56,540 bases of DNA. Source: Candidatus Methanomethylophilaceae archaeon (lineage in GTDB: Archaea > Thermoplasmatota > Thermoplasmata > Methanomassiliicoccales > Methanomethylophilaceae). The translations under genes and the position numbers were made by a program. Below the pieces are notes generated by a model, which saw only the letters and a program-made list of their open reading frames with translations, searched no databases and had not been told where the DNA came from. The stretch covers positions 1 through 56,540 of the forward strand of contig JAFVZY010000124.1 in NCBI GenBank assembly GCA_017507885.1. Direction: 5' to 3'. This document shows positions 1 through 56,540 of the stretch, piece after piece; positions within the stretch are counted from its first letter, which is position 1; each line of letters opens with the position of its first letter.

Positions 1-685
1 GACGGGGTGTGACGATACGCTCGACTGCAGGGTCGTCTGCGAGGTTCAGGAAAACCACAGCATTCTTGAGTGCTCCGGTTCTCTCGAACTCCTTCATGAA
101 CATCTGCTTCTCCTCGTTGGTGATTCCCATCGCGATGAACACGACGGCGAACTCCTCGTTCTCTCCACGGACCTTTGCCTGCCTTGCGATCTGCAGTGCG
201 ATCTCGTTGTGGGGAAGACCGGATGCGGAGAAGATGGGCAGCTTCTGACCCCTGACCAGGGTGTTCATTCCATCGATGGTGGAGATACCGGTCTGGATGA
301 AATCAGAGGGGCTGTCCCTTGCCCAGGGGTTGATTGCTGCTCCGACGATGTCGAGCTCCTGCTCGGGAACGATCTTCGCTCCACCGTCGAGGGGGTCTCC
401 GGCTCCGGAGAGGACCCTGCCGAGCATGTCCTTGGACACGGGCATCTTCATGGTCTCGCCGAGGAAACGAACGGATGCGTCCCTGTCAATTCCGGTGGTA
501 CCCTCGAACACCTGGACGACGACGATGTCATCGGAGGAGTCGAGAACCTCTCCCCTCCTCATGGAACCGTCGGACAACCTGATGTTAACGATCTCCTTGT
601 ATCCGACGGGCTCGGTCTTCTTGACGAAGATGAGAGGTCCGGCGATCTGGGAGATGGTCTTGTACTCTTTGGTAATGTCTGCCAT
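1..685 (-). CDS. atpB: A-type ATP synthase subunit B (partial, C-terminus outside window)
   Basis: Non-catalytic B subunit of the archaeal A1 head, which alternates with catalytic subunit A in the hexamer. The first 228 residues are visible, starting [17 protein letters not shown]; the reading frame is open to the window edge. [12 protein letters not shown] and the run toward ERIVTPR are typical of B subunits, and the classical Walker A loop is absent, as expected for the regulatory subunit. It is the last visible gene of the H-I-K-E-C-F-A-B operon and starts only 6 bases after the atpA stop. Subunit D would be expected beyond the window edge. Confidence 0.95.
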
Positions 686-691
686 TTGAAA

Positions 692-2422
692 TCACGCTCC
701 CAGTTCTGCGAACTGCTTGTCCATGTCCTCGGACACGGCTGCGAGCTCTGCATCGGTGTTCTCCTCGTACTTGGCCTGGTTGAACCTGGTCCTGACGGGG
801 AGGTACGCGATCTTGTCGACCTGGATACCGGCGGCGATGGCCTTGTCCGCGAGGTCGGAGTACTTCTTGATGAGGGACATCATGACGTACTGCCTCTGGA
901 GGGGACAGTAACAATCGACGGGGTGGTATGCGTTCTGCTGGAGGTAGATCTCACGGATCATCTTGGCAACCTCGAGGGTGATCTTCTGCTCATCGGGCAG
1001 AGAATCGGATCCGACCATCTGAACGACCTCCTGCAGCTCGGACTCCTTCTGGAGGGTCTGCATTGCCCAGGCCCTGAGGTCGGGGAAGTCGTCTGCGACG
1101 TTATCCTTGTACCACTGGAGGAGCTGCTTGTCATACATGGTGTATGAGGTCAGCCAGTTGATGGTGGGGAAGTGCCTCCTCTCCCTCAGCTTGGTGTCGA
1201 GTGCCCAGAAGACACGGACGATACGGAGGGTGTTCTGAGTGACAGGCTCGGAAAGGTCTCCACCGGGAGGAGAGACTGCTCCGATGACGGAGATAGATCC
1301 GTCCTCTCCACAGAGGGTCCTGGCACGGCAGGCACGCTCGTAGAACTCGGACAGACGTCCAGCGAGGTATGCGGGGTAACCCTCCTCTCCGGGCATCTCC
1401 TCAAGCCTGGAGGAGATCTCACGCATGGCCTCTGCCCACCTGGAGGTGGAGTCTGCCATGAGGGAGACGTTGTATCCCATGTCCCTGAAGTACTCGGCGA
1501 TGGTCATTCCGGTGTAAACGGATGCCTCCCTTGCGGCGACAGGCATGTTGGAGGTGTTGGCGATGAGGACGGTCCTCTTCATGAGGGACTCTCCGGTCCT
1601 GGGGTCCTCGAGTTCGGGGAACTCGGTAAGAACCTCGGTCATCTCGTTTCCACGCTCTCCACATCCGATGTAAACCACGATCTCCGCATCGGAGTACTTT
1701 GCGAGGGACTGCTGGGTAACGGTCTTTCCGGTACCGAATGCACCGGGGATGGCAGCTGCTCCTCCCTTTGCGAGGGGGAACATGGTGTCGAGAACACGGA
1801 GTCCGGTGACCAGGGGGACATCGGGCTGGTACTTCTCGGCAACGGGCCTGGGGTTACGGACGGGCCAGTACTGCATCATGCAGACGTCCTTTCCATCGAT
1901 GACCGCGACGGTCTCCTCGACGGTGAAGGAACCAGACTTGATGGACTCGATCTTTCCCTTCTTGATGTCAAGGGGAACCATGATCTTGTGAACCATAGGT
2001 CCTTCCTGGACGGTACCGATGACCTGTCCTGCGGAAACCTCGTCTCCGACTTTCGCTGTGGGGTTGAAATCCCATTTCTTCTCGTGATCCAAACCAGGTG
2101 CGGCGACTCCACGGTAGATGAAGTCTCCCATTTTGTCCCTGAGAACGGGCAGAGGCCTCTGAATTCCGTCATAAACGGAGGTCAGAAGTCCGGGTCCGAG
2201 CTCAACGGCAAGAGGCCTGCCGGAGTTGGTGACCGGCTCTCCGGGTTTGATACCGGAGGTATCCTCGTAAACCTGGATGATGGAGTAATCGCCGACGATT
2301 TTGATGACCTCTCCCATCAGCTGCTCGTTTCCGACGTACACGACATCGTACATCTTGGGGGAAATTCCAAGAGCAGTGACGACAGGTCCGGCGACCCTGT
2401 AAATTACACCTTCAGTGCTCAT
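692..2422 (-). CDS. atpA: A-type ATP synthase catalytic subunit A
   Basis: Catalytic ATPase subunit of the membrane-bound archaeal ATP synthase. It has 576 residues, the usual length. The P-loop GAFGTGKT lies at residues 227-234, followed by the nucleotide-binding core ([26 protein letters not shown]). An A-type non-homologous insertion of about 80 residues precedes the P-loop, between roughly residues 110 and 190, distinguishing it from F-type beta subunits. No intein is present in the P-loop region. Its ATG directly follows the TAA of atpF with no spacer, which suggests translational coupling. Confidence 0.98.
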
Positions 2423-2728
2423 TTATTCATCCTCTGTTTTGTATAAATCAACGCCAATCGCCCTCTTGACCTTCTCACGAAGGTCGCTCTCGTCCCCTCC
2501 GACGGGAACGACGACGGGCTGAATCGAATCCATAACCCTCTGTCTGACGACATGGGAGAGATTGACGAGGTCTCCTGCATCCACTGCAAGGATACCTATT
2601 GTAGGCTGGGCCATTGCTTCCAGCATAAGGTCTTGGTAGTTGTCTGCATTGGCGACAAACACGCGCCTGATTCCGGCGAGCCTGAAACCGAGCGTGAATT
2701 CTTCACTTCCAATCACTGCGATTTCCAT
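2423..2728 (-). CDS. atpF: A-type ATP synthase subunit F
   Basis: Small central-stalk subunit (101 residues) that regulates coupling between the A1 head and the ion-translocating ring. The start MEIAVIGSEEFTLGFRLAG is characteristic of V/A-type F subunits. The central VDAGDLVNLSHVVRQR stretch and C-terminal helix fit the Rossmann-like fold followed by a mobile helix. Its ATG overlaps the TGA of atpC by one base and its stop abuts the atpA start, as expected within the operon. Confidence 0.95.
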   Translation of the reverse strand: MEIAVIGSEEFTLGFRLAGIRRVFVANADNYQDLMLEAMAQPTIGILAVDAGDLVNLSHVVRQRVMDSIQPVVVPVGGDESDLREKVKRAIGVDLYKTEDE

Positions 2729-3789
2729 CAGATCACCAGCAATCCTTTGATGATTTCTCTGTCGAGTCCGCTCTCGATACCTCTTGCGATGGTCCTGATG
2801 TTCTTGACCTCGATCTCCTTGTGGATCATGTAATCCACGACGGGGATCATGGACAGGGGATACATGTGGGAGAGCTTGTTGGCCTGGGCCAGCTCGTACC
2901 TCTTCATGAGGGTAACCACATCCCTGAGGCTGACGTTGTCGGCCTCGACGGCATCCTTGATAACATCGTAGAACTCGAGGTGGGACAGGTCGTTGGCTGC
3001 GTCCGCGATGGTCTCCGAGTTGGCGAGCATGGTGGCGTACTTGACGTCGACCTGCTTTCCACCGGGGATGTAGTACTTCATCACGGGTTCGCCGAAGATT
3101 CCCTCGGCCTTCAGCTTGAGGATGACCTTGACGTTCTTGACGTCGATCTCCATTCTGACGAAGTCCTGGAACATCTTCGCGGGCCTGGAAGACGGCTTGA
3201 CGCTTCCGAGAAGGGATGCGTAGTGGTACTTGTCAAGGAAGTCCTCGACCGCTCCGAGGTTGCCCTCGTTCTTGTAAAGGTCGATCGCCTCGTCGACATT
3301 GACACCCTCCATCTTTCCGAATGCAGCGATGATGTCCTCGTGGGAATCCAATACGATCAGTTTTTCCAAATCATCGGCGCTGAGGCTGCCGGCGGGAACC
3401 AGGTCCTCCCTGATACTCTCGGCATCGAGTCCGAAAGACTTTCCGCGGAGAATGACCTTGAGATTCCAGATATCCCATTTGTTGAGATATGCGGAGACCA
3501 GGTTCCTCAACTCACCCTGGGAGGCCATGAGGATGCTGCTGAACACCTTTGCCATGCTGGCATAGGTGGCGCGCTCCACGAGATCGATTCCGGAAACCTT
3601 TCCAGCGTACTCGGCCATCTCTTTCTGATAGCTGGATTCGCTGATGTAACGGGAGATCTCGGGGACGCTCATAAGGAGCATCTTGTTGTAGTCCTCCTCA
3701 CCGAGCAAAAGCGACTTCTTCGCCTTCACCCTGGCTACGGTGTACGCGTAATTGCCTTCTTTTCCGCTGCGCCTGAACATACACTTCAC
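2728..3789 (-). CDS. atpC: A-type ATP synthase subunit C
   Basis: Central-stalk subunit (353 residues) linking the rotor ring to the A1 stalk, equivalent to eukaryotic V-ATPase subunit d. The mostly helical sequence includes NYAYTVARVKAKKSLLL near the N-terminus and three related helical blocks rich in LRNLVSAYLN-like segments, typical of the threefold pseudosymmetric C fold. The start codon overlaps the atpE stop by four bases (ATGA type). Confidence 0.93.
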   Translation of the reverse strand: MKCMFRRSGKEGNYAYTVARVKAKKSLLLGEEDYNKMLLMSVPEISRYISESSYQKEMAEYAGKVSGIDLVERATYASMAKVFSSILMASQGELRNLVSAYLNKWDIWNLKVILRGKSFGLDAESIREDLVPAGSLSADDLEKLIVLDSHEDIIAAFGKMEGVNVDEAIDLYKNEGNLGAVEDFLDKYHYASLLGSVKPSSRPAKMFQDFVRMEIDVKNVKVILKLKAEGIFGEPVMKYYIPGGKQVDVKYATMLANSETIADAANDLSHLEFYDVIKDAVEADNVSLRDVVTLMKRYELAQANKLSHMYPLSMIPVVDYMIHKEIEVKNIRTIARGIESGLDREIIKGLLVI

Positions 3790-4343
3790 CCGAAGAGAAT
3801 ATCAGACACAGATTTCATCTCGCGGTCCCAGATCGACTGGAGAAGAGTGGAGTACTGCATGTCGACCTCGACGGTTCCATCCTCGCTCTGGAGGATGAGA
3901 CCTGCGACGATCCTGCTGTCGTTCTCCACCGAGACGACTCCGAGGTCAGATGCGGTGAACGAGTCGTTCACGGACATGATGGCCTTGGGGGAATCGATGA
4001 TCTTCTTGGCAGCCTCGACCATTGCCTTGTAGTGGACCAGCTTCACATCGGCGGATCCAGCCTCAAGGTCGGCAAGGGTGCTCTCGAAGGCCTCGGTGAG
4101 GAGCTCCTTCTTCTTCGCCAGGACGATCTTCTTGCTCTCCAGCTCTGCGCTGGAAAGCTCCTGACGGTTGAGACGCTCAATTGCCTCTTTGAGCTTCTTG
4201 TCCTCTTTGTCTTTCATCTCAGCGATCTTCACGTCCGCATCGGCCTTGATCTTGGCGACCTCGGCATCGGCCTCCGCCTTGATGGCGGAAGCCTGGTCCT
4301 CTGCGGCCTTGAGGATCTCCTGAGTAACGTTCTGCAGTGCCAT
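3786..4343 (-). CDS. atpE: A-type ATP synthase subunit E
   Basis: Peripheral-stalk subunit (185 residues) that pairs with subunit H as a coiled coil. The N-terminal 70 residues are a continuous Ala/Lys/Glu-rich helix (AEADAEVAKIKADADVKIAE). The globular C-terminal domain (about residues 100-185) contains GLILQSEDGTVEVDM, a conserved signature for E subunits. It lies between the proteolipid gene and atpC in the operon. Confidence 0.93.
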   Translation of the reverse strand: MALQNVTQEILKAAEDQASAIKAEADAEVAKIKADADVKIAEMKDKEDKKLKEAIERLNRQELSSAELESKKIVLAKKKELLTEAFESTLADLEAGSADVKLVHYKAMVEAAKKIIDSPKAIMSVNDSFTASDLGVVSVENDSRIVAGLILQSEDGTVEVDMQYSTLLQSIWDREMKSVSDILFG

Positions 4344-4363
4344 GAGATTACCTCTTGGCGAGC

Positions 4364-4597
4364 TTACATCACGAAGATTCCGAGGATAGCGATAACCAGT
4401 CCGAAAATGACGATGGTCTCAGGCAGAACCATGAAGATCATTGCCTTTCCGAAAAGGGAGAGATCCTCAGTGATTGCTCCGACTGCTGCTGCTCCGATGT
4501 CTTTCTCCGCCATACCGGTTCCAAGTCCAGTCAGACCGACTGCGAGTCCTGCTCCGATTGCGATAAGTCCTGCTCCAACGTCTCCTTCAAGTACCAT
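4364..4597 (-). CDS. atpK: A-type ATP synthase proteolipid subunit K (c-ring)
   Basis: A 77-residue two-helix hairpin forming the rotor ring. Helix 1 (about residues 8-30) is Gly-rich; helix 2 contains MVLPETIVIFGLVIA, where Glu60 is the ion-carrying carboxylate and is followed by Thr61. In sodium-binding rings a hydroxyl residue follows this Glu and a Gln sits in helix 1; here the equivalent helix 1 position appears to be Glu31 (GMAEKD). The sodium motif is therefore incomplete, and H+ versus Na+ use cannot be decided by eye. It is a single hairpin, not a duplicated or triplicated form. Confidence 0.93.
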   Translation of the reverse strand: MVLEGDVGAGLIAIGAGLAVGLTGLGTGMAEKDIGAAAVGAITEDLSLFGKAMIFMVLPETIVIFGLVIAILGIFVM

Positions 4598-4599
4598 TT

Positions 4600-6645
4600 T
4601 TATACCTCTTTAGTTGCTTTTGCGTTTGAAATCGTTTTGTTACGTTTGATTTTAAGGGGATTATACTCGGTTCCTCCTCCATCGAAGAAGATGTTCATGA
4701 GCTCGACCATCTGCAACCTGAGACTGTGCAGTCCGGCGGACAGGATGGCGAGAGTCCAGATGACAAGGTGGAGGAAGGAGAACAGAAGAACTGCGACGAT
4801 GATCGCGACGATGCTCTCGGTACCTCCGAGCATGTTCAACACCATGTCGAGCGCGATGTAGTTGAATGCAAGAGCCATACCGGCCTTGGACATTCCAATT
4901 GCGGCAAGACGAGTGTAGGACAGAACGTTACCGATGATTCCGGGCAGCTCCAGGATGGCCTGGATACCCTCGTGTTTGAAGTTCATTGCAATCTCGATGA
5001 TCACGAAGACCGCTCCGAGCGCCAGGGGAATAAGGTTGGGCTCAAAGCTCTGTCCCATAACAAGAATCATTGCGATTGCGTAACAGATAAGAACCATTCC
5101 AGCGAAGCCGAAAACCCAGCCTCCCTTCTCTTTGAACGCCTCTTTGAATCCGTGCTGGATCGTCGCGTTGTACATGGAGCATACGCGTCCGATGGCCAAG
5201 TGGGCGATACCGATGTAGACGGACAGTTTGAGGAGGAATCCGACATGGAAGAGTTTTCCGATACCGGTTCCATAGGGGACGATACCCTCGAAGATGGGCG
5301 AAAGCTCCACTCCAAGGACCATTTCCCAAGACTGTTCGATACCCTCGACCATATGCGAGGATGAACAGAAGTGCATTCCCAGACATTCTCCGAAGAAGAA
5401 GAATCCGAAGATGAATGCCCAAATTCCGCCAAAGAACAGAACGGTGGCGATTGCACGCCAGTCTTTGTGATGTGTCACCTTGAGACCGTATGCTCCCAAG
5501 ATGATGAAGGGGATGGCGTATCCGACGTCTCCGACCATAAGCCCGAAGAACATGGGAAGGAAGATCGCGATCAGGATGGTAGGGTCAATCTCCTGATATT
5601 TGGGTACGGACACCAGTTTGGTGCAGTACTCGAACTCCTTCACACACTGTCCGTTGCTGAGCTTAGAGGGAACGGTCTGGAACCTCTCCTCCTGCTCCTC
5701 CGCCTCGTGGATGGTCCTTCCGCGCTTCTCCTCGACGACCTCGACATAGGTGCCCTCGACCTTGGTCTCGAGCTCGTTCTTGACGAGTTCGACCTTGGCG
5801 GTGGGGACCCACGCATCGATCACGAAGGTGTAGTCGCTGTTCGCGATCCTGAGCGGGATCTCTCCCTTCTGGACCTCGATGGAAAGCTCCTCCTCGGAAG
5901 CTTTGAGGAAATCTTTGTGTTTTTCAAGAAGTGCCTCGATATCTTTCGAAACGTTCTCCAGATCGGCCTCGCATGCGGCGAGGTCGCGCTCGACCTTGGC
6001 CAGAGCGTTGAGTGCGGATCCCTCGATGGGGGGTACCGCGATCTCGGAGAATCCGCATTCGGAAAGGGTGGAAAGGACGCTGTCCTTGTCCTCGACCTTG
6101 GCGAACACGGCGACGACGTTGTCTCCCTTCTTCTCGGGGGAGAAGAAGACCTCACAGCCCTGAAGGGCGGAAGTGGGGTCCTCGTCAACGGTTCCGACCA
6201 TTGCAACGATACTCCTGTAACCGGAGTAGAGTTCAAGATCGACATCGATTTTAGAAAGAAGCTCAAGATTCTTCTTGGTAGCGTTTAACTCGGTGATTCT
6301 CTGATTGAGATCATTCCTCTTGTCGAGAACGAGCATGACCTCGTCTTCAACAAGTTCGACGCTGTCAGATGATATCTGGCTCTTGATCTCTTCCTCGGGA
6401 ATGACTCCGGTGGCCGTGGTTGCGGTCACACCGAGGTCCTTCTCCATAGCACGCACCTTCAGCAGCCTCTCGGATGCCTTAGGTGAGTATGGGCGGGGTG
6501 TCCCGAGGGAGAAACCTTCATCCGCGTCGACGGTATGATCGATCAGGTGGATAGCCTTGACTGCATAGATGGCCTCGATGGCCTCGTCCATGTGAGTCTT
6601 GGTACCCACGATCACAATCCTACTCATCGACTCAGGAAGTAACAT
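4600..6645 (-). CDS. atpI: A-type ATP synthase subunit I (membrane stator)
   Basis: Membrane stator subunit (681 residues), equivalent to V-ATPase subunit a, which forms the ion half-channels against the K ring. Residues 1 to about 340 are a soluble, partly coiled-coil cytoplasmic domain; the rest carries about seven or eight transmembrane helices, starting with TILIAIFLPMFFGLMVGDVGYA. The conserved SYTRLAAIGMSKAGMALAFN helix carries the essential Arg. The start MLLPESMSRIVIVG was chosen because family members begin with a similar stretch; it overlaps the end of atpH by 14 bases. Confidence 0.95.
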   Translation of the reverse strand: MLLPESMSRIVIVGTKTHMDEAIEAIYAVKAIHLIDHTVDADEGFSLGTPRPYSPKASERLLKVRAMEKDLGVTATTATGVIPEEEIKSQISSDSVELVEDEVMLVLDKRNDLNQRITELNATKKNLELLSKIDVDLELYSGYRSIVAMVGTVDEDPTSALQGCEVFFSPEKKGDNVVAVFAKVEDKDSVLSTLSECGFSEIAVPPIEGSALNALAKVERDLAACEADLENVSKDIEALLEKHKDFLKASEEELSIEVQKGEIPLRIANSDYTFVIDAWVPTAKVELVKNELETKVEGTYVEVVEEKRGRTIHEAEEQEERFQTVPSKLSNGQCVKEFEYCTKLVSVPKYQEIDPTILIAIFLPMFFGLMVGDVGYAIPFIILGAYGLKVTHHKDWRAIATVLFFGGIWAFIFGFFFFGECLGMHFCSSSHMVEGIEQSWEMVLGVELSPIFEGIVPYGTGIGKLFHVGFLLKLSVYIGIAHLAIGRVCSMYNATIQHGFKEAFKEKGGWVFGFAGMVLICYAIAMILVMGQSFEPNLIPLALGAVFVIIEIAMNFKHEGIQAILELPGIIGNVLSYTRLAAIGMSKAGMALAFNYIALDMVLNMLGGTESIVAIIVAVLLFSFLHLVIWTLAILSAGLHSLRLQMVELMNIFFDGGGTEYNPLKIKRNKTISNAKATKEV

Positions 6646-6964
6646 TTAAGGTCCTCTCGAATTCTTTGTTGAGAAAATCTTTTACTTCCTTCACCTTTGC
6701 GTCAGATTTGGCTTCGATACCGTCGGCAACGGCCTTGCTCTTGGCGAGCAGGGCGTCACGCTCGGTGCCGAGTTTCGCCTTCTCATCGGCAATGGCGGAT
6801 TCGTAAGAGCTGCGCATCTGAGCCTCAGCGTCCTGAATCTTCTTCACAGAATCTCTGCGAGCTTCAGCGATTGCGGTCTTCCTATCGACCTCGGCCTGTG
6901 CGACCTTGGCGTCGGCGTCCGCCTCCGCTTTCTTTATTTCCGTAAGTATGTCAGTTCGGCTCAA
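6632..6964 (-). CDS. atpH: A-type ATP synthase subunit H (peripheral stalk)
   Basis: First gene of the operon: a 110-residue almost entirely helical protein, rich in Ala, Lys, Glu and Asp (AEADADAKVAQAEVDRKTA), that forms the right-handed peripheral-stalk coiled coil with subunit E. The start is a TTG codon; no ATG is available in frame nearby, and a GGGGAG Shine-Dalgarno sequence lies seven bases upstream. The leader contains a short hairpin overlapping this ribosome site. Very low sequence complexity makes homology weak, so operon position carries much of the assignment. Confidence 0.85.
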   Translation of the reverse strand: MSRTDILTEIKKAEADADAKVAQAEVDRKTAIAEARRDSVKKIQDAEAQMRSSYESAIADEKAKLGTERDALLAKSKAVADGIEAKSDAKVKEVKDFLNKEFERTLNVTS

Positions 6965-6972
6965 ATTTACAC

Positions 6973-6992
6973 TCCCCGACCCTACGTCGGGT
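6973..6992 (-). promoter_or_regulatory. Leader hairpin overlapping the atpH Shine-Dalgarno
   Basis: On the minus strand CCCGAC pairs with GTCGGG across a five-base loop immediately upstream of the TTG start of atpH. The 3' arm runs into the GGGGAG ribosome-binding sequence, so folding could partly hide it. A TATA-like AT stretch (TTTAAAAAAG side) lies further upstream around 7021-7034. Whether the hairpin regulates ATP synthase translation is inference. Confidence 0.35.
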
Positions 6993-7101
6993 ATTAAGGG
7001 AGGTGTACTTAACTGTTAGTGCTTTTTTAAATAGTTCAGGGAAAAAACAAGCAACGAAACCCAATTGGACGAGTTGATTTTTAAAGAAAGATGCGTGATT
7101 C

Positions 7102-7569
7102 TTACTTATCCTCCATCTTTTCAACCGATTTGAACTCCCTGATAACCACATCCGTCTCGGAAAGAATCTGCTTGGAGAGATCGTCAACATACCCCTCATC
7201 ATACACGATTTCGGAAATTCCGGCATTGATGAGAATCTTGGCGCACATGGAACAGGGATACGTGGTGGTGTAGATGGTCGCACCCTTCACACTGACGCCG
7301 AAATACGCCGCCTGCACGACTGCGTTCTGTTCGGCATGGACGCCTCTGCACAACTCGTGACGCGTACCGGAAGGGATGTTCATCTGTTCGCGGATGCAAC
7401 CGAGTTCTTCGCAATGACGTGTGCCTTTGGGGGAACCGTTGTATCCGGTGGAGAGAACCCTCTTGTCCTTGACGATGACGGCACCGACCCTGCGCCTCAT
7501 GCATGTGGAACGGGATGAAACGAGAAGAGCCATGTTCATGAAGTACTCGTCGTTGGAGGGTCTCTGCAT
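7102..7569 (-). CDS. dCMP deaminase (deoxycytidylate deaminase)
   Basis: Zinc-dependent deaminase converting dCMP to dUMP for thymidylate synthesis. From the chosen ATG the protein has 155 residues. [20 protein letters not shown] matches the normal family N-terminus. The zinc site is complete: HAE at 78-80 (His ligand and catalytic Glu) and PCSMC at 105-109. Extra CxxxxxxC residues near position 53 suggest the second structural zinc seen in some members. Two further ATGs (7590, 7587) would add a few residues that do not look conserved; a longer frame up to 7803 overlaps the divergent signal peptidase gene and is unlikely to be used. Confidence 0.9.
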
Positions 7570-7665
7570 ACCGCATGTAATTCCCATCATACTATATGGA
7601 TTGTTGCAAAAGACCAATCGGGACGGAGTGCCAAGGGTAAATATGATTGTGACATTCGCATCCGT

Positions 7666-8484
7666 GTGAACCCGGAGAACAGGAATCTCGCCATAGGCAT
7701 CGCGGTTGTGATGATCGTGATCATCGGAGGATATGCCGCACTCATCAACTACACGGGCCTGTCCACACCGTTCAGCGTGGTCATGTCCGAAAGCATGCAA
7801 CACGATCCGTACGAATCAAGGATAGGTTGCATAGACACGGGGGACGTCGTCATCGTGAAGGAGGCGGATGCGGATGAAATCCAGAGTTACATCGAAGGCA
7901 CGGTCACCGGCCACAGGAGCTTCGGGGACTACGGTTCCGTCATAATCTACGAAAGAGGATTCGACCAGAACCCCGTTATCCACCGCGCGATAATATGGTT
8001 GGACTGGGACGGTTCCAAGTGGAGTTCCCCCGACCTCGTGGATTACACGGGAGAATGGTACTGTGCGGAAGGCAACTCCAGATCCACCAACCCGTACAAT
8101 CTCGAAGGGATGCTCCACCTCAAGGACGTGACGGCATCCGGGAAAAACGTCACCGTGAATCTCGACAGAATGACGAAGAACAGCGGATACCTCACCATGG
8201 GCGACAACCCGATAGGGAACACCAACTTCGACCAGACCACGGGAATCGCTGATGGACCGGTTCCAATGGAAAAGGTGAAATCCATACCTATCGCGGAGAT
8301 ACCGTGGATAGGTGCGGTGAAAGTCTCGATGAAAGGGGACAACATGGAACACGCACCCAACAGCATCCCCTCTTTGCTCATGACCATCGTGACGATATTC
8401 TCCATAATCATCCTGATCGACGTGTTGAACCACAAAAACACACTCGCGAAGGCAAAAGAGGAGAAGGGGAAGTACAGGTTCTGA
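7666..8484 (+). CDS. Signal peptidase I, archaeal type
   Basis: Membrane-bound peptidase removing signal peptides from exported proteins. Residues 7-29 form the N-terminal membrane anchor. The catalytic serine is Ser43 in SESMQ, and His106 in the NPVIHRAI segment takes the place of the bacterial general-base lysine, as in archaeal and ER-type enzymes. TMGDNP gives the conserved aspartate region. A second hydrophobic helix ([18 protein letters not shown]) near the C-terminus makes this a two-anchor form of 272 residues. The start is GTG at 7666; another GTG two bases earlier runs straight into a stop. It is divergent from the dCMP deaminase gene. Confidence 0.9.
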
Positions 8485-8492
8485 GGAACCGT

Positions 8493-8543
8493 ACCCCCCC
8501 GCCCCTCCATTTCCACTGGAACTTCCAACAAGGTGTATCCCCC
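8493..8543 (-). repeat. Left arm of 51-bp inverted repeat, full ORB element
   Basis: Read on the minus strand this arm contains GTTCCAGTGGAAATGGAGG followed by GGCGGGGGGG. It matches the arm at 10450-10500 at 46 of 51 positions, with 31 consecutive identical bases (8493-8523 versus 10470-10500). The TTCCAGTGGAA dyad followed by a G-string is the known layout of archaeal origin recognition boxes bound by Orc1/Cdc6. Its G-string points away from the cdc6 gene, toward the signal peptidase stop nine bases away. Confidence 0.8.
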
Positions 8544-8707
8544 ATCAGAGACACGGGAATCAGAGACGTTTTCAAGCACGATCGATGATGAAACACACAT
8601 CCGAATCGATTATTTTCAATCATGAATCATCAATTTCGAAATGAAACATCCGAAAAACAACACGGTTTTTCAAAAGAAGAATGATCGGAAGAATTTTTTC
8701 GAGTTTT

Positions 8708-8718
8708 TTCCACTGGAA
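8708..8718 (-). repeat. Mini-ORB dyad
   Basis: A perfect TTCCACTGGAA dyad, with an A-run on the minus strand after the dyad (GGAAAAAACTCG). It lacks the G-string, so it resembles a mini-ORB. It closes the AT-rich part of the intergenic region. Confidence 0.6.
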
Positions 8719-8949
8719 CCGGAATGGAAACACGGGACAGGAGAACAATCTGCAATGGAAAAGATTCCACAGAGGGATACAATGGACAAAACAGCACCCC
8801 ATACACAGGAAATTCACCCGATGATTCGAATAAATACACAACGGATAGAACAAAAACGAAAAGAATACGGGGGACGGTCGAGAATCAGCTCCTCTCTAAT
8901 TCCCAACCGAATGCCCGTAAGGGTATTCCGTATTTGTATTTGATGCGAA

Positions 8950-10188
8950 TCAGAAATCCAAGGTCGTCTGTTTTGGAGGCCTGTATGATTCCAGATCTTT
9001 GAAAATCTCATCCGATTTCACCATGCCGACGATTTCCTTGGGCGTGTTAAGTTCAATCTCCTTGGTACGACCCGCTCTACCGAACGATTTCACCCTGGCA
9101 TGGACGATACCCAACATATCCAATTCTGAGATCAATCCGGCCACCCTCCTCTGTGTGAGTGTGGATTGACCGATGACCTCGCAGATCCATTTGTATGTCG
9201 TGAATACGTCCCCCGTCGTCATGACATCCATCCCTTCCTCAGTGTTTTTGATGACGCTCATCAGAACGGTTTTGGATTGGACGGTCAGGGTCTTGATCAC
9301 TTCGGACACGGCATCCAATTCGATCTTGTTCTTTGCGGATTTCACATGTGCGGCGGTCACACGGTTGTCACCGTTGCGTTCGGCAATATCGGCCGAAATT
9401 CTGAGGAGATCCAACGCTCTTCTCGCATCACCCATCTCCTGTGCGGACAGTGCGGCACAATAAGGGATGACATCATCGTCGAGGAGTTCCGTATCGAATG
9501 CCTCGATGGCTCTTTCATACAGGATGTCCTGGAGTTGGTTGACGTTGTATGGCGGGAAGATGATCTTCTCCTCACCCAATCTGCTCTTGATTTTGGGGCT
9601 GAGGAATTCCGTGAACTTCGCATTGTTCGTGATTCCGATGATCGAGACGCGTGAGGAATTCAGAACCTCGTTGATGGTTGTAAGATAATAGAATATGTCG
9701 TCCCCGTTTTTCTGGAACGAACGATCGATCTCGTCGAGGACAACGATGAAAATCTTGTCCTCCGTGTCTATGTACGCAGTCAGTTCAGCGAAGATCTTGT
9801 CGAGACTCCATCCCGTGAAGGGTATCCTCTTGCTGGGGTCGGTGATAATCTGGTTCGCGATGTTGTACAGGATACCGTACGGTGTATCGACGACCTCGCA
9901 GTTGACGTATATGAATGCACAGTTCTCCCTGTTCGGATCTGCTTTCTTCAATTCCTTTCCGATGTAGTTCATGACGGCCGTTTTACCTGTTCCCGTCTTG
10001 CCTATGATGAGGATGTTTGATGGTTTGTCCTTGGAAAGCGATGGTGCGATGATCTCCACGATCTCGTTGATCTTGTCTGTCCTGTGCGGGAGTTTGTCGG
10101 GTATGTATGATGATTGAAGTATCTTTTTGTTTTTCACAATGACGTTTCTTTTCTGGATGTATTGTGTGAAAACGTTGGGTTCAGTCAT
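8950..10188 (-). CDS. cdc6: Orc1/Cdc6 replication initiator
   Basis: Origin-binding AAA+ initiator of 412 residues that recognises ORB sequences and loads MCM. Walker A is GKTGTGKT at 63-70 and Walker B is VVLDEIDR at 149-156; sensor 1 lies in ISIIGITNNAKF-type sequence (SRVSIIGITNNAKFTEFL). The C-terminal winged helix (about residues 310-412) includes WICEVIGQSTLTQRRVAGLI. It lies between two inverted full ORB elements. Its TATA-like CTTATAT at 10227-10233 is only about ten bases from a mini-ORB, so autoregulation is plausible. The ATG at 10188 follows a GGTGATG ribosome-site-like sequence. Confidence 0.97.
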   Translation of the reverse strand: MTEPNVFTQYIQKRNVIVKNKKILQSSYIPDKLPHRTDKINEIVEIIAPSLSKDKPSNILIIGKTGTGKTAVMNYIGKELKKADPNRENCAFIYVNCEVVDTPYGILYNIANQIITDPSKRIPFTGWSLDKIFAELTAYIDTEDKIFIVVLDEIDRSFQKNGDDIFYYLTTINEVLNSSRVSIIGITNNAKFTEFLSPKIKSRLGEEKIIFPPYNVNQLQDILYERAIEAFDTELLDDDVIPYCAALSAQEMGDARRALDLLRISADIAERNGDNRVTAAHVKSAKNKIELDAVSEVIKTLTVQSKTVLMSVIKNTEEGMDVMTTGDVFTTYKWICEVIGQSTLTQRRVAGLISELDMLGIVHARVKSFGRAGRTKEIELNTPKEIVGMVKSDEIFKDLESYRPPKQTTLDF

Positions 10189-10242
10189 CTCATCACCGTT
10201 GCGATGTCTCCCTAAATTGGTTTTCGATATAAGCGTTTGTAG

Positions 10243-10253
10243 TCCAGTGGAAA
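10243..10253 (+). promoter_or_regulatory. cdc6: Mini-ORB at the cdc6 promoter
   Basis: GTCCAGTGGAAATTTCG carries the right half and most of the left half of the ORB dyad (TCCAGTGGAAA), differing in the first base from TTCCAGTGGAA. It sits just upstream of the cdc6 TATA-like box (10227-10233, minus strand), so Orc1 bound here would contact the promoter. Both an origin role and a repressor role are possible. Confidence 0.55.
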
Positions 10254-10349
10254 TTTCGACATTTTTTCCTTTACCTATGGATTGCCATTATGCGGATATT
10301 AAATAATGGGTCTGTAATATCGAAATCCAACCATCAGGAGGTTTGAAAA

Positions 10350-10436
10350 ATGAAAGGTTGGCTTGTTATCGGAGCTTGCATCCTCGGAATTGCAGCTTTT
10401 GTCGGTATCCTCTACCTCGTAGGCACTCCCGTCTGA
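10350..10436 (+). CDS. 28-residue single-span membrane peptide
   Basis: An ATG preceded by a near-perfect Shine-Dalgarno AGGAGGT (10336-10342) eight bases upstream opens a 28-codon frame ending in TGA. The product, MKGWLVIGACILGIAAFVGI plus LYLVGTPV, is one hydrophobic transmembrane helix with a Lys at its N-terminal end. A TATA-like ATATTAAATAA lies at 10296-10306. The strong ribosome site and clean topology argue that it is translated. No family was recognised. It lies inside the origin region, 34 bases before the right-hand full ORB. Confidence 0.7.
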   Translation: MKGWLVIGACILGIAAFVGILYLVGTPV

Positions 10437-10449
10437 GTGTCGTGAGAAA

Positions 10450-10500
10450 GGGGGATATCCCTTGTTCCGAGTTCCAGTGGAAATGGAGGGGCGGGGGGGT
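10450..10500 (+). repeat. Right arm of 51-bp inverted repeat, full ORB element
   Basis: Contains GTTCCAGTGGAAATGGAGG then GGCGGGGGGG reading on the plus strand, identical over 31 bases to the left arm at 8493-8523 but inverted. The G-string points away from cdc6. The arms are separated by about 1.9 kb that contains cdc6 and the small membrane peptide. Confidence 0.8.
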
Positions 10501-10531
10501 TGCATGTGAACCGCACGCTCCGCCCTTTAAC
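10498..10531 (+). promoter_or_regulatory. Promoter-like element shared with position 37951
   Basis: The stretch GGTTGCATGTGAACCGCACG followed by CTCCGCCCTTTAA closely matches 37951-37983, with one single-base gap on each side and about 27 of 34 positions alike. It ends in a TATA-like CTTTAA about 31 bases before the ATG of the downstream gene, the same geometry as at the other copy. It abuts the G-string of the right ORB. Confidence 0.45.
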
Positions 10532-10561
10532 TATTTTCCGTGTTTTTTCTCATCGATCGTC

Positions 10562-10846
10562 ATGGTCGACCGCAACTATCTGCTCATTTCATCCGTCGTG
10601 TGCGTGGTTTTGCTGTTCTCGTATTTCCACGATCCGTCTTCGCAGTATGAGATGGATTATTCCGGGATTGTGCACGACATCCGTGAGTCGTCTTCGGGAT
10701 ACACGTTTCAATTGGACACTTCCAGTGGAACATTCAGATGTTTCCATCCCGCATGTCCTGTGGAACTCGGATATTATCGTGTGGATGGGGAGTTCTCCGA
10801 CGACGGGAGCATCCTGTTCGTTTCCGATATGTTTCTAATCGGGTGA
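10562..10846 (+). CDS. Membrane-anchored OB-fold-like protein, unknown function
   Basis: A 94-residue protein. Residues 4-20 are a hydrophobic anchor (NYLLISSVVCVVLLFSYF), followed by a beta-rich domain: YSGIVHDIRESSSGYTFQL, then GTFRCFHP, then YYRVDGEFSDDGSILFV. This strand pattern resembles a small OB fold of the nucleic-acid-binding type. The ATG at 10562 was preferred over an upstream frame because the anchor begins there and a CTTTAA box lies 31 bases upstream, implying a near-leaderless mRNA. An ORB dyad lies inside the gene. The OB assignment comes from pattern reading only. Confidence 0.7.
   Translation: MVDRNYLLISSVVCVVLLFSYFHDPSSQYEMDYSGIVHDIRESSSGYTFQLDTSSGTFRCFHPACPVELGYYRVDGEFSDDGSILFVSDMFLIG
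10720..10730 (+). repeat. ORB-like dyad inside the OB-fold-like gene
   Basis: A perfect TTCCAGTGGAA dyad within coding sequence (codons for TSSGT), without a following G-string. Because it is coding, it could be chance, but it lies between two other dyads in the same 400 bases. Confidence 0.4.
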
Positions 10847-10855
10847 TGTATTGTC

Positions 10856-10870
10856 GTTTCCATTGGAAAC
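10856..10870 (+). repeat. ORB-like perfect palindrome before tiaS
   Basis: GTTTCCATTGGAAAC is a perfect palindrome around a central T, containing the ORB dyad TTCCATTGGAA at 10858-10868. It ends 11 bases before the tiaS start and nine bases after the stop of the upstream gene. It may mark the right edge of the origin or control tiaS. Confidence 0.5.
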
Positions 10871-10881
10871 GGTGTTTCGGA

Positions 10882-12204
10882 ATGTATGTGGCTGTGGATG
10901 ATACTGACTCCGTGAACGGGAATTGCACGACCTACCTCGCAACCGAGATCATCCGCGAGTTGGATGATTTGGATTTGATCGGGAATCCGCGTCTGGTGCG
11001 TTTGAATCCGGCCGTTCCATGGAAGACCCGTGGAAACGGTTCCCTCGTGATGAGGTTCGGCCACGGTGTCGGTGAAGGCAGGTTGATCGGGAGCATCGGG
11101 GGGGAGGACGTGTTATGTCACGATCGCTGTTCATCCTGGGAGCCCGATCCCGAATCCCTTCTCGAAAGGATCATCCCTCTCGTGGATTCCAATCATGAGG
11201 ATGAATCCGATCCGGGCGTTCTGGTTTCAAGGGTGAAACCCCCCAACCGCATGTATTGGAGAGGGGTCCGTACGATCCTGTCGCGGTCCGATGTGGACCC
11301 CGTCATCGCCGGGATGGGTGCGCACACGTATGAGATCGGACTCGGTCGCGGTCTGATTGGTTGCACATGCGGCATGGCATGGCGGCCTCGCGACTACACC
11401 TATGAGCTCCTCTCGTATCGCCCGCGCGATCGTTGGGGTACCGAGCGCAGGTATGTACCGTCGACCATCTGCGATGTGGAACACGGGATCCCCACGACAT
11501 TCAACAGCTGGGAGGACCGTTCCGGGAAGGTCGCCATGGTGCCGTCCACGCCCTGTCCCGTGATGTACGGCCTCAGGGGCGATTCGCAGGATGATCTCAT
11601 CAAAGGATACGGCATGATCGAGACCGAACCGCTGGATAGATGGATGGTCTTCCTGACGAATCAGGGTACGGACGATCACATCGTACGCAACCCGTCCGTT
11701 CTGATTCCCAATCAGTCGTACCTCATAACCGGTACGGTCTCATCATACGCCGTGCATGTGCCTGGTGGTCACACGTTCCTTGATCTCGACACCCGTTTCG
11801 GAACGATTCCGTGTGCGGCATACGAGCCTTCCAAGGAGTTCCGTCATCTTTTCGATTGGTTGGTCCCCGGGGATTCCGTCGAGGTCATGGGTGAGTTGAG
11901 GGAGAATCCTAGGACCCTCAATGTGGAGAAACTCCATCTGGTGTCTACGGTTCCCGAATTCCGCAAAACCTCCAATCCCATCTGCCCCACGTGCTCCCGT
12001 ACGATGAAATCGATCGGTTCGGGTCAGGGTTTCCGTTGCAAGAAGTGTCATCTCAAATCCAGCAAACCCGTCTTCGAAGAGGTCGTCCGTCAAGCCGTCC
12101 CGGGTTGGTATGAGCCTCCAACGTCCTCCAGAAGACACTTGTCCAAGCCATTGAAACGCATGGGCGAGGTCCAAAGGGTTGAGTTCGTCAATGGTCGTAG
12201 TTGA
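10882..12204 (+). CDS. tiaS: tRNA(Ile2) 2-agmatinylcytidine synthetase TiaS
   Basis: Attaches agmatine to C34 of the CAU-anticodon isoleucine tRNA so that it reads AUA. From the ATG at 10882 the product has 440 residues, normal for TiaS. The N-terminus YVAVDDTDSVNGNCTTYLA is the conserved kinase-like motif. An OB domain follows in the C-terminal third (LITGTVSSYAVHVPGGHTFL), then a zinc ribbon starting near residue 368 (CPTC and CKKC pairs). A frame extending upstream to 10738 overlaps the previous gene and lacks conservation. The palindrome at 10856-10870 lies just before the start. Confidence 0.93.
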   Translation: MYVAVDDTDSVNGNCTTYLATEIIRELDDLDLIGNPRLVRLNPAVPWKTRGNGSLVMRFGHGVGEGRLIGSIGGEDVLCHDRCSSWEPDPESLLERIIPLVDSNHEDESDPGVLVSRVKPPNRMYWRGVRTILSRSDVDPVIAGMGAHTYEIGLGRGLIGCTCGMAWRPRDYTYELLSYRPRDRWGTERRYVPSTICDVEHGIPTTFNSWEDRSGKVAMVPSTPCPVMYGLRGDSQDDLIKGYGMIETEPLDRWMVFLTNQGTDDHIVRNPSVLIPNQSYLITGTVSSYAVHVPGGHTFLDLDTRFGTIPCAAYEPSKEFRHLFDWLVPGDSVEVMGELRENPRTLNVEKLHLVSTVPEFRKTSNPICPTCSRTMKSIGSGQGFRCKKCHLKSSKPVFEEVVRQAVPGWYEPPTSSRRHLSKPLKRMGEVQRVEFVNGRS

Positions 12205-12212
12205 TAATCGAC

Positions 12213-12226
12213 ACTCTTTTATATAC
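12213..12226 (+). promoter_or_regulatory. TATA-box promoter of the thiolase gene
   Basis: The AT-rich element TTTTATATAC is about 40 bases before the thiolase ATG at 12264, in a 59-base gap after tiaS. It fits an archaeal TATA box and a leadered transcript. Confidence 0.55.
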
Positions 12227-12263
12227 AACTCAGAATGCTTCCATCCATCAGAAGGGATAACCA

Positions 12264-13442
12264 ATGGATGAAGCAGTAATTCTCAGCGCAGTCAGGACCC
12301 CTATTGGAAAATACGGCAAGACCCTTGCCGGAATCAAAGCCACCGACCTCGGTGCGATGGTCGTCAAAGAGGCCGTCAACAGGGCCGGACTTCAGCCCAC
12401 CGACATCGAGGAGTGCATCATGGGTAACGTCATCGGTGCCGGACTCGGACAGAACCCTGCAAGGCAGGCCGCCATCGGTGCCGGACTCCCTGTGGAGATC
12501 GGTTCCTTCACCGTCAACGCCGTCTGCGGATCTGCTATGAAATCCGTCATGCTCGCAGCCGATGCCATCAAGGCCGGTGAGTACAACGTCCTCGCCGTCG
12601 GAGGTATGGAGAACATGTCCGCCGCACCCTACATCCTCAATGGTGCCAGGTGGGGATACAAGATGAACGACCAGAAGATGGTCGACGCAATGGTCCACGA
12701 CGGACTTTGGGACATCTTCAACAACCAGCACATGGGATTCACTGGTGAGATCGTCGCCGAGAGGTTCAACGTCACCCGTGAGGATGCCGATCAGCTTTCC
12801 ATGGAATCCCATCAGAAGGCAGCCGCGGCTCAGAAGGCCGGAAAGTTCAAGGACGAGATCCTCCCCGTCACCATCCCCTCCAAGAAGGGCGACATCGTCT
12901 TCGACCAGGACGAGGGCATCAGGGAGGACACCACCATGGAGTCCCTCGGAAAACTCAAACCCGTCTTCAAGAAGGATGGACTCGTCACCGCAGGAAACTC
13001 CTCCCAGCTCAGCGATGGGGCATCCTCCCTTGTTGTCGCATCCCGCAAGTGGGCAGAGGAGAACGGATACAAACCCCTCGCAGTCATCGAGGCATATGGC
13101 GAGCGTGGAGTGCAACCCGAGTACATCATGGAGGCACCCATCCCTGCAACCCAGCACGTCCTCAAGAAGGCGGGAATGACCATCGACGACATCGACCTTT
13201 TCGAGCACAACGAGGCCTTCGCCTCCGCATACTGCGCCGTCAAGAAGGAGCTCAACGTCCCCGACGAGATCTTCAATGTCAACGGAGGGGCAGTCGCGCT
13301 CGGTCACCCCATCGGATGTTCCGGAGCACGTGTCCTCACCACCCTGCTCTACGCCATGATGGACCGTAAGAAGGATGTCGGTCTCGGAACCCTCTGTCTC
13401 GGTGGAGGAAACGCCGTCACCACCATCATCCGCCGTTACTAA
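12264..13442 (+). CDS. Acetyl-CoA acetyltransferase (bacterial-type thiolase)
   Basis: Condenses two acetyl-CoA to acetoacetyl-CoA or runs the reverse reaction; in an archaeon the likely use is the mevalonate pathway. It has 392 residues, with nucleophile Cys88 in NAVCGSAM, His348 in ALGHPIGCSG and Cys378 in LCLGGG, so all catalytic residues are present. The sequence is the homotetrameric bacterial or biosynthetic type, not the usual archaeal thiolase that is co-encoded with a DUF35 protein and HMG-CoA synthase. No DUF35 or HMG-CoA synthase gene is nearby, which suggests horizontal acquisition. Confidence 0.93.
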   Translation: MDEAVILSAVRTPIGKYGKTLAGIKATDLGAMVVKEAVNRAGLQPTDIEECIMGNVIGAGLGQNPARQAAIGAGLPVEIGSFTVNAVCGSAMKSVMLAADAIKAGEYNVLAVGGMENMSAAPYILNGARWGYKMNDQKMVDAMVHDGLWDIFNNQHMGFTGEIVAERFNVTREDADQLSMESHQKAAAAQKAGKFKDEILPVTIPSKKGDIVFDQDEGIREDTTMESLGKLKPVFKKDGLVTAGNSSQLSDGASSLVVASRKWAEENGYKPLAVIEAYGERGVQPEYIMEAPIPATQHVLKKAGMTIDDIDLFEHNEAFASAYCAVKKELNVPDEIFNVNGGAVALGHPIGCSGARVLTTLLYAMMDRKKDVGLGTLCLGGGNAVTTIIRRY

Positions 13443-13454
13443 ACACATTATACA

Positions 13455-13485
13455 GCAGGGGTTTCGACACCCCTGCGTCATTTTT
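13455..13485 (+). terminator. Hairpin terminator after the thiolase gene
   Basis: GCAGGGGT and ACCCCTGC pair around a six-base loop (13455-13476), followed by GTCATTTTT. It lies 13 bases after the thiolase stop. Confidence 0.65.
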
Positions 13486-13522
13486 GACAATCCTTATCTA
13501 TCCCGCTTCCGATTTCCGGCCT

Positions 13523-14746
13523 ATGAAGCCTTTGGACAGGATCCTTGCCGAAATCGATGATTCATACGACGATATTGTTGAGACCATGATCGGTATGATC
13601 CGCATCCCCGCATTGGCTCCGGTCAACGGTGGGGATGGCGAATCCAGGAAGGCCGATTATCTCCAACAGTTCCTTTCCGGATTCGACGAGATCCGTCGCA
13701 TCGACGTTCCCGATGAAACGGATCCGTCCGTGATGAGGTCCAACATCATGGCCATCAAACACGGGAGGAAACCGGGCACCGTGTGGATCGTGGCCCATAT
13801 GGATGTGGTCCCCGCAGGGAATCCAGAACTCTGGGACGATCCTCCGTTCGATCCCGTCTTCAGGGATGGACGCATATACGGGCGTGGAACGGAGGACAAC
13901 GGACAATCCGTCATCTCTTCGATGTTCGCATCCCGTCCGTTCCTGTCCGAGGAGCTCACCGGAATGTCCATCGGTCTCGCCTACGTGGCGGATGAGGAGA
14001 CGACCAGCAAGATGGGAATATGCCATCTTCTGAAACTCGGATGTTTCTCCAAGGACGACATCATCCTTGTTCCCGACTGGGGTTCACCGAACGGTTCCAT
14101 GGTTGAGATTGCAGAGAAGAATCTGGTATGGTTGCAATTCGATGTCGAAGGGAAGACGACCCATGGTTCCACACCCCACCTCGGATTGAACGCCTATGCC
14201 GTTTCCACCCGTCTGTTGTGTGATCTGATGGATGAGTTCCCGAGGCGTTTCTCCATGGAGGATCCCGTGTTCCGTTCACCCGTATCCACCTTCGAACCGA
14301 CGAAACGTCCGGCCACGGTGGAGAACATCAACACCATCCCTGGAAACGATTCCTTCTCCATGGATATCCGTGTCCTTCCATCGTATTCGTTGGACGATGT
14401 CGTCGCCGTTGCGAAGGAGGTCGCATCACGCAATGCCGAATCATCGGGTGCAAGGATAACCGTCACGGAGGTCCAACGTCATGTCGCCGGAAAGGCATCC
14501 TCCTTGGACACGGTGGGATTCAAGGCACTCAGCAAGGCCGTGGAGTCCATCACCGGGAGCGCCCCCGTCGCAGTCGGTGTGGGTGGTGCGACCTGTGCCA
14601 ACTTCTTCAGAGCCGAAGGTCTGGATGCATATGTCTGGCAATGTGGCGGAGGTACTCTTCATGCACCCAACGAGTATGTCGAGGTATCCAACATCATCAC
14701 CGATGCGAAGGTCTTTGCGACGATGTTCCACGATCTGTGTCTGTGA
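13523..14746 (+). CDS. M20-family metallopeptidase/deacylase (ArgE/DapE-like)
   Basis: Dizinc amidohydrolase of 407 residues. VAHMDVVPAG supplies the first metal His/Asp, YGRGTEDNGQ the bridging aspartate region, YVADEETTSKMG the catalytic Glu pair, TTHGSTPH the dimerisation-lid histidine, and GGGTLHAPNEYV the last metal His. These resemble succinyl-diaminopimelate desuccinylase and Sapep-type dipeptidases; the exact substrate cannot be read from sequence. The ATG at 13523 was preferred over one at 13484, which would lie inside the preceding terminator. Confidence 0.85.
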   Translation: MKPLDRILAEIDDSYDDIVETMIGMIRIPALAPVNGGDGESRKADYLQQFLSGFDEIRRIDVPDETDPSVMRSNIMAIKHGRKPGTVWIVAHMDVVPAGNPELWDDPPFDPVFRDGRIYGRGTEDNGQSVISSMFASRPFLSEELTGMSIGLAYVADEETTSKMGICHLLKLGCFSKDDIILVPDWGSPNGSMVEIAEKNLVWLQFDVEGKTTHGSTPHLGLNAYAVSTRLLCDLMDEFPRRFSMEDPVFRSPVSTFEPTKRPATVENINTIPGNDSFSMDIRVLPSYSLDDVVAVAKEVASRNAESSGARITVTEVQRHVAGKASSLDTVGFKALSKAVESITGSAPVAVGVGGATCANFFRAEGLDAYVWQCGGGTLHAPNEYVEVSNIITDAKVFATMFHDLCL

Positions 14747-14801
14747 AGACACGGCCCGTTCTATCGATATAAAAGTAGAGAAAAGAGGGGATGTTTTCGA
14801 C

Positions 14802-14821
14802 GGATGTTCATTCGAACATCC
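14802..14821 (-). terminator. Stop-overlapping hairpin after ftsY
   Basis: GGATGTTC pairs with GAACATCC around a four-base loop. It includes the TGA stop of ftsY and is followed on the minus strand by CGTCGAAAACATCCCC and then CTTTTC, a weak pyrimidine tail. It may define the end of the operon. Confidence 0.35.
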
Positions 14822-15995
14822 TGTCGATCATCCACTCGGTGTTGAATTTGACAATGTCCTCGTATTCCTGACCGTTGCAGACGAATGCGATGGGCTTTCC
14901 GATGGTGTGGGCGATGGACAGTGCCGCACCCCCCTTCGCATCGGTGTCGATCTTGGTGAGTATGACCGCATCGATTCCGATGGCCGCGTCGAACACCTTG
15001 GCCTGTTCGATGGCGTCGTTACCTGCGAGGGAATCCCCGACGAAGACCTTAAGGTCGGGTTTGGAGACCCTCACGATCTTCTTCATCTCTTCGATCAGGT
15101 TGTTGTTGGTCTGCATGCGTCCCGCGGTGTCGATGAAGACCACATCCTTCCTTTTGGATTTGGCGTGTTCTATCGCATCGAAGGCAACCGCGGCGGGATC
15201 GGCATCGTGTGCCTGTTTCACGATCTTGCATCCGAGTTTATCTGAGTGGATCGTGAGTTGTTCTATGGCTCCGGCTCTGAACGTGTCGCATGCAGCGAGG
15301 ACGACGGTCTTCTCGCTTTTCTGGACGCGATTGGCCAGTTTGGCGATGGCTGTCGTCTTGCCGGTACCGTTGATTCCGACGAACATGATGACCGTGGGTT
15401 TCTCCTGTTCGGTGAGCCACTGGTCGAAATCGAACTCGTTGATCTTCAAGACGTTGCGGACGGCGTCCTTGAGTGCCATCTCCACGACCTCCTCCAGGCT
15501 GTAGGAGCGGTCGTATTTCTTTCCGAGAAGGTTCTGTCTGACACCCTCTTTGATCTCCTGGCAGACGCCGTATGCGACATCCGCCTCGAGAAGGATGATC
15601 TCGAGTTCATCGAGGATTTCGTCCAGGGAATCCTCCTTGATCTTCTTCCCATGGTCTCCCACGGGTGCATCGATGGGGGTTTCCTGGGATTTCTCCTCTT
15701 TCTTCTTCTTTCCGAGCTTGAGAAGCGCCTTCCTGGAGAGTTTGGGTTTCTCTTCGACGGGTTCAGGTTCGGGCTCGGGTGCGGTGACCGGGGTCGGTTC
15801 GACCGCTGGTTCGGGTTTCACAGGTTCCTGAACGACCTCCGCAACAGGTGCGGGGGTCTCGGGAACGGAAGGTTCGGGGACAGGCTGGGGTTCCGGGACG
15901 GGTGCGGGTTCATCCTTGTAGACCGCCTCCTTGTCGATGTGTTTGTCGGCTTTAGAGAACAATCCTTTGAGTTTGCTTTTCAATGAATCGAACAC
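14808..15995 (-). CDS. ftsY: Signal recognition particle receptor FtsY
   Basis: GTPase that docks SRP-ribosome complexes at the membrane. It has 395 residues: an N-terminal Lys-rich amphipathic stretch (1-20), a long Pro/Glu/Val-rich acidic linker (about 28-85) and the NG domain. G1 is GINGTGKT at 207-214, followed by DTAGRMQ (G3) and TKIDTDAKGG (G4). It is the last gene of rpl18a-pfdA-ftsY, an order conserved in many archaea. The hairpin at 14802-14821 overlaps its stop. Confidence 0.97.
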   Translation of the reverse strand: MFDSLKSKLKGLFSKADKHIDKEAVYKDEPAPVPEPQPVPEPSVPETPAPVAEVVQEPVKPEPAVEPTPVTAPEPEPEPVEEKPKLSRKALLKLGKKKKEEKSQETPIDAPVGDHGKKIKEDSLDEILDELEIILLEADVAYGVCQEIKEGVRQNLLGKKYDRSYSLEEVVEMALKDAVRNVLKINEFDFDQWLTEQEKPTVIMFVGINGTGKTTAIAKLANRVQKSEKTVVLAACDTFRAGAIEQLTIHSDKLGCKIVKQAHDADPAAVAFDAIEHAKSKRKDVVFIDTAGRMQTNNNLIEEMKKIVRVSKPDLKVFVGDSLAGNDAIEQAKVFDAAIGIDAVILTKIDTDAKGGAALSIAHTIGKPIAFVCNGQEYEDIVKFNTEWMIDRMFE

Positions 15996-16011
15996 GTCCC
16001 ATTCCCCCTTT

Positions 16012-16443
16012 TCACTGCATACCCTGTCTTCTGTTCGCGTATTCCTGCTGAACCGCGTTTGAAACGTTTGTCAGTGCCATCTGGGCCTCGTTGAGGGCTT
16101 CGACGGACTTCTTGAGTGCCTCGGAGATCTCGGCGCCGTTGGCGTCCATGTACTCCACGGCCTCTTCCGCGGACTTCTCTGCGGAGATGTTTGTTCCGAT
16201 GCCGACGACCACGTTCTTGTTGGAGGTCACCTGCACGGTGATGAAGGACGATGCTCCGACGGGAACCATGATCTCGTCACCCTCCTTCGCATCCTTGAAC
16301 GCCTTGATGGCGTTGGAGGTCATGGTGACCTCTTCAAGGGATACGCGGAGGACCTGGACCTGCTCGCTCAGGGCTTCGACCCTCTGCTTGTATGATTCCA
16401 TCACGGCAAGTGCCTGACGGAGCTCGTTGTCGTTCAAGATCAC
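16012..16443 (-). CDS. pfdA: Prefoldin alpha subunit
   Basis: Subunit of the jellyfish-shaped hexameric chaperone that delivers unfolded chains to the thermosome. The 143 residues comprise an N-terminal coiled-coil helix (1-45), a beta-hairpin core (MVPVGASSFITVQVTSNKNV, VVGIGTNIS) and a C-terminal coiled-coil helix (residues 85-140). This two-hairpin layout is typical of alpha prefoldin. Its start overlaps the rpl18a stop by four bases. Confidence 0.93.
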   Translation of the reverse strand: MILNDNELRQALAVMESYKQRVEALSEQVQVLRVSLEEVTMTSNAIKAFKDAKEGDEIMVPVGASSFITVQVTSNKNVVVGIGTNISAEKSAEEAVEYMDANGAEISEALKKSVEALNEAQMALTNVSNAVQQEYANRRQGMQ

Positions 16444-16667
16444 TCACCGATCTGGTATTTCACGACGGGGTTGGTGACCTCGTCTCCGGAGATCTCGGTG
16501 ACATCGGCGATGTTGATCTGCCATCTCTTGAGCTTGTGCTTGCTTCCGATGGTGGAGAGGCACTTCTCTTTGACTGCGTCGACGTCTGCTGCGGCCATCT
16601 GGATGCAGAAGGGCTGCTGAATCTGTCTGGGGTCTGCGTAGGAACCGGTGATACGGAATGCTTTCAT
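16440..16667 (-). CDS. rpl18a: Ribosomal protein L18Ae (LX)
   Basis: Small archaeal 50S ribosomal protein of 75 residues (MKAFRITGSYADPRQIQQPF start). It opens the rpl18a-pfdA-ftsY operon. An AAGGT ribosome site lies six bases before the ATG. The short length matches archaeal LX, which corresponds to a portion of eukaryotic L18a/eL20. Confidence 0.92.
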   Translation of the reverse strand: MKAFRITGSYADPRQIQQPFCIQMAAADVDAVKEKCLSTIGSKHKLKRWQINIADVTEISGDEVTNPVVKYQIGE

Positions 16668-16695
16668 GTGATTACCTTGGGTTCGGTGAACCCCA

Positions 16696-16740
16696 ATTTA
16701 TTAATAAAGGCTTTGGTAGAATCCCTTATATATAATATAA
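16696..16740 (-). promoter_or_regulatory. Promoter region of rpl18a-pfdA-ftsY
   Basis: Two TATA-like elements occur on the minus strand in the gap between priS and rpl18a: CTTATATTATATATAAGG (about 16724-16741) and TTTATTAATAAATT (16696-16709). Either could start the operon. The farther one is the better TATA match; the nearer would give a leader of only a few bases. Confidence 0.5.
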
Positions 16741-16758
16741 GAAAGAGCGAGGCTCTTG

Positions 16759-17997
16759 TCAGGTGGACCAGAAGTCCCTGGCAACGACCTTTGGTGCGGA
16801 TGCGCTTCCGATGTCCGCCATCTTCCTCCCTATCAAGAACACCGCCGCGAACTCTGGCACTTCCGTCTCCCCTTCGAGTTTGAAGTGTTGTCCGAGCATG
16901 TCCAACTCCGCGGGTCTGCGCATGGTGATCTTCACGGGGTCGTCGGTGTACGTGTCCGGTACGGCCATCTGCAACGGATCGAAATCCGAGAGTTCGTCGC
17001 GGGTGATCGGCGTGACCCTCAATCCGCTCTTCCCATGGATCGAACCCGGGAGACGGATCAGCCTCTTGATGTCCGCGGTGACCGGTTCGTCCACTTCACC
17101 CGCAAGGGACGGTGCCACGTCCTCGCCCATGATCTTCATCAGGAACTCCTGTTTCTTCGAAGGGAGCATCGCCATGGTGTCCCTTTCGAACATGTGGCTC
17201 TTGTTCCTTTTCAGGACTTCCGCAGTTTCAAGGATCGTCTTCTTGTCGCTCCCTTTGATCGACGGATACAGTTTTCTGAGTTCCTTCGGATCCATCTCCA
17301 TGATGTTGTCGACGACCTCCTCGAGGGACCTCCTCATCATCCCCCTCCATCCGCCAGAATCTTTCGGAGGCAGCAGTCTGTCCGTGGCCACATTGGTCCT
17401 GACCGCTCCCCCCACGTTCTGCTGGCTCAACGGGACCTTGCTCTGAGGGAAGACCCAGTTCATATCCAGTCCCGAGCATGTGATGTAGTCCACCAGCTCC
17501 CTCCTCTCGTGGGTCCCCAATCCCATGACGTCCGGGGTCCTCACATGCGCGTGGTACCCCCTTCCCCCCGAGAACGTGATGTGCACCTGATCCTCCGAGA
17601 ACCCCAGTTCCCCGAACAGGAACCTGTCCACAAGTGTCTCCATCTCCTTCCTGATTTCCAGGAGCATCTCCGCATAGGTCATCTCCTTCGCACCATCGAG
17701 GTGGTCCGCATCCAGGTCGAAGATCAGTTCCGCACCCATCCAGTCCTTCTCGTCCATGGTGGGCGCATCCGGCCTCCTGTAGTAGGACGTGGAGTAGTAG
17801 CTGTGGGCCGGGACCTGGTTCTGCATGAACGAATACAGGTTCGGCGGGGTTTTGAACGAGATGTGCCTCTGGACGAACGTCTTGTCGAAGAACATGAATC
17901 CGAACTCCCTGCGTGTGAACCTGTCTGGCATGATGGGTCTGTTCGTCTTGTAGTATCTGCGGAAATTCGAGTAGAGGAATCTCTGGTTGTCGTCCAT
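16759..17997 (-). CDS. priS: DNA primase small (catalytic) subunit PriS
   Basis: Catalytic subunit of archaeal-eukaryotic primase, synthesising RNA or DNA primers with PriL. It has 412 residues from the ATG at 17997. The metal-binding aspartates are Asp94 and Asp96 in LIFDLDADHLDG; TFSGGRGYHAHV is the conserved nucleotide-site SGGRGxH motif, and LPGSIHGKSGLRV lies in the C-terminal half. A longer frame to 18150 would overlap the divergent TatD-like gene and is not family-like. Few bases separate the two divergent starts (17997 and 18053). Confidence 0.95.
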   Translation of the reverse strand: MDDNQRFLYSNFRRYYKTNRPIMPDRFTRREFGFMFFDKTFVQRHISFKTPPNLYSFMQNQVPAHSYYSTSYYRRPDAPTMDEKDWMGAELIFDLDADHLDGAKEMTYAEMLLEIRKEMETLVDRFLFGELGFSEDQVHITFSGGRGYHAHVRTPDVMGLGTHERRELVDYITCSGLDMNWVFPQSKVPLSQQNVGGAVRTNVATDRLLPPKDSGGWRGMMRRSLEEVVDNIMEMDPKELRKLYPSIKGSDKKTILETAEVLKRNKSHMFERDTMAMLPSKKQEFLMKIMGEDVAPSLAGEVDEPVTADIKRLIRLPGSIHGKSGLRVTPITRDELSDFDPLQMAVPDTYTDDPVKITMRRPAELDMLGQHFKLEGETEVPEFAAVFLIGRKMADIGSASAPKVVARDFWST

Positions 17998-18052
17998 GGT
18001 CGTGAATGAATCGACTATGCATCTAAAATATCTGTGTGTGCGTGTCGCATGC

Positions 18053-18889
18053 ATGAGCGAGAAGGTCCCCGTGTACGACAACCACATACACATGTCACCG
18101 TCAGGAAGGAATGTCGATGCTTTGCTCGAATTCCAGGCCGCCGGAGGCACGGGTCTGACCCTCGTGACCCTCCCGTATCAGGAGATCCCGATAACCAAAG
18201 GGGATGATTTCCGTTATTCGTACGACATGACCTACGCCCTCGCATACAAGGCCAGGGAGGCCACCGATCTGGAGATCAACATCGCGGTGGGTCCGTATCC
18301 CGTTCTCATCGTCCCGCTTGCGGAGATGTACGGGTTGGAGAAGGCGGAGGTGATCCTGATGAGGGGGATGGACATCGCCGCAAGGGACGTGGACGATGGG
18401 AAGGCCGTAGCTATAGGGGAGATCGGAAGGCCGCATTTCCCCGTATCGCAGGAGATCTGGGATGCATCCAACAGGGTTCTCCTCCATGGCATGGAGCTCG
18501 CACGCGAGAACGATTGTCCCGTGATCATACACTGCGAGAACTCGGAGGACACCGACAGGTCCCTGGCCGAGATGGCGGATCAGGCCGGTCTCGACAGGGG
18601 TTTGGTCATCAAACACTCGTCCCCTCCGTATGTGACGGACGAGGAGACGCATGGTGTGATGCCGTCCATCCCCGCATCCAAGACGAACCTCAAGGCGGCT
18701 TTGGCCAAGGGGACCGACCGTTTCATGATGGAGACGGATTACATCGACGACCCTGCCAAACCCACCTCCATGATGCCCGTCACCACGGTTCCGAAGAAGG
18801 TGGCCGCATGGTTGGCGAACGGAAGCGTCTCCGAGGAGAGCATATACAGGATGTGCAAGGACATCCCAGATTCAATGTACAAGCGTTGA
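18053..18889 (+). CDS. TatD-like metal-dependent hydrolase
   Basis: TIM-barrel amidohydrolase-superfamily protein of 278 residues. Metal-site features are YDNHIHMSP (HxH), AIGEIGRPHFP (Glu), VIIHCEN (His), IKHSS (His) and MMETDYIDDP (Asp). The family includes archaeal TatD-related hydrolases of unproved substrate; nuclease activity cannot be assumed. The start at 18053 was chosen because conserved sequence begins there and a TATA-like CTAAAATAT lies about 25 bases upstream, giving a nearly leaderless mRNA. It is followed 16 bases later by an MBL-fold gene. Confidence 0.82.
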   Translation: MSEKVPVYDNHIHMSPSGRNVDALLEFQAAGGTGLTLVTLPYQEIPITKGDDFRYSYDMTYALAYKAREATDLEINIAVGPYPVLIVPLAEMYGLEKAEVILMRGMDIAARDVDDGKAVAIGEIGRPHFPVSQEIWDASNRVLLHGMELARENDCPVIIHCENSEDTDRSLAEMADQAGLDRGLVIKHSSPPYVTDEETHGVMPSIPASKTNLKAALAKGTDRFMMETDYIDDPAKPTSMMPVTTVPKKVAAWLANGSVSEESIYRMCKDIPDSMYKR

Positions 18890-18905
18890 CAAGGAGCTGA
18901 TTGAA

Positions 18906-19667
18906 ATGAATGCGAAGATCACATGCGTCTACGACGAGGGCTCCCTGCCCAAGACCAATCTGATAGGTGCCAAGGGTTTCTCCGTGATGGTGGAGTCCGA
19001 AGGGAAGAGGTTGCTCTTCGACACCGGGCTGAGGGGCAGGTATCTGATGCACAACATGGGTGTTCTGGGGATCGAACCGGATTCCATCGATGCCGTGGTC
19101 GTGTCACAGGACCATCCGGACAACCGCGGCGGTCTCGACGATCTCCTGTGTGCGCGTACGAAACCCGTCGACGTGTACATCCCCCCGGGAATGTACTCCG
19201 GCGAGGGGGGATTCCTGTCCAGGAGACCGAAACTCGGTGAGAACGCGTCCTCCAATGCCATGCTGCACGACATCACGGAATGGTTCGAACCCATACCCGG
19301 GGTGCACATCTCCCCGCAGATAGAGTATGTGGACGGTTACAGGGAGTCGTTCATGGCCGTACGCGGAAGAAAGCTCACCGTGGTCAGCGGAAGGGGTCAC
19401 GCCGGACCGACCATCCCCGTGGCCGAGGTCTCCTCCTACTTCAACAGGAACGTCGCGGCGTTCGTCGGTTCCGTCCATCTCGAGAAAAAGAAGAAGATCG
19501 TGGCCGACGCCTACGCCAAGGCCTTCTCCGACAACGGGATCACGGACATAAACCTCAACCATGCGGTCGGAATCGACGGCATGATGAACCTGAGGGTGCA
19601 GTTGGGACTTTCCACGGTCAAGGACTTCTACGTCGGTATGACGTATGAACCCGGACCATCCATCTAA
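18906..19667 (+). CDS. Metallo-beta-lactamase fold protein with degenerate metal site
   Basis: A 253-residue protein resembling the archaeal MBL family annotated as dihydropterin/ribofuranosyl-aminobenzene phosphate synthase-like. LLFDTGLRGRYLMHNM and VVVSQDHPDNRGGLDDLL are the standard early motifs, but HxHxDH reads Q68-D-H70-P-D72-N73: two of the ligand positions are Gln and Asn. Later His motifs (SGRGHAG, GSVHL, LNHAVG) remain. It may bind one metal or none. It is probably co-transcribed with the TatD-like gene; AAGGAGCTGAT is a strong ribosome site before the ATG. Confidence 0.8.
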   Translation: MNAKITCVYDEGSLPKTNLIGAKGFSVMVESEGKRLLFDTGLRGRYLMHNMGVLGIEPDSIDAVVVSQDHPDNRGGLDDLLCARTKPVDVYIPPGMYSGEGGFLSRRPKLGENASSNAMLHDITEWFEPIPGVHISPQIEYVDGYRESFMAVRGRKLTVVSGRGHAGPTIPVAEVSSYFNRNVAAFVGSVHLEKKKKIVADAYAKAFSDNGITDINLNHAVGIDGMMNLRVQLGLSTVKDFYVGMTYEPGPSI

Positions 19668-19669
19668 TC

Positions 19670-19680
19670 GTTTATATACA
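19670..19680 (+). promoter_or_regulatory. htpX: TATA box of htpX
   Basis: GTTTATATACA lies about 30 bases before the ATG at 19707, so transcription would start only a few bases before the coding region. Confidence 0.55.
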
Positions 19681-19706
19681 CGTGATTGGAACGGGAAGTG
19701 ATAGAA

Positions 19707-20588
19707 ATGCAATGGCAGCTCAGAACAATCATGATGTTCGCATTCATGACCGGACTCCTGGTCGTGATCGGACTCGTGGCCGGAGCCTTGCTCGGCAACA
19801 TGTGGATGGGTATGTGGGTCATGCTCGGATTCTCTGTGCTCATCAACATCGTGTCCCTCTTCGCATCCAAGAAGATGGCGCTCTCGGCCCACAAGGTGCA
19901 CCTCGTCACCCGTGCGGAGGAGCCCGTGCTCTACGATGTCGTGGAGAGGCTGGCCAATAAGGCCGGGCTCCCCATGCCCGAGGTCGGGGTGTCCGAGATG
20001 CAGATCCCCAACGCCTTCGCCACTGGTCGCGGTCCCAAGGATGCGGCGGTGGTCGCCACACGCCCCCTACTCAACATGCTCACCGAGGAGGAGCTCGAGG
20101 GTGTCATGGCGCACGAACTCTCACACGTGAAGAACAGGGACATCCTCGTCATGTCCGTCGCCTCCACCCTGGCATCCATCATCGCGTTCGTCACCCGCAT
20201 GGCGGTGTATTCCGCCATATTCAACAACGACGAGGACAACGGGGCCAATCTCGCCCTGGTGCTCCTCATGGACATCACCATGCCCATCGCCGCCATGCTC
20301 ATCCAGCTCGGCGTGTCCAGGAGTCGCGAATACCTCGCCGACGAATCCGGTGCCAGGCTCACCGGCAAGCCCATGGCCCTCGCCAGTGCGTTGACCAGGC
20401 TTGAAGGTGGATGCACCGCACGTGGAAACACCTACAACAGCGATGCCACCGCGAACATGTGGATCACCAACCCCCGTGGAAAGTCCGCACTCTCCGGTCT
20501 CCAGAACCTCTTCAGGACCCATCCCACCACCGAGGACAGGATCGCGAGGCTCAGAAAGCTGGATGCCGAACTCAACGGCAGGTATTGA
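19707..20588 (+). CDS. htpX: Membrane zinc metalloprotease HtpX
   Basis: M48 family membrane protease involved in membrane-protein quality control, 293 residues. Two N-terminal transmembrane helices (about 8-29 and 33-53) precede the HEXXH zinc motif (His136, Glu137, His140 in VMAHELSHVKN). A further hydrophobic pair (about residues 148-200) follows, then RSREYLADESGARL with the third ligand Glu. TTG at 19686 and GTG at 19698 are in frame but too close to the TATA box; ATG 19707 fits better. Confidence 0.93.
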   Translation: MQWQLRTIMMFAFMTGLLVVIGLVAGALLGNMWMGMWVMLGFSVLINIVSLFASKKMALSAHKVHLVTRAEEPVLYDVVERLANKAGLPMPEVGVSEMQIPNAFATGRGPKDAAVVATRPLLNMLTEEELEGVMAHELSHVKNRDILVMSVASTLASIIAFVTRMAVYSAIFNNDEDNGANLALVLLMDITMPIAAMLIQLGVSRSREYLADESGARLTGKPMALASALTRLEGGCTARGNTYNSDATANMWITNPRGKSALSGLQNLFRTHPTTEDRIARLRKLDAELNGRY

Positions 20589-20686
20589 GGAAACACCATT
20601 CATCCGCGGGGGGATCGAATCCCTCCGCATCGATTCTACGCAACTGAAATAGATGTCCTGGGGGATTCCATCCGCAGGGTTAACAC

Positions 20687-21379
20687 ATGATAATCGAATA
20701 CTGGTCCGACTACGCCTGTCCGTTCTGCTACATAGCCGCAGCCAGGATGAAGAGGGCGATGAGGGAGATGGGCATCGAGAACGAATGCAGACTCACGTTC
20801 AAGGCGTTCCGTCTCAACCCCAATGCGAAGAAGGTCCCGCGCCGCACCGTGCTGGAGAGCTGGGCGGCCAACTATGGCATCTCCATCGAGGAGGCCAGGG
20901 CGCGCATAGACCGCATCTGCGCCATGGCCGCATCCGAAGGTCTGGATTTCCGTTATGCCACCGCGTTGAATTCCAACACGTTTGATGCGCTCCGTCTGAC
21001 CAAGCTCGCACAATCCAAGGGACGCGCCTTCGGGGATGCGTTCATCGACCGCTTCTATCGTGCATATTTCACAGACAATCTCGTTCTGGCGGATGAGAAC
21101 GTTCTGATGACCCTGTCCACCGAGATGGGTCTCACCCCTGATGAGGTGGATTCCGTCCTCAAGACCGATGCATATGCGAGGGAGGTCCTGGACGAGGAGA
21201 GGGAGGCCCATATGCTCGGCATCCATGCCGTACCGTTCTTCGCCATCAACGGCAAATACGGAATCCCCGGGGCCGTGGACATCGAGGATATGAAAAGGGT
21301 GCTCATGCACGCATACCGCGAGGAGGAGGACGAGGGCGTATCGGAAGGCTCCGTCTGCGGTCCAGACGGTTGCAAGTGA
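20687..21379 (+). CDS. DsbA-family oxidoreductase, FrnE-like
   Basis: Thioredoxin-fold protein with an inserted helical domain, 230 residues. The N-terminal IEYWSDYACPFCYIAAARM carries the redox pair Cys11-Cys14 and GIHAVPFFAINGKYGIPGA the cis-proline loop. FrnE-like members act in the cytoplasm as disulfide oxidoreductases or isomerases. There is no signal peptide. The C-terminus ends with CGPDGCK, an extra Cys pair that may relay electrons or bind metal. Confidence 0.85.
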   Translation: MIIEYWSDYACPFCYIAAARMKRAMREMGIENECRLTFKAFRLNPNAKKVPRRTVLESWAANYGISIEEARARIDRICAMAASEGLDFRYATALNSNTFDALRLTKLAQSKGRAFGDAFIDRFYRAYFTDNLVLADENVLMTLSTEMGLTPDEVDSVLKTDAYAREVLDEEREAHMLGIHAVPFFAINGKYGIPGAVDIEDMKRVLMHAYREEEDEGVSEGSVCGPDGCK

Positions 21380-21384
21380 ATATG

Positions 21385-21415
21385 AAAAAAGTCCCCCATC
21401 GATTCGACGGGGGAC
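21385..21415 (-). terminator. Terminator of the hps-rraA gene
   Basis: GTCCCCC pairs with GGGGGAC around an eleven-base interior (21391-21415); on the minus strand the stem is followed by TTTTTT (21385-21390). It lies 44 bases after the minus-strand gene ends and may also end the plus-strand FrnE-like transcript. A second short hairpin (GGTGGGT/ACCCACC) lies at 21436-21452. Confidence 0.7.
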
Positions 21416-21458
21416 ATTTCAAACATGTTGGATGGGGTGGGTTGACCCACCCTTGCGA

Positions 21459-22751
21459 TCATTTCACGGGTTCCCATTTCGCGAGCTCGTTGACCTTCGA
21501 AAGGGTGGAACCCCTGAGGATCTCCTCGCGGGTCCTGTTCTCCCTCTCATGGACGTCCAACGCACGGTTGGCGACCTCCACGGCCATCTCCTTGGGAACG
21601 ACGATGATCCCGCATTCGTCACCGATGATCCAGTCGCCGGTGCGGACCCTCTGTCCCCCGACGGTGACCTCGATTCCGATTCCACCGTATCCCTTGGGTT
21701 CCCCTGCACAGGGTGCGACGGTGCGCGAGAATGCGGGGAATTTCAAATCGCGGATGTCGTCGATGTCCCTTATGGCACCGTCGATGACGATTCCTCTGAC
21801 ACCCATCCCGATTGCGGAACAGGTCGCGAGTTCGCCCCAGACGGCCACGGGTGCTCCACCCACGTCGATGACCATGATGTCCCCTTCCTTCGCCCTGTCG
21901 ATGGCCTCCACCGGTTTGGCCCAGTCCCCGTTGGCGGTCTGAACGGTCAGTGCACGACCGACCATCTTCTGTCTGTGTTGCAGGGATTGGGGCAGTATGC
22001 CGATCATGACGCCCTGTTTATGGAACGCATCGGAGATGTTGCACGTGGTTACCCTGGAGAACGCTTCGAACAGGTCTTCCTCCCCGTATTTCCTTGCAAG
22101 ATTGGTGTCGATCTCCACGCCATCCATGGATTTCCTGATGTTTTCGGCCGCGGCCTTGATGTCACCCGTTTTGATGATGGCACCTCCGACGATGACGTTG
22201 GACGCGCCCGCCTTCACATACTCCCCTGCGTTCTCGGCGGTGATGCCGCCTGCGACGGAAACCGGTATGGAGACGCTCTCCACGATCTTCCTGAGGACGT
22301 CCAGAGGGGGTTCGGCCCCTTTCATCTGGGTGTCGATGCCCATGTGGAGGCATATGTGGGAGACGCCCAGGGCCTCGACCTCCTTCGCCCTTCCGACCCT
22401 GTCGGGGACGTTGATCATGTCCACCATGATCTCCGCGCCGTATTTCCTTCCGGCCTTGACGGCCTCGTCGATGGTGGAATCCTCCGCAAGACCCAGGACG
22501 GTCACTATGTCCGCGCCGGCCTTGGCCATGATCTCCACTTCGAATGCACCCACATCCATGGTCTTGGTGTCGGCGATGATCTTCCTTCCCGGGAATTCCC
22601 TGCGGAGCGCGCGTATGGCCTCCGCCCCCTCGCTCTTGATCAACGGCGTGCCGGCCTCTATCCAGTCGACCCCGCCTTCCATCGCCTCCCTGGCGATGAC
22701 GATGCTCCTGTTGAGCTGCATGAGGTCCAATGCTAATTGAAGTGTGGGCAT
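21459..22751 (-). CDS. Bifunctional 3-hexulose-6-phosphate synthase / RraA-like protein
   Basis: Fusion of 430 residues. Residues 1 to about 210 are the HPS TIM barrel (LQLALDLMQLNRSIVIAREA, IIADTKTMDVGAFEVEIM, VSVAGGIT, VIVGGAII). Residues about 218-430 are an RraA/HMG-aldolase-like domain (CNISDAFHKQGVM, GDIMVIDVGGAPVAVWGEL, GIVIDGAIRDID). HPS interconverts ribulose 5-phosphate plus formaldehyde with hexulose 6-phosphate and in archaea is used mainly to make pentose phosphates. Such fusions are known in methanogens; the role of the RraA half is uncertain. The ATG at 22751 follows GGAG; upstream in-frame codons are not conserved. Confidence 0.92.
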   Translation of the reverse strand: MPTLQLALDLMQLNRSIVIAREAMEGGVDWIEAGTPLIKSEGAEAIRALRREFPGRKIIADTKTMDVGAFEVEIMAKAGADIVTVLGLAEDSTIDEAVKAGRKYGAEIMVDMINVPDRVGRAKEVEALGVSHICLHMGIDTQMKGAEPPLDVLRKIVESVSIPVSVAGGITAENAGEYVKAGASNVIVGGAIIKTGDIKAAAENIRKSMDGVEIDTNLARKYGEEDLFEAFSRVTTCNISDAFHKQGVMIGILPQSLQHRQKMVGRALTVQTANGDWAKPVEAIDRAKEGDIMVIDVGGAPVAVWGELATCSAIGMGVRGIVIDGAIRDIDDIRDLKFPAFSRTVAPCAGEPKGYGGIGIEVTVGGQRVRTGDWIIGDECGIIVVPKEMAVEVANRALDVHERENRTREEILRGSTLSKVNELAKWEPVK

Positions 22752-22950
22752 GTCTCCGTCGGAGATGCTGCGTTTATTTACACGTTTTGAAGAACCGTTT
22801 CGACATTCGACGAAAACGACCATGCCACTCAGCTCGCCCGTCTATCATCAGAGATCAGCTCGAAGTAACGATCATCACCGTGGCCCCACTCCATCGGACC
22901 CATGACACATAATCCTTGCCGTGGACATCCCCGATGTGTCCTGCGAACAT

Positions 22951-22960
22951 CCTTTATATC
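22951..22960 (+). promoter_or_regulatory. TATA box of the 22991 gene cluster
   Basis: CTTTATATCA lies about 35 bases before the ATG at 22991, and an AGGTG ribosome site lies between them. It would drive the phosphatase-like/tsr3 pair. Confidence 0.55.
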
Positions 22961-22990
22961 AAGGGTCTTACAGAGGGGCAGGTGTAACGA

Positions 22991-23470
22991 ATGTTCAAGA
23001 AGAAGGAAGCAAAGAAGCTCCGCATACTGTTCGTCGATCAGAAGAACGACTATGTCTCCCAGATCGCCGAGCATTATGCCAAGGAGATGTTCTTCGACCT
23101 CTACGAGGTGTACAGTGCAGGTCCCGAACCCGATTTCGTGGACTGCGAGATGATCTCCTCCCTTTATCAGAACGGTGAGGACATCAGGACCGCGGTCTCC
23201 AAGGGTTTCGACAACGATGAGCTCCTGCCCAAGGATGGCGAGTACGATTACGTCATCTACCTCGAGAAGCCCGTCTTCGACGAATACGCCCCCAAATCCC
23301 CCTGGCAGGGAAGGCAGATCCTCGCTCCCATGAAACTCAGGTCCGAATACACCGCGACCGACGACCTCGAACTCTTCCAGGACTATACGAGGACCATGGA
23401 GGAGGTCAGGGCATGGGTGAAGGAGAACATGAGGGAACCCGAAGGACTGAAGTCCATGGTGTCCGCATGA
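22991..23470 (+). CDS. Low-molecular-weight phosphatase-fold protein lacking catalytic Cys
   Basis: A 159-residue protein resembling low-molecular-weight tyrosine phosphatases or ArsC in outline: KKLRILFVDQKNDYVSQIAE at the P-loop position and YEVYSAGPEP where active members have VxSAG. The catalytic CxxNxxR(S) loop reads D16-Q-K-N19-D-Y-V22-S, so the nucleophilic Cys is Asp and the phosphate-binding Arg is Val. Phosphatase activity is therefore not expected. The stop overlaps the tsr3 start (ATGA), implying translational coupling. The function is unknown. Confidence 0.75.
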   Translation: MFKKKEAKKLRILFVDQKNDYVSQIAEHYAKEMFFDLYEVYSAGPEPDFVDCEMISSLYQNGEDIRTAVSKGFDNDELLPKDGEYDYVIYLEKPVFDEYAPKSPWQGRQILAPMKLRSEYTATDDLELFQDYTRTMEEVRAWVKENMREPEGLKSMVSA

Positions 23471-24012
23471 TCCCCGTCATAATTTACGACAAGTGTCAGT
23501 GCGACCCCAAGAAATGCACCGCCAAGCGCATGATGAAGTTCGGACTGGGGAAGGAGGCCAAGACCCTGGGCGCCATACCGTCGGGATCGATAGTGCTCTC
23601 GCCCTTTTCCGATCGTGCCCTGTCCCCTGCGGACATCCGTCACGCCCGCAAGGGCCTCGTGGTCATGGACTTGACATGGACCAACATAGATGAGTTCCCA
23701 CGTCTCAAGAAGGTGGAGGAGAGGGCCCTGCCGTATCTTCTCGCATCTAACCCCGTTAACTGGGGGAAACCCATGGAGCTCAACAGTGCGGAGGCCGTCA
23801 TGGCCGCACTCCACATCCTCGGTGAGCATGAGCAGGCGGACACGTTCCTGGGAAGGTTCAACTGGGCCCCTGAATTCATGAGGCTCAACGGCAACCTTCT
23901 CGACGACTACTCCAAGGCCAGGGACGGTGCGGAGGTCGTCCGCATCCAGAACGAGTACATACGTTCCATCGTCGGGGATTCCGAGGAGGAGTCGTCCGGG
24001 GAAGGGAAATAA
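23467..24012 (+). CDS. tsr3: rRNA aminocarboxypropyltransferase Tsr3
   Basis: Transfers the 3-amino-3-carboxypropyl group from SAM to a hypermodified uridine of small-subunit rRNA (acp3 modification). The 181-residue product begins MIPVIIYDKCQCDPKKCTAK, the conserved N-terminal motif, and has SGSIVLSPFSDRALSPADI, VVMDLTWTNIDEFP and LPYLLASNPVNWGKPMELN, which line the SAM site. The ATG overlaps the upstream TGA. The C-terminal tail (GDSEEESSGEGK) is acidic and probably disordered. Confidence 0.93.
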   Translation: MIPVIIYDKCQCDPKKCTAKRMMKFGLGKEAKTLGAIPSGSIVLSPFSDRALSPADIRHARKGLVVMDLTWTNIDEFPRLKKVEERALPYLLASNPVNWGKPMELNSAEAVMAALHILGEHEQADTFLGRFNWAPEFMRLNGNLLDDYSKARDGAEVVRIQNEYIRSIVGDSEEESSGEGK

Positions 24013-24041
24013 AAATAATATCCAAGGGCTACGGCGGGACC

Positions 24042-24275
24042 ATGGGAGACGACCTTCTACCTATGATACGGGACGCTTTGGGTGACGACAGGGTCACCAC
24101 ACGCGAGGCCTCCGAGAGGTTGGACCATCTGTTCGGATACAGGTGCCCCGACGATCTGGCGAAGACGCTTTCGAAATACCGTAGGACTGGTCGCATAAAG
24201 GGGGAGATCTCCATGGAACGCGGCGGTTGGATCTGGTGGATCGACGACGAATGCATTCAGGAGGATTCCGAATGA
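24042..24275 (+). CDS. Small winged-helix-like protein coupled to mcm
   Basis: A 77-residue protein not recognised at family level. Helical segments TTREASERLDHLFGY and PDDLAKTLSKYRRTGRIKG followed by a Trp-rich strand pair (GGWIWWIDDE) look like a small winged helix-turn-helix. Its TGA overlaps the mcm ATG (ATGA at 24272-24275). A TATA-like AAATAATAT lies just after the tsr3 stop, so it probably starts its own near-leaderless transcript with mcm. A role as an MCM partner or regulator is inference from coupling alone. Confidence 0.75.
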   Translation: MGDDLLPMIRDALGDDRVTTREASERLDHLFGYRCPDDLAKTLSKYRRTGRIKGEISMERGGWIWWIDDECIQEDSE

Positions 24276-26368
24276 CGATGAATTTCCAGGAAAGTGAGAT
24301 CGAATCCGCGTGGTTCGATATCTTCGGCAAGGACGCATACCGCATAATGATCTCCGACATCGCCGACAACTTCCCTCAGAGGAAGAGTGTCAAGGTGGAT
24401 TACGCGGACATAAACGCCTATAACATCGATTTTGCCATGTTCGTCCTCGACAATCCGGACAAGTGTCTGGAGATCGCCAGGAAGACCGTGATGTCCCTGG
24501 TTCCGAACATCAACCGTCCCGGGGACGCCATCAACGTCCGGATATTCAATCTGCCCAGGGATGCCACCGTCGAGATCAGGAACCTCAGGGCGGACCATCT
24601 CAGGAGACTGGTCGCCGTGGAGGGTCTCGCAAGGAAGGTCACCACGGTCAAACCCCGTATGACCCATGCGCTGTTCAGGTGCGCCAGATGCGGTGCGGAG
24701 ATGTGGATGGCACAGCCCGGGATGCTCCTCAAGGAACCCATGATGTGCTCCAACCCCGATGGCGGGTGCAACAAGCAGGCAACCCGTTTCATATTGGATG
24801 ACAAGGCCTCCGTGTTCATCGATACCCAGAAGATCGAGATCCAGGAGAGTCCGGAGGGCCTCAGGGGCGGTGCACAGCCCGAAAGGCTCACCGGTTATGT
24901 CGAGGACGACATCGCCGGAGAGGTCACCGCCGGAAACAGGATCACCCTCAACGGCGTCCTCCGTTCCGTCGAAAAAGGGGACAGGGACAAGTCCACCGTC
25001 TTTGAGACGTATCTCGACGTCATTTCCGTCGAATTCGAGCAGCACGAGTACGACGAGATAATAATCACCGAGGAGGACGAGATCCGCATCAGGGAGATGT
25101 CCAGGGATCCGAAGCTCTACGACAACATCGTCGCCTCGATCTCACCCACCATCTACGGTCTGGAGAACGTCAAGAGGGCCATCGCCCTCCAGCTGTTCGG
25201 CGGATGCCACAAGGAGATGGACGACGGTACCGTCATGAGGGGTGACATGCACATCCTCCTGATGGGAGACCCCGGAGTCGCGAAGTCGCAGCTCCTCAGA
25301 TACATGAGCATGCTCGCGCCCAGGGGAATCTATGCATCCGGAAAATCCGCATCGGCCGCGGGATTGACCGCAGCCGCCGTCAGGGACGACTTCGGTGACG
25401 GGAGATGGACCCTCGAGGCCGGTGCGCTGGTCCTCGCGGACAAGGGTCTCGCATGCATCGACGAGTTGGACAAGATGACGGATCAGGACAGGTCCTCCCT
25501 GCACGAGGCGATGGAGTCCCAGAAGATCTCCGTTGCAAAGGCCGGAATCACCGCCACGCTCCAGTGCAGATGCTCCATGCTCGCCGCGGCCAACCCCAAG
25601 TACGGAAGGTTCGAGGAGGATGCACCGATTGCGGATCAGATAGATCTGCCTCCGGCCCTGATGTCCCGTTTCGACATGATCTTCGTCCTCACCGACAAGC
25701 CCAACGAGAAGCTGGACCGTGCGATCACGGAACACATCCTTTCCGCACATCAGCGCGGACAGGCCCGTATGATCGGTGAGGAGACGGCCATCGACGGTGT
25801 GGATGTCCAGGACGTCCTCACCAGGACCAACAAGATCACACCCGTGTACGACGTGGAGATCCTCAGGAAGTACGTCGCGTACTCCAAGCGTCTGAACCCC
25901 ATCATGACCGATTCCGCGTTCAGGATCATCGAGGACAGCTACATGAGGATCAGGAGTTCCAGCAACAGGGGCAACTCGGTCCCGATCACCGCCAGGCAGC
26001 TGGAGGCGTTCGTCAGGCTGTCCGAGGCATCCGCGAAGATGAGGCTCAGCGACACCGTCACCGACATCGATGCCAACCGTGCCGTGGATCTGGTGGAGTA
26101 TTACCTCAGGAAGATCGCCGGCGACGACGGCGGATTGGACATAGACAGGATCGCATCGGGAACCACCAACAAGGACCGCAGTGCGATCAAGACCGTGAAG
26201 ACCATTCTGTCCACCCATGGCGGGGATACCGGTCTGTCCCTGGACGAACTCATTCAACACGGTTCGAACGAGGGCATATCCGAATCCGAGTTGGAATCCG
26301 TCCTCAACAAGCTTCAGAGCAAGGCGGAGGTCATCAAGACCCCCAGTGGAAAATACAAGAGGGTTTGA
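24272..26368 (+). CDS. mcm: Replicative DNA helicase MCM
   Basis: Hexameric replicative helicase of 698 residues. The N-terminal domain has a zinc site with Cys137, Cys140, Cys159 and Cys166. Walker A is GDPGVAKSQ at 332-340, Walker B is CIDELDK at 395-401, and SRFD is the arginine finger. A C-terminal winged helix spans about 620-698. No intein interrupts the ATPase motifs. The start ATG overlaps the preceding TGA; an upstream frame from 24227 duplicates that gene's coding bases and is not used. DUF424 follows after one base. Confidence 0.97.
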   Translation: MTMNFQESEIESAWFDIFGKDAYRIMISDIADNFPQRKSVKVDYADINAYNIDFAMFVLDNPDKCLEIARKTVMSLVPNINRPGDAINVRIFNLPRDATVEIRNLRADHLRRLVAVEGLARKVTTVKPRMTHALFRCARCGAEMWMAQPGMLLKEPMMCSNPDGGCNKQATRFILDDKASVFIDTQKIEIQESPEGLRGGAQPERLTGYVEDDIAGEVTAGNRITLNGVLRSVEKGDRDKSTVFETYLDVISVEFEQHEYDEIIITEEDEIRIREMSRDPKLYDNIVASISPTIYGLENVKRAIALQLFGGCHKEMDDGTVMRGDMHILLMGDPGVAKSQLLRYMSMLAPRGIYASGKSASAAGLTAAAVRDDFGDGRWTLEAGALVLADKGLACIDELDKMTDQDRSSLHEAMESQKISVAKAGITATLQCRCSMLAAANPKYGRFEEDAPIADQIDLPPALMSRFDMIFVLTDKPNEKLDRAITEHILSAHQRGQARMIGEETAIDGVDVQDVLTRTNKITPVYDVEILRKYVAYSKRLNPIMTDSAFRIIEDSYMRIRSSSNRGNSVPITARQLEAFVRLSEASAKMRLSDTVTDIDANRAVDLVEYYLRKIAGDDGGLDIDRIASGTTNKDRSAIKTVKTILSTHGGDTGLSLDELIQHGSNEGISESELESVLNKLQSKAEVIKTPSGKYKRV

Positions 26369-26369
26369 A

Positions 26370-26660
26370 ATGTACGTTAGAATTCATGTCCACAGCGACG
26401 ACGTCATCCTTGCGGCATGTGACGAGGACATCCTCGGCATGACGTTCCGCGGGGATGGGATGAAGATCACCGTCACCGAATCGTTCTACAAGGGCGAATC
26501 CCTGGAGAGGGAGGCCTTCGTGGAGAGGATGAAATCCGTCTCCGTCATGAACCTCGTGGGGAACGAGGTCGTACGCATAGCATCCGAAGAGGGTTACGTC
26601 TCCCCCGGAAGCATCGTCGAGATCGGCGGGGTCAAACACGCCCAGGTCGTGATGATGTGA
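26370..26660 (+). CDS. DUF424 domain protein
   Basis: A 96-residue archaeal protein of the DUF424 family (MYVRIHVHSDDVILAACDED, VGNEVVRIASEEGYV). The family is conserved next to translation and ribosome genes in archaea but has no established function. It starts one base after the mcm stop, and its TGA overlaps the GTG start of nmd3, so it belongs to the mcm operon. Confidence 0.85.
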   Translation: MYVRIHVHSDDVILAACDEDILGMTFRGDGMKITVTESFYKGESLEREAFVERMKSVSVMNLVGNEVVRIASEEGYVSPGSIVEIGGVKHAQVVMM

Positions 26661-27685
26661 GTTTCTGTGTCAAATGCGGGGAGGACTGCGAGGAGTCCCT
26701 CAACGGACTCTGTATCTCGTGCTGGCTGGACGGTCGCAAACTCACCTCCGCACCCCATCACGTGGACCTGAGGGTGTGCACCAACTGTGGCGAGTTCAAC
26801 ATCGGCGACAGATGGATCAAGAAGGATCTCCTGGTGGCGGTCCAGGATGCCGCGGCCGATTCGCTCGCGGCCATCCGCGACGTCCGGGTCGTCAACATCG
26901 CGATGGATGTGGAGGTCAAGGACGAGTACGTCTACGTGGTGACGATGGATTCCACATGCGATGTGCTCGGTTACGAGGCCCATGACGAGTCCTCGACCAT
27001 CGTCCGCATCAAGAACAACGTCTGCAGGAGATGCTCCAGGCAGCTCGGCAACTACTACGAATCCATCCTTCAGATCAGGACCGGTTCGAAGGACCTGTCC
27101 CCGGAGCTCAGAGAGGAGACCCTCGCCATGGTGGAGAATTCCGTCGCCAGGCAGGCGGCCACCAACAGGTCCCTCTTCATCACCAAGATGGAACTGGTCA
27201 CCGGCGGTGTGGACGTGTACCTGTCGTCCATGTCCCTGGGCAAATCCCTGGCACGCGAACTCTCCGATGCGTATTGCGCCGAGTTCAAGGAATCCCCTAA
27301 ACTGGTCGGTCAGACCACCGACGGGCAGGACATGTACCGTCTTACCTATCTGGTCCGTCTTCCGGAATACCATGTGGGGGACATCGTGATCCACAACAAG
27401 CGCTTCTGCAAACTCATCCGCGTCTCCGGAAACGGCGGTCGCGTCATCGATCTGATGGATTTCAGGGAGAAGGCCGTCAGGAGGGCGGACATGTCGGAGA
27501 TCAGACTGTATGAGAAGTCCTCCGAACTGAGGGAGGCCACCGTCATCAACCGTTCCGGATCCGAGGTGCAGGTCCTCCATCCCGACAACTACTCCACAGT
27601 GGACCTCCGCATTCCGGAGGGATACGAACCCGGCGATTCCGTCAGGGTCGTCACCATCGACGACGTCCTTTACATGGTTCCTTGA
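26657..27685 (+). CDS. nmd3: NMD3-family ribosome assembly protein
   Basis: Archaeal homologue of the eukaryotic 60S export adaptor, probably acting in late large-subunit maturation. The 342 residues start with zinc-binding Cys pairs (FCVKCGEDC, LCISC, VCTNC, CRRC). The OB/SH3-like C-terminal half includes YHVGDIVIHNKRFCKLIRVS. The start is GTG overlapping the DUF424 stop (GTGA); no ATG would retain the first zinc pair. Confidence 0.9.
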   Translation: MSFCVKCGEDCEESLNGLCISCWLDGRKLTSAPHHVDLRVCTNCGEFNIGDRWIKKDLLVAVQDAAADSLAAIRDVRVVNIAMDVEVKDEYVYVVTMDSTCDVLGYEAHDESSTIVRIKNNVCRRCSRQLGNYYESILQIRTGSKDLSPELREETLAMVENSVARQAATNRSLFITKMELVTGGVDVYLSSMSLGKSLARELSDAYCAEFKESPKLVGQTTDGQDMYRLTYLVRLPEYHVGDIVIHNKRFCKLIRVSGNGGRVIDLMDFREKAVRRADMSEIRLYEKSSELREATVINRSGSEVQVLHPDNYSTVDLRIPEGYEPGDSVRVVTIDDVLYMVP

Positions 27686-27768
27686 ACCGCTCTTTTTCAC
27701 GGGGTGGGTCGGAACGTCTCCCCATCCCGTTACCAAACTATTAAAACCGTCAGTGCTAACGAACGGTC

Positions 27769-28638
27769 ATGATAAAACTGCCCGAGCCCGTGGAGGACAT
27801 AGTCGTGAATCTCCTCCGTCTTGCGAACACCAAACTTCCAGCCGATGTGGGTTGGGCCCTGGAGGCCGCCGCCGGGTGGGAGACGGGGGACATAGCCCGT
27901 ACGCAGCTCGGAGCCATCATGGACAACGTCAAGAAGGCCGAACACATGGGACGTCCCATGTGTCAGGATACCGGAATCCCGGTGTTCTACGTCCGTGGAA
28001 GGTTCGATTCCACCATCGTGGCCCAGATTTCCAAGGGTGTGGAGAGGGCGACCAGGGAGATCCCCCTCAGGCCCAACACCGTCGACCCCCTTTCCAGGGA
28101 GAACGACGGTTCCAACCTCGGCGAGGGTATGCCCATCATCCACTACATCCCCACCGACGACGATTTCACCGAGATCACCGTCCTTCCCAAGGGGGCCGGT
28201 TCCGAGAACATGACCCGTCTCGCCATGTTGAATCCCGCGGATGGCGTCGAGGGCGTCAGGAGGTTCATCATCGATTCCGTCCTCGATGCCGGCGGACGCC
28301 CCTGTCCCCCCTCCATCGTGGGTGTCGGAATAGGCGGAACCTCCGACAAATGCGTGGAGATGGCCAAGGAGGCGCTCCTCTCGCCCCTCGATTCGGAGAA
28401 TCCCGATCCCGTTCTCGCCAAGATGGAGGAGGACGTGTTCGTTGCATTGAATTCGTCCGGACTCGGACCCATGGGACTCGGGGGCTCCACCACCGTCCTC
28501 GGAGTCAAGATCCGCAAGGCGTTCTGTCACACCGCCAGTCTTCCCGTGGCGGTGAACATCGGATGCTGGGCTACCAGGAGGGCTTCCGCAAGGATCTCCG
28601 ACGAAGGTGTGGAGTACTCGCAGGGGGTGGACTTCTGA
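27769..28638 (+). CDS. fumA: Fumarate hydratase class I, alpha subunit
   Basis: Iron-sulfur fumarase subunit (289 residues) catalysing reversible hydration of fumarate to malate. The [4Fe-4S] cluster cysteines fall in RPMCQDTGIPVFYV, GGTSDKCVEMAKEALL and NIGCWATRR. SSGLGPMGLGGSTTVLGVKI is characteristic. It is followed directly by the beta subunit with overlapping stop and start codons. A TATA-like ACTATTAAAA precedes the ATG by about 30 bases. Confidence 0.95.
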   Translation: MIKLPEPVEDIVVNLLRLANTKLPADVGWALEAAAGWETGDIARTQLGAIMDNVKKAEHMGRPMCQDTGIPVFYVRGRFDSTIVAQISKGVERATREIPLRPNTVDPLSRENDGSNLGEGMPIIHYIPTDDDFTEITVLPKGAGSENMTRLAMLNPADGVEGVRRFIIDSVLDAGGRPCPPSIVGVGIGGTSDKCVEMAKEALLSPLDSENPDPVLAKMEEDVFVALNSSGLGPMGLGGSTTVLGVKIRKAFCHTASLPVAVNIGCWATRRASARISDEGVEYSQGVDF

Positions 28639-29201
28639 AGACCCTCAACACCCCTCTTTCCGAGCAGGATGTCCGTTCATTGAAGCTGGGGGAGACCGTG
28701 TACGTCTTCGGCCCCGTCATCACCGGAAGGGACGAGATGCACATCCGTGCGATCGAGAGGTCCGTGGCAGGCGAGGATGTCCCCTCGGACATCGAAGGTG
28801 CGGTCCTGTTCCATTGCGGACCGATCATGGTGCAGAGGGAGGACGGCACCTGGGCGGTCGTCGCCGCCGGACCCACGACATCCGCCAGGATGAACAAGCT
28901 GGAGCCCGAGATGATCCGCAGGTTCGGCATCAGGGCGATAATAGGGAAGGGCGGGATGTCGAAGGATGTGGCCGAGGCCATGCGCGAGGTCGGTTGCGTC
29001 TACCTGGCGGCCACCGGTGGGGCGGCCATATCCCTTGCGGAGGGTCTCAGCAGATGTACCGGTGTGGAATGGCTCGATCTCGGAATGGCGGAGGCCATGT
29101 GGAGGTTCGAGACCGAGAGGTTCGGTCCGCTCATCGTGGCCATGGATGCCGAGGGCAACAGCCTGTACGAACAGGTCGCCTCGTCCATCGTCAGGATCTG
29201 A
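28635..29201 (+). CDS. fumB: Fumarate hydratase class I, beta subunit (CTG start)
   Basis: Beta subunit completing class I fumarase, 188 residues. Conserved motifs are LSEQDVRSLKLGETVYVFG, ITGRDEMHIRA, FHCGPIM, IIGKGGMSKDV and YLAATGGAA. No ATG, GTG or TTG occurs in frame before the conserved N-terminus; the only codon giving the family-like start (KTLNTPLSEQD) is CTG at 28635, which overlaps the fumA stop as CTGA and has an AGGGGGTGG ribosome site about six bases upstream. The alternative TTG at 28680 would delete 15 conserved residues. Confidence 0.9.
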   Translation: MKTLNTPLSEQDVRSLKLGETVYVFGPVITGRDEMHIRAIERSVAGEDVPSDIEGAVLFHCGPIMVQREDGTWAVVAAGPTTSARMNKLEPEMIRRFGIRAIIGKGGMSKDVAEAMREVGCVYLAATGGAAISLAEGLSRCTGVEWLDLGMAEAMWRFETERFGPLIVAMDAEGNSLYEQVASSIVRI

Positions 29202-30075
29202 GGTCGTCCTCGCGATTCTCTTCGATCTCCATCTCATCGGGATAGTCGATGGCCACGATGTCCGAGTGCTTGTTCTGGGTCATCCTGTAGAGGATGAATC
29301 CGACGCACAGGATCAGGGTGATGACCCCTATCCCGATGACTTCGAACGTATGGGGGAGGTTCAACCCCAGGAACGCGGTGTTGACGTTCATCGTCATGAC
29401 GACCGTATAGGACTCCTGTTCCGAGGGGTCCACGATCATGGGTTCGGAGTGTTCGAATCCGGAACATGCGACGTTGAGTTCGTAACTTCCGTATGGACAT
29501 TCTATCGAGAAATATCCGTTGGAGTCGGTGTATGTGGTGTACACCCTTCCGTTGGAGTTCGTTATCGTCACGAGGGCGTTGTTCAATTTTATGATCGTGC
29601 CCCCCGCATCGCCGGTCACCTGTCCGTAGATGCTTCCGACCGTGGCGCCCATGGCGATCGGATGGTCCCCCGTGGCGAGGGAACTCAATGCATATGCACC
29701 GTTCTCGTCAGGTTCGATCCCGTTCAGATCATAGGCTATGATGTCGTGGTCGTAATTGGGCCTGCTCATGGTCGAAGGCAGGGTCTTGATGGCGTAACCC
29801 TCCTTGTGGAATGTGAGGAAACCGCTTTTGGAATTCGTTTTGAATTCGAAGCGACCCTCCTCGTCCGACACGACCTCCATCATAGGGGTGCCCAGGAACG
29901 TCGATACTTTGACGCCCTCCAGGGGGGCGTTGTTCATGTCGTCGGTGATGGCTGCGATGTACCCGTACACGGTGTATTCCTCCGCGGCATCGGAGTCCCA
30001 CGCCATGGCAGGAAGGGCCAGGGGCGCGGACAGAAGAATCATGGCGATGACCATGGGGAATATTCCGTATCTCAT
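29191..30075 (-). CDS. Exported surface protein with carboxypeptidase-regulatory-like repeats
   Basis: A 294-residue protein: signal peptide at 1 to about 28 (MILLSAPLALPAMA with AMA-type cleavage site), two or three beta-sandwich repeats of carboxypeptidase D regulatory type (YGYIAAITDDMNNAPLEGVK, IYGQVTGDAGGTIIKLN), then a C-terminal transmembrane helix (VIGIGVITLILCVGFILY) and a short acidic cytoplasmic tail. It is probably anchored outside the cell. The start at 30075 is favoured by the signal peptide. Its end overlaps fumB by 11 bases in convergent orientation. Confidence 0.8.
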   Translation of the reverse strand: MRYGIFPMVIAMILLSAPLALPAMAWDSDAAEEYTVYGYIAAITDDMNNAPLEGVKVSTFLGTPMMEVVSDEEGRFEFKTNSKSGFLTFHKEGYAIKTLPSTMSRPNYDHDIIAYDLNGIEPDENGAYALSSLATGDHPIAMGATVGSIYGQVTGDAGGTIIKLNNALVTITNSNGRVYTTYTDSNGYFSIECPYGSYELNVACSGFEHSEPMIVDPSEQESYTVVMTMNVNTAFLGLNLPHTFEVIGIGVITLILCVGFILYRMTQNKHSDIVAIDYPDEMEIEENREDDLRS

Positions 30076-30190
30076 GGTTGCGTAACCATGGTCGTCCGTA
30101 TTATATTTTGCAGTTGTCCGTGTCGAGCATGTCAATCCGATAATACAAAGGATTAATAACGCAGGCTTCGTTGGCTTTACGATTGTTTCC

Positions 30191-33100
30191 ATGATTGAGA
30201 GGATTGACAGGGTATACAGCAAGGATGAGGTGATGGGCATGATGGAGCCGCTCATCTCCACATGGTTCGATGAGAGGTTCGACGACCTCACGATCCCCCA
30301 GGCGATGGCCATTCCGGTGATCCACAGGAGGTCCAGCGTACTGGTGTCCTCGCCCACGGGTTCCGGAAAGACCCTCACGGCGTTCACCAGCATCATCAAC
30401 GAATTGACCCGTTATGCCAGGGAGGGAACTCTGGAAGAGAGGGTGTATTGCATCTACGTATCCCCTCTGAAGGCGCTTGCCAACGATGTCAACCGCAATC
30501 TCAACACCCCCCTCGCCGAGATGAGGGAGGTCGCCGAACGTCATGGGATGAACGTGCCCGACATCCGCGTGGCGGTCCGTTCCGGGGACACCCCCCAGAA
30601 CGAGAGGCAGAAGATGGTGCGTCATCCTCCGCACATCCTCATCACGACACCCGAGAGTCTCGCACTCATCCTCGCTGCACCAAAGTTCAAGGAGGCGTTC
30701 AAGAAGGTCGAATGGATCATCCTCGACGAGATCCACGACATCTGCGATTCCAAGAGGGGTGCATTCCTCTCGCTCACCCTGGAGCGTCTGAGACATCACT
30801 GCGAATCCGATTTCACCAGGATAGGTCTTTCCGCGACGTTGGCCCCCATCGAGGCCATAGCCTCCTATCTCGTCGGATGCAATCCCGACGGCACCACCAG
30901 GGATGTGGTCCTGATAGAATCGGGTTCCCGCAAACAGTTGGACCTGAGGGTCATATGTCCCACCGACGATATGACCGCCCTGTCGTCCGATGTCGTCAAT
31001 TCCATGATGTACGACACCCTTCACGAGCTGGTGTTGCAACATGAGACCACACTCGTGTTCACCAACACCCGTTCCGGTGCGGAGAGCGTCGTCTACAAGT
31101 TGAAGGAGAGGGGCCTTGAGAACATAGAGGTCCATCACAGTTCCCTGAGCAAGGAGATCAGACTCGATGTGGAGGAGCGTCTGAAACGCGGCGAGATCAA
31201 ATGCGTGGTCTCATCCACGTCCCTGGAGTTGGGTATAGACATCGGTTCGGTGGACCTGGTCTGCCAGATCGGTTCCCCGAAATCCGTGGCCAAGGGTCTT
31301 CAGAGGATCGGAAGGAGCGGACACAGTTTCGGAAAGGTCGCCAAGGGAAGGCTCCTGGTGTTCGATCCGGACGATCTCGTGGAGTGTGCCGTCATGTGTC
31401 GTGCCGCCCATCGCGGGGACATAGACAGGGTCGGAATCCCCGAGAACTGTCTGGACGTCCTTTCGCAGACCGTCGTCGGCATGAGTCTCGACAGCAGATG
31501 GGACGTCTCGGAGGCCTACGATGTGGTGAAGGGGGCCTACTGTTACCGTGATCTGCCGCGCAAGGATTTCGACAACGTCCTGCGCTATCTGGGCAGCAAG
31601 GACGATTTCGAAGGTGTCTACTCCAAGATATGGTACGATGCCGAACAGGGGCAGTTCGGAAAGAAGAAGGGTTCCCGCATGATTTACTTCATGAATCTGG
31701 GGACCATCCCCGAGGAGGCCAACTACAGGGTCGTGACGAGTCACGGTTCCACCGCGGGTGAGCTTTCGGAGAAGTTCGTGGAGAGGCTCTCCCCGAGAGA
31801 CGTATTCGTGCTGGGGGGAAGATCCTACGAGTTCGTCCGTTCCAAGGGCATGACGGCCTATGTGAAGGAGGCCAACGGCCGTAAACCCACCGTCCCGTCC
31901 TGGGCGGGGGAGATGCTGCCCCGCAGTTTCGACCTTTCCATGGACATAGCCCGTTTCAGAAGGGAGATGTCGTCCCGCATACAGATGGAGGATCGGGACG
32001 CCATCACCGGTCTTATGGAGGAGTTCGATGTCAACGAGGGTTCCGCCAGGAGCATGCTGTCCTATTTCAGGGAGCAGCATGCGGTGTCGGGATTCATTCC
32101 GGATTGCGACGTCCTTGCCGTGGAGGAGTACATCGACCCCTCCGGGAATCAGAAGCTCGTGTTCCATTTCCCCTTCGGACGCAGGGTGAACGACGCCCTG
32201 TCCCGTGCATACGCGTACAGGATGTCAGGTCTCATGGGTGCCAACGTATCCGTCACCATCTCGGATGACAGTTTCATGCTCGGGTGTCCCCGCAAATTCG
32301 ACCTTTCACGCATCGTCGGCCTGGTGACCGCCTCCGAACTGGATCCCGTCCTGAGGAAGTCCCTCAAGGATTCCGAGATATTCAAACTGAGATTCAGGCA
32401 CACCGCCGCACGCAGTTTCATGATCCTCCGCAATTACATGGGCCGTCCCATATCCGTGAACAGGCAGCAGGTCCGTTCCACATACCTCCTGGAGACCCTC
32501 GGCGACATGGAGAACGTCCCGGTCATAGAGGAGACCTACAGGGAGGTCCTGGAGGACGACATGGACATCAAGAACGCGAAGGTCGTCCTGGACATGATCG
32601 GTTCCGGTGGGATGAGGGTGGAGGTCATCCCGTACAAGGGCACCCCGTCCCCGTTCGCGCATTCCGCCATACTGTCGGGATTCTCCGACATAGTCCTGAT
32701 GGAGGACCGTTCGGCCCTTCTGAGGGAGTTGCACAGGAAGGTCCTGTACCGTGCCCTGGGGGATTCGGTCAACGAATTCGAATTCACGGAGGACCAGATA
32801 ATCCCCTATTATGCACAGAAGCCCTCCAGGATCGCATGCAAGGACGACATCCCCCGCCTTCTCCTGCAGACCGGTCCCCTCCAGGCCATACGTGAGAGGG
32901 GCAGGAACATCTACACGTACACGGACGAGGACAAGAAGACCGTCGACGGATGGGTCAGGGAGCTCCTCCGCGAAGGCAGGATCGGCACCGTGTACATGGA
33001 CGACGTCCACATCATGGAGTCCTCCGAGATCCCCTGGTATGCCGCCGCCACCCGCAGGCACAGGGAGTTGAACGATCTGGATTCGCAGGTCCTCGAGTAC

Positions 33101-35554
33101 ATGTCCCAACCCTCCACGATAGCCGAGATAGCCGCGGAGGTGGAGGCCAGCGAGGACGCCGTGTCCAGATCGCTCAGGAAACTGGAGTCCATGTACATCG
33201 TCTCACGCGTGGATGTGGATGGAAGGGGCAAGTGGACGTTCGATCTGGTGGAATACCCGGAGATAGACCGTTTCGAGGCCATCGACCGCATAATGCTGCG
33301 CTTCCTGGAGTGTTTCGCACCCACGACCGTTCCGGAGGCGGCATACGCGCTGTCCGTACCGGACGACGATGCACGGGCATCCCTGGAATCACTCACGGCC
33401 TCCGAGGAGGTCGTCAAGGGAAGGTTCCTGATATCCGAGAACGACCAGTACATGCTGAAACTGGACCACATGAGGCTCCGTTCCGGCAACAGGAACTCGT
33501 TCGATTACGATACGGTGGAGAGGTACAGGTTGTCCAAGGGCGGCAGTTTCGAGTCCATCAGGGATTATTTCGAATTCTACGGGAGTGCCGGCAACGAATT
33601 GGACGTGTACAACAGGGTTCCGGAATTCGATCTGGCCAACTGGTACGCCATGAGGGACGACGGCGACCTGCTTCTCGGAAGGTTCGTCAGGGGCAAGGTC
33701 AGATACGTCCTCAAGGAGGACGGAGACCGTTTCGCCACGCTCAGGCACGAGGACATACAGCAGGATGACCTGAGGGTCCTCAACATGATAGACGGAATGG
33801 GATGCGCCACCATGCGTCAACTCCTGTCCGAGATGAATATGGAGAAGGAGGAGCTCAAGGAGCGCATATCCCGTCTGGACCGTTCGTTGCTCATCATACG
33901 CGCCTTCGACGAGAAGGAGGACTGGGGCACCGAGAACACGTACGCCCCGTACCGCCCATCCGAACCGGAGGGGGATTCCGCCAGGATCCTGTTGGAACAG
34001 GCCATCCGTGCATACGGACCCATACCCTCCAATGCACTGAGGTTCATGGTGGACCTTCCCCTGGACATCATCGAGGGTCTCGCATCGGACATCGGTGCCG
34101 TCGTGATCAGTGTCGGCGACGGGCAGGTCCCCATGTTCGTCATGCCCGACGAGTTGCCGTTGTTGGAGGACGTGTCCGATGTCCGGCATCCCGTGAGGAT
34201 ACTGTCCCTCTCCGATCCCGACCTCGGGTCCCGTTGGGCGGAGATCGCATCCCGTTACGGGGACAAATGGATCTACCCCGTGGTGAGGGGTACCCAGGTC
34301 CTGGGTGCCATCGAGATGTGGGAGATGTCCGGATGCATCGAGATACGCGGGATAGACCTGGACGACCACGGTCTTCTCGGGGAGTTCCTGGATGCCGTCG
34401 ACCACATGATGGGATTCTACAGGATGAAGGGCACGGACATCGTCCGCATAAGGGAGGTGTTCAACACCGATGCATCCCAGCTCGAGTCCGGAATCCGTGA
34501 CGTTTTGTCGGAGAAGGGATACCACAGGATCAGTGGGTTCTATGCCAAGGGGAGGATGGTTCCGTGGACGATGTCCGAACCCGAGATGGTGTCGTACGTG
34601 TTCCGTAGACAGAGGGTTCCCAGGAACAACCGTTATCAGACCGTCATGGAGGCCGTCGCCGACAGGGGATACATACGCGGGGACCAGGAGATCCTCACCC
34701 GTGTGGTGGAGAGGACCACGATGAAGAAGCAGATGGAGAAGGGGTATCTGATGAAGATGACCCTCACACCGTCGTTCCAGGGTTACGCCACCCGGGACAC
34801 CGCATGGCTCTATCGTGCGTCCAAGGGATACGTCCCCGAGAAGGAGGCCCGCGATGTGATCGCCGTGATAAAGGACAGGCAACCCCTGTCCAAGAAGGAC
34901 ATAATCGACAACTCCCCGTATTCCGCGGACAGGACATCCGACATAATATCGGAACTTTCCCACAACTCCGTGTTGTATCAGGATTCGGATTCCCTGTACA
35001 ACCTGGTGCAGCTCAAGGAGATGGAACAGTACGATGCACAGAAGGAGGTTGCGAGGAGGTTGTTCCACGAGTTCGGGATGTTTTCCGCGGAGACCATGTC
35101 CCAGTTCCTATCCGCACGCATGTCCGTGACCCGCAGGATCCTGTCGGATCTGGAGGACGAGGGTCTGGTCGTGAAGGGATTCCTGGTCCGTGACGATCCG
35201 GTGTTGAGGTGGATGATCTCGGAGGATGTGGGCAAAAGGGTGGAGAGGATCACCGATTCCTTCGTTCTCAACACCCAGGACAACCTTCACGTATATCTTC
35301 GCGACATCATCAAGCGGGAGACCGGATCGTCCAAGGCGGTAATATTCAACGGTTCGCGCATCGTGGGTTCGTTCAAGGGAAAGCTCTGTTCCTCCGGTGT
35401 CAAGGTGGAGGAGTTCGAGGGTACCGATGGTGCGGCCCGCATACTCAAGGAGACCGCCCAGGCGCTAGGCCAGAGACTCGATTCCCAAAGGGAAAGGGAG
35501 GACGACGATTGGGACGTCTCGGAGTTCTACATGAAGGTGAATCCCGGGGCCTGA
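30191..35554 (+). CDS. lhr: Large Lhr-type superfamily 2 helicase
   Basis: A 1787-residue helicase, exceptionally long. The motor occupies about residues 1-420: PTGSGKT at 55-61 (motif I), DEIH at 179-182 (motif II), GLSATLAPIEA (motif III) and IGRSGHSFG (motif VI). Lhr-specific winged-helix and beta-sheet domains follow to about residue 850 (Lhr core). The remaining 900 residues contain further winged-helix segments (PSTIAEIAAEVEASEDAV, TTVPEAAYALSV) and a region near 1500-1650 resembling the AlkZ/HTH_42-like C-terminal part of long bacterial Lhr. Lhr proteins act in DNA repair. The domain limits are estimates. Confidence 0.88.
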   Translation: MIERIDRVYSKDEVMGMMEPLISTWFDERFDDLTIPQAMAIPVIHRRSSVLVSSPTGSGKTLTAFTSIINELTRYAREGTLEERVYCIYVSPLKALANDVNRNLNTPLAEMREVAERHGMNVPDIRVAVRSGDTPQNERQKMVRHPPHILITTPESLALILAAPKFKEAFKKVEWIILDEIHDICDSKRGAFLSLTLERLRHHCESDFTRIGLSATLAPIEAIASYLVGCNPDGTTRDVVLIESGSRKQLDLRVICPTDDMTALSSDVVNSMMYDTLHELVLQHETTLVFTNTRSGAESVVYKLKERGLENIEVHHSSLSKEIRLDVEERLKRGEIKCVVSSTSLELGIDIGSVDLVCQIGSPKSVAKGLQRIGRSGHSFGKVAKGRLLVFDPDDLVECAVMCRAAHRGDIDRVGIPENCLDVLSQTVVGMSLDSRWDVSEAYDVVKGAYCYRDLPRKDFDNVLRYLGSKDDFEGVYSKIWYDAEQGQFGKKKGSRMIYFMNLGTIPEEANYRVVTSHGSTAGELSEKFVERLSPRDVFVLGGRSYEFVRSKGMTAYVKEANGRKPTVPSWAGEMLPRSFDLSMDIARFRREMSSRIQMEDRDAITGLMEEFDVNEGSARSMLSYFREQHAVSGFIPDCDVLAVEEYIDPSGNQKLVFHFPFGRRVNDALSRAYAYRMSGLMGANVSVTISDDSFMLGCPRKFDLSRIVGLVTASELDPVLRKSLKDSEIFKLRFRHTAARSFMILRNYMGRPISVNRQQVRSTYLLETLGDMENVPVIEETYREVLEDDMDIKNAKVVLDMIGSGGMRVEVIPYKGTPSPFAHSAILSGFSDIVLMEDRSALLRELHRKVLYRALGDSVNEFEFTEDQIIPYYAQKPSRIACKDDIPRLLLQTGPLQAIRERGRNIYTYTDEDKKTVDGWVRELLREGRIGTVYMDDVHIMESSEIPWYAAATRRHRELNDLDSQVLEYMSQPSTIAEIAAEVEASEDAVSRSLRKLESMYIVSRVDVDGRGKWTFDLVEYPEIDRFEAIDRIMLRFLECFAPTTVPEAAYALSVPDDDARASLESLTASEEVVKGRFLISENDQYMLKLDHMRLRSGNRNSFDYDTVERYRLSKGGSFESIRDYFEFYGSAGNELDVYNRVPEFDLANWYAMRDDGDLLLGRFVRGKVRYVLKEDGDRFATLRHEDIQQDDLRVLNMIDGMGCATMRQLLSEMNMEKEELKERISRLDRSLLIIRAFDEKEDWGTENTYAPYRPSEPEGDSARILLEQAIRAYGPIPSNALRFMVDLPLDIIEGLASDIGAVVISVGDGQVPMFVMPDELPLLEDVSDVRHPVRILSLSDPDLGSRWAEIASRYGDKWIYPVVRGTQVLGAIEMWEMSGCIEIRGIDLDDHGLLGEFLDAVDHMMGFYRMKGTDIVRIREVFNTDASQLESGIRDVLSEKGYHRISGFYAKGRMVPWTMSEPEMVSYVFRRQRVPRNNRYQTVMEAVADRGYIRGDQEILTRVVERTTMKKQMEKGYLMKMTLTPSFQGYATRDTAWLYRASKGYVPEKEARDVIAVIKDRQPLSKKDIIDNSPYSADRTSDIISELSHNSVLYQDSDSLYNLVQLKEMEQYDAQKEVARRLFHEFGMFSAETMSQFLSARMSVTRRILSDLEDEGLVVKGFLVRDDPVLRWMISEDVGKRVERITDSFVLNTQDNLHVYLRDIIKRETGSSKAVIFNGSRIVGSFKGKLCSSGVKVEEFEGTDGAARILKETAQALGQRLDSQREREDDDWDVSEFYMKVNPGA

Positions 35555-35626
35555 TCCGCGAAGGGCGGGCTGTTTCGATAACTTTGGTTACATCAAAGGT
35601 CTATTTTGGACCAGTTAACACAAGTT

Positions 35627-35638
35627 AAAATACTATAT
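35627..35638 (+). promoter_or_regulatory. TATA box of the COG2522 regulator gene
   Basis: AAATACTATATC lies about 20-27 bases before the ATG at 35654, consistent with a leaderless mRNA. The preceding 70 bases after lhr contain no gene. Confidence 0.5.
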
Positions 35639-35653
35639 CGTGATAGTCCGTCC

Positions 35654-36037
35654 ATGAAGATTCCCTGTGAATTGATCGTATGGTACGTCCTTCCCATGAT
35701 ACGCAGGGAGGTCTCCAAAGAGCTCGTCTACGTCCACGGCATGTCCCAGGCCGAGGTCGCCCGCAGGTTCGGAGTCACGGATGCAGCCATATCCCAATAT
35801 CTCAAGAAGAAGAGGGGAGGGAACCCCCAGATCGAGGACGATCCCCTTTTCGACGTCTTCAGCAGCGAGATCAAGGAGTCCGCCCTCAGAATCGCGGAGG
35901 ATTCCGCGGATTTCAGCGTGGAGATGTGCAGACTCTGCGGCGTAGTCAAGAGGATCGGTCTCCTGGACAGGATATATCAGATTCAGACCGGTGCCCCTGC
36001 ACCCCGTTGCGTGTGCACCCCCGTCGACGAGTTATAA
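35654..36037 (+). CDS. Predicted transcriptional regulator, COG2522-like
   Basis: A 127-residue archaeal regulator. Residues about 35-58 form a helix-turn-helix (MSQAEVARRFGVTDAAISQY) of the XRE/sigma-like type. The C-terminal half has CRLC near residue 96 and CVC close to the end, possible zinc ligands. Family members are found widely in archaea, mostly uncharacterised. The last 92 bases overlap the convergent ogg gene. Confidence 0.78.
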   Translation: MKIPCELIVWYVLPMIRREVSKELVYVHGMSQAEVARRFGVTDAAISQYLKKKRGGNPQIEDDPLFDVFSSEIKESALRIAEDSADFSVEMCRLCGVVKRIGLLDRIYQIQTGAPAPRCVCTPVDEL

Positions 36038-36827
36038 ATTCGCTGTGATACAGGTACTCCTGGGCGTATCCGGCATATCTCCCGAACAGTTTCCTTCCGT
36101 ATTCGGAGACCTTCCTGTACGAACCCGTCACCCCGTACACCGTCTCCATGACGTTGGATATCCTCGCATCTATTGGGAATGCCGAGAGGTGTCCGTAGGC
36201 GAACAGTGCGACGCAGTCGGCCACCTTGGGGCCTATCCCGTTCACACCCATCAATTGTCCGATGCAATCCTCGTAACCGCATTCAGTCAGTGCATCGGGA
36301 TCGAAATCCCCCGTCTCCACGCGGTTCGCGAACTCCAGGAGTCTGGGTTCCCTGAACCCCAGTCTGCATCCCTTGATCTCGTCGCTTCTGTCCAGGATCT
36401 CCCCCGGGGTCGGGAACGCGTGCCTTTCGCCCAGATCCTTTCCGAACGTGTCGCATACCGATTCCACCATCTTTCCGATACGGGCGACGTTGGCGTTGGT
36501 TGCGAGGATGTATGTCGCGGTGCATTCCCATCTGTCCTGTTTCAGTATCCTCAACCCCGGGCATGCATGTGCCAGCGTTCCGACGTAGGAATCGTTGGAT
36601 GATATCTCCGATATGATTTCCGTCAGGTCGTCACAGGTTCTGAGGTAGGTTTCGATCCTGTTCCGATCACTGGTTCCGATGACTTCGGTCCCTTCGGGGG
36701 ACGGTCTCATGGTGATGACGGAGTCCCCGATGACCCCCTGCCATGAACCGTCGTCGTTCCTCCTCCACCTGTGGGCCTGTCCGCATCCCAATGTGGAGTC
36801 CAGATCTATGTCGGTGCGGATGAGCAT
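35946..36827 (-). CDS. ogg: 8-oxoguanine DNA glycosylase, HhH-GPD family
   Basis: Base-excision repair glycosylase of 293 residues. The helix-hairpin-helix motif LMGVNGIGPKVADCVALF carries the catalytic Lys, and SAFPIDARI supplies the catalytic Asp. The N-terminal TBP-like domain is MLIRTDIDLDSTLGCGQAHR. The last 30 residues (after EYLYHSEF) look unconserved and run 92 bases into the convergent COG2522 gene, so a lost earlier stop is possible. It is divergent from nfo, 60 bases away. Confidence 0.88.
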   Translation of the reverse strand: MLIRTDIDLDSTLGCGQAHRWRRNDDGSWQGVIGDSVITMRPSPEGTEVIGTSDRNRIETYLRTCDDLTEIISEISSNDSYVGTLAHACPGLRILKQDRWECTATYILATNANVARIGKMVESVCDTFGKDLGERHAFPTPGEILDRSDEIKGCRLGFREPRLLEFANRVETGDFDPDALTECGYEDCIGQLMGVNGIGPKVADCVALFAYGHLSAFPIDARISNVMETVYGVTGSYRKVSEYGRKLFGRYAGYAQEYLYHSEFITRRRGCTRNGVQGHRSESDISCPGDRSS

Positions 36828-36887
36828 GGGTGCGGATGACCTTGGAGGTAGATATTCGTTATATCCACGCAACCCATACGGTATCCC

Positions 36888-37697
36888 ATGAGATTCGGTC
36901 CGGCAGGATACCCCTCCGCAGGAAAGACCCCGGAGGGTTCGTTGGAATACACAAGGAAACTCGGTTTGGATGCCCTGGAGGTGGAGTTCGTCAGGGGCGC
37001 CCGCATCAAACCCGAGAGGGCCCAGGTGGTCGGGGCCAAGGCCAGGGAACTGGACATCAGGCTCAGTTGCCACGCACCCTATTTCATCAGTTTCAATTCG
37101 GATTCCCAGGAGACCAGGGACAAGAGCATAGGGTGGGTCATGGACACCGCCCGTGCCGCACACAACCTGGGGGCATACATCATCGTCATCCATGCCGCAT
37201 CATACGGCAAATCCCCCGAGACCGCGCTCCCGTCCGTCATCGAGGGGTTGACGAAGTGCAAGAACCTTCTCGACGACGAAGGTATCAAGGACGTCATCCT
37301 CGGGGTGGAGACCATGGGCAAGCTGGGGCAGTTCGGAACCCTGGACGAGATCGAGAAGGTCATGGATAGCGTCGACGGGGTCCATCCGGTCCTTGATGTC
37401 GCACATGTCCATGCGAGGGGACAGGGGCGTCTCAGGACGGAGAGGGACATGCAGGAACTCATCGATCAGTTCTTCCCCCTTTGCGGGGACATAGCGCATT
37501 TCCACATCAGTTGCATAAAGTACGGTGCCAAGGGGGAGATATCCCATCTTCCGTTGGAAACAAAGGAGCCGGATCTCCAGCTGTTGGCGGATGTTCTGGA
37601 GGATTCCAAGCAGGAATGCACCTTCATATGCGAATCCCCGCTCATCGAGAAGGATGCGGTGGTCTTCAGGGACATGTTCCCCGCATTCCGCAGGTGA
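36888..37697 (+). CDS. nfo: Apurinic/apyrimidinic endonuclease IV family protein
   Basis: TIM-barrel AP endonuclease family 2 protein of 269 residues. Metal-site segments are LSCHAPYFISFNSD, VIHAASYG, GVETMGK, VLDVAHVHARGQG, HFHISCIKYG and FICESPL. It would cleave abasic sites produced by glycosylases; the ogg gene is divergently transcribed from the same 60-base gap, suggesting joint regulation of base excision repair. It is slightly shorter than bacterial Nfo, and a related xylose-isomerase-like sugar enzyme is a less likely alternative. Confidence 0.85.
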   Translation: MRFGPAGYPSAGKTPEGSLEYTRKLGLDALEVEFVRGARIKPERAQVVGAKARELDIRLSCHAPYFISFNSDSQETRDKSIGWVMDTARAAHNLGAYIIVIHAASYGKSPETALPSVIEGLTKCKNLLDDEGIKDVILGVETMGKLGQFGTLDEIEKVMDSVDGVHPVLDVAHVHARGQGRLRTERDMQELIDQFFPLCGDIAHFHISCIKYGAKGEISHLPLETKEPDLQLLADVLEDSKQECTFICESPLIEKDAVVFRDMFPAFRR

Positions 37698-37773
37698 ACG
37701 GACACGGACGGTGCGGAAAACCAATCCGTCCGTGGTACTTTTTTTATAATACGATTTTATAATCCCGCCCAAC

Positions 37774-37848
37774 GCCACTGTGGCCTAGCGGTAGGGCAAC
37801 GGTTTCGTAAACCGTCGGTCGGGGGTTCGATTCCCTCCTGTGGCTCCA
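37774..37848 (+). tRNA. tRNA-Thr (anticodon CGT)
   Basis: A cloverleaf folds from 37774: acceptor GCCACTG with CTGTGGC (one T-T mismatch at pair 6), D arm GCCT-AGCGGTA-GGGC, anticodon stem ACGGT/ACCGT with loop TTCGTAA (anticodon CGT, reading ACG), a five-base variable loop, and T arm GGGGG-TTCGATT-CCCTC. The discriminator is T and CCA is encoded. No intron is present. Confidence 0.92.
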
Positions 37849-37909
37849 TATTCTCATTTCATCCGTCGTTTCATTCCCCGTTTTGGTTCCATTCTATTAT
37901 GAAGTACAT

Positions 37910-37926
37910 AGAATATGTTATATTCT
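37910..37926 (+). promoter_or_regulatory. Perfect inverted repeat upstream of the AAA/PDDEXK gene
   Basis: AGAATATGTTATATTCT consists of two 7-base arms around GTT. It lies in the AT-rich gap between tRNA-Thr and the AAA gene, 84 bases before its start, and could be an operator. Confidence 0.4.
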
Positions 37927-37950
37927 GTTGACATGTTATGGTTGTCCGAG

Positions 37951-37983
37951 GGTTGCAACGTGACCGCACGCTGCTTCCTTTAA
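37951..37983 (+). promoter_or_regulatory. Promoter-like element shared with position 10498
   Basis: GGTTGCAACGTGACCGCACG followed by CTGCTTCCTTTAA closely resembles the element at 10498-10531. As there, the terminal CTTTAA lies close to a downstream ATG (27 bases), suggesting a conserved upstream motif plus TATA box. Confidence 0.45.
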
Positions 37984-38009
37984 GTCACGGTGGTGATGAA
38001 GTGGTGTTC

Positions 38010-39668
38010 ATGGTGAAATTGGTATCATCATATCCCGAAATGAAAACGAAAGGATACGAGGTTGCGGACAAGACCATGCTTATCGAGGATCTGTTGGAGT
38101 CCACAGGCATGTCATCGTTGTATCTGCGTCCCCGCAGGTATGGGAAGACCCTTGCGGTCTCCATGTTGGATTCCTTCCTGAACATGAGGTACGAGGGCAA
38201 CAACTGGTTCGAGGGCACCGAGATCATGGGATGTCCCGATGCGAAGGAGCACATGAACGCATACCCTGTGATCAAACTGGATCTCAAGGGCATGTCCGAC
38301 ACGGGATTTCCCGAGACCGTGGAGTCCCTGAAGGAGATCATGGCCAACCAATGCTCCCTGTTTCCGGAACTCTTCGAGTCCGGCAGGGTGGACCGTGGCA
38401 TTCTGGGAATTCTCGAGGAGATAAGAAACCGCACCTGTGGCATCGCAACACTCCACCGTTCCGTCTTAACCCTGTCCATGGCGTTGTCGATACACTACGG
38501 GACCAGGGTGGTCCTCCTGATCGACGAATACGACGCCATCCTGAATTCCACGGCGATGAAACCGTGGCATGAGGATGTCCTGGGCCTGATGAGGAATTTC
38601 CTCTCATCGGCACTCAAGACCAACGATTACCTCCTTTTCGGATTCATGACCGGTGTGACGGAGATGGGAAAGGCATCCATCCTGTCCGGGTTGAACAACC
38701 TGTATGTGAACGATGTGACCTGTGACGACTATCCCGAGAGGTTCGGTCTCACGGAATCCGAGGTCAGGACCTGGTGCAGGAAGAAGTCCTTGGAATGCGA
38801 CAGGGACGAGGAGGACATCTTCAGGGAGATCAAGGAGTGGTACGACGGATACACCTTCGGGGAGACCCGTGTGTTCAACCCATGGAGTGTCGTGAACTAT
38901 CTCGGAAGCATGAGAGCCAGGCCGTATTGGGTGAATTCCGGCTCCACGGAGATCGTACAGGATCTCCTGTCCACCCACATGCACACGTTGCATGACGCAC
39001 TCAACAAATTGGCATCATGCCAACCCGTGGTGTCCGTGATGCGTTCCGGGGTGACCTACGCCTCCCTTCGCGACAATCCATCCAACGTGTTCACATATCT
39101 CGCCATGTGCGGTTATCTGACCGTGCAGGGCGAGTGGGATTATGCGGAATTCAGAATCCCGAACAAGGAGGTCCGTATGATGTTCAGGGATCTTCTGCAT
39201 CAGACGTCCGGAATCAGTGAACCCCAGATCAGGATGAGGATGCTCGCCGATGCGTTGCTGGGTGCCGATCTGGAAGTACTCCCCTCATGCATAGACGAGG
39301 TGATCATGGACTTCTTCACGGGATACCATCCCCGTACGGAGGAGGGATATCAGACGATGATCGCCGCATGTGCGTTCAGTCTCGGTGCGGATTTCGAGGT
39401 GAAGACCGAATACCCGTCCGGAAAAGGTCGTGCCGACGTGTGGATACGCAGAATACGGGGTTCCGGCGTCAACATGGTCATGGAGTTGAAGAAGCTCCAG
39501 GACGGGGACGATCCGTATGAATCCGCGGAGGAGGCTCTGGCACAGATACTGGGGAAGCGTTATACCCGCACTCTGAAGGGAAGGACCCTCGTCTACGGAA
39601 TCGCACTCGGGGGAGGAGTCCCCGTTCTGAGGTTCCGTGAGTTGTCCGATCCGTTCTCAGCCCTGTGA
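38010..39668 (+). CDS. AAA-ATPase-like / PD-(D/E)XK nuclease-like protein
   Basis: A 552-residue protein of the widespread AAA-ATPase-like plus PDDEXK_9 architecture. The P-loop region is YLRPRRYGKTLAVSMLDSFL and Walker B is VVLLIDEYDAILN. In the C-terminal domain FEVKTEYPSGKGRADVWI and NMVMELKKLQ provide the D...ExK nuclease core. These genes are often multicopy in gut anaerobes and suspected mobile or defence-related, but have no proven function. It lies alone behind tRNA-Thr with its own promoter. The start at 38010 follows the shared promoter element; an upstream GTG at 37938 would include that element. Confidence 0.82.
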   Translation: MVKLVSSYPEMKTKGYEVADKTMLIEDLLESTGMSSLYLRPRRYGKTLAVSMLDSFLNMRYEGNNWFEGTEIMGCPDAKEHMNAYPVIKLDLKGMSDTGFPETVESLKEIMANQCSLFPELFESGRVDRGILGILEEIRNRTCGIATLHRSVLTLSMALSIHYGTRVVLLIDEYDAILNSTAMKPWHEDVLGLMRNFLSSALKTNDYLLFGFMTGVTEMGKASILSGLNNLYVNDVTCDDYPERFGLTESEVRTWCRKKSLECDRDEEDIFREIKEWYDGYTFGETRVFNPWSVVNYLGSMRARPYWVNSGSTEIVQDLLSTHMHTLHDALNKLASCQPVVSVMRSGVTYASLRDNPSNVFTYLAMCGYLTVQGEWDYAEFRIPNKEVRMMFRDLLHQTSGISEPQIRMRMLADALLGADLEVLPSCIDEVIMDFFTGYHPRTEEGYQTMIAACAFSLGADFEVKTEYPSGKGRADVWIRRIRGSGVNMVMELKKLQDGDDPYESAEEALAQILGKRYTRTLKGRTLVYGIALGGGVPVLRFRELSDPFSAL

Positions 39669-40448
39669 GGGGGATTCCCAGAAGATCAGCTTCATGGAGT
39701 TCTCGGCCCTGTAGTGGATGATGCCGTCGTCGGAGTCGGGTTCCAGAATGGAACGGGCCACCTCCCCGATGTCCACATCGACATCGAACCCTCTGAAGGA
39801 GGCCCTTTCCTTCTCGACGAGCTCCTCGATGGTAAAGTCCCTCTCCACCACGGTGCTCAGGAACTCCACGGTGGGATTCCTCCCGTTCTCCCTCAACCAA
39901 TCCTGTGTGGCGGTGGATCTGCGGCCCTCGTAGCCGTAGTCCCTGCCCAATTCCCTCCAGATCTCCGCATGGAGGTCGTCCCCGTGGTTCTCCAACCACG
40001 ATACCAGGACGCAATGCCCTTTGGAATCCGCCTCCATGCGTTCCATGGATGCGGGGGACCCCGTACCGGGGCAGAGGGTGGCGATGCACATGTCGTAGTT
40101 CTTCGATGGGGCATGGGCGTTCCAATCCCCGTCCATGCGCCTGATATTGGTCAGTCCCAATTCCGAGGCACGGGTGAAGAGACGGTCCAGCATCCTCGGG
40201 GAGGTGTCGAGACAGGTCAGGCTGGAAACCTTCGGCGCCAGTTCCAGGGAATAGGTTCCGGGACCGGAACCTATCTCCAGGACCTCGCTGTCGGAATCGA
40301 TGATCCCTTCGGAAACCAGTCTCTCCACGATCCTGCGGGGTATGTCCCCCTGTTGGAATCCGGAATACTGCGATGCGTAGTTGTCCCAGAATTCAAGGGT
40401 CTGGGCGTATGTGAGTCCCTCTCCGTCGAACGGGTGTTTAGTGCTCAT
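39657..40448 (-). CDS. SAM-dependent methyltransferase linked to the ABC importer
   Basis: Class I methyltransferase of 263 residues. The SAM motif is VLEIGSGPGTYSLELA, followed by LTCLDTSPRMLDRLF (motif II) and YDMCIATLCPGTGS (motif IV region). The substrate is unknown. Its start overlaps the end of the ABC ATPase gene by 11 bases, so it is the last gene of the importer operon. Its end overlaps the convergent AAA gene by 12 bases. A role in handling an imported metal chelate or corrinoid is inference. Confidence 0.85.
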   Translation of the reverse strand: MSTKHPFDGEGLTYAQTLEFWDNYASQYSGFQQGDIPRRIVERLVSEGIIDSDSEVLEIGSGPGTYSLELAPKVSSLTCLDTSPRMLDRLFTRASELGLTNIRRMDGDWNAHAPSKNYDMCIATLCPGTGSPASMERMEADSKGHCVLVSWLENHGDDLHAEIWRELGRDYGYEGRRSTATQDWLRENGRNPTVEFLSTVVERDFTIEELVEKERASFRGFDVDVDIGEVARSILEPDSDDGIIHYRAENSMKLIFWESPSQG

Positions 40449-41286
40449 GATCGTGATGATGGTGATGCGGGCGGTGGTGGTTGTGTCCCCCTACCCCTGC
40501 ACCCACCAGGTTGTCGTACTGGGGTTGATTCCTTTTGGGGATGACGATGGGTTGTCCGTCGTGGTCGATGACGTCCACCTCTATGCCGTAGACCCGTCTG
40601 ATGGTCTCCGGCGTGATGACCTCGTTCCCTCCGTAGGCGACCACTTCCCCGTTCTTCATGAAAAGGTACCTGTCCGAGTAGTATGTGGCCAGGTTGATGT
40701 CGTGCATGGTCATCACCGTGCATATCCCGTGTTCCTTCACCACGTGATGCACCATCCTCATGGTGATGTGCTGGTTGGCGATGTCCAGGTTGTTCGACGG
40801 TTCGTCGAGGATCAGGAGGCTGGGTTCCTGCGTTATGGCCCTTGCGATCTGCACCTTCTGGAACTCCCCTCCGCTGATCTCGTCGACATAGGAGAGGGAC
40901 ATGTCCTGCAGCCCCAGGGATTCCATCACGCTCCATGCGATCTCCATGTCGTTCTCCGACATGGACCAGTCCACATGGGGTCTTCTCCCTATGAGTACGG
41001 AATCGAACACGGTGGTGTGGGTGGCGTTGGTCTTTTGGGGGACGTAGGCCACCTTGCGGGCCAATTCCTTGGGGGACATGGACGACACGTCCTCCCCGTC
41101 TATCCTGATGCTTCCGGACGATGGTTTGTGGAGGTTGCATATGCATTTGAGAAGGGTCGTCTTCCCGACCCCGTTCGGTCCAAGGATGGACACTATGGTG
41201 TTGTTCTCGGTGTCGAAGGACACCTTCTTCAGGATCTCCCTGCTGTCGTAGGAGAAGCACACGTCTTCGATTTCGAGCACCTTCAT
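40438..41286 (-). CDS. ABC transporter ATP-binding protein (FecE/BtuD-like) with His-rich tail
   Basis: ATPase of an iron-chelate/cobalamin-type importer, 282 residues. Walker A is GPNGVGKTT at 36-44, the signature is ISGGEFQKVQIARA and Walker B LLILDEPSNN. The last 16 residues contain ten histidines (GHNHHRPHHHHHDHEH), unusual for this family and likely to bind metal in the cytoplasm. It overlaps the permease by four bases and the methyltransferase by 11. The ATG at 41286 is the natural domain start; the longer upstream frame is out of context. Confidence 0.9.
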   Translation of the reverse strand: MKVLEIEDVCFSYDSREILKKVSFDTENNTIVSILGPNGVGKTTLLKCICNLHKPSSGSIRIDGEDVSSMSPKELARKVAYVPQKTNATHTTVFDSVLIGRRPHVDWSMSENDMEIAWSVMESLGLQDMSLSYVDEISGGEFQKVQIARAITQEPSLLILDEPSNNLDIANQHITMRMVHHVVKEHGICTVMTMHDINLATYYSDRYLFMKNGEVVAYGGNEVITPETIRRVYGIEVDVIDHDGQPIVIPKRNQPQYDNLVGAGVGGHNHHRPHHHHHDHEH

Positions 41287-42401
41287 TCGGATCCCCCCGT
41301 TTTCCTTCTGAGGAACGATGCCACTGATGCGTTCCTTCTTCTGTAACCCCTTACGAGCAGGTACAGGAACAGGGGCCCTCCGAGGAACGATGTCACGATT
41401 CCCACGGGCAGGGTGAAATCGGCGATGTTCTGACCTATGCAGTCCGAAACCACCAGGATCAGCGCCCCCATTATCATGGAACCCACGAGGACGTGCCTGT
41501 GGTCGTTCCCGAGGAATCTTCTGACTATGTGTGGGCCCAGGAGCCCTATGAATGCTATGATCCCCATGAACGACACGACGATGGCCGTGAGCATGGATGC
41601 GAGTATCAGCGATGCTATGCGCAGTCCGTTGACGTTTATCCCGAGGGAGGAGGCTACATCGTCCCCCACGTCGAGGGCGTTGTAGTCCAGCCTGTGGTAC
41701 AGGAAGTAGACGCATGCGACGAGCGTCACCGCCGCGATGAGGTACAGCTGTTCCATCGAGGCCTTGCCCATGTCCCCGAACTGCCAGAACACGATGGTGG
41801 ACAGGGCGTATTCGTTGTACATGTACTGAAGGAGGCTGATCCCCGCGGAGAATATGGACGACAGGGCGACTCCCGCCAGGACCATGGTCTCGGGACTCAC
41901 CTTCGTGATCTTCACAAGGACGATGATGATGCCGGTGGCGATCATGGCCCATGCGAATGCGCTGACGGTGACTATGATCGGATTGTCTATGACCACCGAT
42001 GCGGTGCTCTGACCCGCGATGAGTCCCCCTCCCAGGACGACGATTCCGATGGAGGCGCCGAACGCGGCGGCATTGGAGATTCCAAGGGTGTACGGGGATC
42101 CCAGGGGGTTCCTGAGCACACACTGCATCACGGCACCCGCCACACCCAATGCTATGCCTGCCAGCAATGCGGAGAGGATACGGGGGATTCCGAGGCCCCA
42201 TACGAGGGTCTCGTCGATGTAATCGTTCGAGGGGTTGTCGCGGTCGAAGACGATTCTCAGCAGATCCCCCATGGCCACCTCGGTGTTGAAACCCAGGGCC
42301 AGGAAAGAAGCCAGAACCGTCATGGCGATCAATGCCGCGATGAACAGCGTTTTTCTTCTGTTATGGGCAATGAACCCCTTTATTCCCTCGTCACTCATCA
42401 T
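41283..42401 (-). CDS. FecCD-family ABC transporter permease
   Basis: Membrane permease for iron siderophore, haem, cobalamin or similar metal chelates, 372 residues from ATG 42401 with about nine or ten transmembrane helices. Family motifs are PRILSALLAGIALGVAGAVM, RNPLGSPYTLGISNAAAFGA and a GPHIVRRFLGNDHR coupling loop. Possible starts are GTG 42407, ATG 42401 and ATG 42398; a GGTGA lies just upstream. It sits 47 bases downstream of the binding-protein gene. Confidence 0.9.
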   Translation of the reverse strand: MMSDEGIKGFIAHNRRKTLFIAALIAMTVLASFLALGFNTEVAMGDLLRIVFDRDNPSNDYIDETLVWGLGIPRILSALLAGIALGVAGAVMQCVLRNPLGSPYTLGISNAAAFGASIGIVVLGGGLIAGQSTASVVIDNPIIVTVSAFAWAMIATGIIIVLVKITKVSPETMVLAGVALSSIFSAGISLLQYMYNEYALSTIVFWQFGDMGKASMEQLYLIAAVTLVACVYFLYHRLDYNALDVGDDVASSLGINVNGLRIASLILASMLTAIVVSFMGIIAFIGLLGPHIVRRFLGNDHRHVLVGSMIMGALILVVSDCIGQNIADFTLPVGIVTSFLGGPLFLYLLVRGYRRRNASVASFLRRKTGGSE

Positions 42402-42419
42402 CGTCACCGGGTGTACACC

Positions 42420-42438
42420 CCTCCCGTAGGAGGGGGTT
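42420..42438 (-). promoter_or_regulatory. Intercistronic hairpin between binding protein and permease
   Basis: CCCTCC and GGAGGG pair around a four-base loop in the gap between the two importer genes. On the minus strand there is no U-tract after it, so it looks more like an mRNA-stabilising or processing hairpin that would raise binding-protein levels over permease than a full terminator. Confidence 0.35.
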
Positions 42439-42448
42439 TTTAAAATCT

Positions 42449-43711
42449 TTACGTGTAGGAGAGATTTCCATCGGAGTCGATGGAAACGGTTCCGCTGATC
42501 GGGTTCCCCTTGGCTACGAGGTACAGCGAGTTCATGTCGTCGAAGATGGACGTGTTCTCCCCTGGGAGTGGTGCGATGTAGTTGTTGATTGCCGAGATGT
42601 TCCTGTTGGAATAGGGGGTTCCGTAGAACAGGTTGTAGACGTTGTCGATCCTATCCTCCAGTTCGGAATCGGAGAGGACATCGTCACCGTAGGCCTGGTT
42701 CATCATCTGATACGCGATCACGAAGATGGTGTCGTAGTTGATTCCGGTCCAGATGTATGGTGCCACGAGATAGGCGTCCTTTCCCTGGAACATCCTGAGG
42801 ATTCCCTTGGCGTCGTTGGTGTTGTTCTGGGAGTATCCGGACGCGTCCACGAACAGGATGGTGTCGTCCTCGATGTTGGATCCGATGTCGGATGCCTTGT
42901 AGGTCTTCACGCCGGATCCGCTGTAATCGACCTTTCCGGAGAGGATGTTCTCGAGTCCGGCCAGTTCGAAGGGGATGTAGTACGGGATGGAACTGTCGAT
43001 GCCGTGTGCCCCGTTGTATGCGAGGGATCCGATGTATGCGCTCCGTTTGTCGGTTATCCCGGATGTGAGGGACAGGCAGTCCTCGACGAGGGTCGAGAAT
43101 GCGGATTTCAGCTGTTCGCCCCTCTCCTCCATTCCGAACGCGGTGGCGAGGACGTCGATCTGCCTCTCCAAATCGTCGGTGATCCCCAGACCGTCCCTCT
43201 CGAGGAATGTGTAGATGTAACCGATGGCCACGGTGTTGATCCCCCCTGCCTCGATCTGTTCCATCTCGTTGCGATAGTCGTTGTAGAATGCTTCCGGTAC
43301 GACCATTATGGATGGTTTCAGTTCCAGGATGGTGCGTACGTCATCCGTGGTTATGCCGCAATTGGTGTGGGTGAAGTATTTCCTCGCCGCATCACCGGAG
43401 GAGAGTTTCGCGGAATCCCCTCCTTCGATGTCCACCTGGGCGCGACCCACGTACATGAACGATTTCCCGAGGTAGTTCGTCATGTCGTTCTGATCCACCA
43501 TCACGCATTTGTCGGCGAGTCCGAAATAGGTGACCCATCTGAAGGAGTCCTGTCCAACCGCTACGATGCCGTCATCGAAGTTCTCCACAGGTACGATTTC
43601 CCGACCTGCGAAATCCCCGGAATCGTCTCCGGAATCGTTCATAATGAGAAAGCCTGCACATGCCACGGCGACCACTGCGATGCCGAGCACGAGGGGGATC
43701 TTCATGTCCAT
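42449..43711 (-). CDS. Periplasmic-type metal-chelate binding protein
   Basis: Membrane-anchored substrate-binding protein of the FecCD-type importer, 420 residues. Residues 4-26 are hydrophobic (KIPLVLGIAVVAVACAGFLI), an uncleaved anchor or lipobox-like signal. An acidic spacer (NDSGDDSGDF) follows, then the two-lobed helical-backbone fold (IVAVGQDSFRWVTYFGLADK, DVRTILELKPSIMVVPEAF). The ligand is not evident. It is first in the importer operon; the start at 43711 excludes an unconserved extension. Confidence 0.87.
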   Translation of the reverse strand: MDMKIPLVLGIAVVAVACAGFLIMNDSGDDSGDFAGREIVPVENFDDGIVAVGQDSFRWVTYFGLADKCVMVDQNDMTNYLGKSFMYVGRAQVDIEGGDSAKLSSGDAARKYFTHTNCGITTDDVRTILELKPSIMVVPEAFYNDYRNEMEQIEAGGINTVAIGYIYTFLERDGLGITDDLERQIDVLATAFGMEERGEQLKSAFSTLVEDCLSLTSGITDKRSAYIGSLAYNGAHGIDSSIPYYIPFELAGLENILSGKVDYSGSGVKTYKASDIGSNIEDDTILFVDASGYSQNNTNDAKGILRMFQGKDAYLVAPYIWTGINYDTIFVIAYQMMNQAYGDDVLSDSELEDRIDNVYNLFYGTPYSNRNISAINNYIAPLPGENTSIFDDMNSLYLVAKGNPISGTVSIDSDGNLSYT

Positions 43712-43729
43712 GGTCGTCGAACCGTGCCG

Positions 43730-43772
43730 GTGGTAAATAATACTATCCAAAAATTCGTGTTACTATAGTATG
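43730..43772 (-). promoter_or_regulatory. Promoter and palindrome upstream of the importer operon
   Basis: A TATA-like GTATTATTTA (minus strand, about 43730-43739) lies some 20-28 bases before the ATG at 43711. About 20 bases further upstream is the perfect 10-base palindrome TACTATAGTA at 43761-43770, a candidate metalloregulator site. Confidence 0.4.
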
Positions 43773-43806
43773 TCGTGAATAACAACAGGTATTACCAGAA
43801 GGTTTG

Positions 43807-43827
43807 GGAAGGGGATTCACCCCTTCC
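43807..43827 (-). terminator. Hairpin after thiC
   Basis: GGAAGGGG pairs with CCCCTTCC around a five-base loop, nine bases after the thiC stop on the minus strand. The tail CAAACCTTCTGG is not U-rich, so termination strength is unclear. Confidence 0.45.
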
Positions 43828-43835
43828 ATGGGCGT

Positions 43836-45113
43836 TCAAGCACCCTTTTTCATGTATGTGTTGACGATCTTGATCGCGCACACATCCCCACACATGGAGC
43901 AACCCTCGTTCTCCTCCGTGCATCCACGTGCCCTGTATCTGCGTGCCTTGTCGGGATCTATGCAGGTGTCGAACATGGTGTTCCAATCCAGTTCCTTCCT
44001 GGCCTTGGCCATCCTGCTGTCCCTCTCGCCTCCGATCCCCCTGCACAGGTCCCCGACATGTGCGGCGATCTTGGATGCGATGACACCCTCCCTGACGTCA
44101 TCCACATCGGGAAGCGACAGGTGTTCGGCGGGCGTGAGATAGCACAGGAAATCCGCCCCGTTCTGTGCCGCGACGGCACCTCCGATGGCACCGACGATAT
44201 GATCGTATCCGGGCGCGATGTCCGTGACCAGGGGTCCGAGGACGTAGAACGGTGCGTTGTCGCACATCCTCTTCTGGATCTGCATGTTCATGGGCACCTG
44301 GTTGAGGGGAACGTGTCCCGGTCCCTCCACCATGCTCTGTACACCCGCCTCCCTGGCCCTTCTGACCAGGTGTCCCAGGGTCATAAGCTCGGTGATCTGC
44401 GCCTGATCGGAGGCGTCGTCTATGCATCCGGGTCTGAACCCGTCCCCCAACGACAGTGTGAATTCGTATTTGCGGGCCATTTCCAGGAGGTAGTCGAAGT
44501 TCTTGTACAGGGGGTTCTCCTCCTGGTTGTGAAGGATCCATGCGGTGAGGAACGACCCTCCCCTGGAGACCACATCGGTGGTTCTTCCGCATCTGTTCAG
44601 CCATCCGACGCTCTCCCTGGTGATTCCGCAGTGGACGGTCATGAAATCCATCCCATCCTTGGCGTGTTTCTCGATTCCGTCGAATATGTCGTCCTCGGTC
44701 ATCTCGACCACGGCGTTTCTTCTGGCGGCGGTGAGGCCGGTCTGATAGATCGGGACGGACCCCATCATGACCGGACATTCCTTGAGGAGTCTCGCCCTGA
44801 TGGCATCGATGTCCCCTCCTGTGCTCAGATCCATGACCGCATCGGCTTCGTATTTCAAAGCGACCTTGAGCTTCTCCAATTCGGCATCCAGGTCCACGAT
44901 GTCACGGGACGTCCCGAGATTCACGTTGATCTTTATCGAAAGCCCCTCACCGATTCCCGCAGGTTCCGGATCGTGTACCGGGTTGCAGGGTATGCATATG
45001 CGTCCTGCCGCGACACCGCGTCTGATGACCTCGGGTTCGACTCCTTCTTTCTCAGCGACCTTTTTGATGAGAGGGGTGACGCCCCTCCTCGCTTCCTCCA
45101 TGATGGTGCTCAT
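43836..45113 (-). CDS. thiC: Phosphomethylpyrimidine synthase ThiC
   Basis: Radical SAM enzyme rearranging aminoimidazole ribotide to the thiamine pyrimidine (HMP-P), 425 residues. Conserved segments are INVNLGTSRDI, ADAVMDLSTGGDID, MVEGPGHVPLNQVPMN and the C-terminal cluster motif CSMCGDVCAIK (CxxCx4C), which in ThiC lies at the far C-terminus. It is monocistronic and divergent from gyrB. No TPP riboswitch is visible in its 125-base upstream gap. Confidence 0.95.
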   Translation of the reverse strand: MSTIMEEARRGVTPLIKKVAEKEGVEPEVIRRGVAAGRICIPCNPVHDPEPAGIGEGLSIKINVNLGTSRDIVDLDAELEKLKVALKYEADAVMDLSTGGDIDAIRARLLKECPVMMGSVPIYQTGLTAARRNAVVEMTEDDIFDGIEKHAKDGMDFMTVHCGITRESVGWLNRCGRTTDVVSRGGSFLTAWILHNQEENPLYKNFDYLLEMARKYEFTLSLGDGFRPGCIDDASDQAQITELMTLGHLVRRAREAGVQSMVEGPGHVPLNQVPMNMQIQKRMCDNAPFYVLGPLVTDIAPGYDHIVGAIGGAVAAQNGADFLCYLTPAEHLSLPDVDDVREGVIASKIAAHVGDLCRGIGGERDSRMAKARKELDWNTMFDTCIDPDKARRYRARGCTEENEGCSMCGDVCAIKIVNTYMKKGA

Positions 45114-45180
45114 AGGATATCGGTCGCTGCATCTTCACACTTGTTAATAGTTTGTGTGTTCGTCCGCCCACGTTTTCTCT

Positions 45181-45212
45181 ATTATAATGCGCACGCGCAC
45201 GCGCGTTATAAT
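45181..45212. promoter_or_regulatory. Z-prone palindrome in the thiC/gyrB divergent promoter
   Basis: ATTATAATGCGC and GCGCGTTATAAT form a near-perfect inverted repeat (one mismatch in twelve) around ACGCGCAC. Positions 45187-45206 are 20 bases of strictly alternating purine and pyrimidine, mostly CG and CA steps, which favour Z-DNA under negative supercoiling. Each arm ends in a TATA-like TTATAAT. The gyrB start at 45239 lies 27 bases away. Confidence 0.6.
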
Positions 45213-45235
45213 CTATATATAATAAAGCGGCATAA

Positions 45236-47158
<1,923 letters not shown>

Positions 47159-47162
47159 TACC

Positions 47163-49625
47163 ATGGATGCAGACAAGAGAATCATCATACAGCCCATCGA
47201 GAAGGAGATGAAACGCTCCTACATCGACTACTCCATGAGCGTCATCGTCGGGCGTGCGCTTCCCGACGTCCGCGACGGACTCAAACCGGTCCATAGGAAG
47301 ATTCTGTTCGCCATGGACAACCTCAGCCTCACATACAACCGCCCCCACAAGAAGTCCGCGACCGTGGTCGGAGAGGTCCTGGGAAAGTACCATCCCCACG
47401 GCGATTACGCCGCGTACGAGGCCATGGTGAGGATGGCGCAGCCCTTCTCACTCAGGTACCCTCTGGTGGACGGACAGGGTAACTTCGGTTCCGTGGACGG
47501 GGACTCCGCCGCGGCCATGCGTTACACCGAGGCCAGGATGTCCAAGATGGCCAGCGACCTGCTCGCCGACCTCGACAAGGAGACCGTGGACATGATGGAC
47601 AACTACGACGGTTCCCTGAAGGAGCCCACCGTCCTGCCGTCCAAGTTCCCAAACCTCCTGGTGAACGGTTCCGATGGAATCGCCGTCGGAATGGCCACCA
47701 AGATGCCTCCGCACAACCTCAGGGAGGTCTGCGACGCCATCTCGCATGTGATCGACAACCCCGATGCCACCCTGCCCGAGATCATGCAGTTCATCAAGGG
47801 TCCCGATTTCCCCACCGGTGGAACCATCTACGGTCTCGAGGGCATCCGTTCCGCATACGAGACGGGACGCGGAAGGCTCAAGGTGAGGTCCAACACCCAC
47901 ATCGAGGAGATGCCCAACGGCAAGGAGCGCATCATCGTCGACGAGATCCCCTATCAGGTCAACAAGGCCGTCCTCATCGAACAGATCGCGGAGAGGGTCA
48001 AGAACAAGGAGATCGAGGGCATCACCGATCTTCGCGACGAGTCCGACAGACAGGGCATGCGCATAGTCATCGAGTTGCACAAGGACGCCCTGTCCAATGT
48101 CGTTCTCGAGAACCTGTTCAAGAAGACCAACATGGAGATCACATACGGCATCATCAACATCGCACTGGTCGACAACAGGCCCTGCACCCTTCCGCTGAAG
48201 GCCCTCATCTCCCATTACATCGGTCACAGGAGGGACATCGTCGTCCGCAGGACCGGGTACGACCTCCAGCAGGCCGAGAAGAGGTTCCACATCCTGGAGG
48301 GTCTGATGAAGGCCATCAACATGTTGGACGAGACCATCGCGTTGATCCGTGCATCCGACAGCACGGAGGATGCCAACCAGGGTCTGCAGAACCTGCTGGA
48401 CATCGACGAGGTCCAGGCCAAGGCCATCCTCGACATGAGGCTCCAGAAGCTGACCGGTCTCGAACTCGGATCCATCCGTCAGGAGTACGAGGACCTCATC
48501 GTGGTGATGAACGACCTCAGGGACATCCTCGCCAACGACTCCAGGGTACTCGCCATAATCAAGGACGAGCTCACCGAGATGAAGGACACCTACGGGGACG
48601 ACCGTCGCACCGTCATCGATCCCAACGCCATCGATTGCGACGAGGAGGACCTCATCCCCAGGGAGAAGGTCGTCATAACAATCTCCAAGGACAACTACAT
48701 CAAGAGGATCCCGCTCAGCACGTACAAGCAGCAGGCCCGCGGAGGTGTCGGTCTCACCGCCATGCAGACGAAGGAGGAGGACCACGTGGCATCCATGTTC
48801 GTGTGCTCCTCCCACGACTACGTGATGTTCATCACGGATCAGGGGCGTCTCCACTGGTTGAAGGGATACAGGATCCCCGAGGGCAGCAGACAGTCCAAGG
48901 GCAAACCCATAGTGAACCTCCTGCCCGGTCTGGAGGAGGGCGAGAAGGTGGTCAACACCATCTGCACCTCCGAATTCCCCGAGGACAGGTATCTCACGTT
49001 CTGCACCAGGAACGGTCTGATGAAGAGGACCTCCCTCGCCCTGTACAGCAACATCCGTGTCAAGGGGATCAAGGCCATCAAGATGGACGAGGGCGATGTC
49101 CTCATAGAGACGTCCATCACCGCGGATGACGACCAGGTCATAATCGCCACGGCCAACGGTCTTGCGGCCAGGTTCGATTGCTCCGAGGTCCGTGCCACCG
49201 GAAGGGACACGATGGGCGTCAAGGGAATCACCCTCAACGAGGGGGATTCCGTGGTCTCCATGGCCGTCGTCAGGCCCGGTGACAGGCTGTTGACCGTCTC
49301 CGAGTTCGGATACGGAAAGATCTCCGACGTGGACGATTACAGGCACATCCGCCGCGGAGGAAAGGGTGTGATAACCCTCAAGACCGACGAGCGCAACGGA
49401 AAGGTCGTGGGTGTCAGGAAGGTCAACCCCGGCGACCAACTGATGTTGACCTCCAAGTCCGGGAAGATCATCCGCATGGATACCGACACCATCCGTGAGA
49501 CCGGTCGTGTCGCCAAGGGTGTGAAGGTCATGGACATCCGCAACGACGACCGCATCATCGCCGTGGAGCCTGTCATGGTGGAGCCGGAGGAGGTCCTTTC
49601 CACAGAGGAAGGGGCCACAGAATGA
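47163..49625 (+). CDS. gyrA: DNA gyrase subunit A
   Basis: Breakage-reunion subunit, 820 residues. The catalytic Tyr121 is in [10 protein letters not shown]; the N-terminus has [20 protein letters not shown]. The C-terminal beta-pinwheel begins with QQARGGVGL, a GyrA-box-like motif, which favours gyrase (DNA wrapping) over topoisomerase IV. The ATG follows the gyrB stop by four bases, so the two are translated together. Confidence 0.97.
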
Positions 49626-49635
49626 TGGAAAAAAG

Positions 49636-49656
49636 CCTCGGGACGACGTCCCGAGG
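49636..49656 (+). terminator. Hairpin after gyrA
   Basis: CCTCGGGAC and GTCCCGAGG form a nine-base stem with a three-base loop 10 bases after the gyrA stop. No clear U-tract follows (TCGATTCC), so it may be a processing or stability element between gyrA and tRNA-Phe. Confidence 0.5.
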
Positions 49657-49707
49657 TCGATTCCAATGTAAAAGTTTATAATCAAGTTGGGTGATGGGGG
49701 GAATCAC

Positions 49708-49783
49708 GCCGTGGTAACTCAGTTGGGAGAGTGCAAGACTGAAGATCTTGAAGTCGCTGGTTCGAGCCCGGCTCACGGCACCA
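49708..49783 (+). tRNA. tRNA-Phe (anticodon GAA)
   Basis: Cloverleaf of 76 bases: acceptor GCCGTGG/TCACGGC, D arm ACTC-AGTTGGGA-GAGT, anticodon stem CAAGA/TCTTG with loop CTGAAGA (anticodon GAA), variable AAGTC and T arm GCTGG-TTCGAGC-CCGGC. The discriminator is A and CCA is encoded. A TATA-like AAAAGTTTATAATC lies about 30 bases upstream. Confidence 0.95.
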
Positions 49784-49817
49784 TGACTTCTTCCATTTCC
49801 CTCATTTACAGGAACGT

Positions 49818-49979
49818 TTGATTTTGGAACCCGATCGTATATTCATCGACATCCGAACCTGTGAGCTCACACTCGCGGAGATGATGGGGGAGATCGAGCG
49901 TCTTCAACAGGAATATCCCGAGTACGAGATCTTCATGGATGGGGACGCCTACGCGATCGTGGGCCGCATCAGAACTTGA
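49818..49979 (+). CDS. 53-residue conserved-looking small protein upstream of DUF531
   Basis: A TTG-started frame of 53 residues (a second TTG at 49824 is possible). The product reads EPDRIFIDIRTCELTLAEMM then GEIERLQQEYPEYEIFMDGD and AYAIVGRIRT: a strand-helix-strand-strand pattern that looks like a folded alpha/beta protein rather than noise. It ends 13 bases before the DUF531 start. Function unknown; the start codon is uncertain, with an ATG only at 49881, which would remove the first strand. Confidence 0.6.
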   Translation: MILEPDRIFIDIRTCELTLAEMMGEIERLQQEYPEYEIFMDGDAYAIVGRIRT

Positions 49980-49992
49980 CGAGGTGTTTTTC

Positions 49993-50529
49993 ATGGGCAG
50001 AGGCAGGATCACCATAGGACTCTACAACTCATACGATCAGAATTTCAGGGAACCCCACAGGCGTGTCATCGCCCGTGCAGGGGACCTTGCGAGGGCATTC
50101 GACATGAACCTCGCCCTTTTCGGGTTCCCCATCCCGGAGGAGACCCGTACCCCCGTCGAAGTGGCGGAATGGATCGCCGGAACCACCTCCATCGGTGCGC
50201 ACGGCGGTTATTTCATGGACCTGGCCGAGAAGGGCCGTTTCATGAAGTTCCCGTATCCCGACAAGGGGTTCCCTCCGCAGCTCGGTGAGCCGATCCTCAC
50301 CACCAGCAAGCCTGAATCCAACAAATCCATCGATCTCGACGGTCTCGTGAACATGGTTGAACGCGGTCAGAGTGTTCTGCTGGTGTTCGGAATCGGTCCC
50401 CACGGTGTCCCGAAGAAGACCTCGGCCATCCCGAAGTACAACTTCGACGTGACCCCCGGCGGTTTTTCCTTGGAGACCTGTACGGCACTCGGTGCCGTAT
50501 GCGGTGCCCTCAAGGCCAGGATGCCGTAA
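49993..50529 (+). CDS. DUF531 family protein
   Basis: A 178-residue archaeal protein of the DUF531 family (ITIGLYNSYDQNFREPHRRV, GFPIPEETRTP, VLLVFGIGPHGVPKK). The fold and the GIGPHGVP loop suggest an SPOUT-like RNA methyltransferase relation, but no function is established. The start ATG at 49993 has GAGGTG eight bases upstream; an in-frame extension overlaps the previous small gene. Confidence 0.82.
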   Translation: MGRGRITIGLYNSYDQNFREPHRRVIARAGDLARAFDMNLALFGFPIPEETRTPVEVAEWIAGTTSIGAHGGYFMDLAEKGRFMKFPYPDKGFPPQLGEPILTTSKPESNKSIDLDGLVNMVERGQSVLLVFGIGPHGVPKKTSAIPKYNFDVTPGGFSLETCTALGAVCGALKARMP

Positions 50530-50610
50530 AACCATCACACCCTCGGAAGAGGGCCTTTCCCATCCCCTCGTGACGGAGGATATCGTTTTTGAAGATGTGT
50601 GGAAAACGAG

Positions 50611-50635
50611 TCCCGGGGATTCCATCTCCCCGGGA
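50611..50635 (-). terminator. purM: Terminator of purM
   Basis: TCCCGGGGA pairs with TCCCCGGGA around a seven-base loop, nine bases beyond the purM stop on the minus strand, followed by CTCGTTTTCC. A second small stem CCCTC/GAGGG at 50539-50552 follows DUF531 on the plus strand. Confidence 0.6.
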
Positions 50636-50644
50636 TTTGGGGTT

Positions 50645-51661
50645 TCAGTAGTGGTCGTACAGGATGTTTCCGGGTTCCAGGAGGACTCCGGCTCCCTTCT
50701 GCACGCGACCGACGACTTCCGCATTGGAGTACTCGGATGCGATGGCCTCGGCCTCGTCGGCGGGGGCGATGATGGAGAATCCCATGCTCATGTTGAGGGT
50801 CTGGTAGATCTCCTTGTCCTCCACGTTTCCGAGTTCCTGCAGGACGTTGAAGATGGGTGCGGGTTTCACGGGGTCGCTGATCACGTACTGGAGTCCCTCC
50901 CTCATCCTGAGGAGGTTCCTGAGTCCGCCTCCGGTGATGTCGACCAGTCCGTGGACCTCGTGGTTGGAGGTGATCTCGAGGACCTGTTTGACGTAGATCT
51001 CGGTGGGGGTGAGAAGTTCCTCTCCGATGCTCTTGGAGAGTCCGGCGACCTTGTCGGTCAGTTCGATCCCGTTGGCCTCGACGACCTTCCTTGCGAGGGT
51101 GAGTCCGTTGGAGTGGATTCCGGACGATCTGAGGGATACGATGAGGTCCCCCTCCTCACAGGTTGCCCCGGTGATGATGTTGTCCTTCTTGACGTATCCG
51201 AGACAGGTTCCGGAGAGGTCGAGTCCGTTGACGAGTTCGGGAAGAACCGCGATCTCCCCTCCGACGATCTCCATGTTGGAGAGCTCGGCACCCTTCTGGA
51301 GTCCGATACCGACCTGTTCGGTGACCTCGTCGTTGGGCTTGTCGATTGCGATGTAGTCCACGAAGGAGGTGGGCTCGGCGTTGACGCAGATGGTGTCGTT
51401 GACGTTCATTGCGATGCAGTCGATTCCCACGGTGTCCCATTTGTTGAGGGTCTCTGCGATGAGGAGTTTGGATCCGACCCCGTCGGTGGCCATGGTGATG
51501 TACATGTCGCCGAAGTCGATCAGACTGGCGAAGAGTCCCGGCATGCGGACGGACTGTCCGATCCCATCCCTCTTGTATTCCAATTTGTTGACCAGTGCCT
51601 TGATCGCACTGGATTTCTGATCGATGTTAACTCCTGATTTGGCGTAGGTCCAACCACTCAT
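50645..51661 (-). CDS. purM: Phosphoribosylformylglycinamidine cyclo-ligase
   Basis: AIR synthetase of purine biosynthesis, ATP-dependent ring closure of FGAM, 338 residues. MATDGVGSKLLIA, VNDTICVNAEPTSFVDY and GLVDITGGGLRNLLRM are diagnostic of the PurM superfamily. The start MSGWTYAKSGVNID at 51661 is family-like; 25 further codons upstream are not. It is monocistronic and divergent from the 51830 gene. Confidence 0.95.
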   Translation of the reverse strand: MSGWTYAKSGVNIDQKSSAIKALVNKLEYKRDGIGQSVRMPGLFASLIDFGDMYITMATDGVGSKLLIAETLNKWDTVGIDCIAMNVNDTICVNAEPTSFVDYIAIDKPNDEVTEQVGIGLQKGAELSNMEIVGGEIAVLPELVNGLDLSGTCLGYVKKDNIITGATCEEGDLIVSLRSSGIHSNGLTLARKVVEANGIELTDKVAGLSKSIGEELLTPTEIYVKQVLEITSNHEVHGLVDITGGGLRNLLRMREGLQYVISDPVKPAPIFNVLQELGNVEDKEIYQTLNMSMGFSIIAPADEAEAIASEYSNAEVVGRVQKGAGVLLEPGNILYDHY

Positions 51662-51829
51662 TTGAATCCTCGACAACTGCAACGGGTCGTCACATATTAT
51701 GGTTGGCGTCCCCCTTCCACGCCCGTAGCGCCACATGTCTGCTCATGGTCGGTATTAACAATCATTAATAATCGATCCGCGTATGCATCACCGCACCAGG
51801 ATGCCTCGAAGGTCGTCCGGGAGGTTTGA

Positions 51830-52537
51830 ATGAGAATCCTTAACGATGAGTGGCATGCCCTCAGTGCCTTGGAGAACGATTATCATTTTCCGTTTCACAG
51901 GGTGGATCCAAGGGCCGCCCAACCCGATGAGGCCCTTTATCGGGAACTCCTGGATGGTATGATGCAGGATGCCCTAATCGATCTGTTGAGCGGGATGCCC
52001 ATGGACCGCATCCCGACACTCCCGGACAGGTCCGCCGTGGAGAGGCACGCCGTCGGAATGGTGGATTCGTCCGTTGAGAGGCTTCGGTCGACTCTTCCAA
52101 AGGATGTCTTCGATGGAATCGCCGATCTGAGGGTCTTCGCCATGGGGGTGATGTCCCCGGAATTGCATGATTATTGCAGTTCCATGTACAGGACGTACCG
52201 GGAACAGGCCGATGAGATGTTCGGGAGATGGGTGTGGCATGTCATGGAGGACGTCCCCCTGTTGGGTCCGGATGCGGTGAAGCTGTCTCGCAAGACGAAG
52301 GCATCATCGTTCGCGATGGAGGAGTTCGATGGCGGATACGTGTTGACCAATCTCAGTACCAGGATCACACTCCATGACGCATCCATCATCGAAGGTTCGT
52401 TCCATGAACACATCTCCTGCAGGTTTTCGGAGATATACCGTGAAGGAGGGGTGTGAGAGATACACATCACGGGTGGCAAGGGTTCGAACCTCACGTTCAG
52501 GGCGGGTTCCTTCGATATAGAGGTGGTGTCCAGATGA
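51830..52537 (+). CDS. Unknown-family protein, first of a pair, with in-frame TGA at 52454
   Basis: The frame opens at ATG 51830 with GGGAGGT five bases upstream. It gives 208 residues up to TGA 52454-52456, then continues open for 26 more codons (EIHITGGKGSNLTFRAGSFD and IEVVSR) to TGA 52535-52537, whose bases overlap the next gene's ATG in the usual ATGA way. The extension aligns with the paralogous downstream protein (YEVGFLGQIG...FTLTADDVSLF), where the TGA position corresponds to Tyr. The gene therefore looks interrupted near its end by a nonsense codon, or is read through. No function is known; a DUF4085-like relation is only a suspicion. Confidence 0.7.
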
Positions 52538-53433
52538 GGTTTCACGATTCCACCTGGTTCCGTGCATCGGGGTTGAAATCCCGTATGCATCACGTCGAGG
52601 TCGGGGACAGAGTGTCCACGGACCCCGATTCCATACGCAGGGAGATCCACGCAACGGAGTTCATGAGGGCCTATTTCCGTCTGGTACACGGTTGGGATGG
52701 GAACGGGGAACCCCCGTCGGAGGAGGATGTCCGCATCCATGTGGAATCCTCCATCCGCGAATCCATGGACCGCATCTATCGCCTCCATCCGACTCTCGAA
52801 GGGAAGGTGGAGTCGGAGGACCTGTTCCTTTCGGGGTATTTCACCCAGGAGCAGTTCGACACACTGGAGGAGAGCGCATCCTACTGGGAGGAGGTATGGA
52901 AAGACAGGGAACGTGTGTACAGGGAATGGAATGAGATCCAGAGGGGTCGTCTTCCCCGGAGGTTGAGGTTCCTGAGCGTACACGATGCCAGTGTCACCGT
53001 CGAGAGAAGTGGGGACACGATCGAGATGGTCTCCAAGGGCGGATTGGGCATACCGGATAGGATCGTTTTCAGGAACGCACGTGTGATTCAAGGTGAACTG
53101 CCATCCTCTTTCGGCGGCCTGTATACCGAGGTAGGCATGTTGGGGGATCGTTACGAAGTCGGTTTCCTCGGGCAGATCGGGCGGGACATCGTGGAGTTCA
53201 CCCTGACCGCCGATGACGTGTCGTTATTCAATTTCGCGGGAACGGAAATCGGGGACGACTACAACCCTGACGATGCGACGTTCGATCCGACCCGTCACGG
53301 TTCGAAGGTCCTCTGGATCCGTGACGAGGCCAACAGGACGTATCGGAGGAACATCGAACCGAAGGAGCGGAAGGGCCCCGTCGTATTCGATCCGGATTCC
53401 ATGACACTCCGCATCGATTTCAACAATCTGTGA
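52534..53433 (+). CDS. Unknown-family protein, second of a pair
   Basis: A 299-residue protein starting MRFHDSTWFRASGL, with a GAGGTGGTG ribosome site eight bases upstream. The N-terminal 180 residues are helical and rich in charged residues (ESSIRESMDRIYRLHP, FLSGYFTQEQFDTLEES). A beta-rich domain follows (LRFLSVHDASVTVERSGDTI, FRNARVIQGELPSSF). It resembles the upstream protein in both parts but is longer at the C-terminus. There is no signal peptide or known catalytic motif. The pair likely arose by duplication. Confidence 0.72.
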   Translation: MRFHDSTWFRASGLKSRMHHVEVGDRVSTDPDSIRREIHATEFMRAYFRLVHGWDGNGEPPSEEDVRIHVESSIRESMDRIYRLHPTLEGKVESEDLFLSGYFTQEQFDTLEESASYWEEVWKDRERVYREWNEIQRGRLPRRLRFLSVHDASVTVERSGDTIEMVSKGGLGIPDRIVFRNARVIQGELPSSFGGLYTEVGMLGDRYEVGFLGQIGRDIVEFTLTADDVSLFNFAGTEIGDDYNPDDATFDPTRHGSKVLWIRDEANRTYRRNIEPKERKGPVVFDPDSMTLRIDFNNL

Positions 53434-53463
53434 TTGTGATGCCCGGCCACGGCACGGGTGCAA

Positions 53464-53472
53464 CCTTTAAAT
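53464..53472 (+). promoter_or_regulatory. rlmE: TATA box of rlmE
   Basis: ACCTTTAAA lies about 25 bases before the ATG at 53494, predicting a leaderless transcript. Confidence 0.55.
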
Positions 53473-53493
53473 GGTTGGGGTGATGCGGAGGGC

Positions 53494-54180
53494 ATGGCAG
53501 ATCTGCATGACCGTTGGGTGGCCGAGAGAAGGAACGAGCATTACTACAAGCTCGCGAAGAAACTCAATTACCGTTCCAGGGCATCCTTCAAACTCATACA
53601 GATCGACAACCGTTTCGGGATCTTCAAATCCGGCGATGCCGTGGTCGACCTGGGGGCGTGCCCCGGGGGTTGGTTGCAGGTCGCACAGGAGCGCACATGG
53701 CCCAACGGCAGGGTCGTCGGTGTGGACCTGAGGTACATCAAACCACTCGAAGGCGTCGAGACCTTCATAGGGGACATCACCGAGGATGCCACCATGATCG
53801 AGCTTCTCAGAAGGTTCGGCGGTCAGGCCGACGTGGTCCTCTCCGACATGGCACCCAACATCACCGGCCATTATTCCATGGATCATGCCCGTTCGATCAA
53901 CCTGTGCATGTTCGCAGTGGATGTCTGCGACCGTATCCTCAAGAAGGAGGGTAAACTGGTCATGAAGGTGTTCATGGGCGACATGTTCGATTCCCTGAAG
54001 AAGGAGCTCGAGGCCAGGTTCCAGTCCGTCAAGGTCCATTCCCCCGATGCGTCCAGGGACACCTCCTCCGAGGTCTACGTCATCTGTCAGGGATTCTACG
54101 CCAAGAACAGGGTCAAGCTCAGGAAGCCCGTCGTGGAGGAGAAGAAGCCCGATTTCAAGCCCAAGGGCGACTTCTTCTGA
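53494..54180 (+). CDS. rlmE: rRNA 2'-O-methyltransferase RlmE/FtsJ
   Basis: SAM-dependent methyltransferase of the FtsJ/RrmJ family, methylating a uridine 2'-O in large-subunit rRNA. It has 228 residues. The SAM motif is VVDLGACPGGWLQVA; the K-D-K-E tetrad falls in SRASFKL, LSDMAPN, VMKVF and SSEVYVI. The C-terminal Lys/Pro-rich tail (VVEEKKPDFKPKGDFF) is an archaeal extension. ATG 53494 is preferred because the TATA box would lie inside any longer frame. Confidence 0.94.
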   Translation: MADLHDRWVAERRNEHYYKLAKKLNYRSRASFKLIQIDNRFGIFKSGDAVVDLGACPGGWLQVAQERTWPNGRVVGVDLRYIKPLEGVETFIGDITEDATMIELLRRFGGQADVVLSDMAPNITGHYSMDHARSINLCMFAVDVCDRILKKEGKLVMKVFMGDMFDSLKKELEARFQSVKVHSPDASRDTSSEVYVICQGFYAKNRVKLRKPVVEEKKPDFKPKGDFF

Positions 54181-54181
54181 T

Positions 54182-54554
54182 TCAAACGGCACATATGCGT
54201 TGACGGGGATCTCTCGGATTGTCGGGATAGAGGTATCTGAGCCTGTCCTCGTCCATGAGTTCCTTGACTGCCTTACGGAATGGACAGTATCTGGGTTCTA
54301 TGAGATTGCACTTTTTGAAAAGGTCTTTTTCAATCGCATTTATTTCATTGTTGGATGGACCCTATATTGTTTTCAAAGCCCCTTCTTCTTTGATTCCAAT
54401 TACTATGTAACCTCCTCCAACCTCATCATAATCGTTTGCAAACGCAGTAATGGTGTGTTATCTTTTCAGGATTCCATCCGCATTTGTATTCCAAACGATC
54501 GCTTTCTATTGTTTGCCCATCAATGATGGTTTTGATGTTGATTGGAAGTGTCAC
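54182..54554 (-). pseudogene. Remnant of an AlbA_2-type (divergent AAA_4) DNA-binding regulator
   Basis: On the minus strand a GTG at 54554, with GGGAG just upstream, starts VTLPINIKTIIDGQTIESDR then LEYKCGWNPEKI, matching AlbA_2/divergent-AAA_4 proteins. A +1 shift is needed to continue as TITAFANDYDEVGGGYIVIG. A TAG follows after KEEGALKTI. A third frame then resumes with EINAIEKDLFKKCNLIEPRY and joins abruptly to what looks like a C-terminal fragment (FRKAVKELMDEDRLRYLYPD), implying an internal deletion. It is frameshifted, stop-containing and about a quarter of normal length. Confidence 0.8.
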
Positions 54555-54571
54555 GTTTCTCCCTCGGTTTA

Positions 54572-54632
54572 CTTATGCATTTACTTATGCATTTGCATAA
54601 GCACTTGATTAAATCTTATGCAAATGCATAAG
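54572..54632. promoter_or_regulatory. Operator array of CTTATGCA palindromes
   Basis: Two 18-base palindromes, CTTATGCATTTGCATAAG (54584-54601) and CTTATGCAAATGCATAAG (54615-54632), are 31 bases apart centre to centre, about three helical turns. An extra half site CTTATGCA is at 54572-54579. They cover the promoter of the AlbA_2 pseudogene and lie about 90 bases before the FAH-family gene. Confidence 0.65.
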
Positions 54633-54721
54633 CACCTGTCGACTCGGTTCTCGACACATCCCCTTATTTCGAATGACGTTGCAGGGGGCAATCGATATAT
54701 CCGCCCCTCCATTCATCCTTC

Positions 54722-55342
54722 ATGAAGCCCGGAAAGATCGTCTGCATCGGTTGGAACTACTCGTCGCATGTCTCGGAATTGGATTTCCAGATGCCGGAGG
54801 CCCCCGCAGTATTCCTGAAACCATCCAGTTGTCTCATCTCCGACAACGATGACATCGTCATCCCTGAGGGTGTGACCAACGTCCAGCACGAGGTGGAGTT
54901 GGCACTGGTTTTCGGAAGGGACGGACGCAATATTCCGGAGTCCGAGGCCCTTTCATACATCTCCCATGTGGCCGTGTTCAACGACGTCTCCGCCCGTGAC
55001 ATGCAGTCCAAGGCCCGTTCCGAAGGCAATCCCTGGGATCTGAGCAAGGGCATCGATACGTTCGGACCCATGTCAGAGCCTGTTCCCGTGGATTCGGTCG
55101 ACGACCTTCAGAATCTGGATCTCGAATTGACCGTCAACGGGGAGGTGAGGCAGAGCGGTAACACCCGTGACATGATCTTCCCGATTCCATGGCTCATCTC
55201 CTATGTGTCCCGTTACATGACCATGGAGGCGGGGGACGTGCTCATAACCGGAACCCCCGAGGGGGTGTCCGAGATCAAACGCGGGGATGTCGTCATCGCC
55301 ACCATCAAGGGTGTGGGTACCATCACCAACAGGGTTGTCTGA
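54722..55342 (+). CDS. Fumarylacetoacetate hydrolase (FAH) family protein
   Basis: A 206-residue FAH-fold enzyme, acting on a beta-diketo or acylpyruvate-type substrate. Metal ligands appear as HEVELALVFG (ExE) and later Asp in VAVFNDVSARDMQ; TPEGVSEIKRGDVV is the conserved C-terminal motif. It is of the short, single-domain acylpyruvase type; the physiological substrate is unknown. A TATA-like CGATATATC lies about 25 bases before the ATG, suggesting a leaderless mRNA. Confidence 0.88.
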   Translation: MKPGKIVCIGWNYSSHVSELDFQMPEAPAVFLKPSSCLISDNDDIVIPEGVTNVQHEVELALVFGRDGRNIPESEALSYISHVAVFNDVSARDMQSKARSEGNPWDLSKGIDTFGPMSEPVPVDSVDDLQNLDLELTVNGEVRQSGNTRDMIFPIPWLISYVSRYMTMEAGDVLITGTPEGVSEIKRGDVVIATIKGVGTITNRVV

Positions 55343-55354
55343 AGTCCTCATTCC

Positions 55355-55440
55355 ATGAAAAGTGGGAAATGAAATCCATGAAAAGTGGGAAATGAAATCC
55401 ATGAAAAGTGGGAAATGAAATCTATGAAAAGTGGGAAATA
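55355..55440 (+). repeat. 23-bp tandem repeat, 3.7 copies
   Basis: The unit ATGAAAAGTGGGAAATGAAA plus TCC repeats at 55355, 55378, 55401 and partly 55424, with one C-to-T change in the third unit. There are no spacers, so it is not a CRISPR array. It lies 12 bases after the FAH stop, at the edge of the accessory region. Confidence 0.9.
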
Positions 55441-55499
55441 CGACTATCCAGATTCATGCTGGCACGTGTTTATTGAACTATAGAATAGATTATATAATA

Positions 55500-55682
55500 A
55501 TGTGCGAATGGTGGAATATGGGCTCAACTCCTCAGGGTTATAGACCAAGGCTGGTCGACAATAAAATCGAATCCTCCTTGAGATCCATCGGTGCCGTGTG
55601 CATACAAGGGCCGAAATGGTGTGGAAAAACCTGGGTGGGATTGAACCCTAAATCTGCGGTTTGTAGTACTACATCCAACTAA
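55500..55682 (+). pseudogene. N-terminal remnant of an AAA_14/DUF4143-type ATPase
   Basis: The frame gives GYRPRLVDNKIESSLRSIGA then VCIQGPKWCGKTWVGLN, the typical start and P-loop of AAA_14/DUF4143 ATPases, normally about 400 residues. It then loses similarity and stops at 55682, some 90 bases before a transposase gene. Insertion of the element or an associated deletion probably removed the rest. A TATA-like TTATATAATA precedes the ATG. Confidence 0.75.
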
Positions 55683-55695
55683 CGTTATTGGATGT
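55671..55695 (+). repeat. Inverted repeat at the remnant/IS junction
   Basis: ACATCCAA and TTGGATGT form an eight-base stem with a nine-base loop, straddling the stop of the ATPase remnant. A second inverted repeat, GTAACC/GGTTAC, lies at 55752-55772 just before the transposase start. One of them may belong to the left end of the insertion sequence; the right end is outside the window. Confidence 0.35.
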
Positions 55696-55773
55696 TGAGC
55701 GTATTTTACATTTTATTTATAAAGAATATTTAAAGCGATGGTTATTTATATGTAACCTTACATATAGGTTACG

Positions 55774-56540
55774 ATGGCGAGCATATTCTACATGGAGAGG
55801 AATGGCCAGAGGTACGCTTACGAGAGCAAATCGGTCAGGGTGCCCGGAAGAAAAAATCCGAAAACCGTCAAGACCTATCTCGGCAAGGTCGATCCCGAAA
55901 CCGGGGAGATAATCCCGAAATCATCCCGCAAGACCCCGAAGGAGGAATATGCGAAGTTCTACGGCCCGGTGTGCTTCCTTGACGGCATACAATCGAAACT
56001 CGGCCTCCAAGAGGATCTCGAAGAGGTGTTCATCGATATGGCCCCCAACATAATGGGGGCCTCTCTCGCCCTCGCCATCAGACCCTCGTCCATGGATTCC
56101 ATACACTACACCGTCGAGGGCAGCACGATCAAGGAGACCCTGAGGATGAGGGGGACCCTATCGCCGTCGGCGATAGGGGACCTCTCCGAGAAACTGGGGG
56201 CCATGCCCGCAACCATGGACGACTTCTTCAAGAGACGCATCGCAAGAACCAACAGCGAATTCTATTCCCTGGACCTGACGTCGATATCCACGCATTCAGA
56301 CATGGAGGGTTGGGCCCAATGGGGACACAACCGTGACGGCGAGGATCTGAGACAGACCAACATCGCCATGGTTACGGACGGGAGCGGGATCCCCCTCATG
56401 TTCCGCATGCTGCCGGGAAGCATAGCCGACGTGTCCGTGTTGAAGACGATCGCGGAGGATATGAGGGATCTGGGATGCGACGGGAGGATGGTCATGGACA
56501 GGGGTTTCGAGAGCGCAGACAACGTGTCTGCGCTGTTGGA
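55774..56540 (+). mobile_element. IS1634/IS4-like transposase gene, truncated by window end
   Basis: An ATG at 55774 opens a frame that reaches the window edge (255 residues visible). The N-terminus reads MASIFYMERNGQRYAYESKS; later FYSLDLTSISTHSD fits the first DDE aspartate region and GRMVMDRGFESADNV the second. These match DDE transposases of the IS1634/IS4 group. The third catalytic residue and right inverted repeat lie outside. Its AT-rich upstream region (TTATTTATATGTAACC) provides a promoter. Confidence 0.88.

Follow-up and report, generated by a model that had tools for sequence, protein, structure and literature searches.

The window, i.e. the whole analyzed stretch of 56,540 nucleotides from a Candidatus Methanomethylophilaceae archaeon, carries an orc1/cdc6.1 initiator gene on the reverse strand at positions 8950-10188. 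The assignment rests on NCBIfam, domain and solved-chain matches: the product reached 506 bits with the ORC1-type equivalog NF001625 (cut-off 501), Cdc6 lid and winged-helix domains were found in it, and its nearest solved chains, 2QBY_A (Cdc6 homologue 1) and 2V1U, were matched over the full length. These two chains come from Sulfolobus and Aeropyrum initiators whose crystals contained origin DNA. An orc1/cdc6 initiator gene is expected at an oriC1-type origin, and this locus has one; a second, distant cdc6 paralogue (23% identity) is located on contig C108.

The gene is enclosed by an inverted repeat of 51 nt (8493-8543 and 10450-10500), whose arms are 90% complementary (46/51) with a longest identical run of 31 bases, as an earlier sequence-only reading of the region had described. 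That reading had also recognized in the repeat a dyad followed by a G-string, the layout of an origin recognition box (ORB), and both arms indeed contain the full ORB core TTCCAGTGGAAATGGAGGGGCGGGGGGG, on the reverse strand at 8494-8521 in the arm downstream of cdc6 and on the forward strand at 10472-10499 in the upstream arm. The two G-strings are directed outward, away from cdc6, and the initiator gene lies inside the ORB pair; this point too had been read correctly and proved to be a trait of the whole clade. The full ORB, defined as the dyad, 3-6 nt and GGGG, was searched for over the window's own metagenome-assembled genome (MAG; G000, 1.64 Mb in 135 contigs), and exactly two occurrences were returned, both of them the arms bracketing cdc6.1. 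The locus therefore holds the two or more inverted ORBs (dyad plus G-string) that define an oriC1-type origin. The dyad by itself, TTCCANTGGAA, occurs at 17 sites in the genome, 6 of which belong to the cdc6.1 locus. As the full ORB is present only twice, both times here, the prospect that the dyad might be equally common elsewhere, which would have spoken against an origin, did not materialize.

Six exact TTCCANTGGAA dyads were found in the window, at 8261, 8511, 8708, 10472, 10720 and 10858, where shuffled sequences lead one to expect 0.10. One bare copy without G-string, TTCCACTGGAA, lies within the bracket at 8708-8718 (+), and other exact bare copies lie outside it, at 8261-8271 (+) within a signal-peptidase-like ORF, at 10720-10730 (+) within the small ORF 10562-10846, and at 10858-10868 (+) shortly before tiaS, about 14 bp ahead of the likely start of that gene at 10882 as placed by the onset of the homologue alignment. 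The copies at 8708, 10720 and 10858 had been listed beforehand, while the one at 8261 had been overlooked and the one reported at 10243 turned out, in a mismatch search, to be a one-mismatch form, GTCCAGTGGAA, at 10242-10252 (+) in the divergent promoter region. The array does extend into coding DNA as regards the bare dyads without G-string (8261, 10720) but not as regards the full ORBs. The side downstream of cdc6 carries a single full ORB together with two bare dyads, and no cluster of many ORBs of the oriC2D type occurs on that side of the locus. Over the loci of the clade, 20 bare dyads were counted at 800 bp or less from cdc6 and none in the 657 kb beyond. Two TTCCATTGGAA dyads, 83 bp apart, were also noted on contig C47 of G000 (4660-4670 and 4743-4753), far from both cdc6 genes.

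Two stretches inside the bracket are candidate unwinding regions. The first, at 8558-8710, is 66.7% AT compared with 43.8% for the window, and its best 100-mer ranks second most AT-rich in the window; the second is the divergent promoter region between cdc6 and the neighbouring small ORF (10189-10349, 62% AT). The AT-rich composition of 8558-8710 had been recognized from the start, but the stretch is not conserved among relatives, because in most of them the downstream ORB lies 60 bp or less from the cdc6 stop codon. AT profiles taken across the brackets of the clade revealed no unwinding element at a fixed position, so that AT-rich stretches, although present inside the bracket here, have no conserved place across the clade.

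Besides cdc6.1, the bracket contains an unannotated small ORF (10350-10436, +), divergent from cdc6 and recognized by its conservation, which encodes 28 residues, MKGWLVIGACILGIAAFVGILYLVGTPV, with one hydrophobic segment. Most of the bracketed genomes have counterparts of 25-30 residues; the six outgroup loci yielded none. Divergence by codon position was 0.28, 0.22 and 0.56, and a GGAG-type ribosome-binding site usually precedes the ORF; it is therefore very probably translated and under purifying selection, although it gave no Pfam match. Outside the bracket, one flank holds the signal-peptidase-like ORF, so named from sequence alone, a deaminase gene and A-ATPase genes, and the other holds a small membrane ORF, tiaS and a thiolase gene. 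The small ORF on the latter side (10562-10846, +), between the upstream ORB and tiaS, combines an N-terminal hydrophobic segment with a beta-rich domain, showed no confident Pfam match and remains with tiaS in a flipped locus of the kind described below.

The sequence-only reading had proposed a comparison of the same locus in related genomes, and 91 cdc6.1 loci from about 90 genomes were compared, 80 of them forming one Methanomethylophilaceae clade that includes the window. ORBs are conserved on both sides of the gene: the bracket, with one outward ORB on each side of cdc6.1, was found at 69 of the 80 clade loci, the remaining 11 being mostly accounted for by contig-end cuts, rearrangements or one arm under threshold. 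In the bracketed loci the upstream ORB lies about 220-480 bp before the cdc6 start codon, and in 56 of the 69 the downstream ORB lies within 60 bp of the stop codon. Outside the clade on the Cdc6 tree fall the early-branching genera g24 and g25 as well as six genomes from other families; in all of these, ORBs occur only upstream and share one direction, toward the gene. Since these outgroups have upstream ORBs only, the bracket is, as judged from this distribution, a derived state. Two variations within the clade were also recorded. In L165 (G069) and L166 (G070) the downstream full ORB is tandemly duplicated, with the copies 70 bp apart (D48/D118 and D57/D127). In genera g5, g6 and g23 (e.g. 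L066, L067, L171 and L190) the dyad TTCCAGTGGAA has become TTCCATCGGAA or TTCCACCGGAA in both arms, possibly reflecting a shift of Cdc6 specificity.

The likeness between the two arms was evaluated over the 28 core bases in 30 disjoint sister pairs, 23 of which were informative. Arms within one genome differed on average at 1.5 of the 28 bases and arms across two sisters at 2.8; within-genome likeness was favoured in 22 pairs and the reverse in one (p = 6e-6), and when downstream arms were shuffled within genera the observed likeness was never reached. The window itself provides an example: GGGGCGGGG stands in each of its arms at the place where other members of the genus have T. By this test the arms evolve in concert. 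The excess likeness is concentrated in the ORB; on the inner side it continues in mild form for about 17 nt, and on the outer side it breaks off abruptly at +23. Exact runs common to both arms measure 12-46 bp among the genomes, and in G005, G030 and G068 identical runs of 43-46 bp reach past the ORB, an observation in favour of gene conversion between the arms; co-evolution of both cores with a single Cdc6 could, however, produce the same co-variation.

The orientation of cdc6 was then scored relative to tiaS, the deaminase gene and the signal-peptidase-like ORF at the 91 loci. The gene order of the window was found at 84 loci and the flipped order at six, one being undecided, and parsimony counted five changes on the Cdc6 tree. 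In three genomes of three genera (G060, G071 and G121, the last at locus L021) the flip is seen from both sides: the small membrane-peptide ORF moved along with cdc6, while tiaS and the deaminase gene stayed put, as did the signal-peptidase-like ORF in G060 and G071; this last ORF was not found in G121. Because the small ORF moved with cdc6 and the neighbours stayed, the inverted unit extends from ORB to ORB, with only cdc6 and the small ORF as its content. Inversion of these two genes relative to tiaS, the deaminase and the A-ATPase genes was recorded at L021 and L158 (G121) and at the loci of G060 and G071 (L154, L167 and L194). For G060, G071, G079 (the flipped sister of G071) and G121 we relied on gene order, since homology on the outer sides was insufficient to establish the junction in G060, weak in G121 and ambiguous in the other two. 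In G082 and G114 the flip is visible from the tiaS side only; there, what lies beyond the downstream ORB corresponds in sequence to what lies beyond the upstream ORB in congeners of standard order. The other side carries genes that we read as transposase-like, and a tblastn search with the G082 sequence upstream of cdc6 found no relatives. Among the few loci that have no bracket, no flips were seen. Taken together, gene order and the Cdc6 tree indicate that the cassette between the ORBs has reversed its orientation in place several times in evolution. A second cdc6.1-like fragment was noticed in G114 (C38:15054-15956); as it is 82% identical to the protein of the window and unlike those of its own genus, it suggests contamination of that MAG.

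Bacterial recombinase-driven invertible cassettes are segments flanked by inverted repeats. The archaeal loci resemble them in that inverted repeats bound the inverted segment and both orientations occur among relatives. They differ in that no dedicated recombinase was found in or beside the cassette, and in that the orientations differ between species, each species being represented by one genome.

GC skew was analyzed in the complete congener G030, of which 20 kb were sampled every 42 kb. Breaks occurred at about 530 kb and at 1362 kb, half a genome apart, with cdc6.1 located at 525 kb; the skew contrast between arms at cdc6.1 was the largest among all origin positions tried (permutation p ~0.003), and the sign was reversed at the cdc6.2 position. 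The contrast at cdc6.1 in G007 is of the expected sign but weak, with the best-fit origin about 190 kb away, and G069, with half of its genome sampled, showed no GC-skew change. Neither G030 nor G007 showed a signal in GGGT, AT or keto skew. The cdc6.2 locus was considered as an origin and rejected, no dyad having been reported on C108 and the skew having the wrong sign in G030 and G007.

The layout with ORBs on both sides of orc1/cdc6.1 is already known. For 'Ca. Methanomethylophilus alvus', Table 2 of Borrel et al. 2014 lists ORBs upstream and, inverted, downstream of orc1/cdc6.1, and the ORB consensus of the order is given in the same paper (PMC4153887). As in that species, our locus has ORBs on both sides that follow the consensus GTTCCAGTGGAAATGG-AGGGGT, and only one of two paralogues has ORBs; 'Ca. 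M. alvus' has two ORBs per side, whereas here each side has a single full ORB, with bare dyads in addition, and the consulted part of that paper does not treat arm co-variation, gene inversion or the small ORF (PMC4153887). In Haloarcula hispanica oriC1, two inverted ORBs with G-strings at their outer ends, as here, surround an AT-rich element; both ORBs are needed and the outward polarity of the G-strings is essential (PMC3936714). There, however, cdc6 lies outside the ORB pair, while about 1.6-2 kb including the gene separate the ORBs in our clade. Several haloarchaeal cdc6 genes have ORBs on both flanks (PMC3528665), as in oriC2/oriC2D and oriC3-cdc6D* of H. hispanica (PMC3936714, PMC3528665), but cdc6D, with one ORB-like element per side, failed to replicate a plasmid (PMC3528665). 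In a literature search that left most subscription journals outside, nothing specific on inversion or conversion at archaeal origins came up, and we did not find the derived bracket, the enclosed peptide gene, the concerted arms or the in-place inversions described.

The ORC1-type gene, the full ORBs unique to the locus, the conservation in the clade and the skew switch in G030 support the earlier reading of the locus as a chromosomal replication origin of the oriC1 type, with the displaced fit in G007, the flat skew of G069, the variable AT-rich element and the plasmid failure of cdc6D as points against it. That the ORBs are mere operators for cdc6 transcription, with the origin elsewhere, appears hardly credible: initiators often regulate themselves, and the upstream arm and the dyads are indeed near the cdc6 promoter, but the downstream arm stands behind the stop codon, which is not an operator position, and the skew of G030 switches at the locus. 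The main rival holds that the working origin consists of the upstream ORB and the promoter-side dyads only, the downstream ORB being regulatory and titrating Cdc6 in the way suggested for oriC2D. Negative control of oriC2 is indeed exerted by a region rich in ORBs downstream of cdc6E (PMC3936714), and upstream ORBs evidently suffice in the outgroup families, which have no others. Nevertheless, oriC2D comprises 11 ORBs and most genomes of our clade have a single full ORB downstream, and arms that are near-identical, mirror-placed and conserved together suit equal roles, which makes this account rather unlikely.

As for the arms and the flips, a stronger contender, which we still regard as less probable than recombination, is that the arms co-vary only from fitting the same Cdc6.1 and that the inversions are rare chance events, some of them caused by insertion elements. 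The sharp end of the excess likeness, strongest inside the ORB, and the transposase-like genes of G082 and G114 agree with it, but the long identical runs exceed the ORB, the mild excess continues inward, and the three clean flips, in three genera, are ORB-bounded, their cassettes carrying no transposase. The flipped loci might also be artefacts of assembly across the inverted repeat, given that short-read MAGs make up most of the genomes and that exact runs are common to both arms. Such an artefact is unlikely in G071, because this genome is closed (1,937,883 bp) and agrees with ISO4-H5 in size and in having two downstream ORBs; PCR-based gap closure and Sanger sequencing were used to complete the ISO4-H5 genome (PMC5011839). 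In addition, the exact runs in the arms of G060 and G121 measure only 12 and 23 bp, shorter than a read, and we consider artefacts very improbable as a general explanation.

We consider it probable that the locus is an oriC1-type origin in which outward ORBs bracket an initiator cassette, and that its arms recombine and sometimes flip the cassette. Orc1/Cdc6.1 would bind both full ORBs, with its winged-helix domain on the dyad and its AAA+ domain on the G-string, and the bound ORBs together with the scattered bare dyads would build a complex that melts nearby AT-rich DNA. This complex might then load MCM for two diverging forks, firing within or beside the bracket. As the ORBs face outward on both sides of the gene, the initiator gene and the small membrane-peptide gene would form one cassette inside the origin, the gene being carried as a passenger. 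The ORBs would double as short inverted repeats, whose recombination may homogenize the arms and occasionally invert the cassette, and a flip should be tolerated since both ORBs, the initiator and the replichores are left unchanged. A bolder version appears unlikely to us, namely that the origin is an invertible initiator cassette with the ORBs as recombination sites, a self-contained unit of replicator and initiator whose boxes are kept identical by conversion, perhaps flipping within populations in a manner coupled to initiation, with the peptide as a regulator or membrane anchor.

In the usual picture of archaeal origins, the initiator gene stands next to a short AT-rich element that is surrounded by ORBs. 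The clade of gut methanogens described here departs from it as a whole, by a derived arrangement with the initiator gene inside the ORB pair, and the conserved peptide beside cdc6 offers a concrete candidate for a membrane factor linked to replication. The natural flips and co-varying arms lend themselves to testing which parts of an archaeal origin depend on orientation, whether the sequences of initiator and ORB evolve together, and whether recombination takes place between short inverted repeats at origins.
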